From Singulisphaera sp. GP187 (GTDB lineage Bacteria > Planctomycetota > Planctomycetia > Gemmatales > Gemmataceae), in the NCBI GenBank assembly GCA_945905925.1, contig CAMDQN010000039.1, positions 1 to 48,663 on the forward strand: a stretch of DNA of 48,663 nt, read 5' to 3'. The notes under the pieces are model-generated. The model was not told the origin of the DNA, made no database searches, and saw nothing but the letters and a program-made list of their open reading frames with translations. Shown here piece by piece: positions 1-48,663 of the stretch (positions within the stretch are counted from its first letter, which is position 1; each line of letters starts with the position of its first letter). Made by a program: the position numbers and the translations under genes.

Positions 1-2
1 CT

Positions 3-911
3 CGCGCGAAACACCCGACGGAGTTTGAACTCGCCTTCGCACTTGGACTGTGGCACGCGGAGAATCGCAAGGAGGGTCAACCGATCGGTCCGTACGAGGC
101 GGCTCGCGCGCTGCGGCCGGAAAACCTCGCCGTCTGGAACAACCTGGGCGTCGCGTTGTATGAGAAGGGCGACATCGACGAGGCCATCGTGACGTACAAG
201 GAGGTCGTCAAGCACGATCCGAAATACGCCGCCGCCCACAACAACCTGGGTGCCGCGTTGAAGAGTCAGAGCGACATCGACGGGGCCATCGCGGCGTTCA
301 GGGAGGCCATCAAACATGATCCCAAACTCGTCCCAGCCCACTACAGCCTGGGCGTCGTGTTGCACGGCAAGGGCGACGTGGACGGTGCCATCGTGGCGTA
401 CAAGGAGGCCATCAAACGCGACCCCAAACACGCCTTAGCCCACAACAACCTGGGCGTTGCGTTGAAGGGCAATGGCGACATCGACGGTGCCATCGCAGCG
501 TACAAGGAAGCCATCAAACACGACCCCAAACACGCCCCAGCCCACAACAACCTGGGCGTCGTGTTGAAGGGCAATGGCGACATCGACGGTGCCATCGCAG
601 CGTACAAGGAAGCCATCAAACACGACCCCAAACACGCCCCAACCCACTACAACCTGGGCGCAATCTACCTTCAGCAGAAGAAGTACGCGGAGGCGATTGC
701 CTACGCACGCGAGGCGATCAAGGCCGACCCGAAGTTTCCCAACGTTCACGCGATGTTGGGAGTGGCGCTCCGTGAATCCGGTGACATCCCCGGTGCGCGA
801 GTTGCGCTGACCGAAGCGGCGAGGCTCGATCCAAAGAGGTGGGCGCCGTCGCTCGCGAAGTTGCCGCCAGTGGTTCCCGTCGCGCCAGCGCCACGCGAGG
901 TGAACCGCTAA
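3..911 (+). CDS. TPR-repeat protein, 3' part (start outside window)
   Basis: The frame is open from the window edge, so this is a C-terminal part; the TTG at 156 is an internal Leu codon and not a start. The visible part is about 302 residues. It opens with a segment containing HPTEFELAFALGLWHAENR and then at least seven tetratricopeptide repeats of 34 residues (pattern AHNNLGVxLKxxGDIDGAIAAYKEAI), ending in a Pro/Val-rich tail. In planctomycetes this pre-TPR segment plus TPR array commonly follows a Ser/Thr kinase domain, so the missing 5' part may be a kinase; that is inference. TPRs mediate protein-protein binding. Units 438-539 and 540-641 are almost identical at DNA level, which suggests recent repeat duplication. 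The next gene is a kinase on the same strand. Confidence 0.85.
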   Translation, partial: RAKHPTEFELAFALGLWHAENRKEGQPIGPYEAARALRPENLAVWNNLGVALYEKGDIDEAIVTYKEVVKHDPKYAAAHNNLGAALKSQSDIDGAIAAFREAIKHDPKLVPAHYSLGVVLHGKGDVDGAIVAYKEAIKRDPKHALAHNNLGVALKGNGDIDGAIAAYKEAIKHDPKHAPAHNNLGVVLKGNGDIDGAIAAYKEAIKHDPKHAPTHYNLGAIYLQQKKYAEAIAYAREAIKADPKFPNVHAMLGVALRESGDIPGARVALTEAARLDPKRWAPSLAKLPPVVPVAPAPREVNR

Positions 912-996
912 CCGGCACGCTTCCGAAGGTGCGGTTGTAACCGGCACGGGCGCGACTCTAATATTGCAGTTCCGCCGAGCGCCCGGAGTGCCCGCC

Positions 997-2571
997 ATGA
1001 ACGCGAACCAGCCGCTCACCGCCGCGCCCGATCGCATGGCCGATCTCGTCGAGGTCATCCAGCAACTCTCGCAGGCACGCACAATTCAAGGCATTCAAGA
1101 CATCGTTCGGCACGCCGCCCGACGGCTCACCGACGCCGACGGCGCTACGTTCGTCCTTTGTGACAACGAACAGTGTCACTACGTCGATGAAGACGCCATC
1201 GGTCCGCTGTGGAAGGGTCAGCGGTTCCCCATGGCCGCGTGCATCGGCGGGTGGGCCATGCTCAACCGCAACCCCGCAGTCATCGAGGACGTGTTCACCG
1301 ACGACCGCGTTCCGCCCGCCACGTACCAACCAACGTTCGTTAAAAGCCTCGTCATGGTGCCGATCCGCACCACGGACCCAATCGGCGCCATCGGTACGTT
1401 TTGGGCCACGAAACGCCGACCCACCGACGAAGAGGTACGGCTGCTCCAGGCGCTCGCGGATACCACCGCCGTTGCGCTGGAGAACGTCAGACTCATCGAC
1501 GGGTTGGAAGGACTCATCAAACTGCGCACCTCCGAGTTGGAAGAAACCAACAAACTACTCGTCGCTGCGAACACCGACCTCGTGGCCGCACATCGGCAAG
1601 CGGACCGCGTGTTCGCAGCCTACGCGAAGGTGCTTCCCGGTACGGTGCTCGACGGCAAGTACCGGCTCGACGAGGAACTCGGCTCCGGTGGTTTTGGGGT
1701 CGTGTTTCGGGGCCGGCACCTTACGCTCGATGTGCCCATCGCGGTGAAGGTGTTCCGCCCGGTCCCGGGCAACGACTCGTCGCTCGAACTTCAGCGGTTC
1801 CTGCGAGAAGGCGCGACGGCCGCGCGCATCGGCCACCCGAGCGCGGTTCGCGTATTCGATTCGGGCGTGTCGTTTGGCGGGGTCGCGTTCCTGGCGATGG
1901 AGCTGCTTCGCGGCCGGTCGCTCGCGCGCGAACTCGACGCGATCGGTCCGCTCGCGCTGCGTCGCGCCGCGATCATTGGGTCCACCGTCGCCGACGTGCT
2001 GGCCGCGGCGCACCGACAGGGCATCGTTCACCGCGACATCAAGCCGGACAACGTATTCCTCCACTACGACATCGACGGACAGGAGGTGGTGAAGGTGGTG
2101 GACTTCGGCATCGCGAAGTTCTTCGCCGGCCCGCAGAGTTCGGGCGAACAGTTCACGCGCGCCGGCGAGTACCTGGGCACTCCGCGGTTTGTCGCCCCGG
2201 AGCGGGTTCGCGGCAGCCCGGACGACGGGCGCGCCGACGTGTACAGCTTGGGCGCAGTGCTGTACGAAGCGGTTTGCGGTGCGTCGCCGTGGACAAAGGA
2301 GCAAGAACGCCAGATCGCAGCCGGGCTGACGCTTAACCCGCGCCCTCGCCCGATCCAACAGTTCCGGCCCGGCGCACCCGTGGAACTCGCGACCCTGCTC
2401 GAACAGGCGCTCGCGTGGGATCCAGACCGGCGCCCGACCGCGGACGACTTTGCGGTTGCGCTTGCGGCACTGGCGCCCGGACTCGATGACACGCATCCCG
2501 GACTGGGGTCGCAACAACCCCGCGACCCCAACGTGACCGACTTTCTGCCGGCGGTGAAGTGGCCGAAGTAG
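997..2571 (+). CDS. GAF domain-Ser/Thr protein kinase fusion
   Basis: 524 residues from the ATG at 997, which has GGAG eight bases upstream; an in-frame TTG at 964 is less likely. Residues about 25-170 form a GAF-type sensor domain, 171-205 look coiled-coil, and about 220-490 are a Hanks-type kinase. Kinase motifs are complete: glycine loop GSGGFG (229-234), ATP-binding Lys251, catalytic HRDIKPDN (345-352), DFG (369-371) and APE (400-402), so it should be active. No transmembrane segment is visible, so it is likely a cytoplasmic kinase controlled by a ligand or redox signal through GAF. The preceding TPR protein could be a related kinase or partner. The substrate is unknown. Confidence 0.9.
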   Translation: MNANQPLTAAPDRMADLVEVIQQLSQARTIQGIQDIVRHAARRLTDADGATFVLCDNEQCHYVDEDAIGPLWKGQRFPMAACIGGWAMLNRNPAVIEDVFTDDRVPPATYQPTFVKSLVMVPIRTTDPIGAIGTFWATKRRPTDEEVRLLQALADTTAVALENVRLIDGLEGLIKLRTSELEETNKLLVAANTDLVAAHRQADRVFAAYAKVLPGTVLDGKYRLDEELGSGGFGVVFRGRHLTLDVPIAVKVFRPVPGNDSSLELQRFLREGATAARIGHPSAVRVFDSGVSFGGVAFLAMELLRGRSLARELDAIGPLALRRAAIIGSTVADVLAAAHRQGIVHRDIKPDNVFLHYDIDGQEVVKVVDFGIAKFFAGPQSSGEQFTRAGEYLGTPRFVAPERVRGSPDDGRADVYSLGAVLYEAVCGASPWTKEQERQIAAGLTLNPRPRPIQQFRPGAPVELATLLEQALAWDPDRRPTADDFAVALAALAPGLDDTHPGLGSQQPRDPNVTDFLPAVKWPK

Positions 2572-2648
2572 TGCGAACGGCTAGTGTGAGAGAGAGTACG
2601 AAGTACGGTGACTTCTTCACTCATCCACACTAACCACGCTCACTTTCC

Positions 2649-3113
2649 ATGATCTACGAAGGTGACTTCTCTTCCCCGGCCGGGCGGTTCGTGCTGATCG
2701 CGGCCCGGTTTAACGGGTTCATCGTTGATCAACTCGTCGCTGGCGCGACCGACGCGCTCGCCCGACATGGCGTGAGTGCCGACCGCATTGATCTCGTCCG
2801 CGTTCCAGGCTCTTACGAGATTCCTCTCGTCGCCCAGAAGCTCGGCAAAACCGGGAAGTACGCGGCCGTCATTTGTCTCGGCTGCGTGATTCGTGGTGAC
2901 ACCGACCACTACGACCACGTCGCGGGCGCCGCCACAAGCGGCATCGCACAAGCGGCCCTCGCGTGCGGTGTGCCCGTGATCTTCGGCGTGCTGACATGCG
3001 ACACGCTCGAACAAGCGCTTCACCGCGCTGGTGCGAAGGCCGGAAACAAGGGCTTCGAGGCCGCCGTCTGCGCGATTGAAATGGTGAACTTGCTGGGGAA
3101 ATTGCCGGGCTAA
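2649..3113 (+). CDS. ribH: 6,7-dimethyl-8-ribityllumazine synthase
   Basis: 154 residues, the normal size for the family. The enzyme condenses 5-amino-6-ribitylamino-uracil with 3,4-dihydroxy-2-butanone-4-phosphate, the penultimate step of riboflavin synthesis, and usually forms a 60-mer or pentamer in the cytoplasm. Visible family signatures are VPGSYEIPL (residues 52-60), the phosphate-binding GCVIRGDT stretch (78-85) and HYDHV (87-91) holding the catalytic His. No other riboflavin gene is in the window. Its TAA stop overlaps the TAG stop of the convergent glycosyltransferase gene, with four shared bases. Confidence 0.96.
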   Translation: MIYEGDFSSPAGRFVLIAARFNGFIVDQLVAGATDALARHGVSADRIDLVRVPGSYEIPLVAQKLGKTGKYAAVICLGCVIRGDTDHYDHVAGAATSGIAQAALACGVPVIFGVLTCDTLEQALHRAGAKAGNKGFEAAVCAIEMVNLLGKLPG

Positions 3114-4948
3114 GCCACATCGCGTTCGGTGAATAGCGTCGTGCCGAGTAGCTTGAACGACACCGCGCGGCCGTCCGGGAGCAGTTCCGAGTCCGAGAAC
3201 ACGAGGCGGAGCGGCGCGGTCGGCGGGCCGGGCGGCACGTCCACGCACACATCGGTCGGTTCGTCGCCCTTTAGCGGCACCGCAGCCACTTCGTTTGGGC
3301 CACGGAACACGCGTAGGACTGAGTCGCGGGACGGCACGCCCGTGAGCCGCAGCGGGCCGCCGCCGTGTGCGACTGTCAGTTCCGGCCCGAGCCACAGGTC
3401 CGACTCTAACGCCACGAGTGGGATCGCGCGGGGGCGGAACAACCGTCGCGGGTCGAGGGGGCGAAGCAACCGACGCACCACCAACCACCACTCGTCGCCG
3501 AAGATCGACCGCGCCACCATCCACCGGCTCTGACCACAGCGGAACCGATGGTGATACCACCGCTGGCAGATGCGGAGCATCAAATCGTCGTATGCGCGCG
3601 TCCAGGGACGCGGGTTCAACACCGACGAGTACAGCCAGTTGTGGACGTAGCGCGAACTCACGTACCCCGCGTGACGAAACGACACGTCGAATAGTTCCTT
3701 GTAGAACGTGCGGCGGTGCGTTTCTGCCTTGCCGCTGCCGCTCGACTTCGACTGTCGGTGGATGCGGGTCTGCGCGAGCACGTCCGTGATGTGTTCCAGA
3801 ACGCCCCCGCTGCAGCCCGCGCGGAGCCAGTACTCGAAGTCCATCACCAGTTTCAGAGACTCGTCGAACGGGCCGATCTGGTCCGCGAGCCGTTTCCGCC
3901 AGAACGCGGCCGGTTGACTGATGCAGCAGTTTTCCACGAGCCGTTCGAAGGAGTATTCGGCTGTCGGATACATCCCGAGGTATGCGCCCTCGGCGTCGAT
4001 GATCGCGTCACGCCCGTACACGAGGTCGCATGAGGGTCGCGCGCGGAAGTGATCCACCACGCGACTCACCGCGCCTGGGCGTAGCAGGTCGTCGGAGTTC
4101 AGGTACGCGCGAATCTCGCCGGTCGCTTCGGCCATGCCCTTGTTGATCGCGTGCGTCTGACCGCGGTCTCTCTCGGACACCCACTTCACGCGGTCGCCGT
4201 AGCTCTTCAGAATCGCGACCGTGTCGTCGGTCGAGCCGCCATCGGTCACGCGGTAGTCGATGTGCGGGTAGTCCTGCGTCAGAACGCTCTCGATTGTTTG
4301 GCGGATGAACCCGCCCTGGTTGAACGACGGGGTGACGATCGAGACGGTGGGCGGGGTGGACACGCGAACGTGTGCGGCAGGTGTGTTCGCGCGATCCACG
4401 ACACGCTCGAACGCCGCGAGTAGCGCGTCGGCGGCGAGTGGGGGTGCGTCGGTGGGCATCAGGAACACGTCGTCGATGGTCGTCCACGGGTCAGCAAGGA
4501 CTTCGCGGTGCGTTGTCTCGGTGGGGGTCGCGATGGCCCCGGCATCGCTCTGGTACGCACGGGCCGCGAGCCGTCGTTCGCGTAACTGGGTCGGGTCGAG
4601 CAACTCGGTGTGCTTTTCGTATTGCCAGTCCGGGATACACACGATTTGCCGGTTCGGTGGGAACCGCGTGAGCGCGCCACCCGGGTCGCATCGCAACATG
4701 AGGTCGAAGTCGTCGTTGTAGGTAACGTGGTCTTGCAACTCGTCGTAGTAGCGCGGCACGGAGATCGTGCGGCGGCTGACGTTCGACCACGACTCGGGGA
4801 ACAGATGGTAGTTGAAGATGGTGGTGAAGAGGACGTAGGTGTTGCGTGTGTCGCGCTCGAAGACGGCGTTGAGTGTGCCGCGAAGCCATTGGGTGAGACC
4901 GCCGGTTTCGCCCAACTCGACCCGGCGCAGGTCGATGCCGATTTTCAT
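3110..4948 (-). CDS. glycosyltransferase: GT-B-like N-terminal half fused to GT2 domain
   Basis: 612 residues from the ATG at 4948; an upstream in-frame start at 4999 would add 17 residues of no recognisable character. Residues 1-185 resemble the N-terminal Rossmann half of a GT-B (GT4) enzyme (MKIGIDLRRVELGETGGLTQW), but no GT4 C-terminal donor-binding half follows. Residues about 200-430 are a family 2 GT-A domain: VSIVTPSFNQGGF (202-214), DGGSTDD (236-242) and the metal-binding-type NSDD (284-287). The last 180 residues include a basic stretch and a beta-rich tail. It probably transfers a sugar from a nucleotide donor to a cell-surface glycan. It converges on ribH with overlapping stops. 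Confidence 0.85.
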   Translation of the reverse strand: MKIGIDLRRVELGETGGLTQWLRGTLNAVFERDTRNTYVLFTTIFNYHLFPESWSNVSRRTISVPRYYDELQDHVTYNDDFDLMLRCDPGGALTRFPPNRQIVCIPDWQYEKHTELLDPTQLRERRLAARAYQSDAGAIATPTETTHREVLADPWTTIDDVFLMPTDAPPLAADALLAAFERVVDRANTPAAHVRVSTPPTVSIVTPSFNQGGFIRQTIESVLTQDYPHIDYRVTDGGSTDDTVAILKSYGDRVKWVSERDRGQTHAINKGMAEATGEIRAYLNSDDLLRPGAVSRVVDHFRARPSCDLVYGRDAIIDAEGAYLGMYPTAEYSFERLVENCCISQPAAFWRKRLADQIGPFDESLKLVMDFEYWLRAGCSGGVLEHITDVLAQTRIHRQSKSSGSGKAETHRRTFYKELFDVSFRHAGYVSSRYVHNWLYSSVLNPRPWTRAYDDLMLRICQRWYHHRFRCGQSRWMVARSIFGDEWWLVVRRLLRPLDPRRLFRPRAIPLVALESDLWLGPELTVAHGGGPLRLTGVPSRDSVLRVFRGPNEVAAVPLKGDEPTDVCVDVPPGPPTAPLRLVFSDSELLPDGRAVSFKLLGTTLFTERDVA

Positions 4949-5034
4949 GTGCCGCCCCTGTACGGAGGTTCCGTGACCGGGCAGGATAGTTCGGACCACG
5001 GAACCGGGTCAAGCCGAGCCGCGCGGCGCGGTTC

Positions 5035-6105
5035 TTACCTCGCGTCTTTCACGCAGCGGAAACCGGTGTGGTTGGCGCAACTGTCGGCGGGGTTCTTGTC
5101 GCGCGCACTTGGCACGTAGCGCCGACAATACTTGTCGTCGCACAGAAACGAACCACCGCGCCGGACCCGTTGCGGTTGTCGTTCGCCCTCGACAAGCGGA
5201 CCGGTTGCCGGTCCCGGCGGGTTCTCCTTCGGTGCGACCGCGTAGTAGCCCGGATCGTACCAGTCCGAACACCACTCCCACGCGTTCCCGCTCATGTCGT
5301 ACAGACCGTAGCCGTTGGGCGGGAAGCTCTTCACCGGCGCGAGACCCGCGAACCCGTCTTCGCCCGCGTCCACCTCCGGGAACTTGCCCTGGTAAGCGTT
5401 CGCGTGCCACTTTCCGCCTTCGCCCGGCTTCGCGTCGCCCCAACAGTAGGGTTTGCGGTCCAACCCGCCGCGCGCGGCCCATTCCCATTCGGCTTCCGTC
5501 GGGAGGCGCTTGCCGGCCCACTTCGCGTATGCGATCGCGTCGTCCCACGTGATTTGCACCACGGGGTAACTCTTTTTCCCCTTGGCTGAGCTATTCGGCC
5601 CTTCCGGGTGCCGCCAGTTCGCGCCGGGCACGTAGCGCCACCACACCGGCGGACCACCGAGATCGGCTTCCATCGGGGTGAACACCGCGGAACCGGGCTT
5701 CAGGTACGCCGGGTCCGCGTCCGGGTATTTCCGCGCGTCAGGGACTCGCTCCGAAATCGTGACGTACCCCGTCTCTTTCACGAACTTGGCGTACTGACCC
5801 ACCGTGACCTCGGTCGCGTCTATCTGAAACGCTGCGACCGTGACCTCGTGAACGGGTTGCTCGTCCCGCGTGCGCTGGTCGGTGGGGTCGTCACGGCCCA
5901 TCCAGAAGGTGCCGCCGGGAACGGCGACCATCTCCGGCGGCGCGGTGTCCGCGTCGGGCAGCGGGTCGGAGTCCGCGTTCCAACCAATCGCGAACAAGCC
6001 AACCCCGAGACCCGCAAGGAGGATCGTGGGGAGGATCCAGAAAGGGAACTTCCTCGCGGGTGCTGGGCTTCCTTCCGGCGTGGGTCCCGGGGCCTTCTTT
6101 CCCAT
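5035..6105 (-). CDS. formylglycine-generating enzyme (sulfatase activation)
   Basis: 356 residues from the ATG at 6105; a GTG at 6120 is possible but has a weaker leader. Residues 20-41 are one transmembrane helix or uncleaved signal, so the domain is probably outside the cytoplasm. The rest follows the FGE fold closely: GTFWMG near the N-terminus, GANWRHPEGP, AGKRLPTEAEWEWAARGG, GEDGFAGLAPV and NGYGLYDMSGNAWEW. Both cysteines equivalent to the human catalytic pair are kept as Cys322-x4-Cys327 in SFLCDDKYC, so this should be a true FGE that oxidises the sulfatase active-site Cys to formylglycine, rather than a non-catalytic relative. It is divergent from the sulfate importer genes, which fits a sulfatase/sulfate theme. 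Confidence 0.92.
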   Translation of the reverse strand: MGKKAPGPTPEGSPAPARKFPFWILPTILLAGLGVGLFAIGWNADSDPLPDADTAPPEMVAVPGGTFWMGRDDPTDQRTRDEQPVHEVTVAAFQIDATEVTVGQYAKFVKETGYVTISERVPDARKYPDADPAYLKPGSAVFTPMEADLGGPPVWWRYVPGANWRHPEGPNSSAKGKKSYPVVQITWDDAIAYAKWAGKRLPTEAEWEWAARGGLDRKPYCWGDAKPGEGGKWHANAYQGKFPEVDAGEDGFAGLAPVKSFPPNGYGLYDMSGNAWEWCSDWYDPGYYAVAPKENPPGPATGPLVEGERQPQRVRRGGSFLCDDKYCRRYVPSARDKNPADSCANHTGFRCVKDAR

Positions 6106-6190
6106 AGAATGACTCTTCACTCGTCGTTAACGTGACAAAGTTCATGGCCGAAGTTGTAGATCGCCGCGCACGGTCGTAAATCAGACAGCG

Positions 6191-7024
6191 ATGGCACAGG
6201 CGAACCCGCGAATTCTGCCCGGCTACCGGTTGAGCATCAGTTTCACGCTCCTGTACCTGAGCGTGCTGGTGATTATACCGCTAGGCGCGTGCGTGGTGAC
6301 CGCGACGCAACTCAGTTGGGATCAGTTCCGTGCTGCGGTGTGGACCGAACGCGCCCGAGCCGCGTATGCGCTCACGTTCGGCGCCTCGTTCCTCGCCGCG
6401 TGTATCAGCGCGATCCTCGGCTTGCTCATCGCGTGGGTACTGGTGAGATACGAGTTTCCCGGCAAGCGCGCCTTCGACGCGCTCGTCGATCTGCCGTTCG
6501 CGCTGCCGACCGCGGTCGCGGGGTTGGTGTTCTCGAACCTGTACGTCGCGAACGGGTGGCTCGGTCGGTTCCTCGTGCCGATCGGAATCGAAGGTGCGTA
6601 TTCGCGCTTCGCGGTCGTGTTGGTCTTGGTGTTTATCGGGTTTCCGTTCGTCGTGCGGACACTTCAACCGGTGTTGGGCGCTCTCGACGCGGAAGCGGAA
6701 GAGGCCGCTGGGATGCTCGGCGCGTCTCGCTGGCAGACGTTCCGCAGGGTCACGTTCCCGGCGCTGCTCCCGGGCTTGCTCACGGGGTTCGTGCTCGCGT
6801 TCGCGCGCGGCTTGGGTGAGTACGGCAGCGTGGTCTTCGTGTCCGGCAACATGCCGTTCAAGACGGAAATCGCCGCGTTCCTGATCGTCAGTCGACTCGA
6901 AGAAGGCCGGCCGAACTCCTACCGCGAAGCGACCGCGATCGCGACCGTGCTACTCGCGGCGTCATTTGTGATGCTCGTATTCATCAACCGCCTCGAAGCC
7001 CGTTCCCGGAAGTGGAGCGGGTGA
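6191..7024 (+). CDS. cysT: sulfate/thiosulfate ABC transporter permease CysT (CysU)
   Basis: 277 residues from the ATG at 6191. It is an inner-membrane permease with about six helices and the MetI-like permease fold. The EAA loop that contacts the ATPase is visible as EEAAGMLGASRWQTFRRV near residue 170-187. The segments LPFALPTAVAGLVFSNLY and ARGLGEYGSVVFVSGNMP are typical of CysT. It would pair with CysW, whose start is three bases after this stop, which suggests translational coupling. No periplasmic sulfate-binding protein gene (sbp/cysP) is next to it; the upstream neighbour is the divergent FGE gene, so the binding protein must be encoded elsewhere. Confidence 0.94.
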   Translation: MAQANPRILPGYRLSISFTLLYLSVLVIIPLGACVVTATQLSWDQFRAAVWTERARAAYALTFGASFLAACISAILGLLIAWVLVRYEFPGKRAFDALVDLPFALPTAVAGLVFSNLYVANGWLGRFLVPIGIEGAYSRFAVVLVLVFIGFPFVVRTLQPVLGALDAEAEEAAGMLGASRWQTFRRVTFPALLPGLLTGFVLAFARGLGEYGSVVFVSGNMPFKTEIAAFLIVSRLEEGRPNSYREATAIATVLLAASFVMLVFINRLEARSRKWSG

Positions 7025-7027
7025 CAA

Positions 7028-7897
7028 ATGGCTCTCACTCCAACCGATGGTCCGACACGCAACTCACGCCGCAGCGATCCGCTGTGGGTTCGTGTCACGC
7101 TCACGTCGCTGGCGCTGCTAGCGATGACCGTGCTGGTCGTGATCCCCGTTATCAGCGTGTTCGCGGAGGCGCTCGCGGACGGGCTTGGGGCGTACTGGAA
7201 CAACCTCACCGGCGACGCAGACACGCGACATTCCGTGCTGCTCACGCTGATGGTCGCGCCGCTCGCGGTGCTGTGCAACCTCGTGTTCGGGGTCGCGGCG
7301 GCGTGGGCGATTACGCGGTTCCAGTTCCGCGGGCGCACGCTCCTCGTCACGCTCATCGACGTGCCGTTTTCTGTGTCGCCGATCGTCGCGGGGTTGATGT
7401 TCGTGCTCCTCTTCGCGGGGTGGGGCGTGTTCGGGCCGTGGCTCGAAGCGAACGGGTTGCGTGTGCTGTTCACCGTGCCGGGGCTTGTGCTCGTGACCAC
7501 GTTCGTGACCCTGCCGTTCGTCGCGCGCGAGCTGATCCCGGTGATGGAAGCCATCGGCCCGGACGAAGAACTCGCGGCGTTGAGTCTCGGAGCGAACGGG
7601 TGGCAGATCTTCTGGCGCATCACGTTGCCGAACATCAAATGGGGGCTGCTGTACGGCGTCATCCTGTGCAACGCTCGCGCGATGGGCGAGTTCGGTGCGG
7701 TGTATGTCGTGTCGGGCCGAATCGCGGGCGAAACCTGCACGATGCCGCTGCAAGTGGAAGTGCTGTTTCAGGACTTCAACAGCCCGGCCGCGTTTGCGCT
7801 CGCGTCCGTGCTGACGATGCTCGCCGTCGTCACGCTGTTGCTGAAGGTCTGGGTAGAAGGGCGGAAAAAGAGTTCCGCCGTGGAGAACACGCCTTGA
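7028..7897 (+). CDS. cysW: sulfate/thiosulfate ABC transporter permease CysW
   Basis: 289 residues. This is the second permease subunit of the sulfate importer, with about six helices. Family features are VPFSVSPIVAGLMFVLLF, the EAA-type loop EELAALSLGANGWQIFWRI and ARAMGEFGAVYVVSGRI. It starts three bases after the cysT stop. It is separated from cysA by 162 bases that contain a 129-base inverted repeat (7908-8036). That hairpin could attenuate or stabilise the operon mRNA and so change the ratio of permease to ATPase; this is inference. Confidence 0.94.
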   Translation: MALTPTDGPTRNSRRSDPLWVRVTLTSLALLAMTVLVVIPVISVFAEALADGLGAYWNNLTGDADTRHSVLLTLMVAPLAVLCNLVFGVAAAWAITRFQFRGRTLLVTLIDVPFSVSPIVAGLMFVLLFAGWGVFGPWLEANGLRVLFTVPGLVLVTTFVTLPFVARELIPVMEAIGPDEELAALSLGANGWQIFWRITLPNIKWGLLYGVILCNARAMGEFGAVYVVSGRIAGETCTMPLQVEVLFQDFNSPAAFALASVLTMLAVVTLLLKVWVEGRKKSSAVENTP

Positions 7898-7907
7898 ATA
7901 CTGGCCA

Positions 7908-8036
7908 CGCAGGGCTTCTGCCCGGTGCTACAAACGGAGGCCCCATCCGGGGCGGAAAAACCGGTGGCCGGCGCGCGGGTATTTATCTTGCACCCCGGAG
8001 GGGTCGCCGTTTGTAGCACCGGGCGGAAGCCCTGCG
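7908..8036. repeat. long inverted repeat between cysW and cysA
   Basis: Arms 7908-7950 and 7993-8036 are complementary over about 40 bases with few mismatches. The innermost part carries its own short GGGG/CCCC symmetries. There is no T-run after the stem, and the operon continues, so a simple terminator is unlikely. The GTAGC and GGGCGGAAGCCC parts resemble the repeat at 32380-32470, suggesting one family. Confidence 0.85.
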
Positions 8037-8059
8037 CCCGACGCGATCGACCCGTGTTT

Positions 8060-9130
8060 ATGTCGATAACAGCCCAGAATGTGACGAAGCGGTTCGGCGC
8101 CTTCACCGCGCTCGACAACGTGAGCGTCGATTGCCCGGCCGGGGAACTGGTCGCGCTGCTCGGTCCCTCTGGGTCCGGCAAGACCACGCTTCTGCGCGTG
8201 ATCGCGGGCCTGGAAGTGCCGGACTCCGGCACCGTGCATTTCCGCGACGACGACATCACGAGCCACTCCGCTCGCGACCGCAACGTCGGGTTCGTGTTCC
8301 AGCACTACGCGCTGTTCCGGCACATGACCGTGTTCGAGAACGTCGCGTTTGGGCTGCGCGTGCGTAAGTGGCCGGAGCCAAAGATCCGCGAGCGCGTGAA
8401 GGAAATGCTCCACCTCGTGCGGCTCGAAGAAAAGGCCGAGCAGTACCCCGCTAACCTGTCCGGTGGCCAGAAGCAGCGCATCGCGCTGGTCCGCGCGCTC
8501 GCGCCCGAACCGAAGGTGATGCTCCTCGACGAACCGTTCGGTGCGCTCGACGCGAAGGTGCGCGCCGAACTCCGCGACTGGCTCCGCCGGTTGCACGGCG
8601 AACTGAAACACGTCACGAGCATCTTCGTCACGCACGACCAGGAGGAAGCGTTCGAGGTGGCCGACCGCGTGGTGGTGCTGAACAAGGGCAAGGTCGAGCA
8701 GTATGGCACGCCGATCACGGTGTTCGAACACCCCAAGAACGAGTTCGTGATGGACTTCCTCGGCAACGTGAACAAGCTGCCGGTTCGCGTGGAAGGCGGG
8801 CGTGCGCTGCTCGGTGAAACTGGAACCGTGGAACTGCCCGCGAAGCTGTTCGGCGCGAACGAGAATGGCCGCACCGACGCCTACATCCGCCCGCACGAAC
8901 TCGACATCTCGCGCACCGCCGAAGGCGGGAATTGTCTGCTCGGCAAGATCGTTCACATCAACCCCGCTGGGTCGGTCGTGAAGGTTAGGTTGCTCGCCGA
9001 AGACTTCGGCCTGATGATCAACGTGGACATCACGCCCGACCGCTACCGCGCGCTCGCGCTCAAGCAAAACGAAACCGTGTTCGTCACACCGAAAACCGCG
9101 CGAATCTTCGAGCCGGATTACACGATCTGA
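8060..9130 (+). CDS. cysA: sulfate/thiosulfate ABC transporter ATP-binding protein
   Basis: 356 residues from the ATG at 8060. A longer in-frame start at 7925 is rejected because it would translate the inverted repeat. Complete ABC motifs: Walker A GPSGSGKT (35-42), signature LSGGQ (133-137), Walker B VMLLDE (153-158) and switch His192 in THDQEEA. Residues about 240-356 form the regulatory/TOBE-like C-terminal domain typical of CysA. It powers uptake through CysT and CysW. Its stop is 9128-9130, overlapping by 13 bases the end of the convergent glycosyltransferase gene. Confidence 0.94.
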
Positions 9131-10467
9131 CGGAATTCGGCGCCCACTTCTCGCATCGTCTTTCGCACCAACTCCAACTTGTCCTCCCATCTGAACTCGG
9201 TGGCGACACGTGACAGCCCGTTGTCACTGAGCCGCCGGCGCAACCCGGCATCCGCCGTCAATCGCCCAAGTTGTGCGGCGAGTCCCGCGACGTCGCCGCA
9301 CGCGGCCTGAAGCCCATCGACTTCTTGGCGCACGATCTCCGAGGGACCGCCGGCGCGGTACACCAAGTTTGGCTTCGCGTTCGCCCACGCTTCCAGCAGC
9401 ACCAACCCGAACGAGTCGCAGCGCGACGGCAGCGCGAAGCAGTCGATCCCCGCGAAGAAGTCGCGCTTCTGCTCGGCGCTAAGTACGCCCAGACGCGTCA
9501 CACGCTCTTTCGGGCGGAACGTGTTCCAGAAGGAAATGAAGTTCGGCATCTCAGGTCCGGCCAGCACGACCCGCAAACGCGCGCCTGCGGACCACGCGCG
9601 TTCCGCCGCGTGCAGCAGCTCGATGGTGCCTTTCTCGGCGCTGTTGTTCGCGAGGTGCCCGATCACCACTTCTTCGTCTGCGAAGCCCCACGCGGCACGC
9701 ACGGCGGCGCGGTCGCCGCCGGTGCATTCGCCAGGCTCGACGCCCAGCCCTTGTAGCACGAGCTTTTCCGTGGCGACACCGAGTGACAGCGCGGTGTCGC
9801 GCTCCGCACGGGTTTGCACGAATACGCGATCCGCTTGCTTCAGCAGCCAGCGCAGGTGCGGTGCGGTGTACTGTGCGCGTGTGCGGTCGTGCGGGTCGGT
9901 CGCGTCGCCGAGGTGCAGAAACGGCGTGAGCAGGAACGGCACCCCGCGGCGGCGCGCGAGTTTCAGGCCGCACGCGATCGGGAACGAGTACGGGAACGCG
10001 GTCGCGTGGACCGCGTCCAGTGGGCCGGCATACCGGCCGGCGGCGCGCCACATCGCGGGGCAGATAGGGTTGCACGGCATCGTGAGGCATTGCCACCGGC
10101 GTCGTGGAAGGAGCGAGAACGCTTTGAGGATGTACCGGCGCGCGGGGAAGTGCAGGGGAGGGTAGTGCGTGAGGCGAAGACAACCTCTCCCCCCAACCCC
10201 CTCCCCTAAGAAGGGAGGGGGAGAAAAGCCAACGCGCGCCGGATACGCGTCTTGATTCTCAATGACTTCCTCCCCCTCCCTTCTTAGGGGAGGGGGTTGG
10301 GGGGAGAGGTTCTTCGCGCCCCACATTTCCCCCAACTCAATCGCATCGGTGGTCCACACGCTCACACGGTCGCCGCGCGCGGCGAGGTACTCGCACAATC
10401 GCGCCGTATACGCTTCCGAACCACCCAGCGCCGGTGGGTAACGCTGCACGAACTGCGCGACGTGCAT
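9118..10467 (-). CDS. GT4-type glycosyltransferase carrying an in-frame palindromic insertion
   Basis: 449 residues from the ATG at 10467; 24 further upstream codons are open but non-conserved in look. The N-terminus [20 protein letters not shown] (1-20) is the usual GT4 start with the acceptor-side glycine loop. The C-terminal half holds [12 protein letters not shown], the [18 protein letters not shown] donor-site block with its E-x7-E-like acid, and a final helix. Residues about 53-96 (Pro/Gly/Arg-rich, [13 protein letters not shown] and [12 protein letters not shown]) are encoded by the inverted repeat at 10180-10311, which is exactly 44 codons and keeps the frame. They lie in a region that is usually a loop between Rossmann strands. 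The gene is divergent from the aminotransferase gene. Confidence 0.85.
10180..10311. repeat. family A inverted repeat inside a coding sequence
   Basis: Arms about 10182-10221 and 10271-10311 are near-perfect complements. Each arm contains the core CCTCCCCTAAGAAGGGAGG or its complement, which is itself palindromic. The same core recurs at 25891-25975, 46294-46390 and 47163-47299. The element is 132 bases long, a multiple of three, and the reading frame of the glycosyltransferase passes through it. Confidence 0.9.
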
Positions 10468-10575
10468 TCCTGCTTCTGCGGTGTTAGGGGATTCCAGCAC
10501 GCCGCGAATCCGGTACGATGAAACTGCGTGAGTTTTCAAGGTCCGCTCCTACCTCGTTTCAGGATAGTCCGCGAC

Positions 10576-11772
10576 ATGATCCGCATTTCGCAGTTGGCTA
10601 ATTCCGTGAAGCCGTCCGCCACAATAGCCGCGGGGACGAAGGCCCGTCAACTGAAGGCGGCCGGCGTGAAGGTGTTCGACTTCAGTCTCGGTGAACCTGA
10701 TTTCAACACGCCGAAACACATTTGCGACGCGGCCGAGAAAGCCGCACTGGGTGGTCAGACTCACTACACGCCGACCGCCGGCACCGCGGAAGTAAAGGTC
10801 GCCATCGCGAACTGGTACAAGTCGTTCCACGGCCTCGACTGCGGTCCTGAAAACGTCATCGTTTCTAATGGTGCGAAGCACTCGCTGCACAACGCACTCG
10901 CCGCGACCGTCGGGCCGGGCGACGAGGTCATCATCCCGACGCCGTACTGGGTCAGTTACTCCGACCTCGTGAGCATGACCGGCGCGACGCCGGTACTGGT
11001 GAACTCCACGCCAGAGAGCGGCTTCAAGATGTCGCCGGCGCAACTTCGTGCCGCGATTACGCCGCGCACGCGAATGTTGATGCTCAACTCGCCGTGCAAC
11101 CCAACCGGCACGGTCTACTCGCGAACCGAACTCGAAGCGATCGTGGACGCGATGGATACCACGGACGCTGCCATTCTGAGCGACGAGATTTACGAACAAC
11201 TCATCTACGGCGCCGCGAAGCCAACGTGCGTGGCGACGCTGCGCCCGTGGCTGAAGGACCGCACCATCACCGTGAGCGGCGCGAGCAAGAGCTACGCGAT
11301 GACTGGTTGGCGGATGGGCTGGGCCATTGCACCGACCGCAGTCGTGAAGGCGATGGACACGATCCAGAGCCAGGAGACGAGTTGCCCGAGTAGCGTGTCA
11401 CAAGCCGCGCTCGTGGCCGCGCTGAACGGACCGCAAGAGTGCGTCGCGGAAATGCGGAAGGAGTTTGCGGGTCGGCGCGAACTCACGCTCGGCCTGCTGA
11501 ACGCGATCCCCGCGGTGAAGATGCCGGCGCCCGAGGGCGCGTTCTACGCGTTCTTCGACGTGTCCGCGTACTTCGGCAAGACGTTTGGCACCACGGTCGT
11601 AACCGACTCGCTGACGTTTTGCGGCGCACTATTGGAACAGGCGCATGTGAACCTGGTGCCGGGTGTCGCGTTCGGTGCGGAAGGCTTCGTGCGGATGTCG
11701 TTCGCGACCAACCGCGCGACGATCGAAGCCGGCCTCGCGAAGCTCAAGGAATGGCTCAACACAGGGAAGTAG
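10576..11772 (+). CDS. class I PLP aminotransferase (aspartate aminotransferase-like)
   Basis: 398 residues from the ATG at 10576; the open frame upstream to 10528 adds unlike sequence. It is a fold-type I, aspartate aminotransferase subgroup I-gamma-like enzyme. Visible motifs are FSLGEPDF (36-43), NSPCNPTG (171-178), the DEIYEQL block (203-209) and SGASKSYAMTGWRMGW, where Lys238 is the expected Schiff-base residue. It likely exchanges amino groups between aspartate (or a related amino acid) and 2-oxoglutarate in the cytoplasm. Substrate choice cannot be fixed from sequence alone. It lies upstream of the ornithine cyclodeaminase homologue on the same strand, with two GC-rich hairpins between them. 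Confidence 0.92.
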   Translation: MIRISQLANSVKPSATIAAGTKARQLKAAGVKVFDFSLGEPDFNTPKHICDAAEKAALGGQTHYTPTAGTAEVKVAIANWYKSFHGLDCGPENVIVSNGAKHSLHNALAATVGPGDEVIIPTPYWVSYSDLVSMTGATPVLVNSTPESGFKMSPAQLRAAITPRTRMLMLNSPCNPTGTVYSRTELEAIVDAMDTTDAAILSDEIYEQLIYGAAKPTCVATLRPWLKDRTITVSGASKSYAMTGWRMGWAIAPTAVVKAMDTIQSQETSCPSSVSQAALVAALNGPQECVAEMRKEFAGRRELTLGLLNAIPAVKMPAPEGAFYAFFDVSAYFGKTFGTTVVTDSLTFCGALLEQAHVNLVPGVAFGAEGFVRMSFATNRATIEAGLAKLKEWLNTGK

Positions 11773-11777
11773 GCGCC

Positions 11778-11865
11778 CCCCGGCCGAAAGGCCGGGGCGG
11801 CACGCCCGGAGCGCGTGCCAGCCCTCACCCCGCCTGAACACCCCCCCCGGCCGTAGGGCCGGGGT
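11778..11865. repeat. two GC-rich short hairpins between aminotransferase and cyclodeaminase genes
   Basis: CCCCGGCCGAAAGGCCGGGG (11778-11797) and CCCCGGCCGTAGGGCCGGGG (11846-11865) are two eight-base-stem hairpins with four-base loops. They are almost the same sequence, 68 bases apart, and each lacks a downstream T-run. Confidence 0.8.
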
Positions 11866-11880
11866 TCGCAGGAGTGCATC

Positions 11881-12834
11881 ATGTCCATCCTGTACCTGAC
11901 CGAAGCGGATGTCGCGCGTGTCGTCACGATGGATCTCGCGCTGGAGACGGTGTCCGCGGCGTTCCGCAAGCTCGCGCTTGACGAGGCCGTGAACAACCCG
12001 CGGCAGCGGTGTCAGACCGACCACGTGATGCTCCACGTGTTGCCAGCAGCGGCGAAGTCGCTCGGCGCGATCGGTTTCAAGGCCTACACCACGTCGAAGA
12101 CAGGCACGCAGTTTCACGTCACGCTGTTCGACCCGAAGTACGGCGGCATCACCGCGATCCTCGAAGCTGATTTGCTCGGGCAGTTCCGCACCGGCGCCGC
12201 GAGCGGCGTCGCGACGAAGAAGCTCGCCCGCACCGATGCGAGTACGGTGGGGGTGTTCGGTACGGGGAAGCAGGCCCGCACGCAACTACTCGCGATGTGC
12301 AAGGTGCGGACCATCAAGAAGGCGTTCGTGTACGGCCGCGATGCAGACCGGCGTCAAGCGTTCGCGGCGCAGATGACGCAAGAAACCGGAGTCGCGGTCG
12401 TGCCGGTGGCGAAGCCCGAGGAAGCAGCGAAGGGCTTGGACATCGTCGTGACCGCGACCAGCTCCCGCGAACCGGTGCTGTTCGGCGAGTGGGTGAGTGC
12501 GGGTCAGCACCTGAACCTGATCGGCTCGAACTTCATCGGCAAGATGGAAACCGACGTCGAGGTGTTCCGCCGCGCGCAAGTGGTGTGTGTGGACAGCAAG
12601 GAGCAGGCGAAGTTGGAGGCTGGCGACTTCGTGGAGCCGATGAAGGCCGGTGTGTTCCAGTGGGGCGACGTGTTCGATTTCGCGCCGTTGTTCGTGGGCC
12701 GTTACCCCGGGCGCGAGTCGCCGCAGGACGTGACGGTGTTCAAGTCGCTTGGGTTGGGGATCGAAGACATCGCGCTCGCGGTGAAGATCGTCGAGGCCGC
12801 GAAGAAGGAAGGGCTGGGCCGGGAGTTATTGTGA
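11881..12834 (+). CDS. ornithine cyclodeaminase/mu-crystallin family protein
   Basis: 317 residues from the ATG at 11881, with AGGAG shortly upstream. The family includes NAD(P)-dependent ornithine cyclodeaminase, alanine dehydrogenase and ketimine reductase. The Rossmann nucleotide loop is VGVFGTGKQA near residue 123-132, and the substrate-side segment with RTGAASGVAT precedes it. The end LGLGIEDIALA is typical. Exact substrate is uncertain: proline synthesis from ornithine, or reduction of a cyclic imine. Being downstream of an aminotransferase fits amino-acid metabolism. It converges on the gamma-glutamyltransferase gene, with a short hairpin (12843-12860) between the two stops. Confidence 0.9.
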   Translation: MSILYLTEADVARVVTMDLALETVSAAFRKLALDEAVNNPRQRCQTDHVMLHVLPAAAKSLGAIGFKAYTTSKTGTQFHVTLFDPKYGGITAILEADLLGQFRTGAASGVATKKLARTDASTVGVFGTGKQARTQLLAMCKVRTIKKAFVYGRDADRRQAFAAQMTQETGVAVVPVAKPEEAAKGLDIVVTATSSREPVLFGEWVSAGQHLNLIGSNFIGKMETDVEVFRRAQVVCVDSKEQAKLEAGDFVEPMKAGVFQWGDVFDFAPLFVGRYPGRESPQDVTVFKSLGLGIEDIALAVKIVEAAKKEGLGRELL

Positions 12835-12842
12835 CCCTGTTT

Positions 12843-12860
12843 TCTGCCGCAAGCGGCAGA
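12843..12860. terminator. short hairpin between convergent genes
   Basis: TCTGCCGCAAGCGGCAGA is an eight-base perfect stem with a two-base centre. It is the only obvious signal in the 31 bases between two converging stop codons, so it may end transcription in both directions. Its T-runs are short, so the call is moderate. Confidence 0.5.
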
Positions 12861-12865
12861 CAGAC

Positions 12866-14539
12866 TCACTCGCCCACAGCTTTCCCATCCAGTCGCTTGT
12901 CGGCGGCCCCGGTTCTCACCCCGGTCTTGGGGTCGACCCCGATGGAGTGCGCGTCGCCTTGCCGCGCTTCCGTCACGGTGTGGCCGAGCGGCTTCAGCTT
13001 CGCCACCAACTCTGGGAAGTCTTTCACGCCCTCGAACCGCGCCGCGTCCGGGAACCACTGGTGGTGGAGGCGCGGCGCGCTCACCGCTTCCGCGACCGTC
13101 ATGCCGTACTCGGTGACGTTCAGCACAACGCACAGAACCGTGTTGATGATCGTGCGCCCGCCGGGGCTGCCAGTAATCAGCACCGGCTTGCCGTCTTTCA
13201 GCACGATCACTGGCGTCATCGACGACAACATGCGCTTGCCCGGCGCTATCAGGTTCGGCTTCGTGCCGATGCCGCCGAGGCGGGTCGTCAGGCCCGGGCG
13301 CGCGTTGAAGTCGGTCATCTCGTTGTTGAGGATGAATCCCGCTCCGCGAACCACAACGCGGTTGCCGTAGCTGTTCTCCAGCGTGTACGTGTTGCTCACC
13401 GCGAGACCGTCCTTGTCGATCACCGAGAAGTGCGTGGTGCTGTCGCTCACCTTGTCGAGCGCGATCTCGGGTGCGAGGTCGGCGCTTGGGGTTGCCTTCT
13501 TCGGGTCGATCGTCGCCGCGAGCTTCTTCGCGTAGTCCTTCGTCGTGAGCTCGTCGGGAATCTTGGTGAAGTCCGGGTCGCCGAGGTGCCGGGCGCGGTC
13601 GGCGTAGGCGCGCTTCATCGCTTCGATCATGAGGTGCGTTGTTTCCGGCGAATAGCGGCTGTGCTTCTTGAGGTCGAACGTTTCGAGGATGTTGAGCATC
13701 TCCGCGAGTGCGACACCGCCGGAACTCGGCGGTGGTGGGCCGTAGACATCGTACCCGCGGAACGTCGTGTGAATTGGTTTGCGCTCGTTGGCTTTGTACG
13801 CTTCCAAATCCGCTTTCGTGATCAAGCCGCCTTCGGCCTTCATCTCCTTTTCGACCAACTCCGCGAGTTCGCCGGTGTAGAACGCGTCGGCGCCTTTCTC
13901 CGCGATGAACCGCAATGTGCGGCCGAGGTCTTTGAGCACGAGCGTGTCACCGGCTTTCCACGGTTTGCCATCGGGCTTGCCGTAGACGCGCTTGAATTCC
14001 GCGTTGGTCGTGAGCTTGTCCGCGAGGACGCGGTTCAAGCCGACCGCGAGCGCCGCGTTCACGGTGAAGCCCTTCTCCGCAAGTTCCACCGCGGGCATCA
14101 CGAGTGTTTCCCATTCGAGCTTGCCGTACTTCTTGTGCGCGAGCGCGAGGCCGCGCACGGTGCCCGGGACGCCGGCTGCTTTGTGGTTCAGCCACGTCAC
14201 TTTGGCATCGGCGAACAGATCGACTTTCGCGGAAGCGGGTGCGGTTTCGCGGTACTCGATGCACGTTGGGTCTTTGCCGGGTGGGGCGATCATCATGAAC
14301 CCGCCGCCGCCGATGTTGCCGGCTTCGGGCCATGTCACGGCCATCGCGAACGCGGTCGCGACCGCGGCATCGACCGCGTTCCCTCCGCTCCTAAGTGTGT
14401 TCAGCCCCACGTCGGCCGCGGGCGGCGAGACGCACACCACCACGCCGCCTTTCGAAGTGATGGTTTCGGCTTTCGGCTGCGCCGACGCGGTGAGTGTGGT
14501 GGCGAGGAGCAGCGCAAGGAGGAGGGTTGTGCGAAGCAT
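12866..14539 (-). CDS. ggt: gamma-glutamyltransferase precursor
   Basis: 557 residues with a Sec signal peptide (hydrophobic 4-20, ending ASAQ). The N-terminal block GGVVVCVSPPAADVG and GGNAVDAAVATAFA is family-typical. The autoprocessing nucleophile is Thr368 in TTHFSV, followed by AVSNTYTLENSYG. The proenzyme should self-cleave before Thr368 into large and small subunits and act outside the cytoplasm, hydrolysing or transferring the gamma-glutamyl group of glutathione and similar peptides. Length is normal for the family. An inverted repeat (14550-14666) separates it from metF upstream on the same strand. Confidence 0.95.
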   Translation of the reverse strand: MLRTTLLLALLLATTLTASAQPKAETITSKGGVVVCVSPPAADVGLNTLRSGGNAVDAAVATAFAMAVTWPEAGNIGGGGFMMIAPPGKDPTCIEYRETAPASAKVDLFADAKVTWLNHKAAGVPGTVRGLALAHKKYGKLEWETLVMPAVELAEKGFTVNAALAVGLNRVLADKLTTNAEFKRVYGKPDGKPWKAGDTLVLKDLGRTLRFIAEKGADAFYTGELAELVEKEMKAEGGLITKADLEAYKANERKPIHTTFRGYDVYGPPPPSSGGVALAEMLNILETFDLKKHSRYSPETTHLMIEAMKRAYADRARHLGDPDFTKIPDELTTKDYAKKLAATIDPKKATPSADLAPEIALDKVSDSTTHFSVIDKDGLAVSNTYTLENSYGNRVVVRGAGFILNNEMTDFNARPGLTTRLGGIGTKPNLIAPGKRMLSSMTPVIVLKDGKPVLITGSPGGRTIINTVLCVVLNVTEYGMTVAEAVSAPRLHHQWFPDAARFEGVKDFPELVAKLKPLGHTVTEARQGDAHSIGVDPKTGVRTGAADKRLDGKAVGE

Positions 14540-14549
14540 GGTTTTCTTC

Positions 14550-14666
14550 TTGTAGGGTGGGTCAAGGCTTTGCGCAGGCCCACCAGCGCTGAGCTAAAGT
14601 TATGGGGTCATTCGTTGTTGGTGTCGCAATGATGGGCCTGCGCAAAGCCTTGACTCACCCTACAAG
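14550..14666. repeat. family C inverted repeat between metF and ggt
   Basis: Arms 14550-14583 and 14632-14666 are complementary over about 34 bases with one or two mismatches. The outer part GTAGGGTGGG is shared with the repeat at 20337-20430. It sits in the leader of ggt, downstream of metF, both leftward, so it is not in a convergent setting. Confidence 0.9.
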
Positions 14667-14670
14667 AGAC

Positions 14671-15573
14671 TCACCCCGCGCGCAGCGCGATCGAGTTTTC
14701 GACGCCGAGGTTCTGGAAAATCTGGCGCGTCGCGTCGGAGCGGTTGAGTGTGTAGAAGTGAATCCCTCGGACGTTGTTGTGCAGCAGGTCCGCGCACTGC
14801 TCCGTCGCCCAACTGACGCCGACACGGTGGACCGCGTTGTCGTCGGCGCAGCGATCGACGGCGCGGAGGAGTTTCGCGGGGAAGTGCGCGCCGGCCGCGA
14901 GTTCGGCCATGCGGACCATCCCCGACTTCGACGTGATCGGCATGATACCCGCGATGATCGGCACCTTGATACCGGCCAGGTCGCAGCGCTCGCGGAAGTC
15001 GTAGAAGTCGCGGTTCTCAAAGAACAATTGCGTGCAGATGTAGTCCGCGCCCGCATCAACTTTGCGCTTCAGGTTGTCCATTTCCTGGAGCCGGTTCGGG
15101 CACCCGGGGTGTCCTTCGGGGAACCCCGCGACGCCGACCCCGAACCCACGGCCGTTCGGCCCGGACCGCGAGCGGACGAACCGCACGAGTTCCTCCGCGT
15201 ACCGGAACGCGTCCTTCTCGCGGTCGTGCGCGATGTTCTTGGGCGGGTCGCCGCTGAGCGCGAGGATGTTCTCGATGCCGCTGGCCGCGTAGCGGTCGAG
15301 GATGCTGGTCATTTCGGGAAGTGCGTGGCAGACGCAGGTGAGGTGCGACACTGCGGTGAGGTTGGTGTCGCGCTCGATCCGGACGACGAGATCGTGTGTG
15401 CGGTCGCGAGTGGACCCGCCGGCGCCGTAGGTGACCGATACGAACGACGGCTGTAGCGGCTGCATGGACGCGATGGTGCGGTACAGTTCTTCGCTGGCTT
15501 CGTCGGTCTTCGGCGGGAAGAACTCGAAACTGAACGTGGTCCGGTGCTGGGCGAAAATGTCCTGAATGTGCAT
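14671..15573 (-). CDS. metF: 5,10-methylenetetrahydrofolate reductase
   Basis: 300 residues, normal for a bacterial MetF. The FAD-dependent TIM barrel reduces 5,10-methylene-THF to 5-methyl-THF for methionine synthesis. Visible are the N-terminal FSFEFFPPKT with the catalytic Glu, SVTYGAGGSTRDRT, LALSGDPP (FAD binding) and GVAGFPEGHP. It lies 100 bases downstream of the GTPase gene on the same strand. I looked for a SAM or SAH riboswitch in 15574-15674 and did not see a convincing one. Confidence 0.95.
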   Translation of the reverse strand: MHIQDIFAQHRTTFSFEFFPPKTDEASEELYRTIASMQPLQPSFVSVTYGAGGSTRDRTHDLVVRIERDTNLTAVSHLTCVCHALPEMTSILDRYAASGIENILALSGDPPKNIAHDREKDAFRYAEELVRFVRSRSGPNGRGFGVGVAGFPEGHPGCPNRLQEMDNLKRKVDAGADYICTQLFFENRDFYDFRERCDLAGIKVPIIAGIMPITSKSGMVRMAELAAGAHFPAKLLRAVDRCADDNAVHRVGVSWATEQCADLLHNNVRGIHFYTLNRSDATRQIFQNLGVENSIALRAG

Positions 15574-15674
15574 GGCGTGCGCCGTTCGTTAGCGTCGGCC
15601 CCGAGGGGGGCAGAAGGAGTCTGGTTAGAGAAGTTTACCTAAATCGGTGCCCGGCGAAAGCCGAACTTGTGTGC

Positions 15675-18152
15675 TCACTTCACGGGTGGCATCAGCACGG
15701 GGAACTTCGGTACGCTCCCCGCAGTCAGCGTGAGTACGACGCCGGTCGCGGGTTCCGTGCCGTCGGTCGCTTTCGTCAGGCGCGGCTCCTGCGTGAGCCG
15801 GTCGAAGCGGAATGTGTTCGTCGCCCCGGCTTCCCACACCAGCTTCAAGTCACGCGTGCCGACCTTCATCCGGAGTTCCGCACGCAAACCGTCGCCGGCA
15901 CGGTACGCCAACTTCGTGTTGCCGTCGGGCGCGAGCGCGTACACCATCGAATCGCGAAGCGGACCTTTGCGAATCACGCCTTTACCGACCGTGAACTTCG
16001 CCACGTCCGACATCTGGTTCGCGTGCGTTACGGTGACCGTGAATTGGCCGTCAGGCGCCACGCGGTCGAACTTCAGGTCGAGTGGAATAGCCAGCTCGAA
16101 GCCCTGCAGGTCGAGGTCGAACGCCTTCTTGTCGAGGTCGCGGAGGAACTTCGCGAGGTCCGCGACCGGGTCCGGCCGGGACGGGTCTTCGAGCCGCGCG
16201 AACAACTGAAGAAGCTTGCCCCAGTCGCGGAACTTCGGGTCCGCGAGCGACGCACCCAATGCGCTCCACTCCTCGACCGTGTCCTTCACCGCGAGCAGTT
16301 TGTGGAAGTGTCGCGTGGCGGTCGCGAACGACTTCTGCACCCGGCCGACGAGTTCGCCGCGTGCCTCCCATTCGGGGTAGTCCTCGGACTGTCGCGGGTA
16401 AGTTCGTGCGAGTGCCGCGAGGCGCGCGGTTGCGAGTGCCGAGGAGTCGGTGTCGTTCGGCTCCGGGAGCACGAGGATCGCTTCCGGGCGGTTCGGTCCC
16501 GTGGTGCCGAGCGCGTCGGCCAGGTCGCGCAGATGCACGAGTTGTTGCCGCGTTTCTTTCCAGTCGTTGCGTGCCCGGTCCACCTCGTCGAACTCGAAGG
16601 GAACCCCGTAAGTCACCGCCGCGCCGCGCGACTGATTGATGGCCGGCGACCCCGGGATCGGCTCGTGCAGCGGGAACGGCGGCGGCTCCGCGGTCGCGAA
16701 CAGCGCGTCGATGTCCTTCAGCCAGCCCTCGTCGAAACTCCGCTTCAGGGTGAGAGCCGTGCCGGTGCGGCGGTACTCGCGGTAGCGGTCGCCGATCGCT
16801 TGCTGCGCGGCCTCGATCGCGGTGCAGTCGGCGAGCCACTTGTCGCGGACCTCCGCCGCGGCCGTCTCGCCCCACGAATACTCGGGCGGGAGCGCGAGGT
16901 CGGTGAGCAGCGCCTTCCGCACCGAGGCGAGGTCCGGTACGGTCGGGTCTTTGTCATCGACGCGCCGCACCGCCGCGGGTGCGATCGCGTTCCGCAGTTT
17001 GGTTCGGTACGCGTCGTAGTCGTCGATCTCCTTCAACCGGCTCTGCACGAATGCGCGGCGCTCCTCGGACAGGCTCGGGAACGCGCCGTCGCCCGTGAAC
17101 CGCGCCAGGACTTTCTTGTTCCGGTCTCGCTCGCCGTCGGCGAGGCGCTTGGCGGCGGGCTTCTCCTGTTGCCGATAGTCGTCCACCTTCGCCGCGAGGT
17201 CGGGACCTGAGGCTTCCGGCGGGAACAGCGCGATCAGCCCGAGCGTGAGGAGCAAGAACGACAGCGCCGCGAGCGCGATGCGCACAGTCCACCACAACCG
17301 CGCCTCGGACCGGTGGACTCGTTGGTGGTGCGCTCGGGCGCCCGCGAAGCAGTCGCGGAACAACTCCGCGACCTGATACGGCTGGTCGCCTGGCGCGGGG
17401 TGTTCGGTGAGCGCCGGCCGGCGGATCGCGACCGCGAACACGTCCAGATCGACGCTCCCGAACGCCAGGAACGGCGACGGAGTTTCGTCGTCACCGACCC
17501 CTTCCTTCAGGTACTCCGCGAACTTGTCGCCCGCGTAATCGATGCGGTCCTTGACGCGCGCCTCCCACGCCTGTTGCGAGTCGCCGGGCTGCGCGAGCCG
17601 GTCGCACTGCGTGAGGACGAGGAAGATCGGGAACCCGCCGACGGCGCGGGCGTCGGTCTTCGCACGCTCCACCACCGCGAGGAACTGATCGAACGCCTGG
17701 AACGCATCTTCCAACTCGTCGCGTGTGCTCGACGCGTCCACGAGCAGCATGATGGCGTCGGTTTCCACGACGGCGCGAGCGAGCGGACTTTCCGGGGCGC
17801 GCTGCGTGATCGGGTCGGGGTGCGCCATCAGCGCTTCGGCCGCCTTGCCGTCGCAGTCGTCGAGGATGACCGTGAGCGGTTCCATCAGCGGTTGCGAGCC
17901 GACCCGCCACGGTCGAAGCCGAATAGTGAAGCTCGAAAGTTCGGTGCTGGCGGATTCGAGTTTGCCACTATACGCGGCCTCGCGGATGCGCGGCAGATCG
18001 ACAGACGAACTCACGACCTCGCCGCGGAGCGTCTCGCCCTGTGTTTCGCCGGCCTGGAGGAGTGCGCCGATCAGTGCGGACTTTCCCGACCCGTGGTGCC
18101 CGAAGAGCAACACGCGGGGAACGTCGGGAACGGGTGGGTCGGGTGTGGACAT
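15675..18152 (-). CDS. membrane-anchored P-loop GTPase-like protein
   Basis: 825 residues from the ATG at 18152. Residues about 10-250 are a P-loop NTPase of GTPase type: GHHGSGKS (18-25, G1), DCDG (99-102, DxxG-like G3) and TQCD (181-184, in the G4 position where NKxD or TKxD is usual). One transmembrane helix follows at about 287-310, then a large mostly helical region and a C-terminal beta-rich part (about 690-825). This order, cytoplasmic GTPase then membrane helix then long outer part, loosely recalls IcmF/TssM, but I see no specific match. It starts 18 bases after the 227-residue membrane protein gene and appears to be the last gene of the ExbB/ExbD-like block. Function is unknown. Confidence 0.8.
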   Translation of the reverse strand: MSTPDPPVPDVPRVLLFGHHGSGKSALIGALLQAGETQGETLRGEVVSSSVDLPRIREAAYSGKLESASTELSSFTIRLRPWRVGSQPLMEPLTVILDDCDGKAAEALMAHPDPITQRAPESPLARAVVETDAIMLLVDASSTRDELEDAFQAFDQFLAVVERAKTDARAVGGFPIFLVLTQCDRLAQPGDSQQAWEARVKDRIDYAGDKFAEYLKEGVGDDETPSPFLAFGSVDLDVFAVAIRRPALTEHPAPGDQPYQVAELFRDCFAGARAHHQRVHRSEARLWWTVRIALAALSFLLLTLGLIALFPPEASGPDLAAKVDDYRQQEKPAAKRLADGERDRNKKVLARFTGDGAFPSLSEERRAFVQSRLKEIDDYDAYRTKLRNAIAPAAVRRVDDKDPTVPDLASVRKALLTDLALPPEYSWGETAAAEVRDKWLADCTAIEAAQQAIGDRYREYRRTGTALTLKRSFDEGWLKDIDALFATAEPPPFPLHEPIPGSPAINQSRGAAVTYGVPFEFDEVDRARNDWKETRQQLVHLRDLADALGTTGPNRPEAILVLPEPNDTDSSALATARLAALARTYPRQSEDYPEWEARGELVGRVQKSFATATRHFHKLLAVKDTVEEWSALGASLADPKFRDWGKLLQLFARLEDPSRPDPVADLAKFLRDLDKKAFDLDLQGFELAIPLDLKFDRVAPDGQFTVTVTHANQMSDVAKFTVGKGVIRKGPLRDSMVYALAPDGNTKLAYRAGDGLRAELRMKVGTRDLKLVWEAGATNTFRFDRLTQEPRLTKATDGTEPATGVVLTLTAGSVPKFPVLMPPVK

Positions 18153-18170
18153 GTTCGCGCCGTCGTGCGG

Positions 18171-18854
18171 TCACTCGAAGCGGCTGAGCAACTTGGCCTC
18201 TTTCACCCACGCGCTGCGCCGCTTCATCTCCGGGTGCGTGTCGGACAGTGGTTCCTTGGCGAACCGGAACACGAGAACCACCTCGGTTTTGGTGGCGTCG
18301 CGCCGGTCACTGATCGTTTTCTTCAACTCAGTGAGCGTTTTCGGCGCGCTTTCGTTGTCGATCTGGTAGAACATGCCCTCCCCATCCTTGCCGGGGCGAA
18401 CATCTGCCTCGCCGAGAATGGCGATCCGCACGTCGCCCGGTGTCGTCTTCGGGACTTCCTTCTTCGGGTCTTCCTTCTTCGGGACTTCTTTCTTCGGCTC
18501 TTCCTTCGGCACGACGGGCGCGGGCTGTTGCTTCCCGGTGTCGTCCGGTGCCTGTGTTCCCTTCTTGTCGCCCGAACTTCCGCCTCCGCCGAACAGCCCG
18601 GCGCCGCCTTCACCGAACACGATCAGCGCGACGATGATGGCCAGAGCGATGCCGCAGATAACCGAACACGCCTTCTTGAGCTGATCGGGCGCTTTGTGTG
18701 CCAACACCCACCGGTCGAGCGCCCACGCGATCGCGCCGCCGACGAAGTAGCCGACCAGAAACCCGCCGCCGACGGCCAGACACTTGATCGCGAACGTGGC
18801 CAACTTCTCGCCCGCACCGGACGCGATGCCGTCGGCGATCAGGGTTTCACACAT
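18171..18854 (-). CDS. membrane protein with Lys/Pro-rich linker and ExbD-like tail
   Basis: 227 residues. Two hydrophobic helices at about 22-47 and 62-83 are followed by a glycine-rich stretch, then a charged linker with KEEPKKEVPKKEDPKKEVPK-type repeats (about 105-140), as in TonB/TolA-style envelope-spanning arms. The last 85 residues (VRIAILGEADVRPG to the end) include TLTELKKTISDRR and TEVVLVFRF, which look like the ExbD/TolR periplasmic fold. It begins 24 bases after the ExbD-like gene. It could be a second stator partner or a force-transmitting arm. No confident family name. Confidence 0.75.
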   Translation of the reverse strand: MCETLIADGIASGAGEKLATFAIKCLAVGGGFLVGYFVGGAIAWALDRWVLAHKAPDQLKKACSVICGIALAIIVALIVFGEGGAGLFGGGGSSGDKKGTQAPDDTGKQQPAPVVPKEEPKKEVPKKEDPKKEVPKTTPGDVRIAILGEADVRPGKDGEGMFYQIDNESAPKTLTELKKTISDRRDATKTEVVLVFRFAKEPLSDTHPEMKRRSAWVKEAKLLSRFE

Positions 18855-18878
18855 GGCGGTGCGCCTCGTCAGAGCGGG

Positions 18879-19391
18879 CTACTGGAACTCGTGCGGGATC
18901 TTGTGGAACCACCCGCGAATCTGGTCTTCCTGCTTCTTCGTCGGGAACCCGAGTGGGTTCTCCGGGTAGAGGATCAGGAAGTACAGATCCTTTACCCCGC
19001 CCGCCTTGTTCGCCAGCGCCTCCTGGTCGAGAACGAACCGCCTGGCGTCTTCCTCGGTGCGAATTTCTTGCCGGTCCGGGTCGAAGTAGTAAAGCGTGCC
19101 GTCTTTCCGGTCGGTGTGGAGGACTCGCACGACGAGCCGGTCGGTGATGCGGGAGTTGGCGACCTTCTGCATTCGAGCGAGCCGGTCGCGGGCCTCGGTC
19201 AACTGACGCTGCAACTCGGGCACGCTGTCGGGCAGGGCTTCTTTCGGCGCCGCCGGTTTCACGTCGGGCGCGTCCGGCGCGGCCGGGCCGCTCACAAAGG
19301 GCATCAAAAGGAAGATGCCGAACAGCAGGATCAGGACGTCAATGAAAGGGACGAAGAACCGTGTGACGGCGCGGCGCGGCGGCGTGATCAC
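18879..19391 (-). CDS. ExbD/TolR-like protein
   Basis: 170 residues from a GTG at 19391 that overlaps the TGA stop of the ExbB-like gene in a GTGA junction; GGGGGAAG lies just upstream, so coupling is likely. A longer in-frame start at 19472 would run inside the upstream gene. One transmembrane helix (13-34) contains Asp18 in VPFIDVLILL, the place of the proton-carrying Asp in TolR/ExbD/MotB. A Pro/Ala linker and a coiled coil (about 55-75) lead to a periplasmic domain that is longer than usual. It should form a proton-driven complex with the ExbB-like protein. Confidence 0.82.
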   Translation of the reverse strand: MITPPRRAVTRFFVPFIDVLILLFGIFLLMPFVSGPAAPDAPDVKPAAPKEALPDSVPELQRQLTEARDRLARMQKVANSRITDRLVVRVLHTDRKDGTLYYFDPDRQEIRTEEDARRFVLDQEALANKAGGVKDLYFLILYPENPLGFPTKKQEDQIRGWFHKIPHEFQ

Positions 19392-19918
19392 AGCTTCCCC
19401 CCCGGCGGTTCGGGTGGCGGGGCGATTCCCGCGAGCGAGCGGATCAGGTCGCGCCCGACCGCGACGACCCACACCGGGAGGATGTTGATGAACGCCATGT
19501 ACAACCCGCCGCCGGTCGCGGTGATCGCCGGGGCGTACTTGCGGATGATTTCCTGCGGGGTCGGGTTGGAACTCGGCGTGATTGCATTAAACGTTTGAAG
19601 GATCGCGGCGACCGTCCCGATCAGGCCCAACAGCGGGAACCACTCCGCCGCTTGACAGAGGTGGCCGAGCCACCGGTCGGCCTTGGTGTCGAAGTCGGTT
19701 TCCTGCCACCGCATCGCTCGCCACGCGAACAGGGTCTGGACGGCGAACAAGGTGAACCCGATACCGATGATGATCCAGTCGATGGGCGACGTTTCGACGC
19801 GCGAGAGGTAGTCGCGACGTGCGTCGGCGGGAACGGCGAAGTAGACGAGCGCCGCGGCCAGCACCGGTACCGCGGCGAACGCGGCTGGGAGCACGAGATG
19901 GATCCAGAACCGGCGCAC
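19388..19918 (-). CDS. MotA/TolQ/ExbB-like proton channel protein
   Basis: 176 residues from a GTG at 19918 with GGAGG five bases upstream; the frame is open to 19999 but that part overlaps the thioesterase gene. Four hydrophobic helices at about 6-28, 47-66, 92-110 and 131-152. The signature halves are AEWFPLLGLIGTVAAILQTF (91-110) and AITATGGGLYMAF (131-143), matching the conserved third and fourth helices of TolQ/ExbB. It starts 20 bases after the YbgC-type gene stop, as tolQ follows ybgC in proteobacterial tol-pal operons, but TolA, TolB and Pal are absent here. Confidence 0.85.
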   Translation of the reverse strand: MRRFWIHLVLPAAFAAVPVLAAALVYFAVPADARRDYLSRVETSPIDWIIIGIGFTLFAVQTLFAWRAMRWQETDFDTKADRWLGHLCQAAEWFPLLGLIGTVAAILQTFNAITPSSNPTPQEIIRKYAPAITATGGGLYMAFINILPVWVVAVGRDLIRSLAGIAPPPEPPGGKL

Positions 19919-19938
19919 GGAACCTCCGCTTCGCGGTG

Positions 19939-20325
19939 TTACTTGGTCTCGGACAACCACTGTGGCATTTCGCGGAGTTTCCCGTCGCGGCCCACGCACG
20001 CGAGCGTCGTCAGCCCCTCAGCGACTAGGGTCTCGCCCCGCCGCACCTCGTACTTGTGTTCCAGGCGCACGGCCGACGTGCGCGTCACGGTGGTGCGAAT
20101 CGTCAGCACGTCGTCGTAGTGCGCGGGGCTTCTGAACTTCACCTCCGCCTTCGCCACGACCAAGAAGTAGCCCTGATCCTCCAAGTCCTTATACGACGCC
20201 TGCCGGTCGCGGAGCAACTCCGTTCGGGCCTGCTCGAAGTACACGAGGTAGTTCGCGTGGTGTAACAGGCCCATGCGGTCCGTCTCGGCGTACCGCACGC
20301 GAATCTGAATCTCACCCGTCAGCAT
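19939..20325 (-). CDS. acyl-CoA thioesterase, YbgC/4HBT family
   Basis: 128 residues, one hotdog-fold domain. The active-site region RYAETDRMGLLHHANYLVYF (residues 9-28) carries the family Asp in YAETD and the HHANY motif. It probably hydrolyses short or medium acyl-CoA or acyl-ACP thioesters in the cytoplasm. In proteobacteria YbgC is the first gene of the tol-pal operon; here it also precedes an ExbB/TolQ-like gene, by 20 bases. Whether this order reflects a shared envelope role is inference. Confidence 0.9.
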   Translation of the reverse strand: MLTGEIQIRVRYAETDRMGLLHHANYLVYFEQARTELLRDRQASYKDLEDQGYFLVVAKAEVKFRSPAHYDDVLTIRTTVTRTSAVRLEHKYEVRRGETLVAEGLTTLACVGRDGKLREMPQWLSETK

Positions 20326-20336
20326 TCACGCCTCGC

Positions 20337-20430
20337 TGCTTCGTAGGGTGGGCAGTGCCCATCTCTTCTCTTGGAGTTACCGTTCAACTTGGTGGTTGCG
20401 CGTGGTGGGTACTGCCCACCCTACGAAGCA
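20337..20430. repeat. family C inverted repeat between signal peptidase and thioesterase genes
   Basis: Arms 20337-20361 and 20407-20430 are complementary with one mismatch; the outer part CTTCGTAGGGTGGGCAG includes the GTAGGGTGGG shared with 14550-14666. It fills almost all of the gap between two leftward genes. Confidence 0.9.
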
Positions 20431-20431
20431 T

Positions 20432-22276
20432 CTACTTGATGAACCCGACGCGGTTGGGACGCGGGTACCCGGGCCAGAACACGAACACGGCTTTCCCGAG
20501 CATCAGGCGGTCGGGCACCGTGCCCCACGAACGGCTGTCGGAACTTTGTGCGCTGTTGTCGCCCAGACAGAGGTAGTGGTCGGGGTGGACGTAGTAGATG
20601 TCGGAGCCGGTGTAGTACACGTCGCGGTGCAGCGAGAGGTGTCGCACCGAGACCTGTCCCTTCGCCCCGATGCTCGCGGGCGCGTCGATGTCGTTGGCCC
20701 GCGTCCAGCCTTCTTTGTTCGCGTCTTCAGGCTCGTAGTCTTTTGGTTCGGTGGAGTTGTAATCGGCCGCCGCGCCGAAGTCGATGCGATTCCCGTCCAC
20801 CCACACCCACAACCGGGCGTCCACGTTCGCGAACCGGAGCTTGTAGGTGCCTGCGTTCGCCTTGCACGGCTTGCTGCCCAGTTCACCCTCTTTCGTCCCG
20901 GAACGCGTGAGCGTAACCTTCCCGCCGCCGAACGTCGCGCGGAACCGGTCCGAGCCTTTCGACAGTTCCATCGCCGCCTCCGCGCCTGCGGCCAGATCGA
21001 CCTCGCACTCAAGAATGAGATCGCCGACCCAGAGTTGTTGCGGACGGCCTTCGGCGTTGTCGCGGCTCACCTCTTCATACCCCACCACGACGTTGTTTCG
21101 CATGATCGGTTTCTGGTCAGTGCCGGCGTTGTAGCCGAGCACGTTATCGACCGGGCCGGGGAAGGGCGCGCCCACCGTGAATACGCCCTGGAACACCGAG
21201 AGGCTGAGTTCCAGCGTTTTGTCGTCAGTTGCGCTGACGATCGCGGCCTCGGGGCGGGGCCATAGTTCGCGCTTCAGGGTCTCGGCCGCGTCGCGCACGC
21301 GCACGGCGCTCGTGGTGTCGGGCCAACGCCACGGGACCGGGGTTGGGGACGCCACTGAGTACGCCCAGACCGCGTGGCGGTAGCGGATCCAGTCGAGTTC
21401 CGGGCCGTTGTGCGCGAACGCGCGGGGCTGTTTCTCGTTGTCGGCCTTCCACGTTTGCTCGTTGGTCCGAACCCATCGCCGCATGCGTTCGGGCAGTTCG
21501 GTCGGTTGCTTGTCGTTGTTCCACACGACGCGCCGGTCGGCGAGTATCTGGTCTTCGCCCTTGCGCACGATCTGGAACCCGCCCTCCACCGCACCGGTGA
21601 ACTCGGCTTGACGCGACGCCTTGAATAACTCCTGCGCACGTGTGCTGTTTGCGTACATGAATGGCTTGCGCCACAGGTCCAGCGGGTCCGTGGGCTGCGC
21701 GAACTCGCCCTCGGGATACGTGAGCGACTTGGTCACATACAATTCGCCGCGGTGGATCGCGATTGTCTCGCCGCCGAACCCCATCGCCCGCTTGATGTAG
21801 TTCTGGGCCGTGTGGAGCGTTTGTGGGTCTTCCGGGTACTTGAACACGACCACGTCGCCGCGGCGCGGCGGCCTGACGTGGAACAGCGGTTTCAGAACGA
21901 GGACGCGGTCGCCGGTGCGGTTATCCGGGTGCGGGTTCAGGTCATCGACGTTCCCCTCGTGCCGGCAGTTCGGGCAGTAGAACTTGATCAACTTGTGCTT
22001 CATCTTGGTCTGCGAGTTGACCTCGACCTCGTCATGCGAGTTGACCGGGAACTCGTGGGCACACTTCGGGCACGTGATGACCTTCTGGTAGCCGTAGAGC
22101 GTTTCGGCCATCGACCCAGTGGGGATGACGAACGCCTCGGTGACGAACAGCTTCAGGAGCAGCACGAGAACCACGACGAAGACGACCGTTTCGATGACCT
22201 CGCGGGCAGGGTCGCGTGCGGCTTTTGCCTTCTCATCCGTGGCGTCTTTGGCGGGAGCGGCTGCGGCAGTTGACAT
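20432..22276 (-). CDS. signal peptidase I with zinc ribbon and large inserted domain (copy 1)
   Basis: 614 residues, far longer than a typical type I signal peptidase (E. coli 324). One N-terminal helix (about 28-47) anchors it. Catalytic Ser55 is in IPTGSM and Lys162 in NYIKRAMGFGGE. Between them is a zinc ribbon with Cys69/Cys72 and Cys101/Cys104. After Lys162 about 400 residues intervene before GDNSAQSSDSR (572-582), the box E motif that normally comes about 130 residues later. The insert includes a beta-rich segment (about 415-500, LILECEVDLAAG) that looks like a concanavalin-type jelly roll. It removes signal peptides at the outer face of the membrane. A paralogue lies directly upstream. 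Confidence 0.9.
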   Translation of the reverse strand: MSTAAAAPAKDATDEKAKAARDPAREVIETVVFVVVLVLLLKLFVTEAFVIPTGSMAETLYGYQKVITCPKCAHEFPVNSHDEVEVNSQTKMKHKLIKFYCPNCRHEGNVDDLNPHPDNRTGDRVLVLKPLFHVRPPRRGDVVVFKYPEDPQTLHTAQNYIKRAMGFGGETIAIHRGELYVTKSLTYPEGEFAQPTDPLDLWRKPFMYANSTRAQELFKASRQAEFTGAVEGGFQIVRKGEDQILADRRVVWNNDKQPTELPERMRRWVRTNEQTWKADNEKQPRAFAHNGPELDWIRYRHAVWAYSVASPTPVPWRWPDTTSAVRVRDAAETLKRELWPRPEAAIVSATDDKTLELSLSVFQGVFTVGAPFPGPVDNVLGYNAGTDQKPIMRNNVVVGYEEVSRDNAEGRPQQLWVGDLILECEVDLAAGAEAAMELSKGSDRFRATFGGGKVTLTRSGTKEGELGSKPCKANAGTYKLRFANVDARLWVWVDGNRIDFGAAADYNSTEPKDYEPEDANKEGWTRANDIDAPASIGAKGQVSVRHLSLHRDVYYTGSDIYYVHPDHYLCLGDNSAQSSDSRSWGTVPDRLMLGKAVFVFWPGYPRPNRVGFIK

Positions 22277-22346
22277 GCGGGCCTCACTACGGGCGGAAAT
22301 CGGCGTCGTTCTGTATTCGTCCGCGCCGCGCGGAAATTCTACAGTG

Positions 22347-22401
22347 TTCTCGCCGCTTGCGGCTTCGCGAGCTTATACCCGCGAAGCCGCAAGCGGCGAA
22401 A
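22347..22401. repeat. perfect 19-base inverted repeat between two signal peptidase genes
   Basis: CGCCGCTTGCGGCTTCGCG (22351-22369) is exactly mirrored by the complement at 22380-22398, with a ten-base loop. It lies in the leader of the downstream signal peptidase gene. The CCGCAAGCGG core also occurs in the small hairpin at 12843-12860. Confidence 0.9.
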
Positions 22402-22404
22402 GCA

Positions 22405-23976
22405 TTAATGCAACCACCGGAGGCGGGACCAGTCGAGCATCGGAAACTCGCGCTCGCGTCCGCCGACCGACATCCGTCCGAGCCGGAGCGGTTGGTGAAT
22501 CAGGAATGGTTTACCGATGAGGGAGCTTTCCGGCACGGCCGGGGTCGGCCATTTCCGGCTGTCCTCGGAGTTCCCGCTGTTGTCGCCCAACACGAAGTAC
22601 TCGCGCGGGCCGAGCACGGCCGGGTTACGCGTACCGTGGTAGTCGTTCGATTCCGCCGTGTAGTGGATGTCGCGGAACAACTTCAGGTCGCGCACCACCA
22701 CGCGACACCCGCGCGCGCCGAACCGCAACGGCTTCGATTCCGGCTCGCGCCTCACCGGAGCCTCCAGGTCGACCGGCGGCGCGACCACGCGCCCGTTGAG
22801 CGCGAGGATGACGCGGCGGTCCACGAACGCGAACTCCAACTTGTATTTGCGCTCGGGTTCGAGTGCAACGCCGCTGGCGGTGCTCAACCCGCCGTGGCCT
22901 TCGCGGATGAGTTGCGCACGCCCGGTTTTCCGCGGACCAACGGTGAGTTCGGCCGTGACCGTGTCGGCGCCGTCGTTGAGCCGACAGTCGAAGCACGCTT
23001 CGCCCGCCGCGCCGACCGCCGCAATCACTTCTACTTCACAGGTCAGGTAGAAGTCGTGTGCGATGGGCAGGTCGCTGCGGCGCGTGGGGCCGTCGTAAGA
23101 ATTCCACGCGAACACCGGCTTCTCCTTGCGGTCGTCCAGGTGCCAGTGCCGGTACCGGATCGTGGTCGTTGCCTGTGGCGTGCTTGAGGCGTCCATCACG
23201 AGCGCGTTGTTCTCGATCGCGGGCGACCCTGTTGCTTTCGGGGCCGCGCCGAGCGGCAGTCGCGGGTCGCCGCCCGGCTCGCTCACCCAGCGAATGTGCC
23301 AGCCGCCGGTCGGCGCGAAGTTCATGTCGAACACTGGGAACAGTGTTTCGCGCACTTCCGCAAGTCCTTTGCGCGCGATTAGCCCGTTCACATACACGTC
23401 GCCGTCCACGATGGTGATAGTTTCCCCGGGCAACCCGACGAGCCGCTTCACATAGGGCTTGCCGAACTCCTCGTTCGGGTTCGGGCACCTGAAAACGACC
23501 ATTTCCCACCGGCGCGGCGAGCGCAGGTCGTAGATGTTCTTGTCCACGAGGAGCCGGTCGCCGCTGAGGTCGCGCGCGTCCGCGAGCGAGAGCGGGTGGT
23601 AGTCGCAGTTCGGGCAGGTGACTTTGCGGAAGTGCTCGTTGACGTTGCCGCTGGTCGGTCGGCCGACGCGAACCGTGTAGTTGCACCGCGGGCAGAACCC
23701 GTCGCGGTGGTGGCCGCTGAGGGCCGGTGCCATGCTCCCGGTCGGCACGCCGAACGGTTCGACGGCGATCGTGCGCAACACGAGGAACAGCCCGACGAAC
23801 GCGGCGATTACGACGATGAGTGCGCGGAACGGAGAGACGTTCCGGTGGAGCGTGGTGTGCGGTGTTGGCGTTGGTGAACTGGGAGCGTGAGCGACCGGGG
23901 TCGGTTTTGGCGCGGGAGGTGGCTCTTCTGGGGGAAGTTCCAGCGCGGTGGGTAGCGGTGTGTCGGTGGGGTCCAT
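22405..23976 (-). CDS. signal peptidase I with zinc ribbon and inserted domain (copy 2)
   Basis: 523 residues from the ATG at 23976 with GAAGAAA upstream; a TTG at 23982 is the other option. A Pro-rich cytoplasmic N-terminus (1-45) precedes one helix (about 52-70). Catalytic Ser81 is in VPTGSM and Lys177 in YVKRLVGLPGE. A zinc ribbon (Cys95/Cys98, Cys121/Cys124) lies between them. Box E GDNSGNSEDSR starts at 464, about 290 residues after Lys177. The insert has a beta-rich part (FYLTCEVEVIAAVG) like that of copy 1. The two are diverged paralogues sharing the same odd architecture. lepA is directly upstream on the same strand, as lepA-lepB pairs are in many bacteria. Confidence 0.9.
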   Translation of the reverse strand: MDPTDTPLPTALELPPEEPPPAPKPTPVAHAPSSPTPTPHTTLHRNVSPFRALIVVIAAFVGLFLVLRTIAVEPFGVPTGSMAPALSGHHRDGFCPRCNYTVRVGRPTSGNVNEHFRKVTCPNCDYHPLSLADARDLSGDRLLVDKNIYDLRSPRRWEMVVFRCPNPNEEFGKPYVKRLVGLPGETITIVDGDVYVNGLIARKGLAEVRETLFPVFDMNFAPTGGWHIRWVSEPGGDPRLPLGAAPKATGSPAIENNALVMDASSTPQATTTIRYRHWHLDDRKEKPVFAWNSYDGPTRRSDLPIAHDFYLTCEVEVIAAVGAAGEACFDCRLNDGADTVTAELTVGPRKTGRAQLIREGHGGLSTASGVALEPERKYKLEFAFVDRRVILALNGRVVAPPVDLEAPVRREPESKPLRFGARGCRVVVRDLKLFRDIHYTAESNDYHGTRNPAVLGPREYFVLGDNSGNSEDSRKWPTPAVPESSLIGKPFLIHQPLRLGRMSVGGREREFPMLDWSRLRWLH

Positions 23977-23990
23977 TGACAATTTCTTCA

Positions 23991-24051
23991 GTTAGCTGCG
24001 AGCCGAAGGCGAGCGCGGACCGGCCACGCTCGCCTTCGGCTTGCGGCTAAC
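23991..24051. repeat. inverted repeat between lepA and signal peptidase gene
   Basis: Arms 23991-24015 and 24027-24051 pair over about 25 bases with one mismatch around an 11-base loop. It occupies most of the 85-base gap between lepA and the next leftward gene. Confidence 0.9.
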
Positions 24052-24061
24052 CAGAACTGCG

Positions 24062-25864
24062 CTAATCATCCGATTCCAGCACCGCGAGGAACGCTTCCTG
24101 CGGCACCTCCACTTGCCCGATCTGCTTCATACGCTTCTTGCCCTCGGCCTGCTTCGACCAGAGTTTGCGCTTGCGCGTGATGTCGCCGCCGTAACACTTT
24201 GCGGTCACATTCTTGCGCATCGCGGCGATGTTCTCGCGGGCCACCACACGCGCGCCGATCGCGGCCTGTAACGACACCTCGAACAAGTGTCGGTCGATCT
24301 CCTCACGCAGTTTCTTCAGGATCAGCCGGCCGCGGCGCTCGGCGCTTGCCCGGTGGACGATCACGGAGAGCGCGTCCACTTTCTGCCCATGAACGAGAAT
24401 ATCCATTTTCACGAGGTCCGCTTCCTTGAAGCCGAGTACTTCGTAGTCCATCGTGCCGTAGCCGTGGGTCACCGACTTGAGCTTGTCGTACAGGTCATAA
24501 ATCACCTCCGCGAGTGGCATCTCGTACACCAGAATCACTCGCTGCTGGCTCAGATATTCCGTGCGCACGAACGTCCCGCGGCGCTCGGTACACATGCCCA
24601 TCAGCGCGCCGATGTTCGTCGCCGGGATCAGGAAACTGATGCGCACGATCGGTTCGCGGAACTCCTCGATCAGCCCCGCGTCGGGCACTTCCTGGGGACC
24701 GTGAACGATGATGACTTCGCCGTTCCGTTGCTTGATCTCGAACGTCACGTTCGGGGCGGTCTGCACGAGATTCAGGTTACTGTCCGCTTCGAGCCGTTGT
24801 TGGATGATCTCGCGGTGGAGCATCCCTAGGAAGCCGCAGCGGAACCCGAACCCGAGACCGTCGGACACTTCCGGTTGGAACGTGAACGAGCTGTCGTTGA
24901 GCTTCAACCGGCCGAGCGCTTCGCGCAAGTCCTCGAACTCGTTGTTGTTGACCGGGAACAGCCCGGAGTACACCATCGGCTTCGGCTCTTTGTAGCCGGC
25001 CATTGCTTCGGCCGTCGGGTTGTTAGCATCGGTTACTGTGTCGCCGATGTTGACGTTGTCGATGTTCTTGATGTTCGCCGTGAAGAACCCGACCTGCCCG
25101 GCGGAAAGCTCGTCGCACTTCTGCATCTCGGGGCGAAACTGGCCCATCTCGGTGATCACGTACTCACGCCCGCTGCGCATGAGCTTGATGCGCTGGCCGG
25201 GTTTCACGTGGCCGTCGATCATGCGAATGTAGACCACCACGCCCTTGTACGTGTCGAAGTGGCTGTTGTAAATGAGCGCTTTCAGCGGCGATTTCGGATC
25301 ACCTGCCGGCGGCGGCACGCGCTCGACGATCGCCGCAAGCATGTCTTCGATCCCGATCCCGGCCTTCCCGCTGACGCGAAGCACGTCGTCGGGGTTGACC
25401 ATCAGCGCCTGTTCCATTTCGCCGATGACGAAGTCCGGGCGCGCGTGCGGCAGGTCGATCTTGTTCAGCGTGGGTAGAATCTTCAGCCCCGCGTCCATCG
25501 CGAGGAACGCGTTCGCCACTGTTTGTGCCTGGACGCCTTGGAACGCATCGACCAGAAGAATCGCGCCTTCGCACGCCGCGAGCGAGCGCGACACTTCGTA
25601 GTTGAAATCGACGTGACCGGGTGTGTCGATCAGGTTCAGTTCGTACTTGGTGCCGTTGAGTTCGTAGTAGACCGTGACCGGGTGCATGCGGATGGTGATG
25701 CCGCGGGACCGTTCCAGGTCCATGCTGTCGAGGGTCTGCGCCTTGATGTCGCGCTCGGAGATGGTGCCAGTTTTAAGCAGGAACTGGTCGGCCAGCGTGC
25801 TTTTGCCGTGGTCGATGTGTGCGATGATGCAGAAGTTGCGGATGTTCGCGGTCGGCGTCGGCAT
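24062..25864 (-). CDS. lepA: elongation factor 4 (ribosome back-translocase)
   Basis: 600 residues, the normal size. This translational GTPase binds the ribosome and is thought to remodel stalled or mistranslocated complexes. G1 is AHIDHGKSTL, G3 is DTPGHVDFNYEV and G4 is NKIDLPHA. The C-terminal LepA-specific domain ends in a basic stretch (ITRKRKLWSKQAEGKKRMK), typical of the family. It is divergent from a thioredoxin-like lipoprotein gene; the 231-base gap between them holds a family A inverted repeat. Confidence 0.97.
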   Translation of the reverse strand: MPTPTANIRNFCIIAHIDHGKSTLADQFLLKTGTISERDIKAQTLDSMDLERSRGITIRMHPVTVYYELNGTKYELNLIDTPGHVDFNYEVSRSLAACEGAILLVDAFQGVQAQTVANAFLAMDAGLKILPTLNKIDLPHARPDFVIGEMEQALMVNPDDVLRVSGKAGIGIEDMLAAIVERVPPPAGDPKSPLKALIYNSHFDTYKGVVVYIRMIDGHVKPGQRIKLMRSGREYVITEMGQFRPEMQKCDELSAGQVGFFTANIKNIDNVNIGDTVTDANNPTAEAMAGYKEPKPMVYSGLFPVNNNEFEDLREALGRLKLNDSSFTFQPEVSDGLGFGFRCGFLGMLHREIIQQRLEADSNLNLVQTAPNVTFEIKQRNGEVIIVHGPQEVPDAGLIEEFREPIVRISFLIPATNIGALMGMCTERRGTFVRTEYLSQQRVILVYEMPLAEVIYDLYDKLKSVTHGYGTMDYEVLGFKEADLVKMDILVHGQKVDALSVIVHRASAERRGRLILKKLREEIDRHLFEVSLQAAIGARVVARENIAAMRKNVTAKCYGGDITRKRKLWSKQAEGKKRMKQIGQVEVPQEAFLAVLESDD

Positions 25865-25890
25865 TCGGCATCGCTCACAGTATGAGGAAG

Positions 25891-25975
25891 AAACCCCTCC
25901 CCAAGCCCCTCCCCTAAGAAGGGAGGGGCTACATCCGGCTCCCCTTCCTTAATTTAGGGAAGGGGTTGGGGGGTA
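25891..25975. repeat. family A inverted repeat in a divergent promoter region
   Basis: The left arm carries CCTCCCCTAAGAAGGGAGG and the right arm (about 25941-25975) is a decayed complement, with AATTTAGGGA in place of the usual centre. Weaker pairing (GAAG/CTTC) extends a few bases further out. Since both flanking genes point away from it, it cannot be a terminator for either. Confidence 0.85.
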
Positions 25976-26095
25976 GATTCTTCGCTCGCTAAAGAACTCC
26001 CATATCCTAGCACTACCGACCGACACTGAATAGGCCGCACCCGCGGCGCCGGCCCGGGTATCATTCCTCATCACCTTCCTTCGGAGTCGCGAATC

Positions 26096-26644
26096 ATGCG
26101 CACGCTCGGTCTCGCGGTTCTGCTCGCGCTCGCGGTCGGCGCGGGCTGTAAGCCTGCCACGCCCATCTCGACCACACCAGCGCCGACCGCGGCGATTCCG
26201 GTCGATGTCACGGGGGTGAAGTTCGAGGCGCTCGACGCTGCCGTGAAGGAACACAAGGGCAAGGTGGTCTTGATCGACTTCTGGGCGACCTGGTGCCCGC
26301 CGTGTGTGAAGTACTTCCCGGACTTCGTGGAGATGCACAAGAAGTACGCCGACAGGGGACTCGTGTGCATGAGCGTCAACCTGGAGAAAAATCCGAATTG
26401 GAAGCGGGGAGAGTATAGCGAAGCGAAGGTCAAGGCGTTTCTGGAGAAGAACGGGGCGACGTTCCCGAACTTCGTCTCCACCGATAAGGACGATGACCAA
26501 ATCACGGAACGGTTTGGCCCGATACCCGGTATTCCCCACAAGGCGTTGTTCGCCAAGGACGGGAAGCGGGTGTGGACGAGTGCGGAGAGGCGTCTGGATG
26601 ACGAGGAACTCGAGCAACTGATCGAAACCGAACTGGCGAAGTGA
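26096..26644 (+). CDS. thioredoxin-fold lipoprotein (TlpA-like, CPPC)
   Basis: 182 residues. Signal peptide with lipobox VGAGC, Cys18 being the lipidation site, then a Thr/Pro-rich linker and a thioredoxin domain. The redox motif is WCPPC (Cys67, Cys70) in VVLIDFWATWCPPC. It would act as a thiol oxidoreductase anchored outside the cytoplasmic membrane, as TlpA/ResA proteins do in cytochrome c maturation or disulfide reduction. The next gene, 31 bases on, is a paralogue with CGPC, and the third gene of the run encodes a protein with three haem-type CxxCH motifs, so a role in haem-protein maturation is possible. Confidence 0.9.
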   Translation: MRTLGLAVLLALAVGAGCKPATPISTTPAPTAAIPVDVTGVKFEALDAAVKEHKGKVVLIDFWATWCPPCVKYFPDFVEMHKKYADRGLVCMSVNLEKNPNWKRGEYSEAKVKAFLEKNGATFPNFVSTDKDDDQITERFGPIPGIPHKALFAKDGKRVWTSAERRLDDEELEQLIETELAK

Positions 26645-26675
26645 CCGATTCACCAACCTTCAACAGGAGTTACTT

Positions 26676-27206
26676 GTGTACCGAGTTCTGATTCTCGCGG
26701 GTGTGTTGGCGATCGCCGTCGTCGCGGTCCCGAGCCGTGCGGCCGACGAACCCGCTAAGGGCGTCGCGGTTTCCGAAGTGAAAGTTGAGGCGCTCGAAAA
26801 GGCCGTTGCGGACCAGAAGAAGAAAGTGGTGCTGATCGACTTCTGGGCAACGTGGTGTGGGCCGTGCGTGAAGGGGTTCCCGCACTTCGTCGCGACCCAC
26901 AAGAAGTACGCCGACAAGGGCCTGGTCTGCGTGAGCGTGAGCATGGACCCGAAGGGGAAGGACGACAAGTACGACAAGGACGCGGTGCTGAAGTTCCTCA
27001 AAGAGAAGGAGGCCGTGTTCCCGAACTTCGTGATGCTCGGCTACCGCGACGACGAGGAGAAGATCAACAAGCGGTTCGGCCTCGACGGGGGCATTCCGTT
27101 CAAGGTGCTGTTCGGCAAGGAGGGCAAACGGGTGTGGAACAGCGAAGAGAAGGAACTGACCGACGCCGAACTCGACAAACTCATCGAGGCGGAACTCGCG
27201 AAGTGA
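26676..27206 (+). CDS. exported thioredoxin-fold protein (CGPC)
   Basis: 176 residues from a GTG at 26676 with CAGGAG upstream. Cleavable signal peptide (about 1-22, ending SRAAD), with no lipobox Cys. Redox motif WCGPC at Cys61/Cys64. It is clearly a tandem duplicate of the previous gene: the two share VVLIDFWATWC, HKKYAD+GLVC, FGxxGGIP-like and KRVW blocks. One copy is lipid-anchored and one soluble, and the active-site dipeptide differs (PP versus GP), which usually shifts redox potential. Function in detail is inferred. Confidence 0.9.
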   Translation: MYRVLILAGVLAIAVVAVPSRAADEPAKGVAVSEVKVEALEKAVADQKKKVVLIDFWATWCGPCVKGFPHFVATHKKYADKGLVCVSVSMDPKGKDDKYDKDAVLKFLKEKEAVFPNFVMLGYRDDEEKINKRFGLDGGIPFKVLFGKEGKRVWNSEEKELTDAELDKLIEAELAK

Positions 27207-27241
27207 CAGAGGGCAGCACGTTTTGGTGTTAGCCTCGGCCG

Positions 27242-27326
27242 CGCTTTGTAAGAAGGAGAGAAGGGGAGAAGGGGTGAAAAGACACAACGGCCGGGATTTT
27301 CTCTTGTCTCCCCTTCTTACAAAGCG
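27242..27326. repeat. family B inverted repeat
   Basis: Outer arms CGCTTTGTAAGAAGG (27242-27256) and its complement (ending 27326) enclose GAGAAGGGGTGAAA and CTTGTCTCCCC. The inner parts recur at 42582-42697, but the outer arms there are quite different. It lies between two same-strand genes. Confidence 0.85.
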
Positions 27327-27382
27327 GTGAATACTCTTTCCACAATTCCGATCGGTCAACTACCCGCGTGTGAGTTTCACCC

Positions 27383-30300
27383 ATGTCCCCGCGCCTCTTC
27401 GCACGGACTTTCGCCGCCGCCGGTGGCTTCGCGGTCCTCACGCTCGTCCTGTCGTTCGGCTGGCCCACGCACGCCGCGGACGACAAGGAATTGCCGAAGG
27501 TCAAAGTCGATCCCAACAAGCGGCAACCGTGGACGACATCGAAGGTCACTGGCAGCCCGGACACGCCGCCGAAGTACAAGTCGGTGCGTGCGTTCCCGGA
27601 GGTGAAGGTCACGCAACCAGTGTTGCTCGTCCGCTGTCCAGGTTCGGACCGGCTGTTCATTGGCGAGCGCGAAGGCGGGATGTACTCCTTCCTCAACAAA
27701 CCGGACGCGAAGAAGGAACTGTTCTTCGACGCGCGGAAGGAGTTGAAGTCGCTCGACAAACTGCCCGACGCGGGCGGCTTCGGCGACCTCTACGGACTCG
27801 TGTTCCACCCGCAGTTCGAGAAGAACCGCTACTGCTACGTTTGCTACACGATGACGCCGAAGGACAAGAAACAACAGCGGCTCGCGGACGGCTCGCGTGT
27901 GTCGCGCTTCAAGGTGTCTCACACCGATCCGCCCAGAATCGATCCGGCGACCGAAGAGATCGTCCTCACATTCACCGGCGGAGGGCACAACGGCGGCGAC
28001 ATGCACTTTGGCCCCGACGGCTTCCTCTACATCACTACCGGTGACGCCAGTGGACCGAACCCGCCGGACACGCTCAACACCGGACAGGACTGCTCCGACC
28101 TGCTCGCGTCCGTGTTGCGCATCGACGTGAACAAGAAGGACGCGAACAAGAACTACGCGGTCCCAAAGGACAACCCGTTCGTCGGGATGAAGGACGTACG
28201 CTCGGAAATCTGGGCGTATGGATTCCGCAACCCGTGGCGCATGAGCTTCGACCGCAAGACCGGAGACTTGTGGCTTGGCGATGTCGGATGGGAACTGTGG
28301 GAGATGGTTCACAAGATCGAGAAGGGCGGGAACTACGGCTGGAGCAGCGTCGAGGGCCGGCAACCTGTGAAGCCCGAGCAGAAGCTCGGACCGACTCCGA
28401 TTCGCGCGCCGGCGATCGAACTTCCCCACACAATCGCGGCCAGCGTCACCGGCGGGTACGTGTATCGCGGAAAGAAGTTCCCGGAACTGGTCGGGTCGTA
28501 CATCTTCGGCGACTGGGAGACGCGGCGCATCTGGGCCGCGCGCTTCGAGGGCGACCGGCTCAAGGAGATGCCGGAGGTCGTGAAACCGACCGTGCGCCCC
28601 TCCGCGTTCGGCGAAGACAACGACGGCGAAATCTACTTCTGCGATTACGACAACGGGTCAATCTACACGCTCGCACGCAACGACGGCGGCGCGGCGAACA
28701 CCAAGTTCCCCACGAAGCTCAGCGACACCGGCGTGTTCGCGGACGTGAAGAAACTCGAACCAGCCGCGGGCGTGATTCCGTTCTACCCGAACGCGCGGCA
28801 GTGGCAGGACGGCGCCACTGCGGACTACCTCGTCGCGCTGCCGGGGCTATCGACCGTCAACTTCTTCGAGAAGCCGCGCGCCCTTCCGGGTCAGGTGTAC
28901 TGGCACAACTTCGCGATGCAGTTCCCGAAAGACGCGGTGCTGATCAAGACGCTCACTCTCGACGTTCTCACTGAAAAGGGGAACGTCGAGAAGCGTGTCG
29001 AGACGCAACTGCTTCACCACGACGGCGAGGACTGGCGTGGGTACTCCTACGCCTGGCGCGACGACCAGACCGACGCGGACCTCGTTCCCCCCGACGGCGC
29101 GGAGAAGGTGTTCACGGTCGCGACCGGCAGCAAGGTCGAGAAGAGCGTGTGGTCGCCGGTCGGCAGGCGCGAACACGTGTGGACGTTCCACAGCCGGGCG
29201 CAGTGCCTCAGTTGCCACAACGCGTGGTCGGAATACTCGCTCGCGTTCAACACGCGGCAGTTGAACCGCCTGCCGCTGTTCGGCGGCGGGAACGCGGACA
29301 ACCAACTCGTGCGATTGACGAAGCAGGGTTACGCCCACCGCGTCGCGGCCGATGACAAGCAACTGCCGGCGTTCACGGCGGACAGCGTGAAGAAGGAAGC
29401 GGCGCTCGCGTTGCTCCACGAAGACGCACCGCTCGACGCACGCGCGCGGAGCTACCTGCACATCAACTGTTCGCACTGTCACCGGTTCGGCGGCGGTGGC
29501 GGTCAGGTGGTGCTGGAACTCGACATCGCGAAGCCGCTGAAGGATACCGGTATCTTCGACGTGCGCCCCAAGCAAGGCGACTTCGGCCTTCCCGACGCTC
29601 GCATCATCGCGCCAGGCGACCCGTATCGTAGCGTGCTGTTCTACCGTATGGCGAAGTTCGGGCGCGGCCGCATGCCGCACCTCGGCTCCGAGTTCCCGCA
29701 CGCGCAGGGTTTAGACGTGATCGGGCAATGGATAGCCTCGCTCTCGACCCCGCCGAAGGAATGGCCCATCGCGCTGCCAGACCTGAAGAAGCAGGATCAG
29801 TCGTATGTGACATTCCAGGGAGCGTGGCCATTCGCGCGGGCGTTCGCGCTGGGCAAACTCGACAGCAAGAACACGAATGACCTCCCCGCGGGCGTGGCGA
29901 AACACGGCTCCGCGATGGTGCGCGAGTTGTTTGACGGTTACGCACCGCCGGACCCGAAGGGCCGCAAGCTCGGCGCGAACCCGCGCCCGGCGTCGATCCT
30001 GTCGCTCAAGGGCGATGCGCTCAAGGGCGAGGTGATGTTCTTCGACAAGGAGATGAAGTGCGCGAACTGTCACAAGATGGGTGACAAGGGTATGTCACTC
30101 GGGGCGGACCTCGCCAAGATCGGCGGCACGCGCACTCGCCCGGAACTGCTCGACAGTATGCTTTTCCCGTCGGCGCGCGTGGAACCGCAGTTCGCTGCGT
30201 ACAACGTCCGCACCAAGGACGAGAAGACGTACACCGGGATCGTCGTGAAGCGCGACGAGAAGCAACTCGTCTTGCGCGACGCGGAGAACAAGGAAGTGGT

Positions 30301-30427
30301 GATCGCTGGGGACAACGTGGAGAGTGTGCGGCCGTCGCGTGTGTCGCTGATGCCCGACGGCCAGATGAGTGCGTTCACCGCGCAAGAAGCCGCGGACCTG
30401 CTTGAGTATTTGGCGCAGAGGAAGTGA
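27383..30427 (+). CDS. PQQ-type sugar dehydrogenase fused to cytochrome c modules
   Basis: 1014 residues with a Sec signal peptide (about 1-31, ending THAAD). Residues about 55-450 look like the six-bladed propeller of soluble glucose/aldose dehydrogenase: GGGHNGGDMHFGPDGFLY and EIWAYGFRNPWRMSFD are typical. The rest holds three c-type haem motifs: CLSCH (608-612), CSHCH (696-700) and CANCH (893-897), the last in a cytochrome c fold near the C-terminus. It probably oxidises a sugar or related alcohol in the periplasm or paryphoplasm and passes electrons to its own haems. Two thioredoxin-like genes just upstream could help keep haem-binding cysteines reduced; that link is inference. Confidence 0.88.
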   Translation: MSPRLFARTFAAAGGFAVLTLVLSFGWPTHAADDKELPKVKVDPNKRQPWTTSKVTGSPDTPPKYKSVRAFPEVKVTQPVLLVRCPGSDRLFIGEREGGMYSFLNKPDAKKELFFDARKELKSLDKLPDAGGFGDLYGLVFHPQFEKNRYCYVCYTMTPKDKKQQRLADGSRVSRFKVSHTDPPRIDPATEEIVLTFTGGGHNGGDMHFGPDGFLYITTGDASGPNPPDTLNTGQDCSDLLASVLRIDVNKKDANKNYAVPKDNPFVGMKDVRSEIWAYGFRNPWRMSFDRKTGDLWLGDVGWELWEMVHKIEKGGNYGWSSVEGRQPVKPEQKLGPTPIRAPAIELPHTIAASVTGGYVYRGKKFPELVGSYIFGDWETRRIWAARFEGDRLKEMPEVVKPTVRPSAFGEDNDGEIYFCDYDNGSIYTLARNDGGAANTKFPTKLSDTGVFADVKKLEPAAGVIPFYPNARQWQDGATADYLVALPGLSTVNFFEKPRALPGQVYWHNFAMQFPKDAVLIKTLTLDVLTEKGNVEKRVETQLLHHDGEDWRGYSYAWRDDQTDADLVPPDGAEKVFTVATGSKVEKSVWSPVGRREHVWTFHSRAQCLSCHNAWSEYSLAFNTRQLNRLPLFGGGNADNQLVRLTKQGYAHRVAADDKQLPAFTADSVKKEAALALLHEDAPLDARARSYLHINCSHCHRFGGGGGQVVLELDIAKPLKDTGIFDVRPKQGDFGLPDARIIAPGDPYRSVLFYRMAKFGRGRMPHLGSEFPHAQGLDVIGQWIASLSTPPKEWPIALPDLKKQDQSYVTFQGAWPFARAFALGKLDSKNTNDLPAGVAKHGSAMVRELFDGYAPPDPKGRKLGANPRPASILSLKGDALKGEVMFFDKEMKCANCHKMGDKGMSLGADLAKIGGTRTRPELLDSMLFPSARVEPQFAAYNVRTKDEKTYTGIVVKRDEKQLVLRDAENKEVVIAGDNVESVRPSRVSLMPDGQMSAFTAQEAADLLEYLAQRK

Positions 30428-30438
30428 CGAATGATACG

Positions 30439-30514
30439 CCTGGTTAACCGACCAGGTGCTCACGAAGTTGACGCCGTTGGCGTGAACCTACCTTTGGTCC
30501 GCATGCGGACCAAA
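30439..30514. repeat. hairpins between convergent genes
   Basis: CCTGGTTAACCGACCAGG (30439-30456) is an imperfect hairpin, and 30493-30514 is a perfect 22-base palindrome centred on GCATGC. Both lie in the 87 bases between converging stop codons, so a bidirectional terminator role is possible, though T-runs are short. Confidence 0.7.
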
Positions 30515-31264
30515 CTACTCGCGCGGCACCTTCAGCGTCCCGTCGTGTAGCGCCGAGGCCACCAGCACACCGGTCGCGCCGGCTTCACCGAGTCGGTCCA
30601 CATCTTCCCAAGTGCGCACGCCTCCGCCGGCGATCAGATCGACGCTTGGGAACTCCGCGCGAATTGCGTGGAGCAGCGGTTCCGTGCCGGTGCCGGTTCC
30701 CGTTCCAACGCGGGCCAAGTCAAGTATGATGAACGCCCGGGCACCCATCCCCATCACGCGGCGGGCCAGGGTCATTACGTCGCGGTCGTTCTGCAGCGAC
30801 CAGCCGCGCCAGTTGCCCAGCAACCGCCCTTCATTGAGGTCGAGGGAGAACGCAACCGGACGGCGAAGCGGTTCGAGGAGCGTTTCGAGTAGGATTTCGG
30901 GCACGTGGCACGTCTCGGAGCCGACGACCGGACGAAGGTGCGGTGCTTGTGGGAAGTCGAGGATGTCCGTGTGCCCGATCCCTGCGTCCAACCATGTCGG
31001 CACTTCGCAACTGTCCAAGATGGCCCGCGTCGCCGCAGAAACAACCGGTTTCCCGGTGATCGCGTCGAGGTCGGCGATGTAAATCTCGCGCGCGTTCGCG
31101 AGCCGGAGCACCGCGTCGGCCACATCGACCGGTCGCGTGCTGCCCGAAAACGGGCACTTGATCGGTCGATACTTCTCTCTTTGCCCACCGACGGCGCGCA
31201 CCACTACACCGTTCATCACGTCCAGAACGGGAATGAGTCGCGGCGAAGTGCGTTCCGCTGACAT
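30515..31264 (-). CDS. HisA/HisF-related TIM-barrel protein
   Basis: 249 residues. It has the half-barrel repeats of HisA/HisF: IPVLDVMNGVVVRAVGG at the N-terminus with an Asp where HisA has its catalytic Asp, SLDLNEGRL in the middle with a second Asp, and the phosphate-binding AGGGVRTWEDV near the end. The loop REKYRPIKCPFSGSTRPVDV is unlike true HisA and resembles the hisA/hisF-related family seen in methanogens, methylotrophs and planctomycetes, sometimes near tetrahydromethanopterin genes. No his or C1 genes are in the window. I would not call it hisA. Confidence 0.75.
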   Translation of the reverse strand: MSAERTSPRLIPVLDVMNGVVVRAVGGQREKYRPIKCPFSGSTRPVDVADAVLRLANAREIYIADLDAITGKPVVSAATRAILDSCEVPTWLDAGIGHTDILDFPQAPHLRPVVGSETCHVPEILLETLLEPLRRPVAFSLDLNEGRLLGNWRGWSLQNDRDVMTLARRVMGMGARAFIILDLARVGTGTGTGTEPLLHAIRAEFPSVDLIAGGGVRTWEDVDRLGEAGATGVLVASALHDGTLKVPRE

Positions 31265-31290
31265 CGGTGCGAAGAATCGGACGGAGTGGG

Positions 31291-31319
31291 TTGGACGAAG
31301 TTTCGTCGAAGCTTATATT
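31291..31319 (+). promoter_or_regulatory. sigma70-type promoter for rpsB-tsf
   Basis: TTGGAC (31291-31296) and TATATT (31314-31319) with a 17-base spacer, on the strand of rpsB and about 160 bases before its start. The long leader could bind S2 for feedback control, as is known in other bacteria; no specific structure was identified. Confidence 0.65.
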
Positions 31320-31477
31320 ACTAGCTTCCGGGTTGTTCGCGCCCGTGATTTCGCGCGAGTTCGTACCCGCTTTCCGCCCCAGAAACCGTGTTGGGGGCGA
31401 ATCTTTCCTCGGTTGGGGGATGTACTCGTCATGCTGAACACTCGCGTGATTGGTGCTAAGTCCTCGAAGGAGTTCCC

Positions 31478-32350
31478 GTGGCTCTTGTAGACGTGAAAGT
31501 GCTTCTCGAAGCAGGCGTCCATTACGGTCACCGGGCCAGCCGGTGGAACCCGAAGATGCGACCGTACATCTACGGCAAACGGAACCTCATTCACATCATC
31601 GACCTGCGCGAAACCGTTCGCGGGCTGCTCCGCGCCATCCGCTACCTGACCCAAGTCGTCAGCCGCGGCGGTCTGGTGATGTTTGTCGGCACCAAGCGCC
31701 AGGCCAAAGAAATCGTCGAGAAGGAAGCGGGCCGCTGCGGGATGCCCTTCGTCAGCGAGCGTTGGCTCGGTGGCACCCTCACGAACTACCGCACCATCCG
31801 CAACCGCCTCAAGCGCCTTCAAGAACTCGAAGCGATGTGGCTCCCGCAAGGTGAGAACCCGAACCGCGTCGATCTGAACGCGCACATCGCCACCCTCCTG
31901 ACCGACGCGGGCAAACTCGACCCAGCGCTCGCGCCCGACACCGCGGACATCCTCACGCACTCCAAGAAGATGATTTCGACCTTGAGCCGCGAACTGCTCA
32001 AGATCCGGCGCAACCTGATGGGCATTCGCGACATGATCAAGCCGCCCGACGCGCTGGTCATCGTCGGGCCGAACAAGGAACACATCGCGGTCAAAGAAGC
32101 GAAGCGGATGGGGATCACCACCATCGCGCTGATCGACACGGACAGCGACCCGGACCCCGTTGACCTGCCGATCCCTGGCAACGACGACAGCATCCGCTCG
32201 ATTGAAGTGATTCTGGCGAAGCTCGCCGACGCGTGTCTCGAAGGCCGCGCTGCGCTGCCGCCGGAACAACAGGGTCAGGTGAAGACCCGCGTGCAACAGC
32301 CCAAGCCGCCTGCGGCGGAGACGAACCCCGCCCCAGCCGGGGCGGTCTAA
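31478..32350 (+). CDS. rpsB: 30S ribosomal protein S2
   Basis: 290 residues from a GTG at 31478 with GAAGGAG five bases upstream. S2 binds near the neck of the small subunit late in assembly. Family features: [19 protein letters not shown] at the start, [39 protein letters not shown] and [20 protein letters not shown]. The C-terminal 40 residues (Gln/Pro/Ala-rich) are an extension. It is followed by tsf, the usual bacterial gene order. The gap between them holds two inverted repeats. Confidence 0.97.
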
Positions 32351-32360
32351 GTCGTTGGTT

Positions 32361-32454
32361 CCAGGGTCTCACGACCCTGGCTACGCACAGCCGCCCTCCA
32401 GGTGAAGACAAAATATCATTGGTTTTAGCCCCGGATGGGGCGGCTGTTCGTAGC
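32361..32454. repeat. nested inverted repeats between rpsB and tsf
   Basis: CCAGGGTCTCACGACCCTGG (32361-32380) is a perfect eight-base stem with a four-base loop. A second pair, 32380-32396 with 32438-32454, is complementary over 17 bases with one mismatch. The adjoining CCCCGGATGGGG and GGGCGTAAGCCC (to 32470) resemble the cysW-cysA repeat. Confidence 0.85.
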
Positions 32455-32504
32455 CTGTGGGCGTAAGCCCCAAGTCCGCGAGCGGCTCACGAAGGAGAAG
32501 AGTC

Positions 32505-33365
32505 ATGCCAACTGTAACGCCGCAACTCGTGAAGCAGCTCCGCGAGCGCACTGATCAGCCGATGGGCCTATGCAAGCAAGCGCTTGACCTGAACGATGGC
32601 GACATGGACAAGGCCATCGCCTACCTGAAAAGCTTGAACAGCAAGATGCAGGCGAAACGGGAAGGCAACGAGACTGCGGAAGGCCGCATTGGTATTTTCT
32701 GTGACAACTCCGCGAAGAAGGCCTCGCTCGTCGAAATGCGGTGCGAGAGCGCGCCGTCAGCCAAGAGCGATCAGTTCGTGGCGCTCACGGCAGACATCGC
32801 GAAGCACATCGCGGGCAGCACTGGTGCGGACGTGGCCACGGTGCTGGCCGAACCTTACGGTTCGGGCACGGTGGAGGACCGCATCAACGACACCGTCGGC
32901 GTCATCCGCGAGAAGATGATTCTGCACAAGTTCCAGCGCGAGAGCGGTAACGTCTACGGCGGTTACATCCACCACGACGGTTCCGTCGGCGTGCTGGTTG
33001 TCTGTGCTGGCACCGCGAGCGCCGGGACCGACGAACTCCTGCGTGACGTGGGCGCGCACATCGCGGCGCTGAACCCGCCGTATACCGTGCCCGCGCACGT
33101 TCCCACCGAGCAGATGCAGAAGGAGACAGACGCGGTGAAGGCCGATATGGACGCCGATCCGAAGATGGTCGGAAAGCCCGCGAACATCGTCGAGAAAATC
33201 GCGACGGACAAGCTCTCGAAGCGTCTTTCGGAGTACGTGCTGAGCGAGCAACCGATGGCGAACGACATCAAATACCCGAAGACCAGCGTGAGCGCCGCGT
33301 TGAAGAAGGCCGGTCTGGAGCCGGTGCGGTTCGTCCGCTTCAAGGTCGGCGCCGTCGCCTTGTAA
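32505..33365 (+). CDS. tsf: translation elongation factor Ts
   Basis: 286 residues from the ATG at 32505, with GAAGGAGAAG upstream; the in-frame frame to 32457 is discarded because it runs through a repeat-like leader. EF-Ts recycles EF-Tu by releasing GDP. The UBA-like N-terminus VKQLRERTDQPMGLCKQAL contains the usual T-x-x-P/A-M-x-x-C-K-x-A-L motif, and the core dimerisation/EF-Tu-binding part has YIHHDGSVGVLVV. It follows rpsB and precedes rpsT on the same strand. Confidence 0.96.
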   Translation: MPTVTPQLVKQLRERTDQPMGLCKQALDLNDGDMDKAIAYLKSLNSKMQAKREGNETAEGRIGIFCDNSAKKASLVEMRCESAPSAKSDQFVALTADIAKHIAGSTGADVATVLAEPYGSGTVEDRINDTVGVIREKMILHKFQRESGNVYGGYIHHDGSVGVLVVCAGTASAGTDELLRDVGAHIAALNPPYTVPAHVPTEQMQKETDAVKADMDADPKMVGKPANIVEKIATDKLSKRLSEYVLSEQPMANDIKYPKTSVSAALKKAGLEPVRFVRFKVGAVAL

Positions 33366-33424
33366 ACACATCCTCACGCCTCCTAATGGCGCGAGGTTTT
33401 CATTCACACCACAGGTAACGATTC

Positions 33425-33715
33425 ATGCCGCACACAGCCAGCGCGTGGAAGCGCCTCCGCAAATCCGAGAAACGCCGCCGCTCGAATCGGGCCGCCGCGA
33501 AGAAGATCAAGGGCCAGCGCAAGGAGGTCGCGGAAGCGATTCTCGGCACCGACGCGGCCAAGACGACGACGGAAGTGAAGACGACGCAGGCGATGCTCGA
33601 CCGCGCCGCGACGAAGGGTTACATCCACAAGAACAAGGCCGCGCGCCTGAAGTCGCGTTTGGTGAAGCGCGTCCGCGCTGCCGCGACCAAGCCCGCCGCT
33701 CCCGCCGCGAAGTAA
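33425..33715 (+). CDS. rpsT: 30S ribosomal protein S20
   Basis: 96 residues, very basic and helical. S20 binds 16S rRNA early in assembly. The N-terminus MPHTASAWKRLRKSEKRR and the stretch ATKGYIHKNKAARLKSRL match the family. The C-terminus has an Ala/Pro/Lys tail. It lies 59 bases after tsf, so may belong to the same transcript. Converges with purQ. Confidence 0.94.
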   Translation: MPHTASAWKRLRKSEKRRRSNRAAAKKIKGQRKEVAEAILGTDAAKTTTEVKTTQAMLDRAATKGYIHKNKAARLKSRLVKRVRAAATKPAAPAAK

Positions 33716-33720
33716 GAAGA

Positions 33721-33824
33721 GAAGAGTTTTATCCGCAGATAGACACAGATTTGAAGACAAGAAGCAGCATTCTTCTTGTCTTCAAATCTGTGTCTATCTG
33801 CGTAATCTGCGGATAAAACCCTTC
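33721..33824. repeat. family D low-GC inverted repeat between rpsT and purQ
   Basis: Arms 33721-33764 and 33772-33824 are complementary over about 43 bases around a seven-base loop. The right arm has nine extra bases (a second CGCAGAT-like unit) that the left arm lacks, as expected from slippage between short direct repeats. The low GC content contrasts with the surrounding genes. It may end transcription in both directions since the flanking genes converge. Confidence 0.92.
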
Positions 33825-33830
33825 CTGTCT

Positions 33831-34604
33831 TTACTCCTTGAAGAACTCCACCGCGTTGCGGAACAGTTGCAGCCCGTCGCCTTCGGCTTTGAGGCCGTTG
33901 CGGGTCCATTGCGGGTGCTGTGTCGGGAACAGGTGCCGGTCCGGGTGCGGCATCAGACCCAGCGCCCTCCCCGTTGCGTCGCACACGCCCGCGATGTCGT
34001 CCTGCGCGCCGTTCGGGTTCACAGGGTAGCCGCCGCGATTGCCGCTGCCGTCCACGTATCGCAACACCACCTGGCCCGCCTGCTCCAGCCCCTGCGCGAT
34101 CCACTCCTTTCGACACACGAACTTCCCCTCACCGTGGCCGACCGGCATCGTCACGCGGTCGAGACCCTTCAAGAACGGGCACTTGCCGGGCGTGGCCTTC
34201 ATGTGAATCCAGCGGTCCTCGTAGTGGCCGCTGTCGTTGTTCGTCAGTGTCGCGAGCGGGCCGTCTTCGTCCGATGGTATCAGCAACCCGGCCTTCAGCA
34301 TCACCTGGAAGCCGTTGCAGATGCCCAGAATCAGTTTCTCCGCGTCGCGAAACTTCCGCAACGCGTCCGCAAGGAAGTGCTGCATGTAAAGTGCCTGCAC
34401 CTTCCCCGCGGCGACATCGTCGCCGTAGGAGAAGCCGCCGGGCAGAACGAGGATCTGGTAGTCGCGGAGCTGTTTCGGGTTCTCACGGAGGGCGTTGAGG
34501 TGCATTCGCGTGCCGCCCCCGCCAACCATCTCGAACGCGGTCCGAACCTCGTGGTCGCAGTTCGTCCCGGGTGCCCGGAGGATCAGTGCGTGTGGTGTCG
34601 CCAT
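33831..34604 (-). CDS. purQ: phosphoribosylformylglycinamidine synthase, glutaminase subunit
   Basis: 257 residues. This class I glutamine amidotransferase supplies ammonia to PurL in the fourth step of purine synthesis, acting with PurL and PurS. The N-terminus has the family APGTNCDHE, then LPGGFSYGDDVAAGK, and the nucleophile Cys is in LGICNGFQ. The His-Glu part of the triad is near the C-terminus (MPHPDRHLFP). No purL or purS is adjacent. The 16S unit follows on the opposite strand. Confidence 0.95.
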   Translation of the reverse strand: MATPHALILRAPGTNCDHEVRTAFEMVGGGGTRMHLNALRENPKQLRDYQILVLPGGFSYGDDVAAGKVQALYMQHFLADALRKFRDAEKLILGICNGFQVMLKAGLLIPSDEDGPLATLTNNDSGHYEDRWIHMKATPGKCPFLKGLDRVTMPVGHGEGKFVCRKEWIAQGLEQAGQVVLRYVDGSGNRGGYPVNPNGAQDDIAGVCDATGRALGLMPHPDRHLFPTQHPQWTRNGLKAEGDGLQLFRNAVEFFKE

Positions 34605-34838
34605 GATGAAAAGTCCGCGAAGGGTAACCCTTTGTGCTTGACCGGCACAAAGTAGGGGGACAAACTCGTTGTAACGTCTGCTTGCCGTTCAAGCTAGTGG
34701 GCCTGATGGAACAGCCGGTGGTGCGGCAAATCTCGAAAAGCCACCGACATCGCCTGGAATGGGTGCGGAATACCATCGCGAGAAACCCTTAGAAAAACAG
34801 GGTTCTGGGATGCTTTCCCAATTTTTTCTGCCGGTGTG

Positions 34839-34867
34839 TTGACACCCCCCCACCTTCCTCTTATCAT
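34839..34867 (+). promoter_or_regulatory. 16S rRNA promoter
   Basis: A consensus TTGACA (34839-34844) and TATCAT (34862-34867) with a 17-base spacer, about 320 bases before the mature 16S. It is the strongest promoter-like site seen in the window. The stretch 34605-34838 between purQ and this site holds no gene; a weak hairpin with T-run near 34806-34828 precedes the promoter. Confidence 0.8.
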
Positions 34868-34958
34868 TCCGTTACCACTGCACCGCTGGTGTGGTGGCCG
34901 CGACGCGAGAAGCGAAGTGAAGCCGCAAGGCCAAGCCAAGTTATCGCGGAGCAAATTC

Positions 34959-35188
34959 GGTCTTTGACAAGTTGCTAGCGAATGTTTGATGAGGTGGGTT
35001 AATGCCGTCACTCGGTATTAACCAGAACCTCTGGCCAACAGTTCGCAACTGGCTTTTCGACCCGCAAGGGAAGAGGAGTTGGAAGCGACCGGCCAAAGAC
35101 TTTGAGTTAATCAACCGAGTAACGTGCAAGTTTGAACTCAACAAGTTCCGCGACGACGCCTTCGGGTGGCGATGCGGTTCTCAATAAA
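34959..35188 (+). other. 16S rRNA leader with boxA-like antitermination site
   Basis: GGTCTTTGACAA (34959-34970) resembles the boxA element that recruits Nus factors in rRNA leaders. A hairpin with an 11-base stem, one side starting GGTTAAT, follows at 34997-35023, and CCAGAACCTCTGG (35022-35034) can form another. Short open frames here are not believed to be genes. Confidence 0.65.
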
Positions 35189-36686
<1,498 letters not shown>

Positions 36687-36787
36687 CTAAGGATGTTAAC
36701 AAGTACAAGATCGCGCACCTTGAGCAGTGCGTGAATCTCATATCCCCACCAAATTCAACATTCGCTATCAACTTGCAGGGATACATT

Positions 36788-36820
36788 AAGCCCCGGCGGA
36801 GCAATCCGCCGGGGCTTTTT
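36788..36820 (+). terminator. Rho-independent terminator of the 16S unit
   Basis: A 13-base perfect stem (AAGCCCCGGCGGA, 36788-36800, with its complement 36805-36817), GCAA loop and a run of T after the stem. It ends the transcript about 100 bases after the 16S 3' end, confirming that the unit is only 16S. Confidence 0.93.
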
Positions 36821-36830
36821 GCTTTTCTGG

Positions 36831-36907
36831 TTTGTCATTTGTCACCAGTACGGGGTCTCGCTTCCTGCCAATCGATTTCGTTCTGATGACAACTGACTAA
36901 TGACAAA
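36831..36907. repeat. inverted repeat before the Trm112-like gene
   Basis: TTTGTCATTTGTCA (36831-36844) pairs with 36894-36907 with one mismatch. The right arm abuts the AAGGA that probably serves as ribosome-binding site of the gene at 36917, so folding could affect its translation. Confidence 0.75.
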
Positions 36908-36916
36908 GGACGACAG

Positions 36917-37147
36917 ATGGACGACGCATTTCTCGCAGAACTCCGCTGTCCGCTAGACCCGCAACGCGAGGCCACACTCGCACGCGAGGATCAGCAACTC
37001 GTTTGCTCCGGTTGCGCTGCGCACTTCCCGATCAAGCAAGGGTTGCCCGTGCTTGTACCTGATGAAGCCGAATTGCCCCACGGCATGCGCGAAGTGAGCC
37101 AACTTCCCTGCCACCGTCGGGCGAACCGCCGGAAACACGCGAACTGA
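36917..37147 (+). CDS. Trm112/UPF0434-like small zinc-ribbon protein
   Basis: 76 residues. The pattern LRCPLDP (Cys11), LVCSGCAAHFPIKQGLPVLVP (Cys30, Cys33) is that of Trm112/YcaR-type proteins, which in other organisms activate methyltransferases or are of unknown role. Only three Cys are present; the fourth ligand position near Cys11 is Asp, as in some members of the family. AAGGA lies nine bases before the ATG. It may share a transcript with the peptidase gene 38 bases downstream. Confidence 0.75.
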   Translation: MDDAFLAELRCPLDPQREATLAREDQQLVCSGCAAHFPIKQGLPVLVPDEAELPHGMREVSQLPCHRRANRRKHAN

Positions 37148-37184
37148 ACTGGCGTTCTTCGTTTCCCCAGGCTATCCCGCGTCG

Positions 37185-40100
37185 GTGGGGAAACTCTGCT
37201 TATCTCTGTCGCACTGGGCCGTTCGGCTCGCGATCACCCTTGCGGTGGTCACCGGATTCGCGCACAACACCCGCGCGGTCGCGCCCGTGCTCGCACCCCC
37301 GGCGCACCCGCAGTACGATCTCGACATCACGATCGATAACGCGACGCGGCACGCCACGATCCGCGAGCGCGTGACGTGGACCAACACGGCCAAAATCCCG
37401 ACGAATCAACTCGCGTTCAACTTCTACCCGCACTTCCAGGTGCCCGCGGGCGAAGCACTGCTGTTCGCGAAGACGTTTGAACTGCTCCGCCTTCAGCCGT
37501 CGCTCGGCATCGACCGCGATGGCAAGATGGGCAACGTCACCACGGCGCACCTGATCACCGCGAACGCGCCGCCGGTCGCCCTGCCCTACGAGTACGACGC
37601 GAAGAACACCACCGCGCTACGGTTCACGCTCCCGCACGTGGTTCAACCTGGACAGAGCGTGACCGTCGAACTCGTTTGCGACGTGCGGTTGCCGAACAAG
37701 CAAGGCCGCTGGGGGCACTACGAAGGCGTGACGTACCTCACGAACGCCGTCCCGCTGCTCGCGGTGTTCAACGAAGATGGCTGGAAACCGATGCCGTTCG
37801 TGCCGTGGCACCAGCCGTGGTACAACGAAGCCGGCGTGTTCCGCACGACCATCACCGTGCCGGAAAACGAGTTGGTCGCGTGCTCAGGTGTCATCAAGTC
37901 CGAAACGAAACTCGGGGGTGGCCGGAAGAAGGTCGAATGCGAGCCGTTCCTCGGGCGCGACTTCGCCGTGCTGTCGTCGGCACGCTACAAGGAGTTCGTT
38001 AGTTCGACGAAACTCCCGGATGGGCGCGAGGTGAAACTTCGGTGCCTCGCGTTCCCGGAACACGAGTTCTACGCGAACGAAATCCTGAAGATCGTTGGTG
38101 AAGCGATCCCGGTTTACTCGCAGTGGTTTGCCCCGTACCCGTACCCGCAGTTCACCATCGCCGAATCGTATTTCGGCTGGAACGGGAACGAGTGCGGTGG
38201 CCTCATCATGATCGACGAGCGCGTGTTCGGGATGCCGCATCTCGCGCGCGGTTACGTCGATTACCTCGTGTCGCACGAGACCTGCCACCAGTGGTGGTAC
38301 AACCTGGTCGGCACGAATGGCTACGCGGAACCGTATCTCGACGAGGGCGCCGCCGCGTACTTCACGCACCGGTTGATGGATAAGAAGCACGGCAAGAATA
38401 ACCCGTTTCTGAAGTGGCCGAAGGAACTCGCGTGGATGCCCAACATTCACCGCGAGAACTACCGCAACGGGGCGATGTACCACGCGATTCGCAATAACGA
38501 GATGACCCCCGCGGCGCAGGAACTGTCGCAGTACAAGCACCTCTTTGGGCTGTTCACCGGCGCGTACGATCGCGGGTCGAAGGTGTTCGGCATGATCGAG
38601 GATCGGCTCGGCGAAGCAGCGTTTTTGGATTTCGTTGGTGGTCTAGTGAAGAAGTATTCGTGGCGCATCCTGTCGTCGGTGCTGCTGCGCGCGGAACTCG
38701 AAGCGTACACCGGGCGCGACTGGGGCGAGTTCTTCGAACGTTGGGTATTTGGTAAGAGCCTGACCGACTGGTCCGTTGATCGCGTGAATGTCGAACCGTT
38801 GGGCGGTCCGCGGTCGCGGGCCGGCTTCTCGGTGTCGGTCACCGTGAGGCAGTCACGCGAGTTCACTGAGCCGACCGTGTTGGCGCTCACGAGCGGCAAG
38901 GACGTGGTGCGCATTCCGGTCGGCCCGTTCGCGGAACAGGTGAAGATCCCTGAAGCGAACACCGTACTCACGCCCCTGGGTGACAACCGCTGGCGCATCG
39001 ACGCGGAACTGCCATTCGAGCCGGAACAGGTGACGGTCGATCCCGATGCGGTGCTCCTCGACGCGAACCCGGGCAACAACGCCTGGAAGATGCCGCTGAA
39101 GGCGCGTGTCACGCCTCTGTACACGGCGCTTGACGAGACGGGCTTCACGACCGACTACGGCCGGTGGAACTTCACGCTGGGGCCGTGGGTGTGGGGGCAG
39201 GCGGCGCAAGACCCGTGGTACACGCGGTCCACAATGGTGGGGCTGCGCGCCGGCGGGTTCCGCACCGAGCGCTACACGGCGGGCGCGTACACCGCGATCC
39301 GCTCCGACTACCGCGACGCGGTGGTGGGGGTGGACGGTAAGGTGTTCACCGCGCACCGCGAGTTCGGGGCTAACTACGAGGCACGCATCGCTGGCCCGTG
39401 GGGCGGTCTCGACGGCGCCGGAGGTGCGCAACGCGCGGCGATCTACGCACGCACGATTCACAAGGAATCGTCGAGTATGTACCTCCCGCCGATGCTCTAC
39501 GACGAAGCGTTCGCAACCGTTCAGGACAACTTCCTCCCGTTCCAACGGCGCGGGACGACCGGGCAGGGCGGTGAACGCTGGGATCACCTCTGGATGGCCG
39601 GGTGGCACATCCGGCTGAACTTGAACACGCCATATTGGGATCCCGAATGCGGCATCTGGGCCGACGCGATGGTCGCCGGTGGGCAAGCCGATTTCGCCAG
39701 CGTTTGGAAGCCGTTGGCGCAGGGGCGCGCGGAACTCGCGGCGGTTCACAACCTGCCCGAGTGGACCGGGCCGTTTCGCGTGGCTCGCATCGCCGGCCGC
39801 GTGGTTGGTCAGTTCGCCACGCCTGAGCGCGGACAGTTCTTCGCGCTCGGTGGCGGGACGTTGTTCCGCGGGTTCGACCTGGCGGAGCGGCAGGGCAGTG
39901 CGTTGTGGGTGGCGAACCTCGAAATGCGATGGCCACTGGCGCGGAACGTGACGTGGGACGTGCTCGACCACTGCATCGGGGCGCGGAACGTGTGGCTCGC
40001 GACCTTCTACGACGTCGGCGGTGTGTACGCGAACGGCCGGCTCGTCGGCGGAAATGTCGCACACGCGGTCGGCGCCGGTTTGCGCGTTGATGTTGCCATT

Positions 40101-40202
40101 TTCAGCTTCATCGAGCGAGCAACGCTGCGCTTCGACGTGGGGAAACCGCTCAACGGCGGTGCCCCGCTACAATTCTGGTTCGGTGTCCAGCACGCGTTCT
40201 GA
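37185..40202 (+). CDS. M1-type metallopeptidase fused to a BamA/D15-like outer-membrane barrel
   Basis: 1005 residues from a GTG at 37185. Signal peptide about 1-30. Residues about 45-560 are an M1 aminopeptidase-like protein: beta-rich N-domain, then zinc site His364-Glu365-x2-His368 in SHETCHQWWYN and Glu387 in DEGAAAYF, 18 residues later, as in the family. A linker domain (about 560-640) follows. The last 350 residues are beta-strand-rich and include FALGGGTLFRGFDL and LEMRWPLARNVTWDV, the pattern of the D15/BamA/TamA barrel, with a terminal Phe as in outer-membrane proteins. It could be a peptidase tethered to the outer membrane by its own barrel. Catalytic residues appear intact. The substrate is unknown. 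Confidence 0.82.
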   Translation: MGKLCLSLSHWAVRLAITLAVVTGFAHNTRAVAPVLAPPAHPQYDLDITIDNATRHATIRERVTWTNTAKIPTNQLAFNFYPHFQVPAGEALLFAKTFELLRLQPSLGIDRDGKMGNVTTAHLITANAPPVALPYEYDAKNTTALRFTLPHVVQPGQSVTVELVCDVRLPNKQGRWGHYEGVTYLTNAVPLLAVFNEDGWKPMPFVPWHQPWYNEAGVFRTTITVPENELVACSGVIKSETKLGGGRKKVECEPFLGRDFAVLSSARYKEFVSSTKLPDGREVKLRCLAFPEHEFYANEILKIVGEAIPVYSQWFAPYPYPQFTIAESYFGWNGNECGGLIMIDERVFGMPHLARGYVDYLVSHETCHQWWYNLVGTNGYAEPYLDEGAAAYFTHRLMDKKHGKNNPFLKWPKELAWMPNIHRENYRNGAMYHAIRNNEMTPAAQELSQYKHLFGLFTGAYDRGSKVFGMIEDRLGEAAFLDFVGGLVKKYSWRILSSVLLRAELEAYTGRDWGEFFERWVFGKSLTDWSVDRVNVEPLGGPRSRAGFSVSVTVRQSREFTEPTVLALTSGKDVVRIPVGPFAEQVKIPEANTVLTPLGDNRWRIDAELPFEPEQVTVDPDAVLLDANPGNNAWKMPLKARVTPLYTALDETGFTTDYGRWNFTLGPWVWGQAAQDPWYTRSTMVGLRAGGFRTERYTAGAYTAIRSDYRDAVVGVDGKVFTAHREFGANYEARIAGPWGGLDGAGGAQRAAIYARTIHKESSSMYLPPMLYDEAFATVQDNFLPFQRRGTTGQGGERWDHLWMAGWHIRLNLNTPYWDPECGIWADAMVAGGQADFASVWKPLAQGRAELAAVHNLPEWTGPFRVARIAGRVVGQFATPERGQFFALGGGTLFRGFDLAERQGSALWVANLEMRWPLARNVTWDVLDHCIGARNVWLATFYDVGGVYANGRLVGGNVAHAVGAGLRVDVAIFSFIERATLRFDVGKPLNGGAPLQFWFGVQHAF

Positions 40203-40336
40203 ACAGACGCAGATACGTTGAGAGCTGGACCCGGAGGGCTGCGCCGATTCCGTGGATAGAGGCGGAAACGGTCACGCGGTTTGGGTACAATACCAGCGAG
40301 TATTACACCAAAGCGACGCCCCGATCCGAGTACCAA

Positions 40337-40771
40337 ATGCCAAACGCCACGCTCCCGGCGGCCGAGAAGCAGCAACGCCGCGTCGAGACCGCAATCGAAC
40401 GGCTCCGCGTCGTCGTCGTCAAGTCGCGCGGGTCCGCCGATGTCGCGGACGAGGCCGCGAAGGCGATCAAACACCTGAACGAACTGTACGCCGAGATCAA
40501 GGACTCCTTCACGGCGGAAGACATTCGCTATGCGAACGTGCTTCGCGGGTACCTGGGTGAGCGTCTCGCGGCACACGAACCGAAGACGCCTCACACCAAA
40601 AAGGCCAAGCGGAAGGGCGACAAACTCGACCACTGCTGGCGGTGCAAGACGGTGGTGGACGAGCGGTTCAACGACGAGTGCCCGTCGTGCAGCGAGAAGG
40701 CGTACAAGTGGCGTGTGTGCCCGATCTGCAACGCCTGCGGGTGCCAGCGTGCCGGTAAAGTGCTGATTTGA
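40337..40771 (+). CDS. small protein with C-terminal zinc ribbons
   Basis: 144 residues, not recognised as a named family. Residues about 1-75 are predicted helical; a basic Lys-rich stretch follows (84-97). The last 45 residues carry eight Cys: Cys100-x2-Cys103, Cys115-x2-Cys118, and Cys128-x2-Cys131-x2-Cys134-x-Cys136. This suggests two zinc sites, perhaps nucleic-acid binding. No operon context: 134 bases after the peptidase gene and 219 before a glycosyltransferase gene. Confidence 0.75.
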   Translation: MPNATLPAAEKQQRRVETAIERLRVVVVKSRGSADVADEAAKAIKHLNELYAEIKDSFTAEDIRYANVLRGYLGERLAAHEPKTPHTKKAKRKGDKLDHCWRCKTVVDERFNDECPSCSEKAYKWRVCPICNACGCQRAGKVLI

Positions 40772-40990
40772 TTTTCTAGCGTCCGTCGTTCCGAATAGGA
40801 GTTGGGGTCGCTTACAAGACCCGCAACAAATGACACCGTTTCGTCGGTGGCCGTTGCATTCGCTGGTTCGTGTTGCCGATCTTCTGCCGTAAACACAACC
40901 CCGCAGGTTGCGGTTGCATTGGGTTTCGTCCCGTGCGTATCATCTCGCGTCCGCGGGCGGACCCGCGGTCGGCACAGGGAAGGAACCCGC

Positions 40991-42046
40991 ATGGCCCTGG
41001 CACACCCGCCAGACAGCACCCCGCCGCACACGCCCGCGATAGCACCGCGCCGCGCTCACGCGCCGGCCGTTGCGCTGGCGGTCGTTGTCGTCAACTTCTG
41101 CCAGTGGCAAAATACCGCGCGCCTCGTGCGGCAACTCCGGCGCTCGGCCCTCGTGCGCACTGGCGTGGCGGAAATACAAGTAATCGATAACGGTTCGCCC
41201 ACGCACCCGCTCGCGGAGCGGATCGCGAATCTCCGCGGCGTGTCCGTGCGGCGATCCGACACGAACCTCGGTTTCGCGGCGGCCGTTAACCGCGGGTGCC
41301 GGCTCACCGCCGGAGCGTGGGTCCTCCTGCTGAACCCCGATATCACCGTCCCCGATGGCTTCCTCGACGATGTATTCGGGCGCACCGCGCGCGGCGACGT
41401 CCCCTCCGATGTCGGCGTGATCGGCTTCAGGCTACGCAACCGCGACGGCACACCGCAACCGTCGGCCGGACCGTTCCCGTCGTTCGGGCGCACGCTCGCG
41501 GGGTTGTTCCGATCGCGCGCACGCCGCAAGTGTCGAGTGAACCACGGCGGCGGGCGCGCAGTCGAGTGGGTCACAGGCGGGTGTCTTCTGGTGCGCCGCG
41601 AGTGTTTCGAGCAACTCGACGGTCTGGACGAATCCTTTTTCCTCTACTACGAGGATGTGGATTTCTGTCGGCGCGCGGCGGAACGGGGCTGGCAGGTGCG
41701 GTTCGACCCGGCTCTGGAGGTCACGCACCACTGGCCGCTGCACGCGCGCCGGGTGCCGCCGCCGCTGCGCCTGATCACTCGCCACGCGCTGTTGACTTAT
41801 GCCCACAAGCACTGGCCCGCGTGGCAGTCGCGGTTGCTCTCCGGCGCGGTGTGGGCGGAAGCCGGCGCGCGAGAACTTTGGTCGAAGGTCCGCGGCGAAT
41901 CGGAAGCGGCCCGGTGCTTTGGTCAACTGCGCCGCCTCGTCGGTGACATCGCTTCCGGGCGCGAGCGCGAGGCCGCCGAACGCATCCGCTACGCGGCGGC
42001 GTTTCTCCATCCGATCGCCGCCGAACAAGACGGACGCACTTCGTAA
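40991..42046 (+). CDS. family 2 glycosyltransferase
   Basis: 351 residues from the ATG at 40991 (GGAAGGA just upstream); the open frame before it (to 40802) looks non-coding. GT-A domain of rhamnosyltransferase/WcaA type: AVVVVNFCQWQNTARLV at the start, VIDNGSPTHP, NLGFAAAVNRG, LLNPDITVP (the DxD-like site) and the later FFLYYEDVDFCRRA with the probable catalytic Asp. C-terminal residues about 260-351 are basic and helical. It probably adds sugars to a surface polysaccharide. The next gene is another GT2, 16 bases on. Confidence 0.88.
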   Translation: MALAHPPDSTPPHTPAIAPRRAHAPAVALAVVVVNFCQWQNTARLVRQLRRSALVRTGVAEIQVIDNGSPTHPLAERIANLRGVSVRRSDTNLGFAAAVNRGCRLTAGAWVLLLNPDITVPDGFLDDVFGRTARGDVPSDVGVIGFRLRNRDGTPQPSAGPFPSFGRTLAGLFRSRARRKCRVNHGGGRAVEWVTGGCLLVRRECFEQLDGLDESFFLYYEDVDFCRRAAERGWQVRFDPALEVTHHWPLHARRVPPPLRLITRHALLTYAHKHWPAWQSRLLSGAVWAEAGARELWSKVRGESEAARCFGQLRRLVGDIASGREREAAERIRYAAAFLHPIAAEQDGRTS

Positions 42047-42058
42047 GGGTGAGGGGTG

Positions 42059-42130
42059 AAGGATGAAGGATGAATCAAGAACTCAGCGCGCGCTTGCGGC
42101 TGGTTCTTCCTTCCTCCCTCCTCCATCCTT
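42059..42130. repeat. imperfect inverted repeat at the start of a glycosyltransferase gene
   Basis: AAGGATGAAGGATGAATCAA (42059-42078) and a complementary but longer right arm (about 42102-42130, GGTTCTTCC to CATCCTT) pair imperfectly. It covers the annotated start codon and the first 20 codons of the next gene, so the true start may be later. Confidence 0.6.
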
Positions 42131-43100
42131 GTCGATCGTCATCCCCTCTCATTCACGTCCCGATCTGCTTACGTTGTGTCTCGCGAGCGTGGCGCGGTTC
42201 GCGCCGCCCGGCACGGAAGTGGTCGTCGTGGACGACGGCTCTCGCGCCGGTTGCGTCGCGCGCGCGGCGGAAGAGTTCGCGGGCGTGAAGGTCGTGCGCC
42301 GGCCAAAGGCGGGCGGGTTCTGTGTCGCGGCGAACGCGGGGATCGCGGCGGCTTCGGCCCCGATCGTGGAACTGCTCAACGACGACGCGGAAGTAACCGA
42401 AGGCTGGGCCGACGCGACGCTCGCGTGGTTCGCGGACGCGCGTGTGGCCGCGGTCGCGCCACTCGTGTTGCAGAACGACTCGGACCGCCGCGCGCGGGGG
42501 CTTTCGCCGCTCATCGACACGGCCGGTGACGAGTACGATTTCGGCGGCTTCGCGGTGAAACGCGGGTCGGGGAAGGAGTACAGAAGGGGTTCGTCTGAAG
42601 AGAAGAGGAGAATGGGAGAAGGGGTGAAAGGGAGGGAAGAAGACAACGACACACGTTCCTTTCCTTGTCTCCCCTTCTCTTCAGACGAATCCCTTCTCTT
42701 CAAGGCGGGGCCGGTGTGGGGCGCAAGCGCCGCCGCCGCGTTCTACCGCCGCGCGGCGCTGCTCGCGGCGGGCGGGTTCCCGGAACACTTCGGCGCGTAT
42801 TTCGAGGACGTGGACTTATCGTTTCGCTTGCGGCGACTCGGGTTCGAGATTGTGTACGATCCGGCTTCCGTGGTGTGGCACCGCGTGTCCGGCAGTTATG
42901 GCCGCACGCCATCGCGGCGCACGCTGGAGCGACAATCGTGTAATGAGGAGCGGGTGTTCTGGCGGAACGTGCGCGGGCGCCGGCTGGTGAAGTGCCTCCC
43001 GCGACACGCCGCGGTTCTGGCCGCGAAGGCGCTGCGCCGCTGGCAGGAGGGCACGCTGTTACCGTGGTTCATGGGGCGCGTCCGCGCGTTCGCCGGATAG
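42063..43100 (+). CDS. family 2 glycosyltransferase carrying an in-frame palindromic insertion
   Basis: 345 residues from the ATG at 42063, though the first 20 residues lie in a repeat and translation may begin nearer the conserved SIVIPSHSRPDLL (24-36). GT-A motifs: VVVVDDGSRAG, AANAGIAAA, LLNDDAEVT (DxD-like) and GAYFEDVDLSFRLRRLG. Residues about 174-212 (charged, RRGSSEEKRRMGEGVKGREE) come from the inverted repeat at 42582-42697 and sit between the donor-site half and the AFYRRAALL helix, where related enzymes have a variable loop. It pairs with the preceding GT2 gene. The enzyme may still be active, but that is untested. Confidence 0.83.
   Translation: MKDESRTQRALAAGSSFLPPPSLSIVIPSHSRPDLLTLCLASVARFAPPGTEVVVVDDGSRAGCVARAAEEFAGVKVVRRPKAGGFCVAANAGIAAASAPIVELLNDDAEVTEGWADATLAWFADARVAAVAPLVLQNDSDRRARGLSPLIDTAGDEYDFGGFAVKRGSGKEYRRGSSEEKRRMGEGVKGREEDNDTRSFPCLPFSSDESLLFKAGPVWGASAAAAFYRRAALLAAGGFPEHFGAYFEDVDLSFRLRRLGFEIVYDPASVVWHRVSGSYGRTPSRRTLERQSCNEERVFWRNVRGRRLVKCLPRHAAVLAAKALRRWQEGTLLPWFMGRVRAFAG
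42582..42697. repeat. family B inverted repeat inside a coding sequence
   Basis: Arms 42582-42611 and 42668-42697 pair over 30 bases with two mismatches (left arm begins AGAAGGGGTTCGTCTGAAG). The inner GAGAAGGGGTGAAA and TTGTCTCCCCTTCT are shared with 27242-27326. The frame of the glycosyltransferase stays open through it. Confidence 0.9.
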
Positions 43101-43108
43101 CCCGTGCC

Positions 43109-46057
43109 TCAGCCTACCGGTTGCGGAGAGATCGTGAGCGCGGCGCGAACCGCAGCGACCAGTTCCTGCGGCCTGTACGGTTTGCTCAACAGCCCTTGCG
43201 AACCATCGAGTTCGCTCAGGTCGCCGACCGCGTACCCGGTCGTGAACAGAACCCGTGCGTTTGGGTCGATGCGGATCATGTGCCGCGAGGCGTCGCTACC
43301 TGACATGCGCGGCATCGTCACGTCCAGAATCACCAGCGCGATGTCGGCCCACACGCGATCGAACACCTCCACCGCCTCCTGCCCGTCCTCGGCGGTGAGC
43401 ACCCGGTAGCCGGCGCCGGTGAGAACCGCGGCGCCGAGGTCGCGAATCATCCGCTCGTCGTCCACCAGGAGAATGGTGGCCGGGCGCTGGGCGCCGGGCG
43501 CCGGCGTGGTCGCCGAAAACGGGATCGGCAGCGGGGCCCGCGCGTGTGGTCGCGGCGGAGTGTTGGCACGCAGTTCGGACCTCGGCAGGTTCAGTTCGAT
43601 GCGGGTGCCCGCGCCGGGGCACGAGTGAACCTCGATCCACCCGAGGTGCTGCTTCACGATGCCGTGAACCATCGGCAGCCCCAGCCCGGTCCCCTTGCCG
43701 ATTCCCTTGGTGGTGAAGAACGGCTCGAAAAGCCGGGCTTGCACGTTGGGCGTCATGCCGGTGCCGGTGTCGGCGACCGCGAACCGCACGTAACGCCCGG
43801 GGCGAACATCATCCCAGCCACTCGGGCACGCGTCGGTGTCGTGCAGATCGACCGACTCCGCCGTGAACGCGAGCACGCCGCCGTCGGTCATCGCGTCACG
43901 CGCGTTCAGCCCCAAATTCATAATCGCCTGAACGAGCAGCGTCGGGTCGGCGTGGACCGGCGGGCAGTTGGGGCTTACCTCGACGGACATGTGAATGCGC
44001 GGGTCCACGGTGCAACGGAGCAGCGTAACGACCTCGTCGAGCGCCTCACGCGCCTCGACGGGGGCGAACATGAGTTGGTTGCGGCGGGCGTAGCCGAGGA
44101 GCTTGCGGGTCAGGTCAGCGGCGCGGGCCGCCGCCTGTTCCACGGCCGAGAGCAGCGAGCGGTTCGGGTTGTCGTGCGGCATTTGGATCAGCGACAGGTT
44201 GCCGAGCACGGCAGTGAGGATGTTGTTGAAGTCGTGCGCCACCCCGCCGGCCATCCGGCCGATGGCCTCCATCTTCTGGGCCTGGCGCAACTGATCCTCC
44301 AGCAACCGGCGCTCGGTCACGTTGACCGACACGCTCAAGCCGTACTCGTATCCACCGGTGGAATCGCGGATCGCGGCGAAGGACAGTTCGACCCAGACGA
44401 GTTGCCCATCGGGCCTAATGTACCGCTTCGCGTAAGTAAACCGGTCGCGGACGCCGGCTCGCACTTCTTCCATCAGGATCTGCTGCGTGGGCAGGTCTTC
44501 CGGGTGCGTGAGGCTCGCGGGGGTGGACTTCAGCACCTCCCCAACTGTGCGACCCAGCATCGTGGCGAACGCCGGGTTGCACGAGACGAACAGCCCCGCC
44601 GCGTTCGTGAGCGAGACCCCTGCGGAGGTGCTCTCGAAGATGCCGCGGAACAGACCCTCGCTGCGGCGCAGCTCTTCCTCGGCCTTGCGCCGCTCGGTCA
44701 CGTCGTTGACGAGTACCAGTTTGACCCCGCGCCCCTCCAGGCTGAGCGCGAACGACGACACCTCGACGTCGATGGGGGTGCCGGCCCGGGTGCGGTGGCG
44801 GCGGAGCGCGGGCGGGCCATCGGGCAGCGTGCTGTCGTTGGGCGGAGCGAGGGAGTACCGGGCGTCGTCCGCCAGCCGGATGTCGGACACGGTCAGGGCG
44901 AGAAACTCGTCGCGGGTGTACTCGTACTTGCGGATCGCGGCCTCGTTGACCGCGAGGATGCGGAGAGTCTGCGTGTCATAGACGAACACCGGGTGCGGGA
45001 CAGCGCGGAACAGTTGCCGGTATCGCTCCTCGCTCTTGCGCAGCGCGTCCTCGGCGGCCTTCAGCGCGGAGATGTCCAGCGCCACCGTGACGACGCCGCG
45101 GGTGCCGGCCGGTTCGCTGTCGATCCCGTCGGGCATCCACAGCGGAGCCTTGGTCGTCAGCCACGGGCGTGCGTCGCCGTTCGGGGCCGGGTAGCGGATC
45201 TCGTACTGCATCGGGCGGCAGGTGGCCATCACCTCGCGATCCCGTTCGACCGTCTTGGCCCCGTGGGTTTGGTCGGTCAACTCCGCCGCCATCCGTCCGA
45301 CCGCAGCCTCGGGCGTGATGCCGAGCAACTCAGCCATGAACTGGTTCACCACCAGGTATCGGCTGTCCCGGTCTTTGGCGCTGATGGGGCCGGGGAACGC
45401 GTCGATGATGGCGCGGAGCAACTGCCCGGTCTGGCGCGCCCGGCGCTCGGCGGACTTGCGCCGGTCGATGTCGCGCTGGATCAACACCCAGTGGGACAGT
45501 TTGCCGTCCGGGTCTGGGACGGGGACCGCGCTGAGATCCACCCAGAACGGGGTGCCGTCCTTGCGATAGTTGCGCAGTTCCACGCGCAGCGGAGTGCCTG
45601 TGTCCATCGCCGAGCCGAGCCGCGATAGCGTGTCCGGGTCCGAGTCGGACCCGCGGAGCATGTACAGAGATCGACCGATTACTTCGGTGCGCGAGTATCC
45701 GGTGAGCCGGCAGAATGCTTCGTTCACGTACAGCACGCACCGCCCCGGACCGCTCTTTGGGGTGGCTTCGAGGATGGCGACCGCGTCGTGCGCGTGGATC
45801 ACGGCCGATTCGAGTAACCGCAATCGCGTCTCGGACTCCGGGAGCGAGTCGTGCGGACTGGTGTTCAACGCCGCGCGGGCCAGGACCGGGACTCGGGCGC
45901 GCCACCCGAGGCCGGCCCCAACCAACACCAGCGCGCTCACAAGTGGCCCCGCGAGCACCGCGGGGGCGGTGACGGCACAGACCGCGGCGCCGCCTGCCAC
46001 GGCCACCACGAGGGCGGCCGTCGTCCAGGGGAACGGTTTTTTTGGTGAAGGTGGCAT
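43109..46057 (-). CDS. hybrid histidine kinase with four PAS domains and receiver
   Basis: 982 residues. Two close hydrophobic segments (about 10-55) suggest an inner-membrane hairpin. Four PAS domains follow in series (about 65-540), the last ending in VTERRLLEDQL. The phosphoacceptor His is in GGVAHDFNNILTAVLG; the ATPase part has NLGLNARDAM, DTGTGMT and GKGTGLGLPMV. A C-terminal receiver (about 855-975) holds the DDE acidic pair, phosphoacceptor Asp in VILDVTMPRMSG and Lys in LLSKPY. The His box type is that of two-component sensors whose output regulator is often elsewhere. Divergent from the UbiD gene; no response-regulator gene is adjacent. Confidence 0.93.
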   Translation of the reverse strand: MPPSPKKPFPWTTAALVVAVAGGAAVCAVTAPAVLAGPLVSALVLVGAGLGWRARVPVLARAALNTSPHDSLPESETRLRLLESAVIHAHDAVAILEATPKSGPGRCVLYVNEAFCRLTGYSRTEVIGRSLYMLRGSDSDPDTLSRLGSAMDTGTPLRVELRNYRKDGTPFWVDLSAVPVPDPDGKLSHWVLIQRDIDRRKSAERRARQTGQLLRAIIDAFPGPISAKDRDSRYLVVNQFMAELLGITPEAAVGRMAAELTDQTHGAKTVERDREVMATCRPMQYEIRYPAPNGDARPWLTTKAPLWMPDGIDSEPAGTRGVVTVALDISALKAAEDALRKSEERYRQLFRAVPHPVFVYDTQTLRILAVNEAAIRKYEYTRDEFLALTVSDIRLADDARYSLAPPNDSTLPDGPPALRRHRTRAGTPIDVEVSSFALSLEGRGVKLVLVNDVTERRKAEEELRRSEGLFRGIFESTSAGVSLTNAAGLFVSCNPAFATMLGRTVGEVLKSTPASLTHPEDLPTQQILMEEVRAGVRDRFTYAKRYIRPDGQLVWVELSFAAIRDSTGGYEYGLSVSVNVTERRLLEDQLRQAQKMEAIGRMAGGVAHDFNNILTAVLGNLSLIQMPHDNPNRSLLSAVEQAAARAADLTRKLLGYARRNQLMFAPVEAREALDEVVTLLRCTVDPRIHMSVEVSPNCPPVHADPTLLVQAIMNLGLNARDAMTDGGVLAFTAESVDLHDTDACPSGWDDVRPGRYVRFAVADTGTGMTPNVQARLFEPFFTTKGIGKGTGLGLPMVHGIVKQHLGWIEVHSCPGAGTRIELNLPRSELRANTPPRPHARAPLPIPFSATTPAPGAQRPATILLVDDERMIRDLGAAVLTGAGYRVLTAEDGQEAVEVFDRVWADIALVILDVTMPRMSGSDASRHMIRIDPNARVLFTTGYAVGDLSELDGSQGLLSKPYRPQELVAAVRAALTISPQPVG

Positions 46058-46293
46058 GCAGCGATCAAGGCTGAGGAACTGGTCCGCGTGTGGGTTCGCG
46101 AACTACGGGCGAACCCAGAACCGGGTTCATACGCTACCATAAGTCCAATCCGGGCCGGTGCCAAACCCCTCCACGGAGGAACGCGCGAACTCGGTTGACA
46201 ACCAGTCGCGAATCTTCCAGAGCGGCCCGAATCCGTTCGCGGCCGGTGTGGAATGTTTGCACCACGCGCGAAATGTCGTTGTCGGAAGAACCT

Positions 46294-46390
46294 AACCCCC
46301 CAACCCCCTTCCCTAAGAAGGGAGGGGGAGCAAGCCAGACGTCAGTTCTTAGCCCCTCCCTTCTTAGGGGAGGGGTTGGGGAGGGGTCTC
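46294..46390. repeat. family A inverted repeat in a divergent promoter region
   Basis: Arms 46294-46329 and 46353-46390 both contain the CCCTAAGAAGGGAGG or complementary core. It lies in the 361-base gap between two divergent genes and ends 28 bases before the UbiD start. Nothing else was recognised in 46058-46293. Confidence 0.88.
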
Positions 46391-46418
46391 TTCGAACATC
46401 CCGCGAGCCGAGTTCAGC

Positions 46419-48419
46419 ATGGGCCACCGAAGCCTTGCCGCCGCCGTCGCCGACCTCGAACGCGCGGGGCAACTGGTCCGTATCGAACAGGAGATCGACC
46501 CGCACCTCGAAGCGGCCGAGATCCACCGCCGCGTCCACCAGGCCGGTGGGCCGGCAATCTACTTCGCGCGCGTTAAAGGCACTCCGTTCCCGATGGTGTC
46601 GAACCTGTTCGGCACGCTCGACCGCGCCAAGTTCCTGTTCCGCGACGCGCTCGAAGACGTGCGCAAGTTGGTCGAGTTGAAGACCGACCCGGCGAACCTC
46701 CGCAGGCGCCCGTTGCGATACTGGAAAGTGCCCCTTCTGGCGTGGCGGTTGCGGCCGAAGCTCGTCCGGTCCGGGCCGATTCTCAAGCACACCACGACCG
46801 TTTCGCAACTGCCGCAACTGAAGTGCTGGCCGCTGGACGGCGGCGCGTTCGTGACGTTGCCGCAGGTATATACCGAACACCCGGATGCGCCCGGTTGGAT
46901 TAAGTCGAACCTCGGGATGTATCGCGTGCAGTTGGGCGGCAACGAGTACGAGCCGGACCGCGAAGTGGGTATGCACTACCAGATTCACCGTGGGATCGGC
47001 GTGCATCACGCCGCGGCGGTGCGCCGCGGCGAGCGCCTTCGAGTGAACGTGATCGTGGGTGGTCCACCGGCGCTGGCGGTCGCGGCCGTGATGCCGCTGC
47101 CGGAGGGATTGCCGGAACTCGCGTTCGCCGCGGCGCTCGGCGGGCGGCGCTTGAGTTTGGTAAGAAGACAACCCCTCCCCCAAAGCCCCTCCCCTAAGAA
47201 GGGAGGGGGAGCAAGACAGAACGCAGAAGACGCTGGGGCGTCTTCGGTTTTAAGCCCCTCCCTTCTTAGGGGGGGGGCTTTGGGGGAGGGGTTGTCTTTG
47301 CCTTTCCCAGCGGAAGCCGATTTCGTCGTCTCCGGTTGGATCGACCCCACGCGCACGAAGCCTGAAGGGCCGTTCGGTGACCATCTCGGCTACTACAGCC
47401 TTGCGCACGACTTCCCCGTGATGACCGTGGAGACGGTGTACCACCGGCCCGGCGCGATCTGGCCGTTCACGGTGGTCGGCCGACCGCCACAAGAAGACAC
47501 CACGTTCGGCGAACTGATTCACGAGCTAACCGGGCCGATCATTCCCACCGTGATACCGGGGCTGCACGCGGTCCACGCGGTCGATGCGGCCGGAGTTCAC
47601 CCGCTGTTGCTCGCGATTGGCTCGGAGCGGTACGTTCCGTATGCCGGCACGCGCCGCCCGCAGGAACTGCTCACGCTCGCGAACGCGGTCCTGGGCCAAG
47701 GGCAACTGTCGCTCGCGAAGTACCTGTTCCTTGTCGCGAAGGAAGACAACCCCGATCTCGACATTCACGATATCCGGGCGTTCTTGCGTCACCTCTTGGA
47801 GCGATTCGACCCGGAAGCGGACCTGCACTTCCAGACGCGAACGACAATCGACACGCTCGACTACTCCGCGGGAATGGGCTTAAACGCGGGGAGCAAGTTG
47901 GTGATCGCGTCGGCAGGTCCGAAGCGCCGCGAACTCGCGACGACCGTGCCTTCGGACTTGGTGTTAACCGACGGGTTCGCGGACGCGCGGATCGTGCTGC
48001 CCGGCGTACTGGCGGTTCGTGGCCCTCGAATCGAAGGCGGAAGGCGGAAGGCGGAAGGCGGAGAAGATCAAAACCCGGACCTCGAACGACTCTTGTTTTC
48101 TCTGGATTCCGCCCTCTGCCAACCGCCTTCCGCCTTGGCGGGTTTTCCGCTGCTGATCGTCGCCGACGACTCGGAGTTCGTGTCACGAACTCTGAACAAC
48201 TTCTTGTGGGTGGTGTTCACTCGCTCGGACCCCGCGAACGACGTTCACGGTGTGGGTGCGTTCACGAACCGCAAGCACTGGGGTTGTCGCGGACCGCTGG
48301 TGATCGACGCGCGTCTGAAGCCGCACATGCCGCCGCCTCTGGAACCGGACGCGGCCGTGACGAAGAAGGTAGACACGCTGTTCGCGAAAGGCGGGCCGTT
48401 GAGTGGGGTGAAGGGGTGA
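46419..48419 (+). CDS. UbiD-family decarboxylase with two in-frame palindromic insertions
   Basis: 666 residues, larger than typical UbiD (about 500). UbiD enzymes use prenylated FMN from UbiX to decarboxylate aromatic or unsaturated acids; a futalosine-pathway menaquinone decarboxylase is one option. Conserved parts seen: VRIEQEIDPHLE at the N-terminus, RVQLGGNEYEPDREVGMHYQIH, PEGPFGDHLGYYS and the long C-terminal domain with FTRSDPANDVHG. Residues about 249-294 ([15 protein letters not shown]) and 539-573 (EGGRRKAEGGEDQNPD) are encoded by the inverted repeats at 47163-47299 and 48034-48136. Both lie at low-complexity loops, and the frame is unbroken. No ubiX is visible here. Confidence 0.88.
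   Translation: MGHRSLAAAVADLERAGQLVRIEQEIDPHLEAAEIHRRVHQAGGPAIYFARVKGTPFPMVSNLFGTLDRAKFLFRDALEDVRKLVELKTDPANLRRRPLRYWKVPLLAWRLRPKLVRSGPILKHTTTVSQLPQLKCWPLDGGAFVTLPQVYTEHPDAPGWIKSNLGMYRVQLGGNEYEPDREVGMHYQIHRGIGVHHAAAVRRGERLRVNVIVGGPPALAVAAVMPLPEGLPELAFAAALGGRRLSLVRRQPLPQSPSPKKGGGARQNAEDAGASSVLSPSLLRGGALGEGLSLPFPAEADFVVSGWIDPTRTKPEGPFGDHLGYYSLAHDFPVMTVETVYHRPGAIWPFTVVGRPPQEDTTFGELIHELTGPIIPTVIPGLHAVHAVDAAGVHPLLLAIGSERYVPYAGTRRPQELLTLANAVLGQGQLSLAKYLFLVAKEDNPDLDIHDIRAFLRHLLERFDPEADLHFQTRTTIDTLDYSAGMGLNAGSKLVIASAGPKRRELATTVPSDLVLTDGFADARIVLPGVLAVRGPRIEGGRRKAEGGEDQNPDLERLLFSLDSALCQPPSALAGFPLLIVADDSEFVSRTLNNFLWVVFTRSDPANDVHGVGAFTNRKHWGCRGPLVIDARLKPHMPPPLEPDAAVTKKVDTLFAKGGPLSGVKG
47163..47299. repeat. 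family A inverted repeat inside the UbiD gene
   Basis: Arms 47163-47210 and 47252-47299 pair over 48 bases with few mismatches; each has the family A core. The loop holds a smaller hairpin (GAAGACGC/GCGTCTTC, 47226-47245). Confidence 0.92.
48034..48136. repeat. family E inverted repeat inside the UbiD gene
   Basis: Left arm 48034-48062 is made of a repeated seven-base GGAAGGC unit, right arm 48107-48136 is its complement with a few changes. Central loop about 44 bases. Second such element in the same gene. Confidence 0.85.
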
Positions 48420-48435
48420 GTAACTGTGGCGTTTG

Positions 48436-48663
48436 TCAAGCAGCGGCGGCCCCATTTTCGGCCAGGTTCCGCCAGGGTTTATTGTCGCGAAGGACGGCGT
48501 TGGCGATGATGACCAGTTTCCGTGCGAGCGCGATGCGGATCACCTTGGGAGCCTTCCCGGCTTTTTCCAAGCGGTCAGCGAACGCCGCCAGCACCGCGTT
48601 CCCCTGGCGCGCCGCGTGCGCGCCCAGGTACAGCACCCGGCGCACCGCCGCGCGACCGCCCGC
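48436..48663 (-). mobile_element. IS110-type transposase, C-terminal part (cut by window end)
   Basis: The frame is open to the window edge, so the visible 75 codons are the C-terminus of a longer gene read leftward. GGRAAVRRVLYLGAHAARQG, AAFADRLEKAGKAPKV and ALARKLVIIANAVLRDNKPW match the transposase_20 domain end of IS110/IS116/IS902 transposases, which carries the conserved serine-recombinase-like part in IS110. IS110 elements lack terminal inverted repeats, so the left end cannot be set here; it stops 17 bases after the UbiD gene. Intactness upstream cannot be judged. Confidence 0.88.

Follow-up and report, generated by a model that had tools for sequence, protein, structure and literature searches.

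A TolQR-type ion-driven stator and a membrane GTPase linked in one gene block of Gemmata-type planctomycetes

Abstract

We report a gene block of the Gemmata group of planctomycetes in which an ion-driven stator is genetically joined to a membrane GTPase, a finding that the data support. The block was studied in a window of 48,663 nucleotides of Singulisphaera sp. GP187 (assembly GCA_945905925.1, contig CAMDQN010000039.1), where its four genes occupy positions 15675-19918 of the minus strand in the order exbB-like gene, exbD-like gene, third gene, GTPase gene. The motor and its genetic association with the GTPase are well supported; we infer the function of the machine and its coupling to GTP. 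By analogy, the motor, its helper protein and the GTPase probably work on the cell envelope in the fashion of Tol-Pal, with different output parts.

Organisation of the block

The genes and the principal residues and domains are listed in Table 1. The exbB-like and exbD-like genes overlap by 4 bases, a gap of 24 bases leads to the third gene and one of 18 bases to the GTPase gene, downstream of which lies metF. An earlier note on this DNA, made from the letters alone, had these coordinates, lengths and spacings right. Its extent of the block holds for the four genes and fails at the start, where a ybgC gene, 20 bases upstream of the exbB-like gene and part of the conserved block, had been overlooked. 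A simple Nei-Gojobori estimate against two relatives gave dN/dS values of 0.08-0.34 across all four genes; because of this purifying selection and of conservation in relatives, the four reading frames are not chance ORFs, and that explanation was ruled out.

Table 1. Genes, domains and residues of the block in the window
Feature	Position	Strand	Basis or conservation
First gene: ybgC-type acyl-CoA thioesterase (128 aa)	19939..20325	-	TIGR00051
TolQ/ExbB/MotA-type channel subunit, 176 aa, GTG start	19388..19918	-	PF01618
ExbB Thr102, aligned with E. coli TolQ Thr145	19613..19615	-	T in 62/62 rows
ExbB Thr135, aligned with E. coli TolQ Thr178	19514..19516	-	T in 61/62 rows, remaining row a gap
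TolR/ExbD-type subunit, 170 aa, GTG start; one helix, linker, C-terminal domain	18879..19391	-	
ExbD Asp18 of the membrane helix, presumed ion carrier	19338..19340	-	57/57 sequences
Third protein, 227 aa, ATG start; two helices, linker, ExbD-like domain	18171..18854	-	
Predicted ExbD/TolR-like periplasmic domain of third protein, residues 139-227	18174..18440	-	Model and fold matches
GTPase protein, 825 aa, ATG start	15675..18152	-	Orthologues, AlphaFold2 model
P-loop GHHGSGKS, residues 18-25	18078..18101	-	GxxxxGK[S/T] in 27/30 sequences
G4 motif TQCD, residues 181-184	17601..17612	-	T[Q/K]CD in 21/30
Membrane helix of GTPase protein	17226..17303	-	Hydropathy; helix 261-309 in model

The motor subunits

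We recognised a stator by a PF01618 channel subunit carrying both conserved channel threonines together with a single-helix partner bearing a membrane Asp, and both were found here. The channel subunit scored 38.9 bits against PF01618 (cut-off 22.9), and hydropathy placed its helices at residues 8-26, 46-64, 96-114 and 136-154, in agreement with the four-helix ExbB/TolQ-like protein of the earlier note. Among PDB entries the family profile came closest to TolQ (E 0.009) and ExbB (E 0.03), and the register of Thr102 and Thr135 was taken from a HMMER alignment of the channel family to TolQ. The second subunit, proposed as an ExbD/TolR-like protein with the membrane Asp, indeed has a single helix that holds the invariant Asp18. 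PF02472 matched 19 of the 57 members of its family at E 0.1, the window protein not being among them, and rose above its cut-off in the ExbD of a distant cousin locus (L164; 27.0 vs 25.4). Pfam found no OmpA-type peptidoglycan-binding domain on the Asp subunit of the window; across the family, MotB_plug matched 7/57 members (best E 0.0025), and OmpA was absent from the 25 families listed.

The third protein

Two helices (residues 25-43 and 62-80) are followed by a P/E/K-rich linker and a C-terminal domain for which ExbD and TolR were the best matches by fold, which bears out the membrane protein with charged linker and ExbD-like tail described before. The family alignment has no conserved acidic residue inside either helix, and a second Asp-bearing TolR was thereby ruled out. 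In the model, pLDDT is mostly at least 87 from residue 141 on. The best Foldseek match of the domain was ExbD 8vgd_B (prob 0.90, E 0.21), with none at E 0.001; comparison with ExbD 8p9r gave a VIA Z of 7.9 (72 aligned, rmsd 2.4) and with TolR 5by4 a Z of 7.2, values equalled by unrelated helix-hairpin rows (TIM23, 7.8). The profile comparison by hhalign with the operon's own ExbD gave probabilities of 36 and 27% (E 4e-4 and 7e-4), and the third proteins of cousin loci gave no profile match to ExbD (0.1%, E 0.49). With scores this low, the modelled likeness to ExbD is weak.

The GTPase protein

The AlphaFold2 model of the 825-residue protein (mean pLDDT 87.9) consists of a G domain (residues 1-260), a membrane helix (~284-309), an alpha region (317-671) and a beta region (678-813), the second half comprising ~500 residues. 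In the proteins of the block, positive residues stand beside the membrane helices on the presumed cytoplasmic side. The G domain has a small-GTPase fold, with Z 18.0 against RagC/D (177-178 residues, rmsd 2.5-2.7) and 15.7 against SR-beta; this fold, the P-loop, DxxG and TQCD motifs and the single helix agree with the GTPase-like protein that had been proposed. The G4 motif is found in the looser form [TSNA][KQRH]xD in 28/30 sequences.

The P-loop, kept in 27 of the 30 relatives and in all nine further loci (the ninth being L208), and the DxxG motif, present in 26 of the 30, argue for a retained nucleotide-binding role. GTP use is not universal, because the P-loop is absent from three relatives (L127, L133 and L134), DxxG is missing from four, and the P-loop is also lacking in the L147 cousin protein. 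Transducer helices of the TonB/TolA kind share a conserved His motif, as set out in a section of PMC12204202; the helix of the GTPase protein has no conserved His (1/30), and a TonB-like transducer was ruled out for it.

Conservation and distribution

Neighbourhoods were counted at 61 loci found with the channel profile, each denominator being the loci with enough flank. Upstream of exbB stands ybgC (51/56), exbD follows it in all loci except one (57/58), the third gene comes next in 45/52, and the GTPase gene lies beside exbB in 28/39 and not beside it in 11/39. The surroundings are core genes, lepA in 31/45 loci and lepB in 41/51. The gene order, whose lack of conservation the earlier note would have held against its own reading, thus recurs in most sufficiently flanked loci; the four genes tend to stay together as that note expected, and are not an invariable unit.

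The block is disrupted in Limnoglobus-like genomes, in Zavarzinella and in some others, and its occurrence is patchy in a second family of this order. Five genomes whose operon is broken (G498-G502) have the third gene and the GTPase gene adjacent at another place, in G502 together with exbD. The GTPase was located elsewhere, partly as fragments, in 15 of the 19 genomes without a clear exbB-adjacent copy, and was not found in 4 of 22 genomes searched, others holding only fragments. It occurs once per genome (as two contig pieces in G015) and in 17/18 genomes of the same genus.

The channel profile was searched in 392 genomes at E 1e-9, with eight candidates scored per genome; among the matches listed, the 391 other genomes gave five weak matches outside the order (40-51 bits), one of them (G404) with no other block gene seen nearby. 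The GTPase profile found none in these 391 genomes among the matches listed, an absence that is weak evidence because two candidates were scored per genome. Two other planctomycete families have cousin loci (L162-L165) with channel, Asp subunit and third protein in identical order; a beta-helix protein (PF13229) comes after them, and there is no GTPase. Their third proteins, with one helix by eye, are homologous to that of the block by profile (88.3%, E 2.9e-6).

Comparison with known systems

Opening with ybgC, the block has the head of a Tol operon, ybgC-tolQ-tolR, and so shares the order of the first three genes of ybgC-tolQ-tolR-tolA-tolB-pal. It also shares a TolQ-type channel with both threonines, TolQ being its best PDB relative, and a TolR-type Asp. 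It differs in that the channel has four helices and a short loop, TolQ having three helices, and in that, in place of TolA, it continues with the two-helix third protein, which carries the ExbD-like domain, and the transmembrane GTPase. The YbgC protein scored 91.4 bits against TIGR00051 (cut-off 68.7) and 101 bits against the tol-pal associated TIGR02799, under the cut-off of 141.35; according to part of PMC8871954, YbgC is present in nearly all phyla and may function independently of Tol.

Canonical Tol-Pal was ruled out: TolB (PF04052, TolB_N) had no match at E 0.001 in any of the 102 genomes of the order, three control genomes including E. coli being positive. Pal was not found in this genome, whose single OmpA-domain match is an MlaD-OmpA fusion and neither Pal nor MotB; the number of OmpA matches in relatives from the order ranges from none to two. 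Pfam detected no TolA, TonB, TonB_C or OmpA-type domain in the four proteins, as had been claimed, and no recognisable wall- or outer-membrane-binding domain was seen in the block. The earlier note could not name the system, and indeed none of the named systems tested gave a match.

Type VI secretion TssM/IcmF proteins run from a GTPase through a helix and an alpha region to a beta region. The GTPase protein has the same domain order, compared by description; this is suggestive, yet sequence profiles gave nothing firm for TssM. PF14331 (IcmF-related_N) matched 2/30 members (best E 0.02), and PF06761 exceeded its cut-off in 0/102 genomes of the order. In fold searches with the whole model the matches listed were filled by the G domain; no TssM chains were among them, which does not count against TssM.

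Planctomycete motors with two dissimilar TolR-type proteins and a non-TolA partner have a precedent in the vWA force transducers of the PVC group, which lie beside tolQ/tolR-like genes (PMC12204202, in part). The block differs in that its proteins have no vWA domain (none at E 1) and no conserved helix His, the partner being the GTPase protein.

Proposed function

We tentatively favour a trans-envelope machine driven by the proton motive force, Tol-like in role, whose partner is the transmembrane GTPase and which would be gated in the manner of a clutch. Five channel subunits and two ExbD subunits would form a rotary motor, and the ExbD-like domain of the third protein, on its flexible linker, may dock to or pair with the periplasmic domains of ExbD. 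The GTPase protein would have a cytoplasmic G domain and a periplasmic alpha-beta arm and would serve as transducer or clutch, its nucleotide state setting when the arm engages the motor as well as the wall or outer membrane. The likely task of the machine would be tethering or constriction of outer membrane and wall during growth and budding in Gemmata-type bacteria. The envelope role is drawn from analogy, and contact between GTPase and motor is conjectural.

A more far-reaching version is rather unlikely in its entirety: a trans-envelope machine on two energy sources, in which a GTPase spanning the inner membrane switches or clutches the output of a TolQR-type proton motor, would replace Tol-Pal in Gemmata-type bacteria, and planctomycetes would hold a separate stator branch (channel, Asp subunit, third ExbD-like protein) in which the large output protein, GTPase arm or beta-helix, is exchanged between lineages.

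Alternatively, the GTPase protein could be mainly a structural or localising scaffold that positions the motor through binding of nucleotide or a partner by its G domain, while the third protein carries the force and GTP hydrolysis stays outside the work cycle. The protein is kept where its P-loop is missing (three of the 30 relatives and P0001), motor and third protein stand without an adjacent GTPase in the two other planctomycete families, and the third protein is the steadier neighbour (45/52 vs 28/39); the wide retention of P-loop and DxxG, the P-loop also in the further loci, speaks against it and leaves it unlikely.

An ordinary ExbBD-type energiser of outer-membrane import or secretion, with an unrecognised transducer in place of TonB, would fit the shared channel superfamily, ExbB among the PDB relatives and the large second half of the GTPase protein. 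It is improbable, given that three further ExbB loci of this genome, which hold two ExbD genes apiece, could serve that purpose, that no receptor gene was seen among the scanned neighbours, and that the block is linked to ybgC and its four proteins have no TonB_C match.

We consider equally doubtful an engine of surface motility or surface transport like AglRQS with MglA, or a secretion energiser. In Myxococcus gliding, AglQ and AglS both carry the membrane Asp, and MglA is a small soluble protein. The block's second TolR-like protein has no conserved membrane acid, its GTPase domain belongs to a membrane-anchored protein whose second half is large, and no gliding or secretion genes were found among the scanned neighbours. 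The recipe is nevertheless similar, since the Agl system combines a MotA/TolQ-type motor, two MotB/TolR-like proteins per motor and a Ras-like GTPase, and the binding of MglA to the AglRQS gliding motor provides an earlier example of a GTPase that acts on a motor of this kind (PMC9120999, in part).

That a motor merely lies beside an unrelated membrane GTPase would account for the operons broken in several genomes, but the third gene and the GTPase gene move together (five genomes) and the GTPase was never beside exbB without the third gene (0/39), which makes it very improbable. A defence role, raised in the earlier note, is unlikely, and an anti-phage motor like Zorya hardly credible: although the stator has an unusual context and the G domain weakly resembles the Double-GTPases (DO-GTPases, PF19993/PF19975) of predicted conflict systems, some of which have membrane segments (PMC7159879, in part), PADLOC profiles, Zorya included, matched 0/5 proteins at E 0.01, the GTPase is a single-copy gene of nearly all same-genus genomes in a stable core neighbourhood, and metF, not GAP1, follows it among otherwise different neighbours. 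Against the DO-GTPase G-domain profile the window GTPase scored 17.5 bits, below the cut-off of 27; PF19993 and PF19975 matched 16 and 2 of the 30 members at E 0.1 (best 1.8e-6).

Conclusions

No description of this block was found in those parts of the open-licence literature covered on ExbB/TolQ-type motors, GTPases, Gemmata and planctomycete Tol-Pal, including the portion consulted of PMC5147048 on Gemmata and Tol-Pal. The known outputs of this stator class form a short list: TolA, TonB, MotB, ZorB, the Agl machinery and vWA proteins (partly after sections of PMC12204202). If the favoured reading of a GTPase-gated envelope machine is true, a conserved transmembrane GTPase partner would be a new stator output and possibly a new form of motor gating. 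Gemmata buds and has a highly folded envelope. Planctomycetes have no FtsZ, as stated in part of PMC8871954, and the block would bear on how Gemmata-type cells hold and constrict their envelope.

Locus organization

The window corresponds to contig C39 and belongs to a genome of 6.47 Mb related to planctomycetes from the Gemmata group. An earlier note described four tightly spaced genes separated by a 4-base overlap and gaps of 24 and 18 bases. All of these spacings were correct when the coordinates were rechecked; the note did not mention ybgC, the gene immediately upstream of exbB.

Coordinates of the genes in the run containing the block, and regions of the GTPase protein
Feature	Position	Strand	Remark
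lepA	25864-24062	-	first of the genes listed
signal-peptidase gene 1	23982-22405	-	after lepA
signal-peptidase gene 2	22276-20432	-	precedes ybgC
ybgC	20325-19939	-	20 bases upstream of exbB
ExbB-type gene	19918-19388	-	after ybgC
ExbD-type gene	19391-18879	-	after the ExbB-type gene
third membrane-protein gene	18854-18171	-	after the ExbD-type gene
GTPase gene	18152-15675	-	after the third gene
metF	15573-14671	-	downstream of the GTPase gene
ggt	14539-12866	-	downstream of metF
GTPase protein, G domain	residues 1-260		model
GTPase protein, long helix	residues 261-309		model; predicted membrane crossing ~284-309
GTPase protein, all-helical region	up to residue 671		model
GTPase protein, beta region	up to residue 813		model

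The tandem signal peptidase I genes (20432-23982) encode proteins of 614 and 525 aa. In both, Peptidase_S26 matches as separate pieces, and the 614-aa protein has a weak zinc-ribbon-like (CpXC) match. The pair adjoining lepA was found again in many of the loci. Between lepB and ybgC (20337-20430) lies a 25-nt inverted repeat, 96% complementary and with arms 44 nt apart. Since its core also occurs as facing pairs in another locus of the same genome (L148) and in one other genome (L174/L208), the repeat is possibly a palindromic element of dispersed type.

Conservation of the block

The block is real and conserved in the Gemmata group. Of 41 genomes, the one carrying the window included, 24 contained the GTPase: 17/18 others of the same genus, 5/6 from other genera of the family, 1/7 from another family of the order and 0/9 from other orders. 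The channel profile was checked in 18 of the 41 genomes, namely G024 and the 17 in which the GTPase was not matched. It gave strong matches (217-252 bits) in G020, G024, G028 and G029, a weaker one in G027 (66 bits) and only 23-33 bits, as expected of other ExbB proteins, in 11 more; G006 and G034 had no match at E 0.001. Given this pattern and a GTPase in 22/24 genomes of the family, nearly all members of the family carry the block, and its occurrence in the sister family is patchy.

A channel-profile scan of named genomes yielded 61 loci, mostly recorded as Gemmataceae, Gemmata, Fimbriiglobus, Limnoglobus or just planctomycete, and a few otherwise. In two loci, recorded as Bacteroidales (L097) and Candidatus Kuenenia (L128), the block has lepA, lepB and ybgC upstream; these records are probably mislabelled or mixed bins. 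Where the flank was long enough to count, ybgC (51/56), lepB (41/51) and lepA (31/45) were present upstream of exbB, followed downstream by exbD as the next gene (57/58), the third gene (45/52) and the GTPase (28/39). In those 39 loci the third gene and GTPase occurred together in 28, the third gene alone in 5, the GTPase alone in 0 and neither in 6, counts that are uninformative on GTPases without a motor because the loci were chosen by the channel gene.

The 22 genomes searched with the GTPase profile comprised three with a GTPase next to exbB (L114, L129 and L133) and 19 in which none, or no clear one, was seen there, the gene being absent or the contig cut. At E 0.001 the profile matched in 18 (these three and 15 of the 19 others), with no match in G027, G497, G508 and G510; in G505, G506, G509, G513 and G514 the matches were fragments or had low scores. 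The third gene and GTPase lie together at a separate site in G498, G499, G500 and G501, the pair in G499 being followed by metF (PF02219, 312.7 bits) as in the window. In G502 the third gene and GTPase are grouped with exbD, and exbB remains with ybgC; in Zavarzinella (G504) the third gene is with exbD and the GTPase on another contig. These arrangements suggest ybgC-exbB-exbD and third gene-GTPase as the modules, which probably once formed one operon.

The motor proteins

The channel protein matches PF01618 (38.9 bits) and has four helices by hydropathy and a short cytoplasmic loop. It thereby resembles MotA, which has a four-helix arrangement, whereas TolQ has three helices. Its two channel threonines align with TolQ Thr145 and Thr178, in the register of the channel-profile alignment to TolQ, and are kept in 62/62 and 61/62 rows, the remaining row being a gap. 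The ExbD-type protein has one helix, which contains Asp18, invariant in 57/57 sequences; only 19/57 members match the Pfam ExbD model at E 0.1, and the ExbD of one cousin locus passes that model's cut-off. The motor is thus a diverged stator retaining the residues known to be important in its relatives.

The third protein

The third protein comprises two helices with a positively charged loop between them, a P/E/K-rich linker and a C-terminal domain, of order beta-beta-alpha-beta-alpha-beta in the AlphaFold2 model (mean pLDDT 80.1). In Foldseek and VIA this domain was most similar to the ExbD and TolR periplasmic domains. The best Foldseek hit, ExbD, had a probability of 0.90 but a weak E (0.21), and nothing matched at E 0.001. 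VIA gave ExbD at Z 7.9 (72 residues, 2.4 Å), TolR at Z 7.2 and unrelated rows down at Z 5.6; as the helix hairpin of the same protein gave rows with unrelated proteins at Z 7.8, Z alone is no proof of ExbD likeness. Profile comparison with the operon's own ExbD aligned the same domains (36%, E 4e-4; 27%, E 7e-4 with deeper alignments). No conserved acidic residue was found within the helices among aligned family members, which makes the third protein an unlikely ion carrier.

The GTPase protein

The model of the GTPase protein has a mean pLDDT of 87.9. Its G domain matches the folds of RagC/RagD (Z 18.0), Arl proteins and SR-beta (Z 15.7), and P-loop, DxxG and TQCD motifs were all found. In 30 aligned sequences the P-loop was present in 27 (absent in loci L127, L133 and L134), DxxG in 26 and T[Q/K]CD in 21; the P-loop was also present in 9/9 further loci, L208 among them. 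Of Pfam models searched against the 30 members, Double-GTPase 2 matched 16 at E 0.1 (best 1.8e-6), MMR_HSR1 14 (best 1.7e-5) and IcmF-related_N 2 (best 0.02). Sequence comparison of the second half found no convincing relative of known structure (best E 0.9). Judging from its class and charge placement, the G domain is predicted to be cytoplasmic.

Related motors with other large proteins

Five weak channel matches were obtained in 391 other genomes of the phylum. In G065, G089, G109 and G127, from two families, the order is channel, Asp subunit, third protein and a protein that contains a beta-helix (PF13229, PF05048) and is hydrophobic over a stretch at its N-terminus; near the fifth, G404, no other block gene was seen. 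By hhalign the third proteins of these cousins share homology with their counterparts in the window's group (88.3%, E 2.9e-6), with no match to the ExbD profile (0.1%, E 0.49). These cousins (loci L162, L163, L164 and L165) have the same motor branch with a different output protein, a right-handed beta-helix protein. G027, from another family of the same order, encodes channel, Asp subunit, two proteins with ExbD-like tails (by eye) and a 431-residue protein that has a helix, lacks a P-loop and gave no profile match; by its layout alone it may be a degenerate GTPase. From the gene sets of the cousin loci and G027, the third protein appears to be the partner that stays constant, and the large protein the one that can be exchanged.

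At locus L147 (5766-8424), two proteins with ExbD-like tails (by eye) and a membrane protein without P-loop, which may be a degenerate GTPase, adjoin the motor genes. At 2469-4978, close to its first motor, L165 has another ExbB/ExbD pair beside a protein with a vWA domain (PF13768, 66 bits), as in the PVC vWA transducer loci of PMC12204202; the ExbD of this pair carries a GYF_2 domain.

Likely role

The motor identity and the linkage of the block genes are strongly supported. The block belongs to none of the named systems tested and is a variant of the stator class, not a new class. MglA with AglRQS provides a precedent for the action of a GTPase on a motor of this kind (PMC9120999). Here we conjecture that GTP would be coupled to the motor, a coupling unlikely to be essential everywhere since the P-loop is missing in some relatives.

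The head of the block has the gene order of tol-pal operons, ybgC-tolQ-tolR, as given in PMC12204202. None of 102 genomes of the order matched TolB_N (E. coli control positive), and the sole OmpA match in the genome is a MlaD-OmpA fusion, a 407-aa protein at L148:1432-2655 (MlaD 61.5 bits, C-terminal OmpA domain 41 bits). On these grounds we propose that the block encodes an envelope machine that is Tol-like but differs in its output parts.
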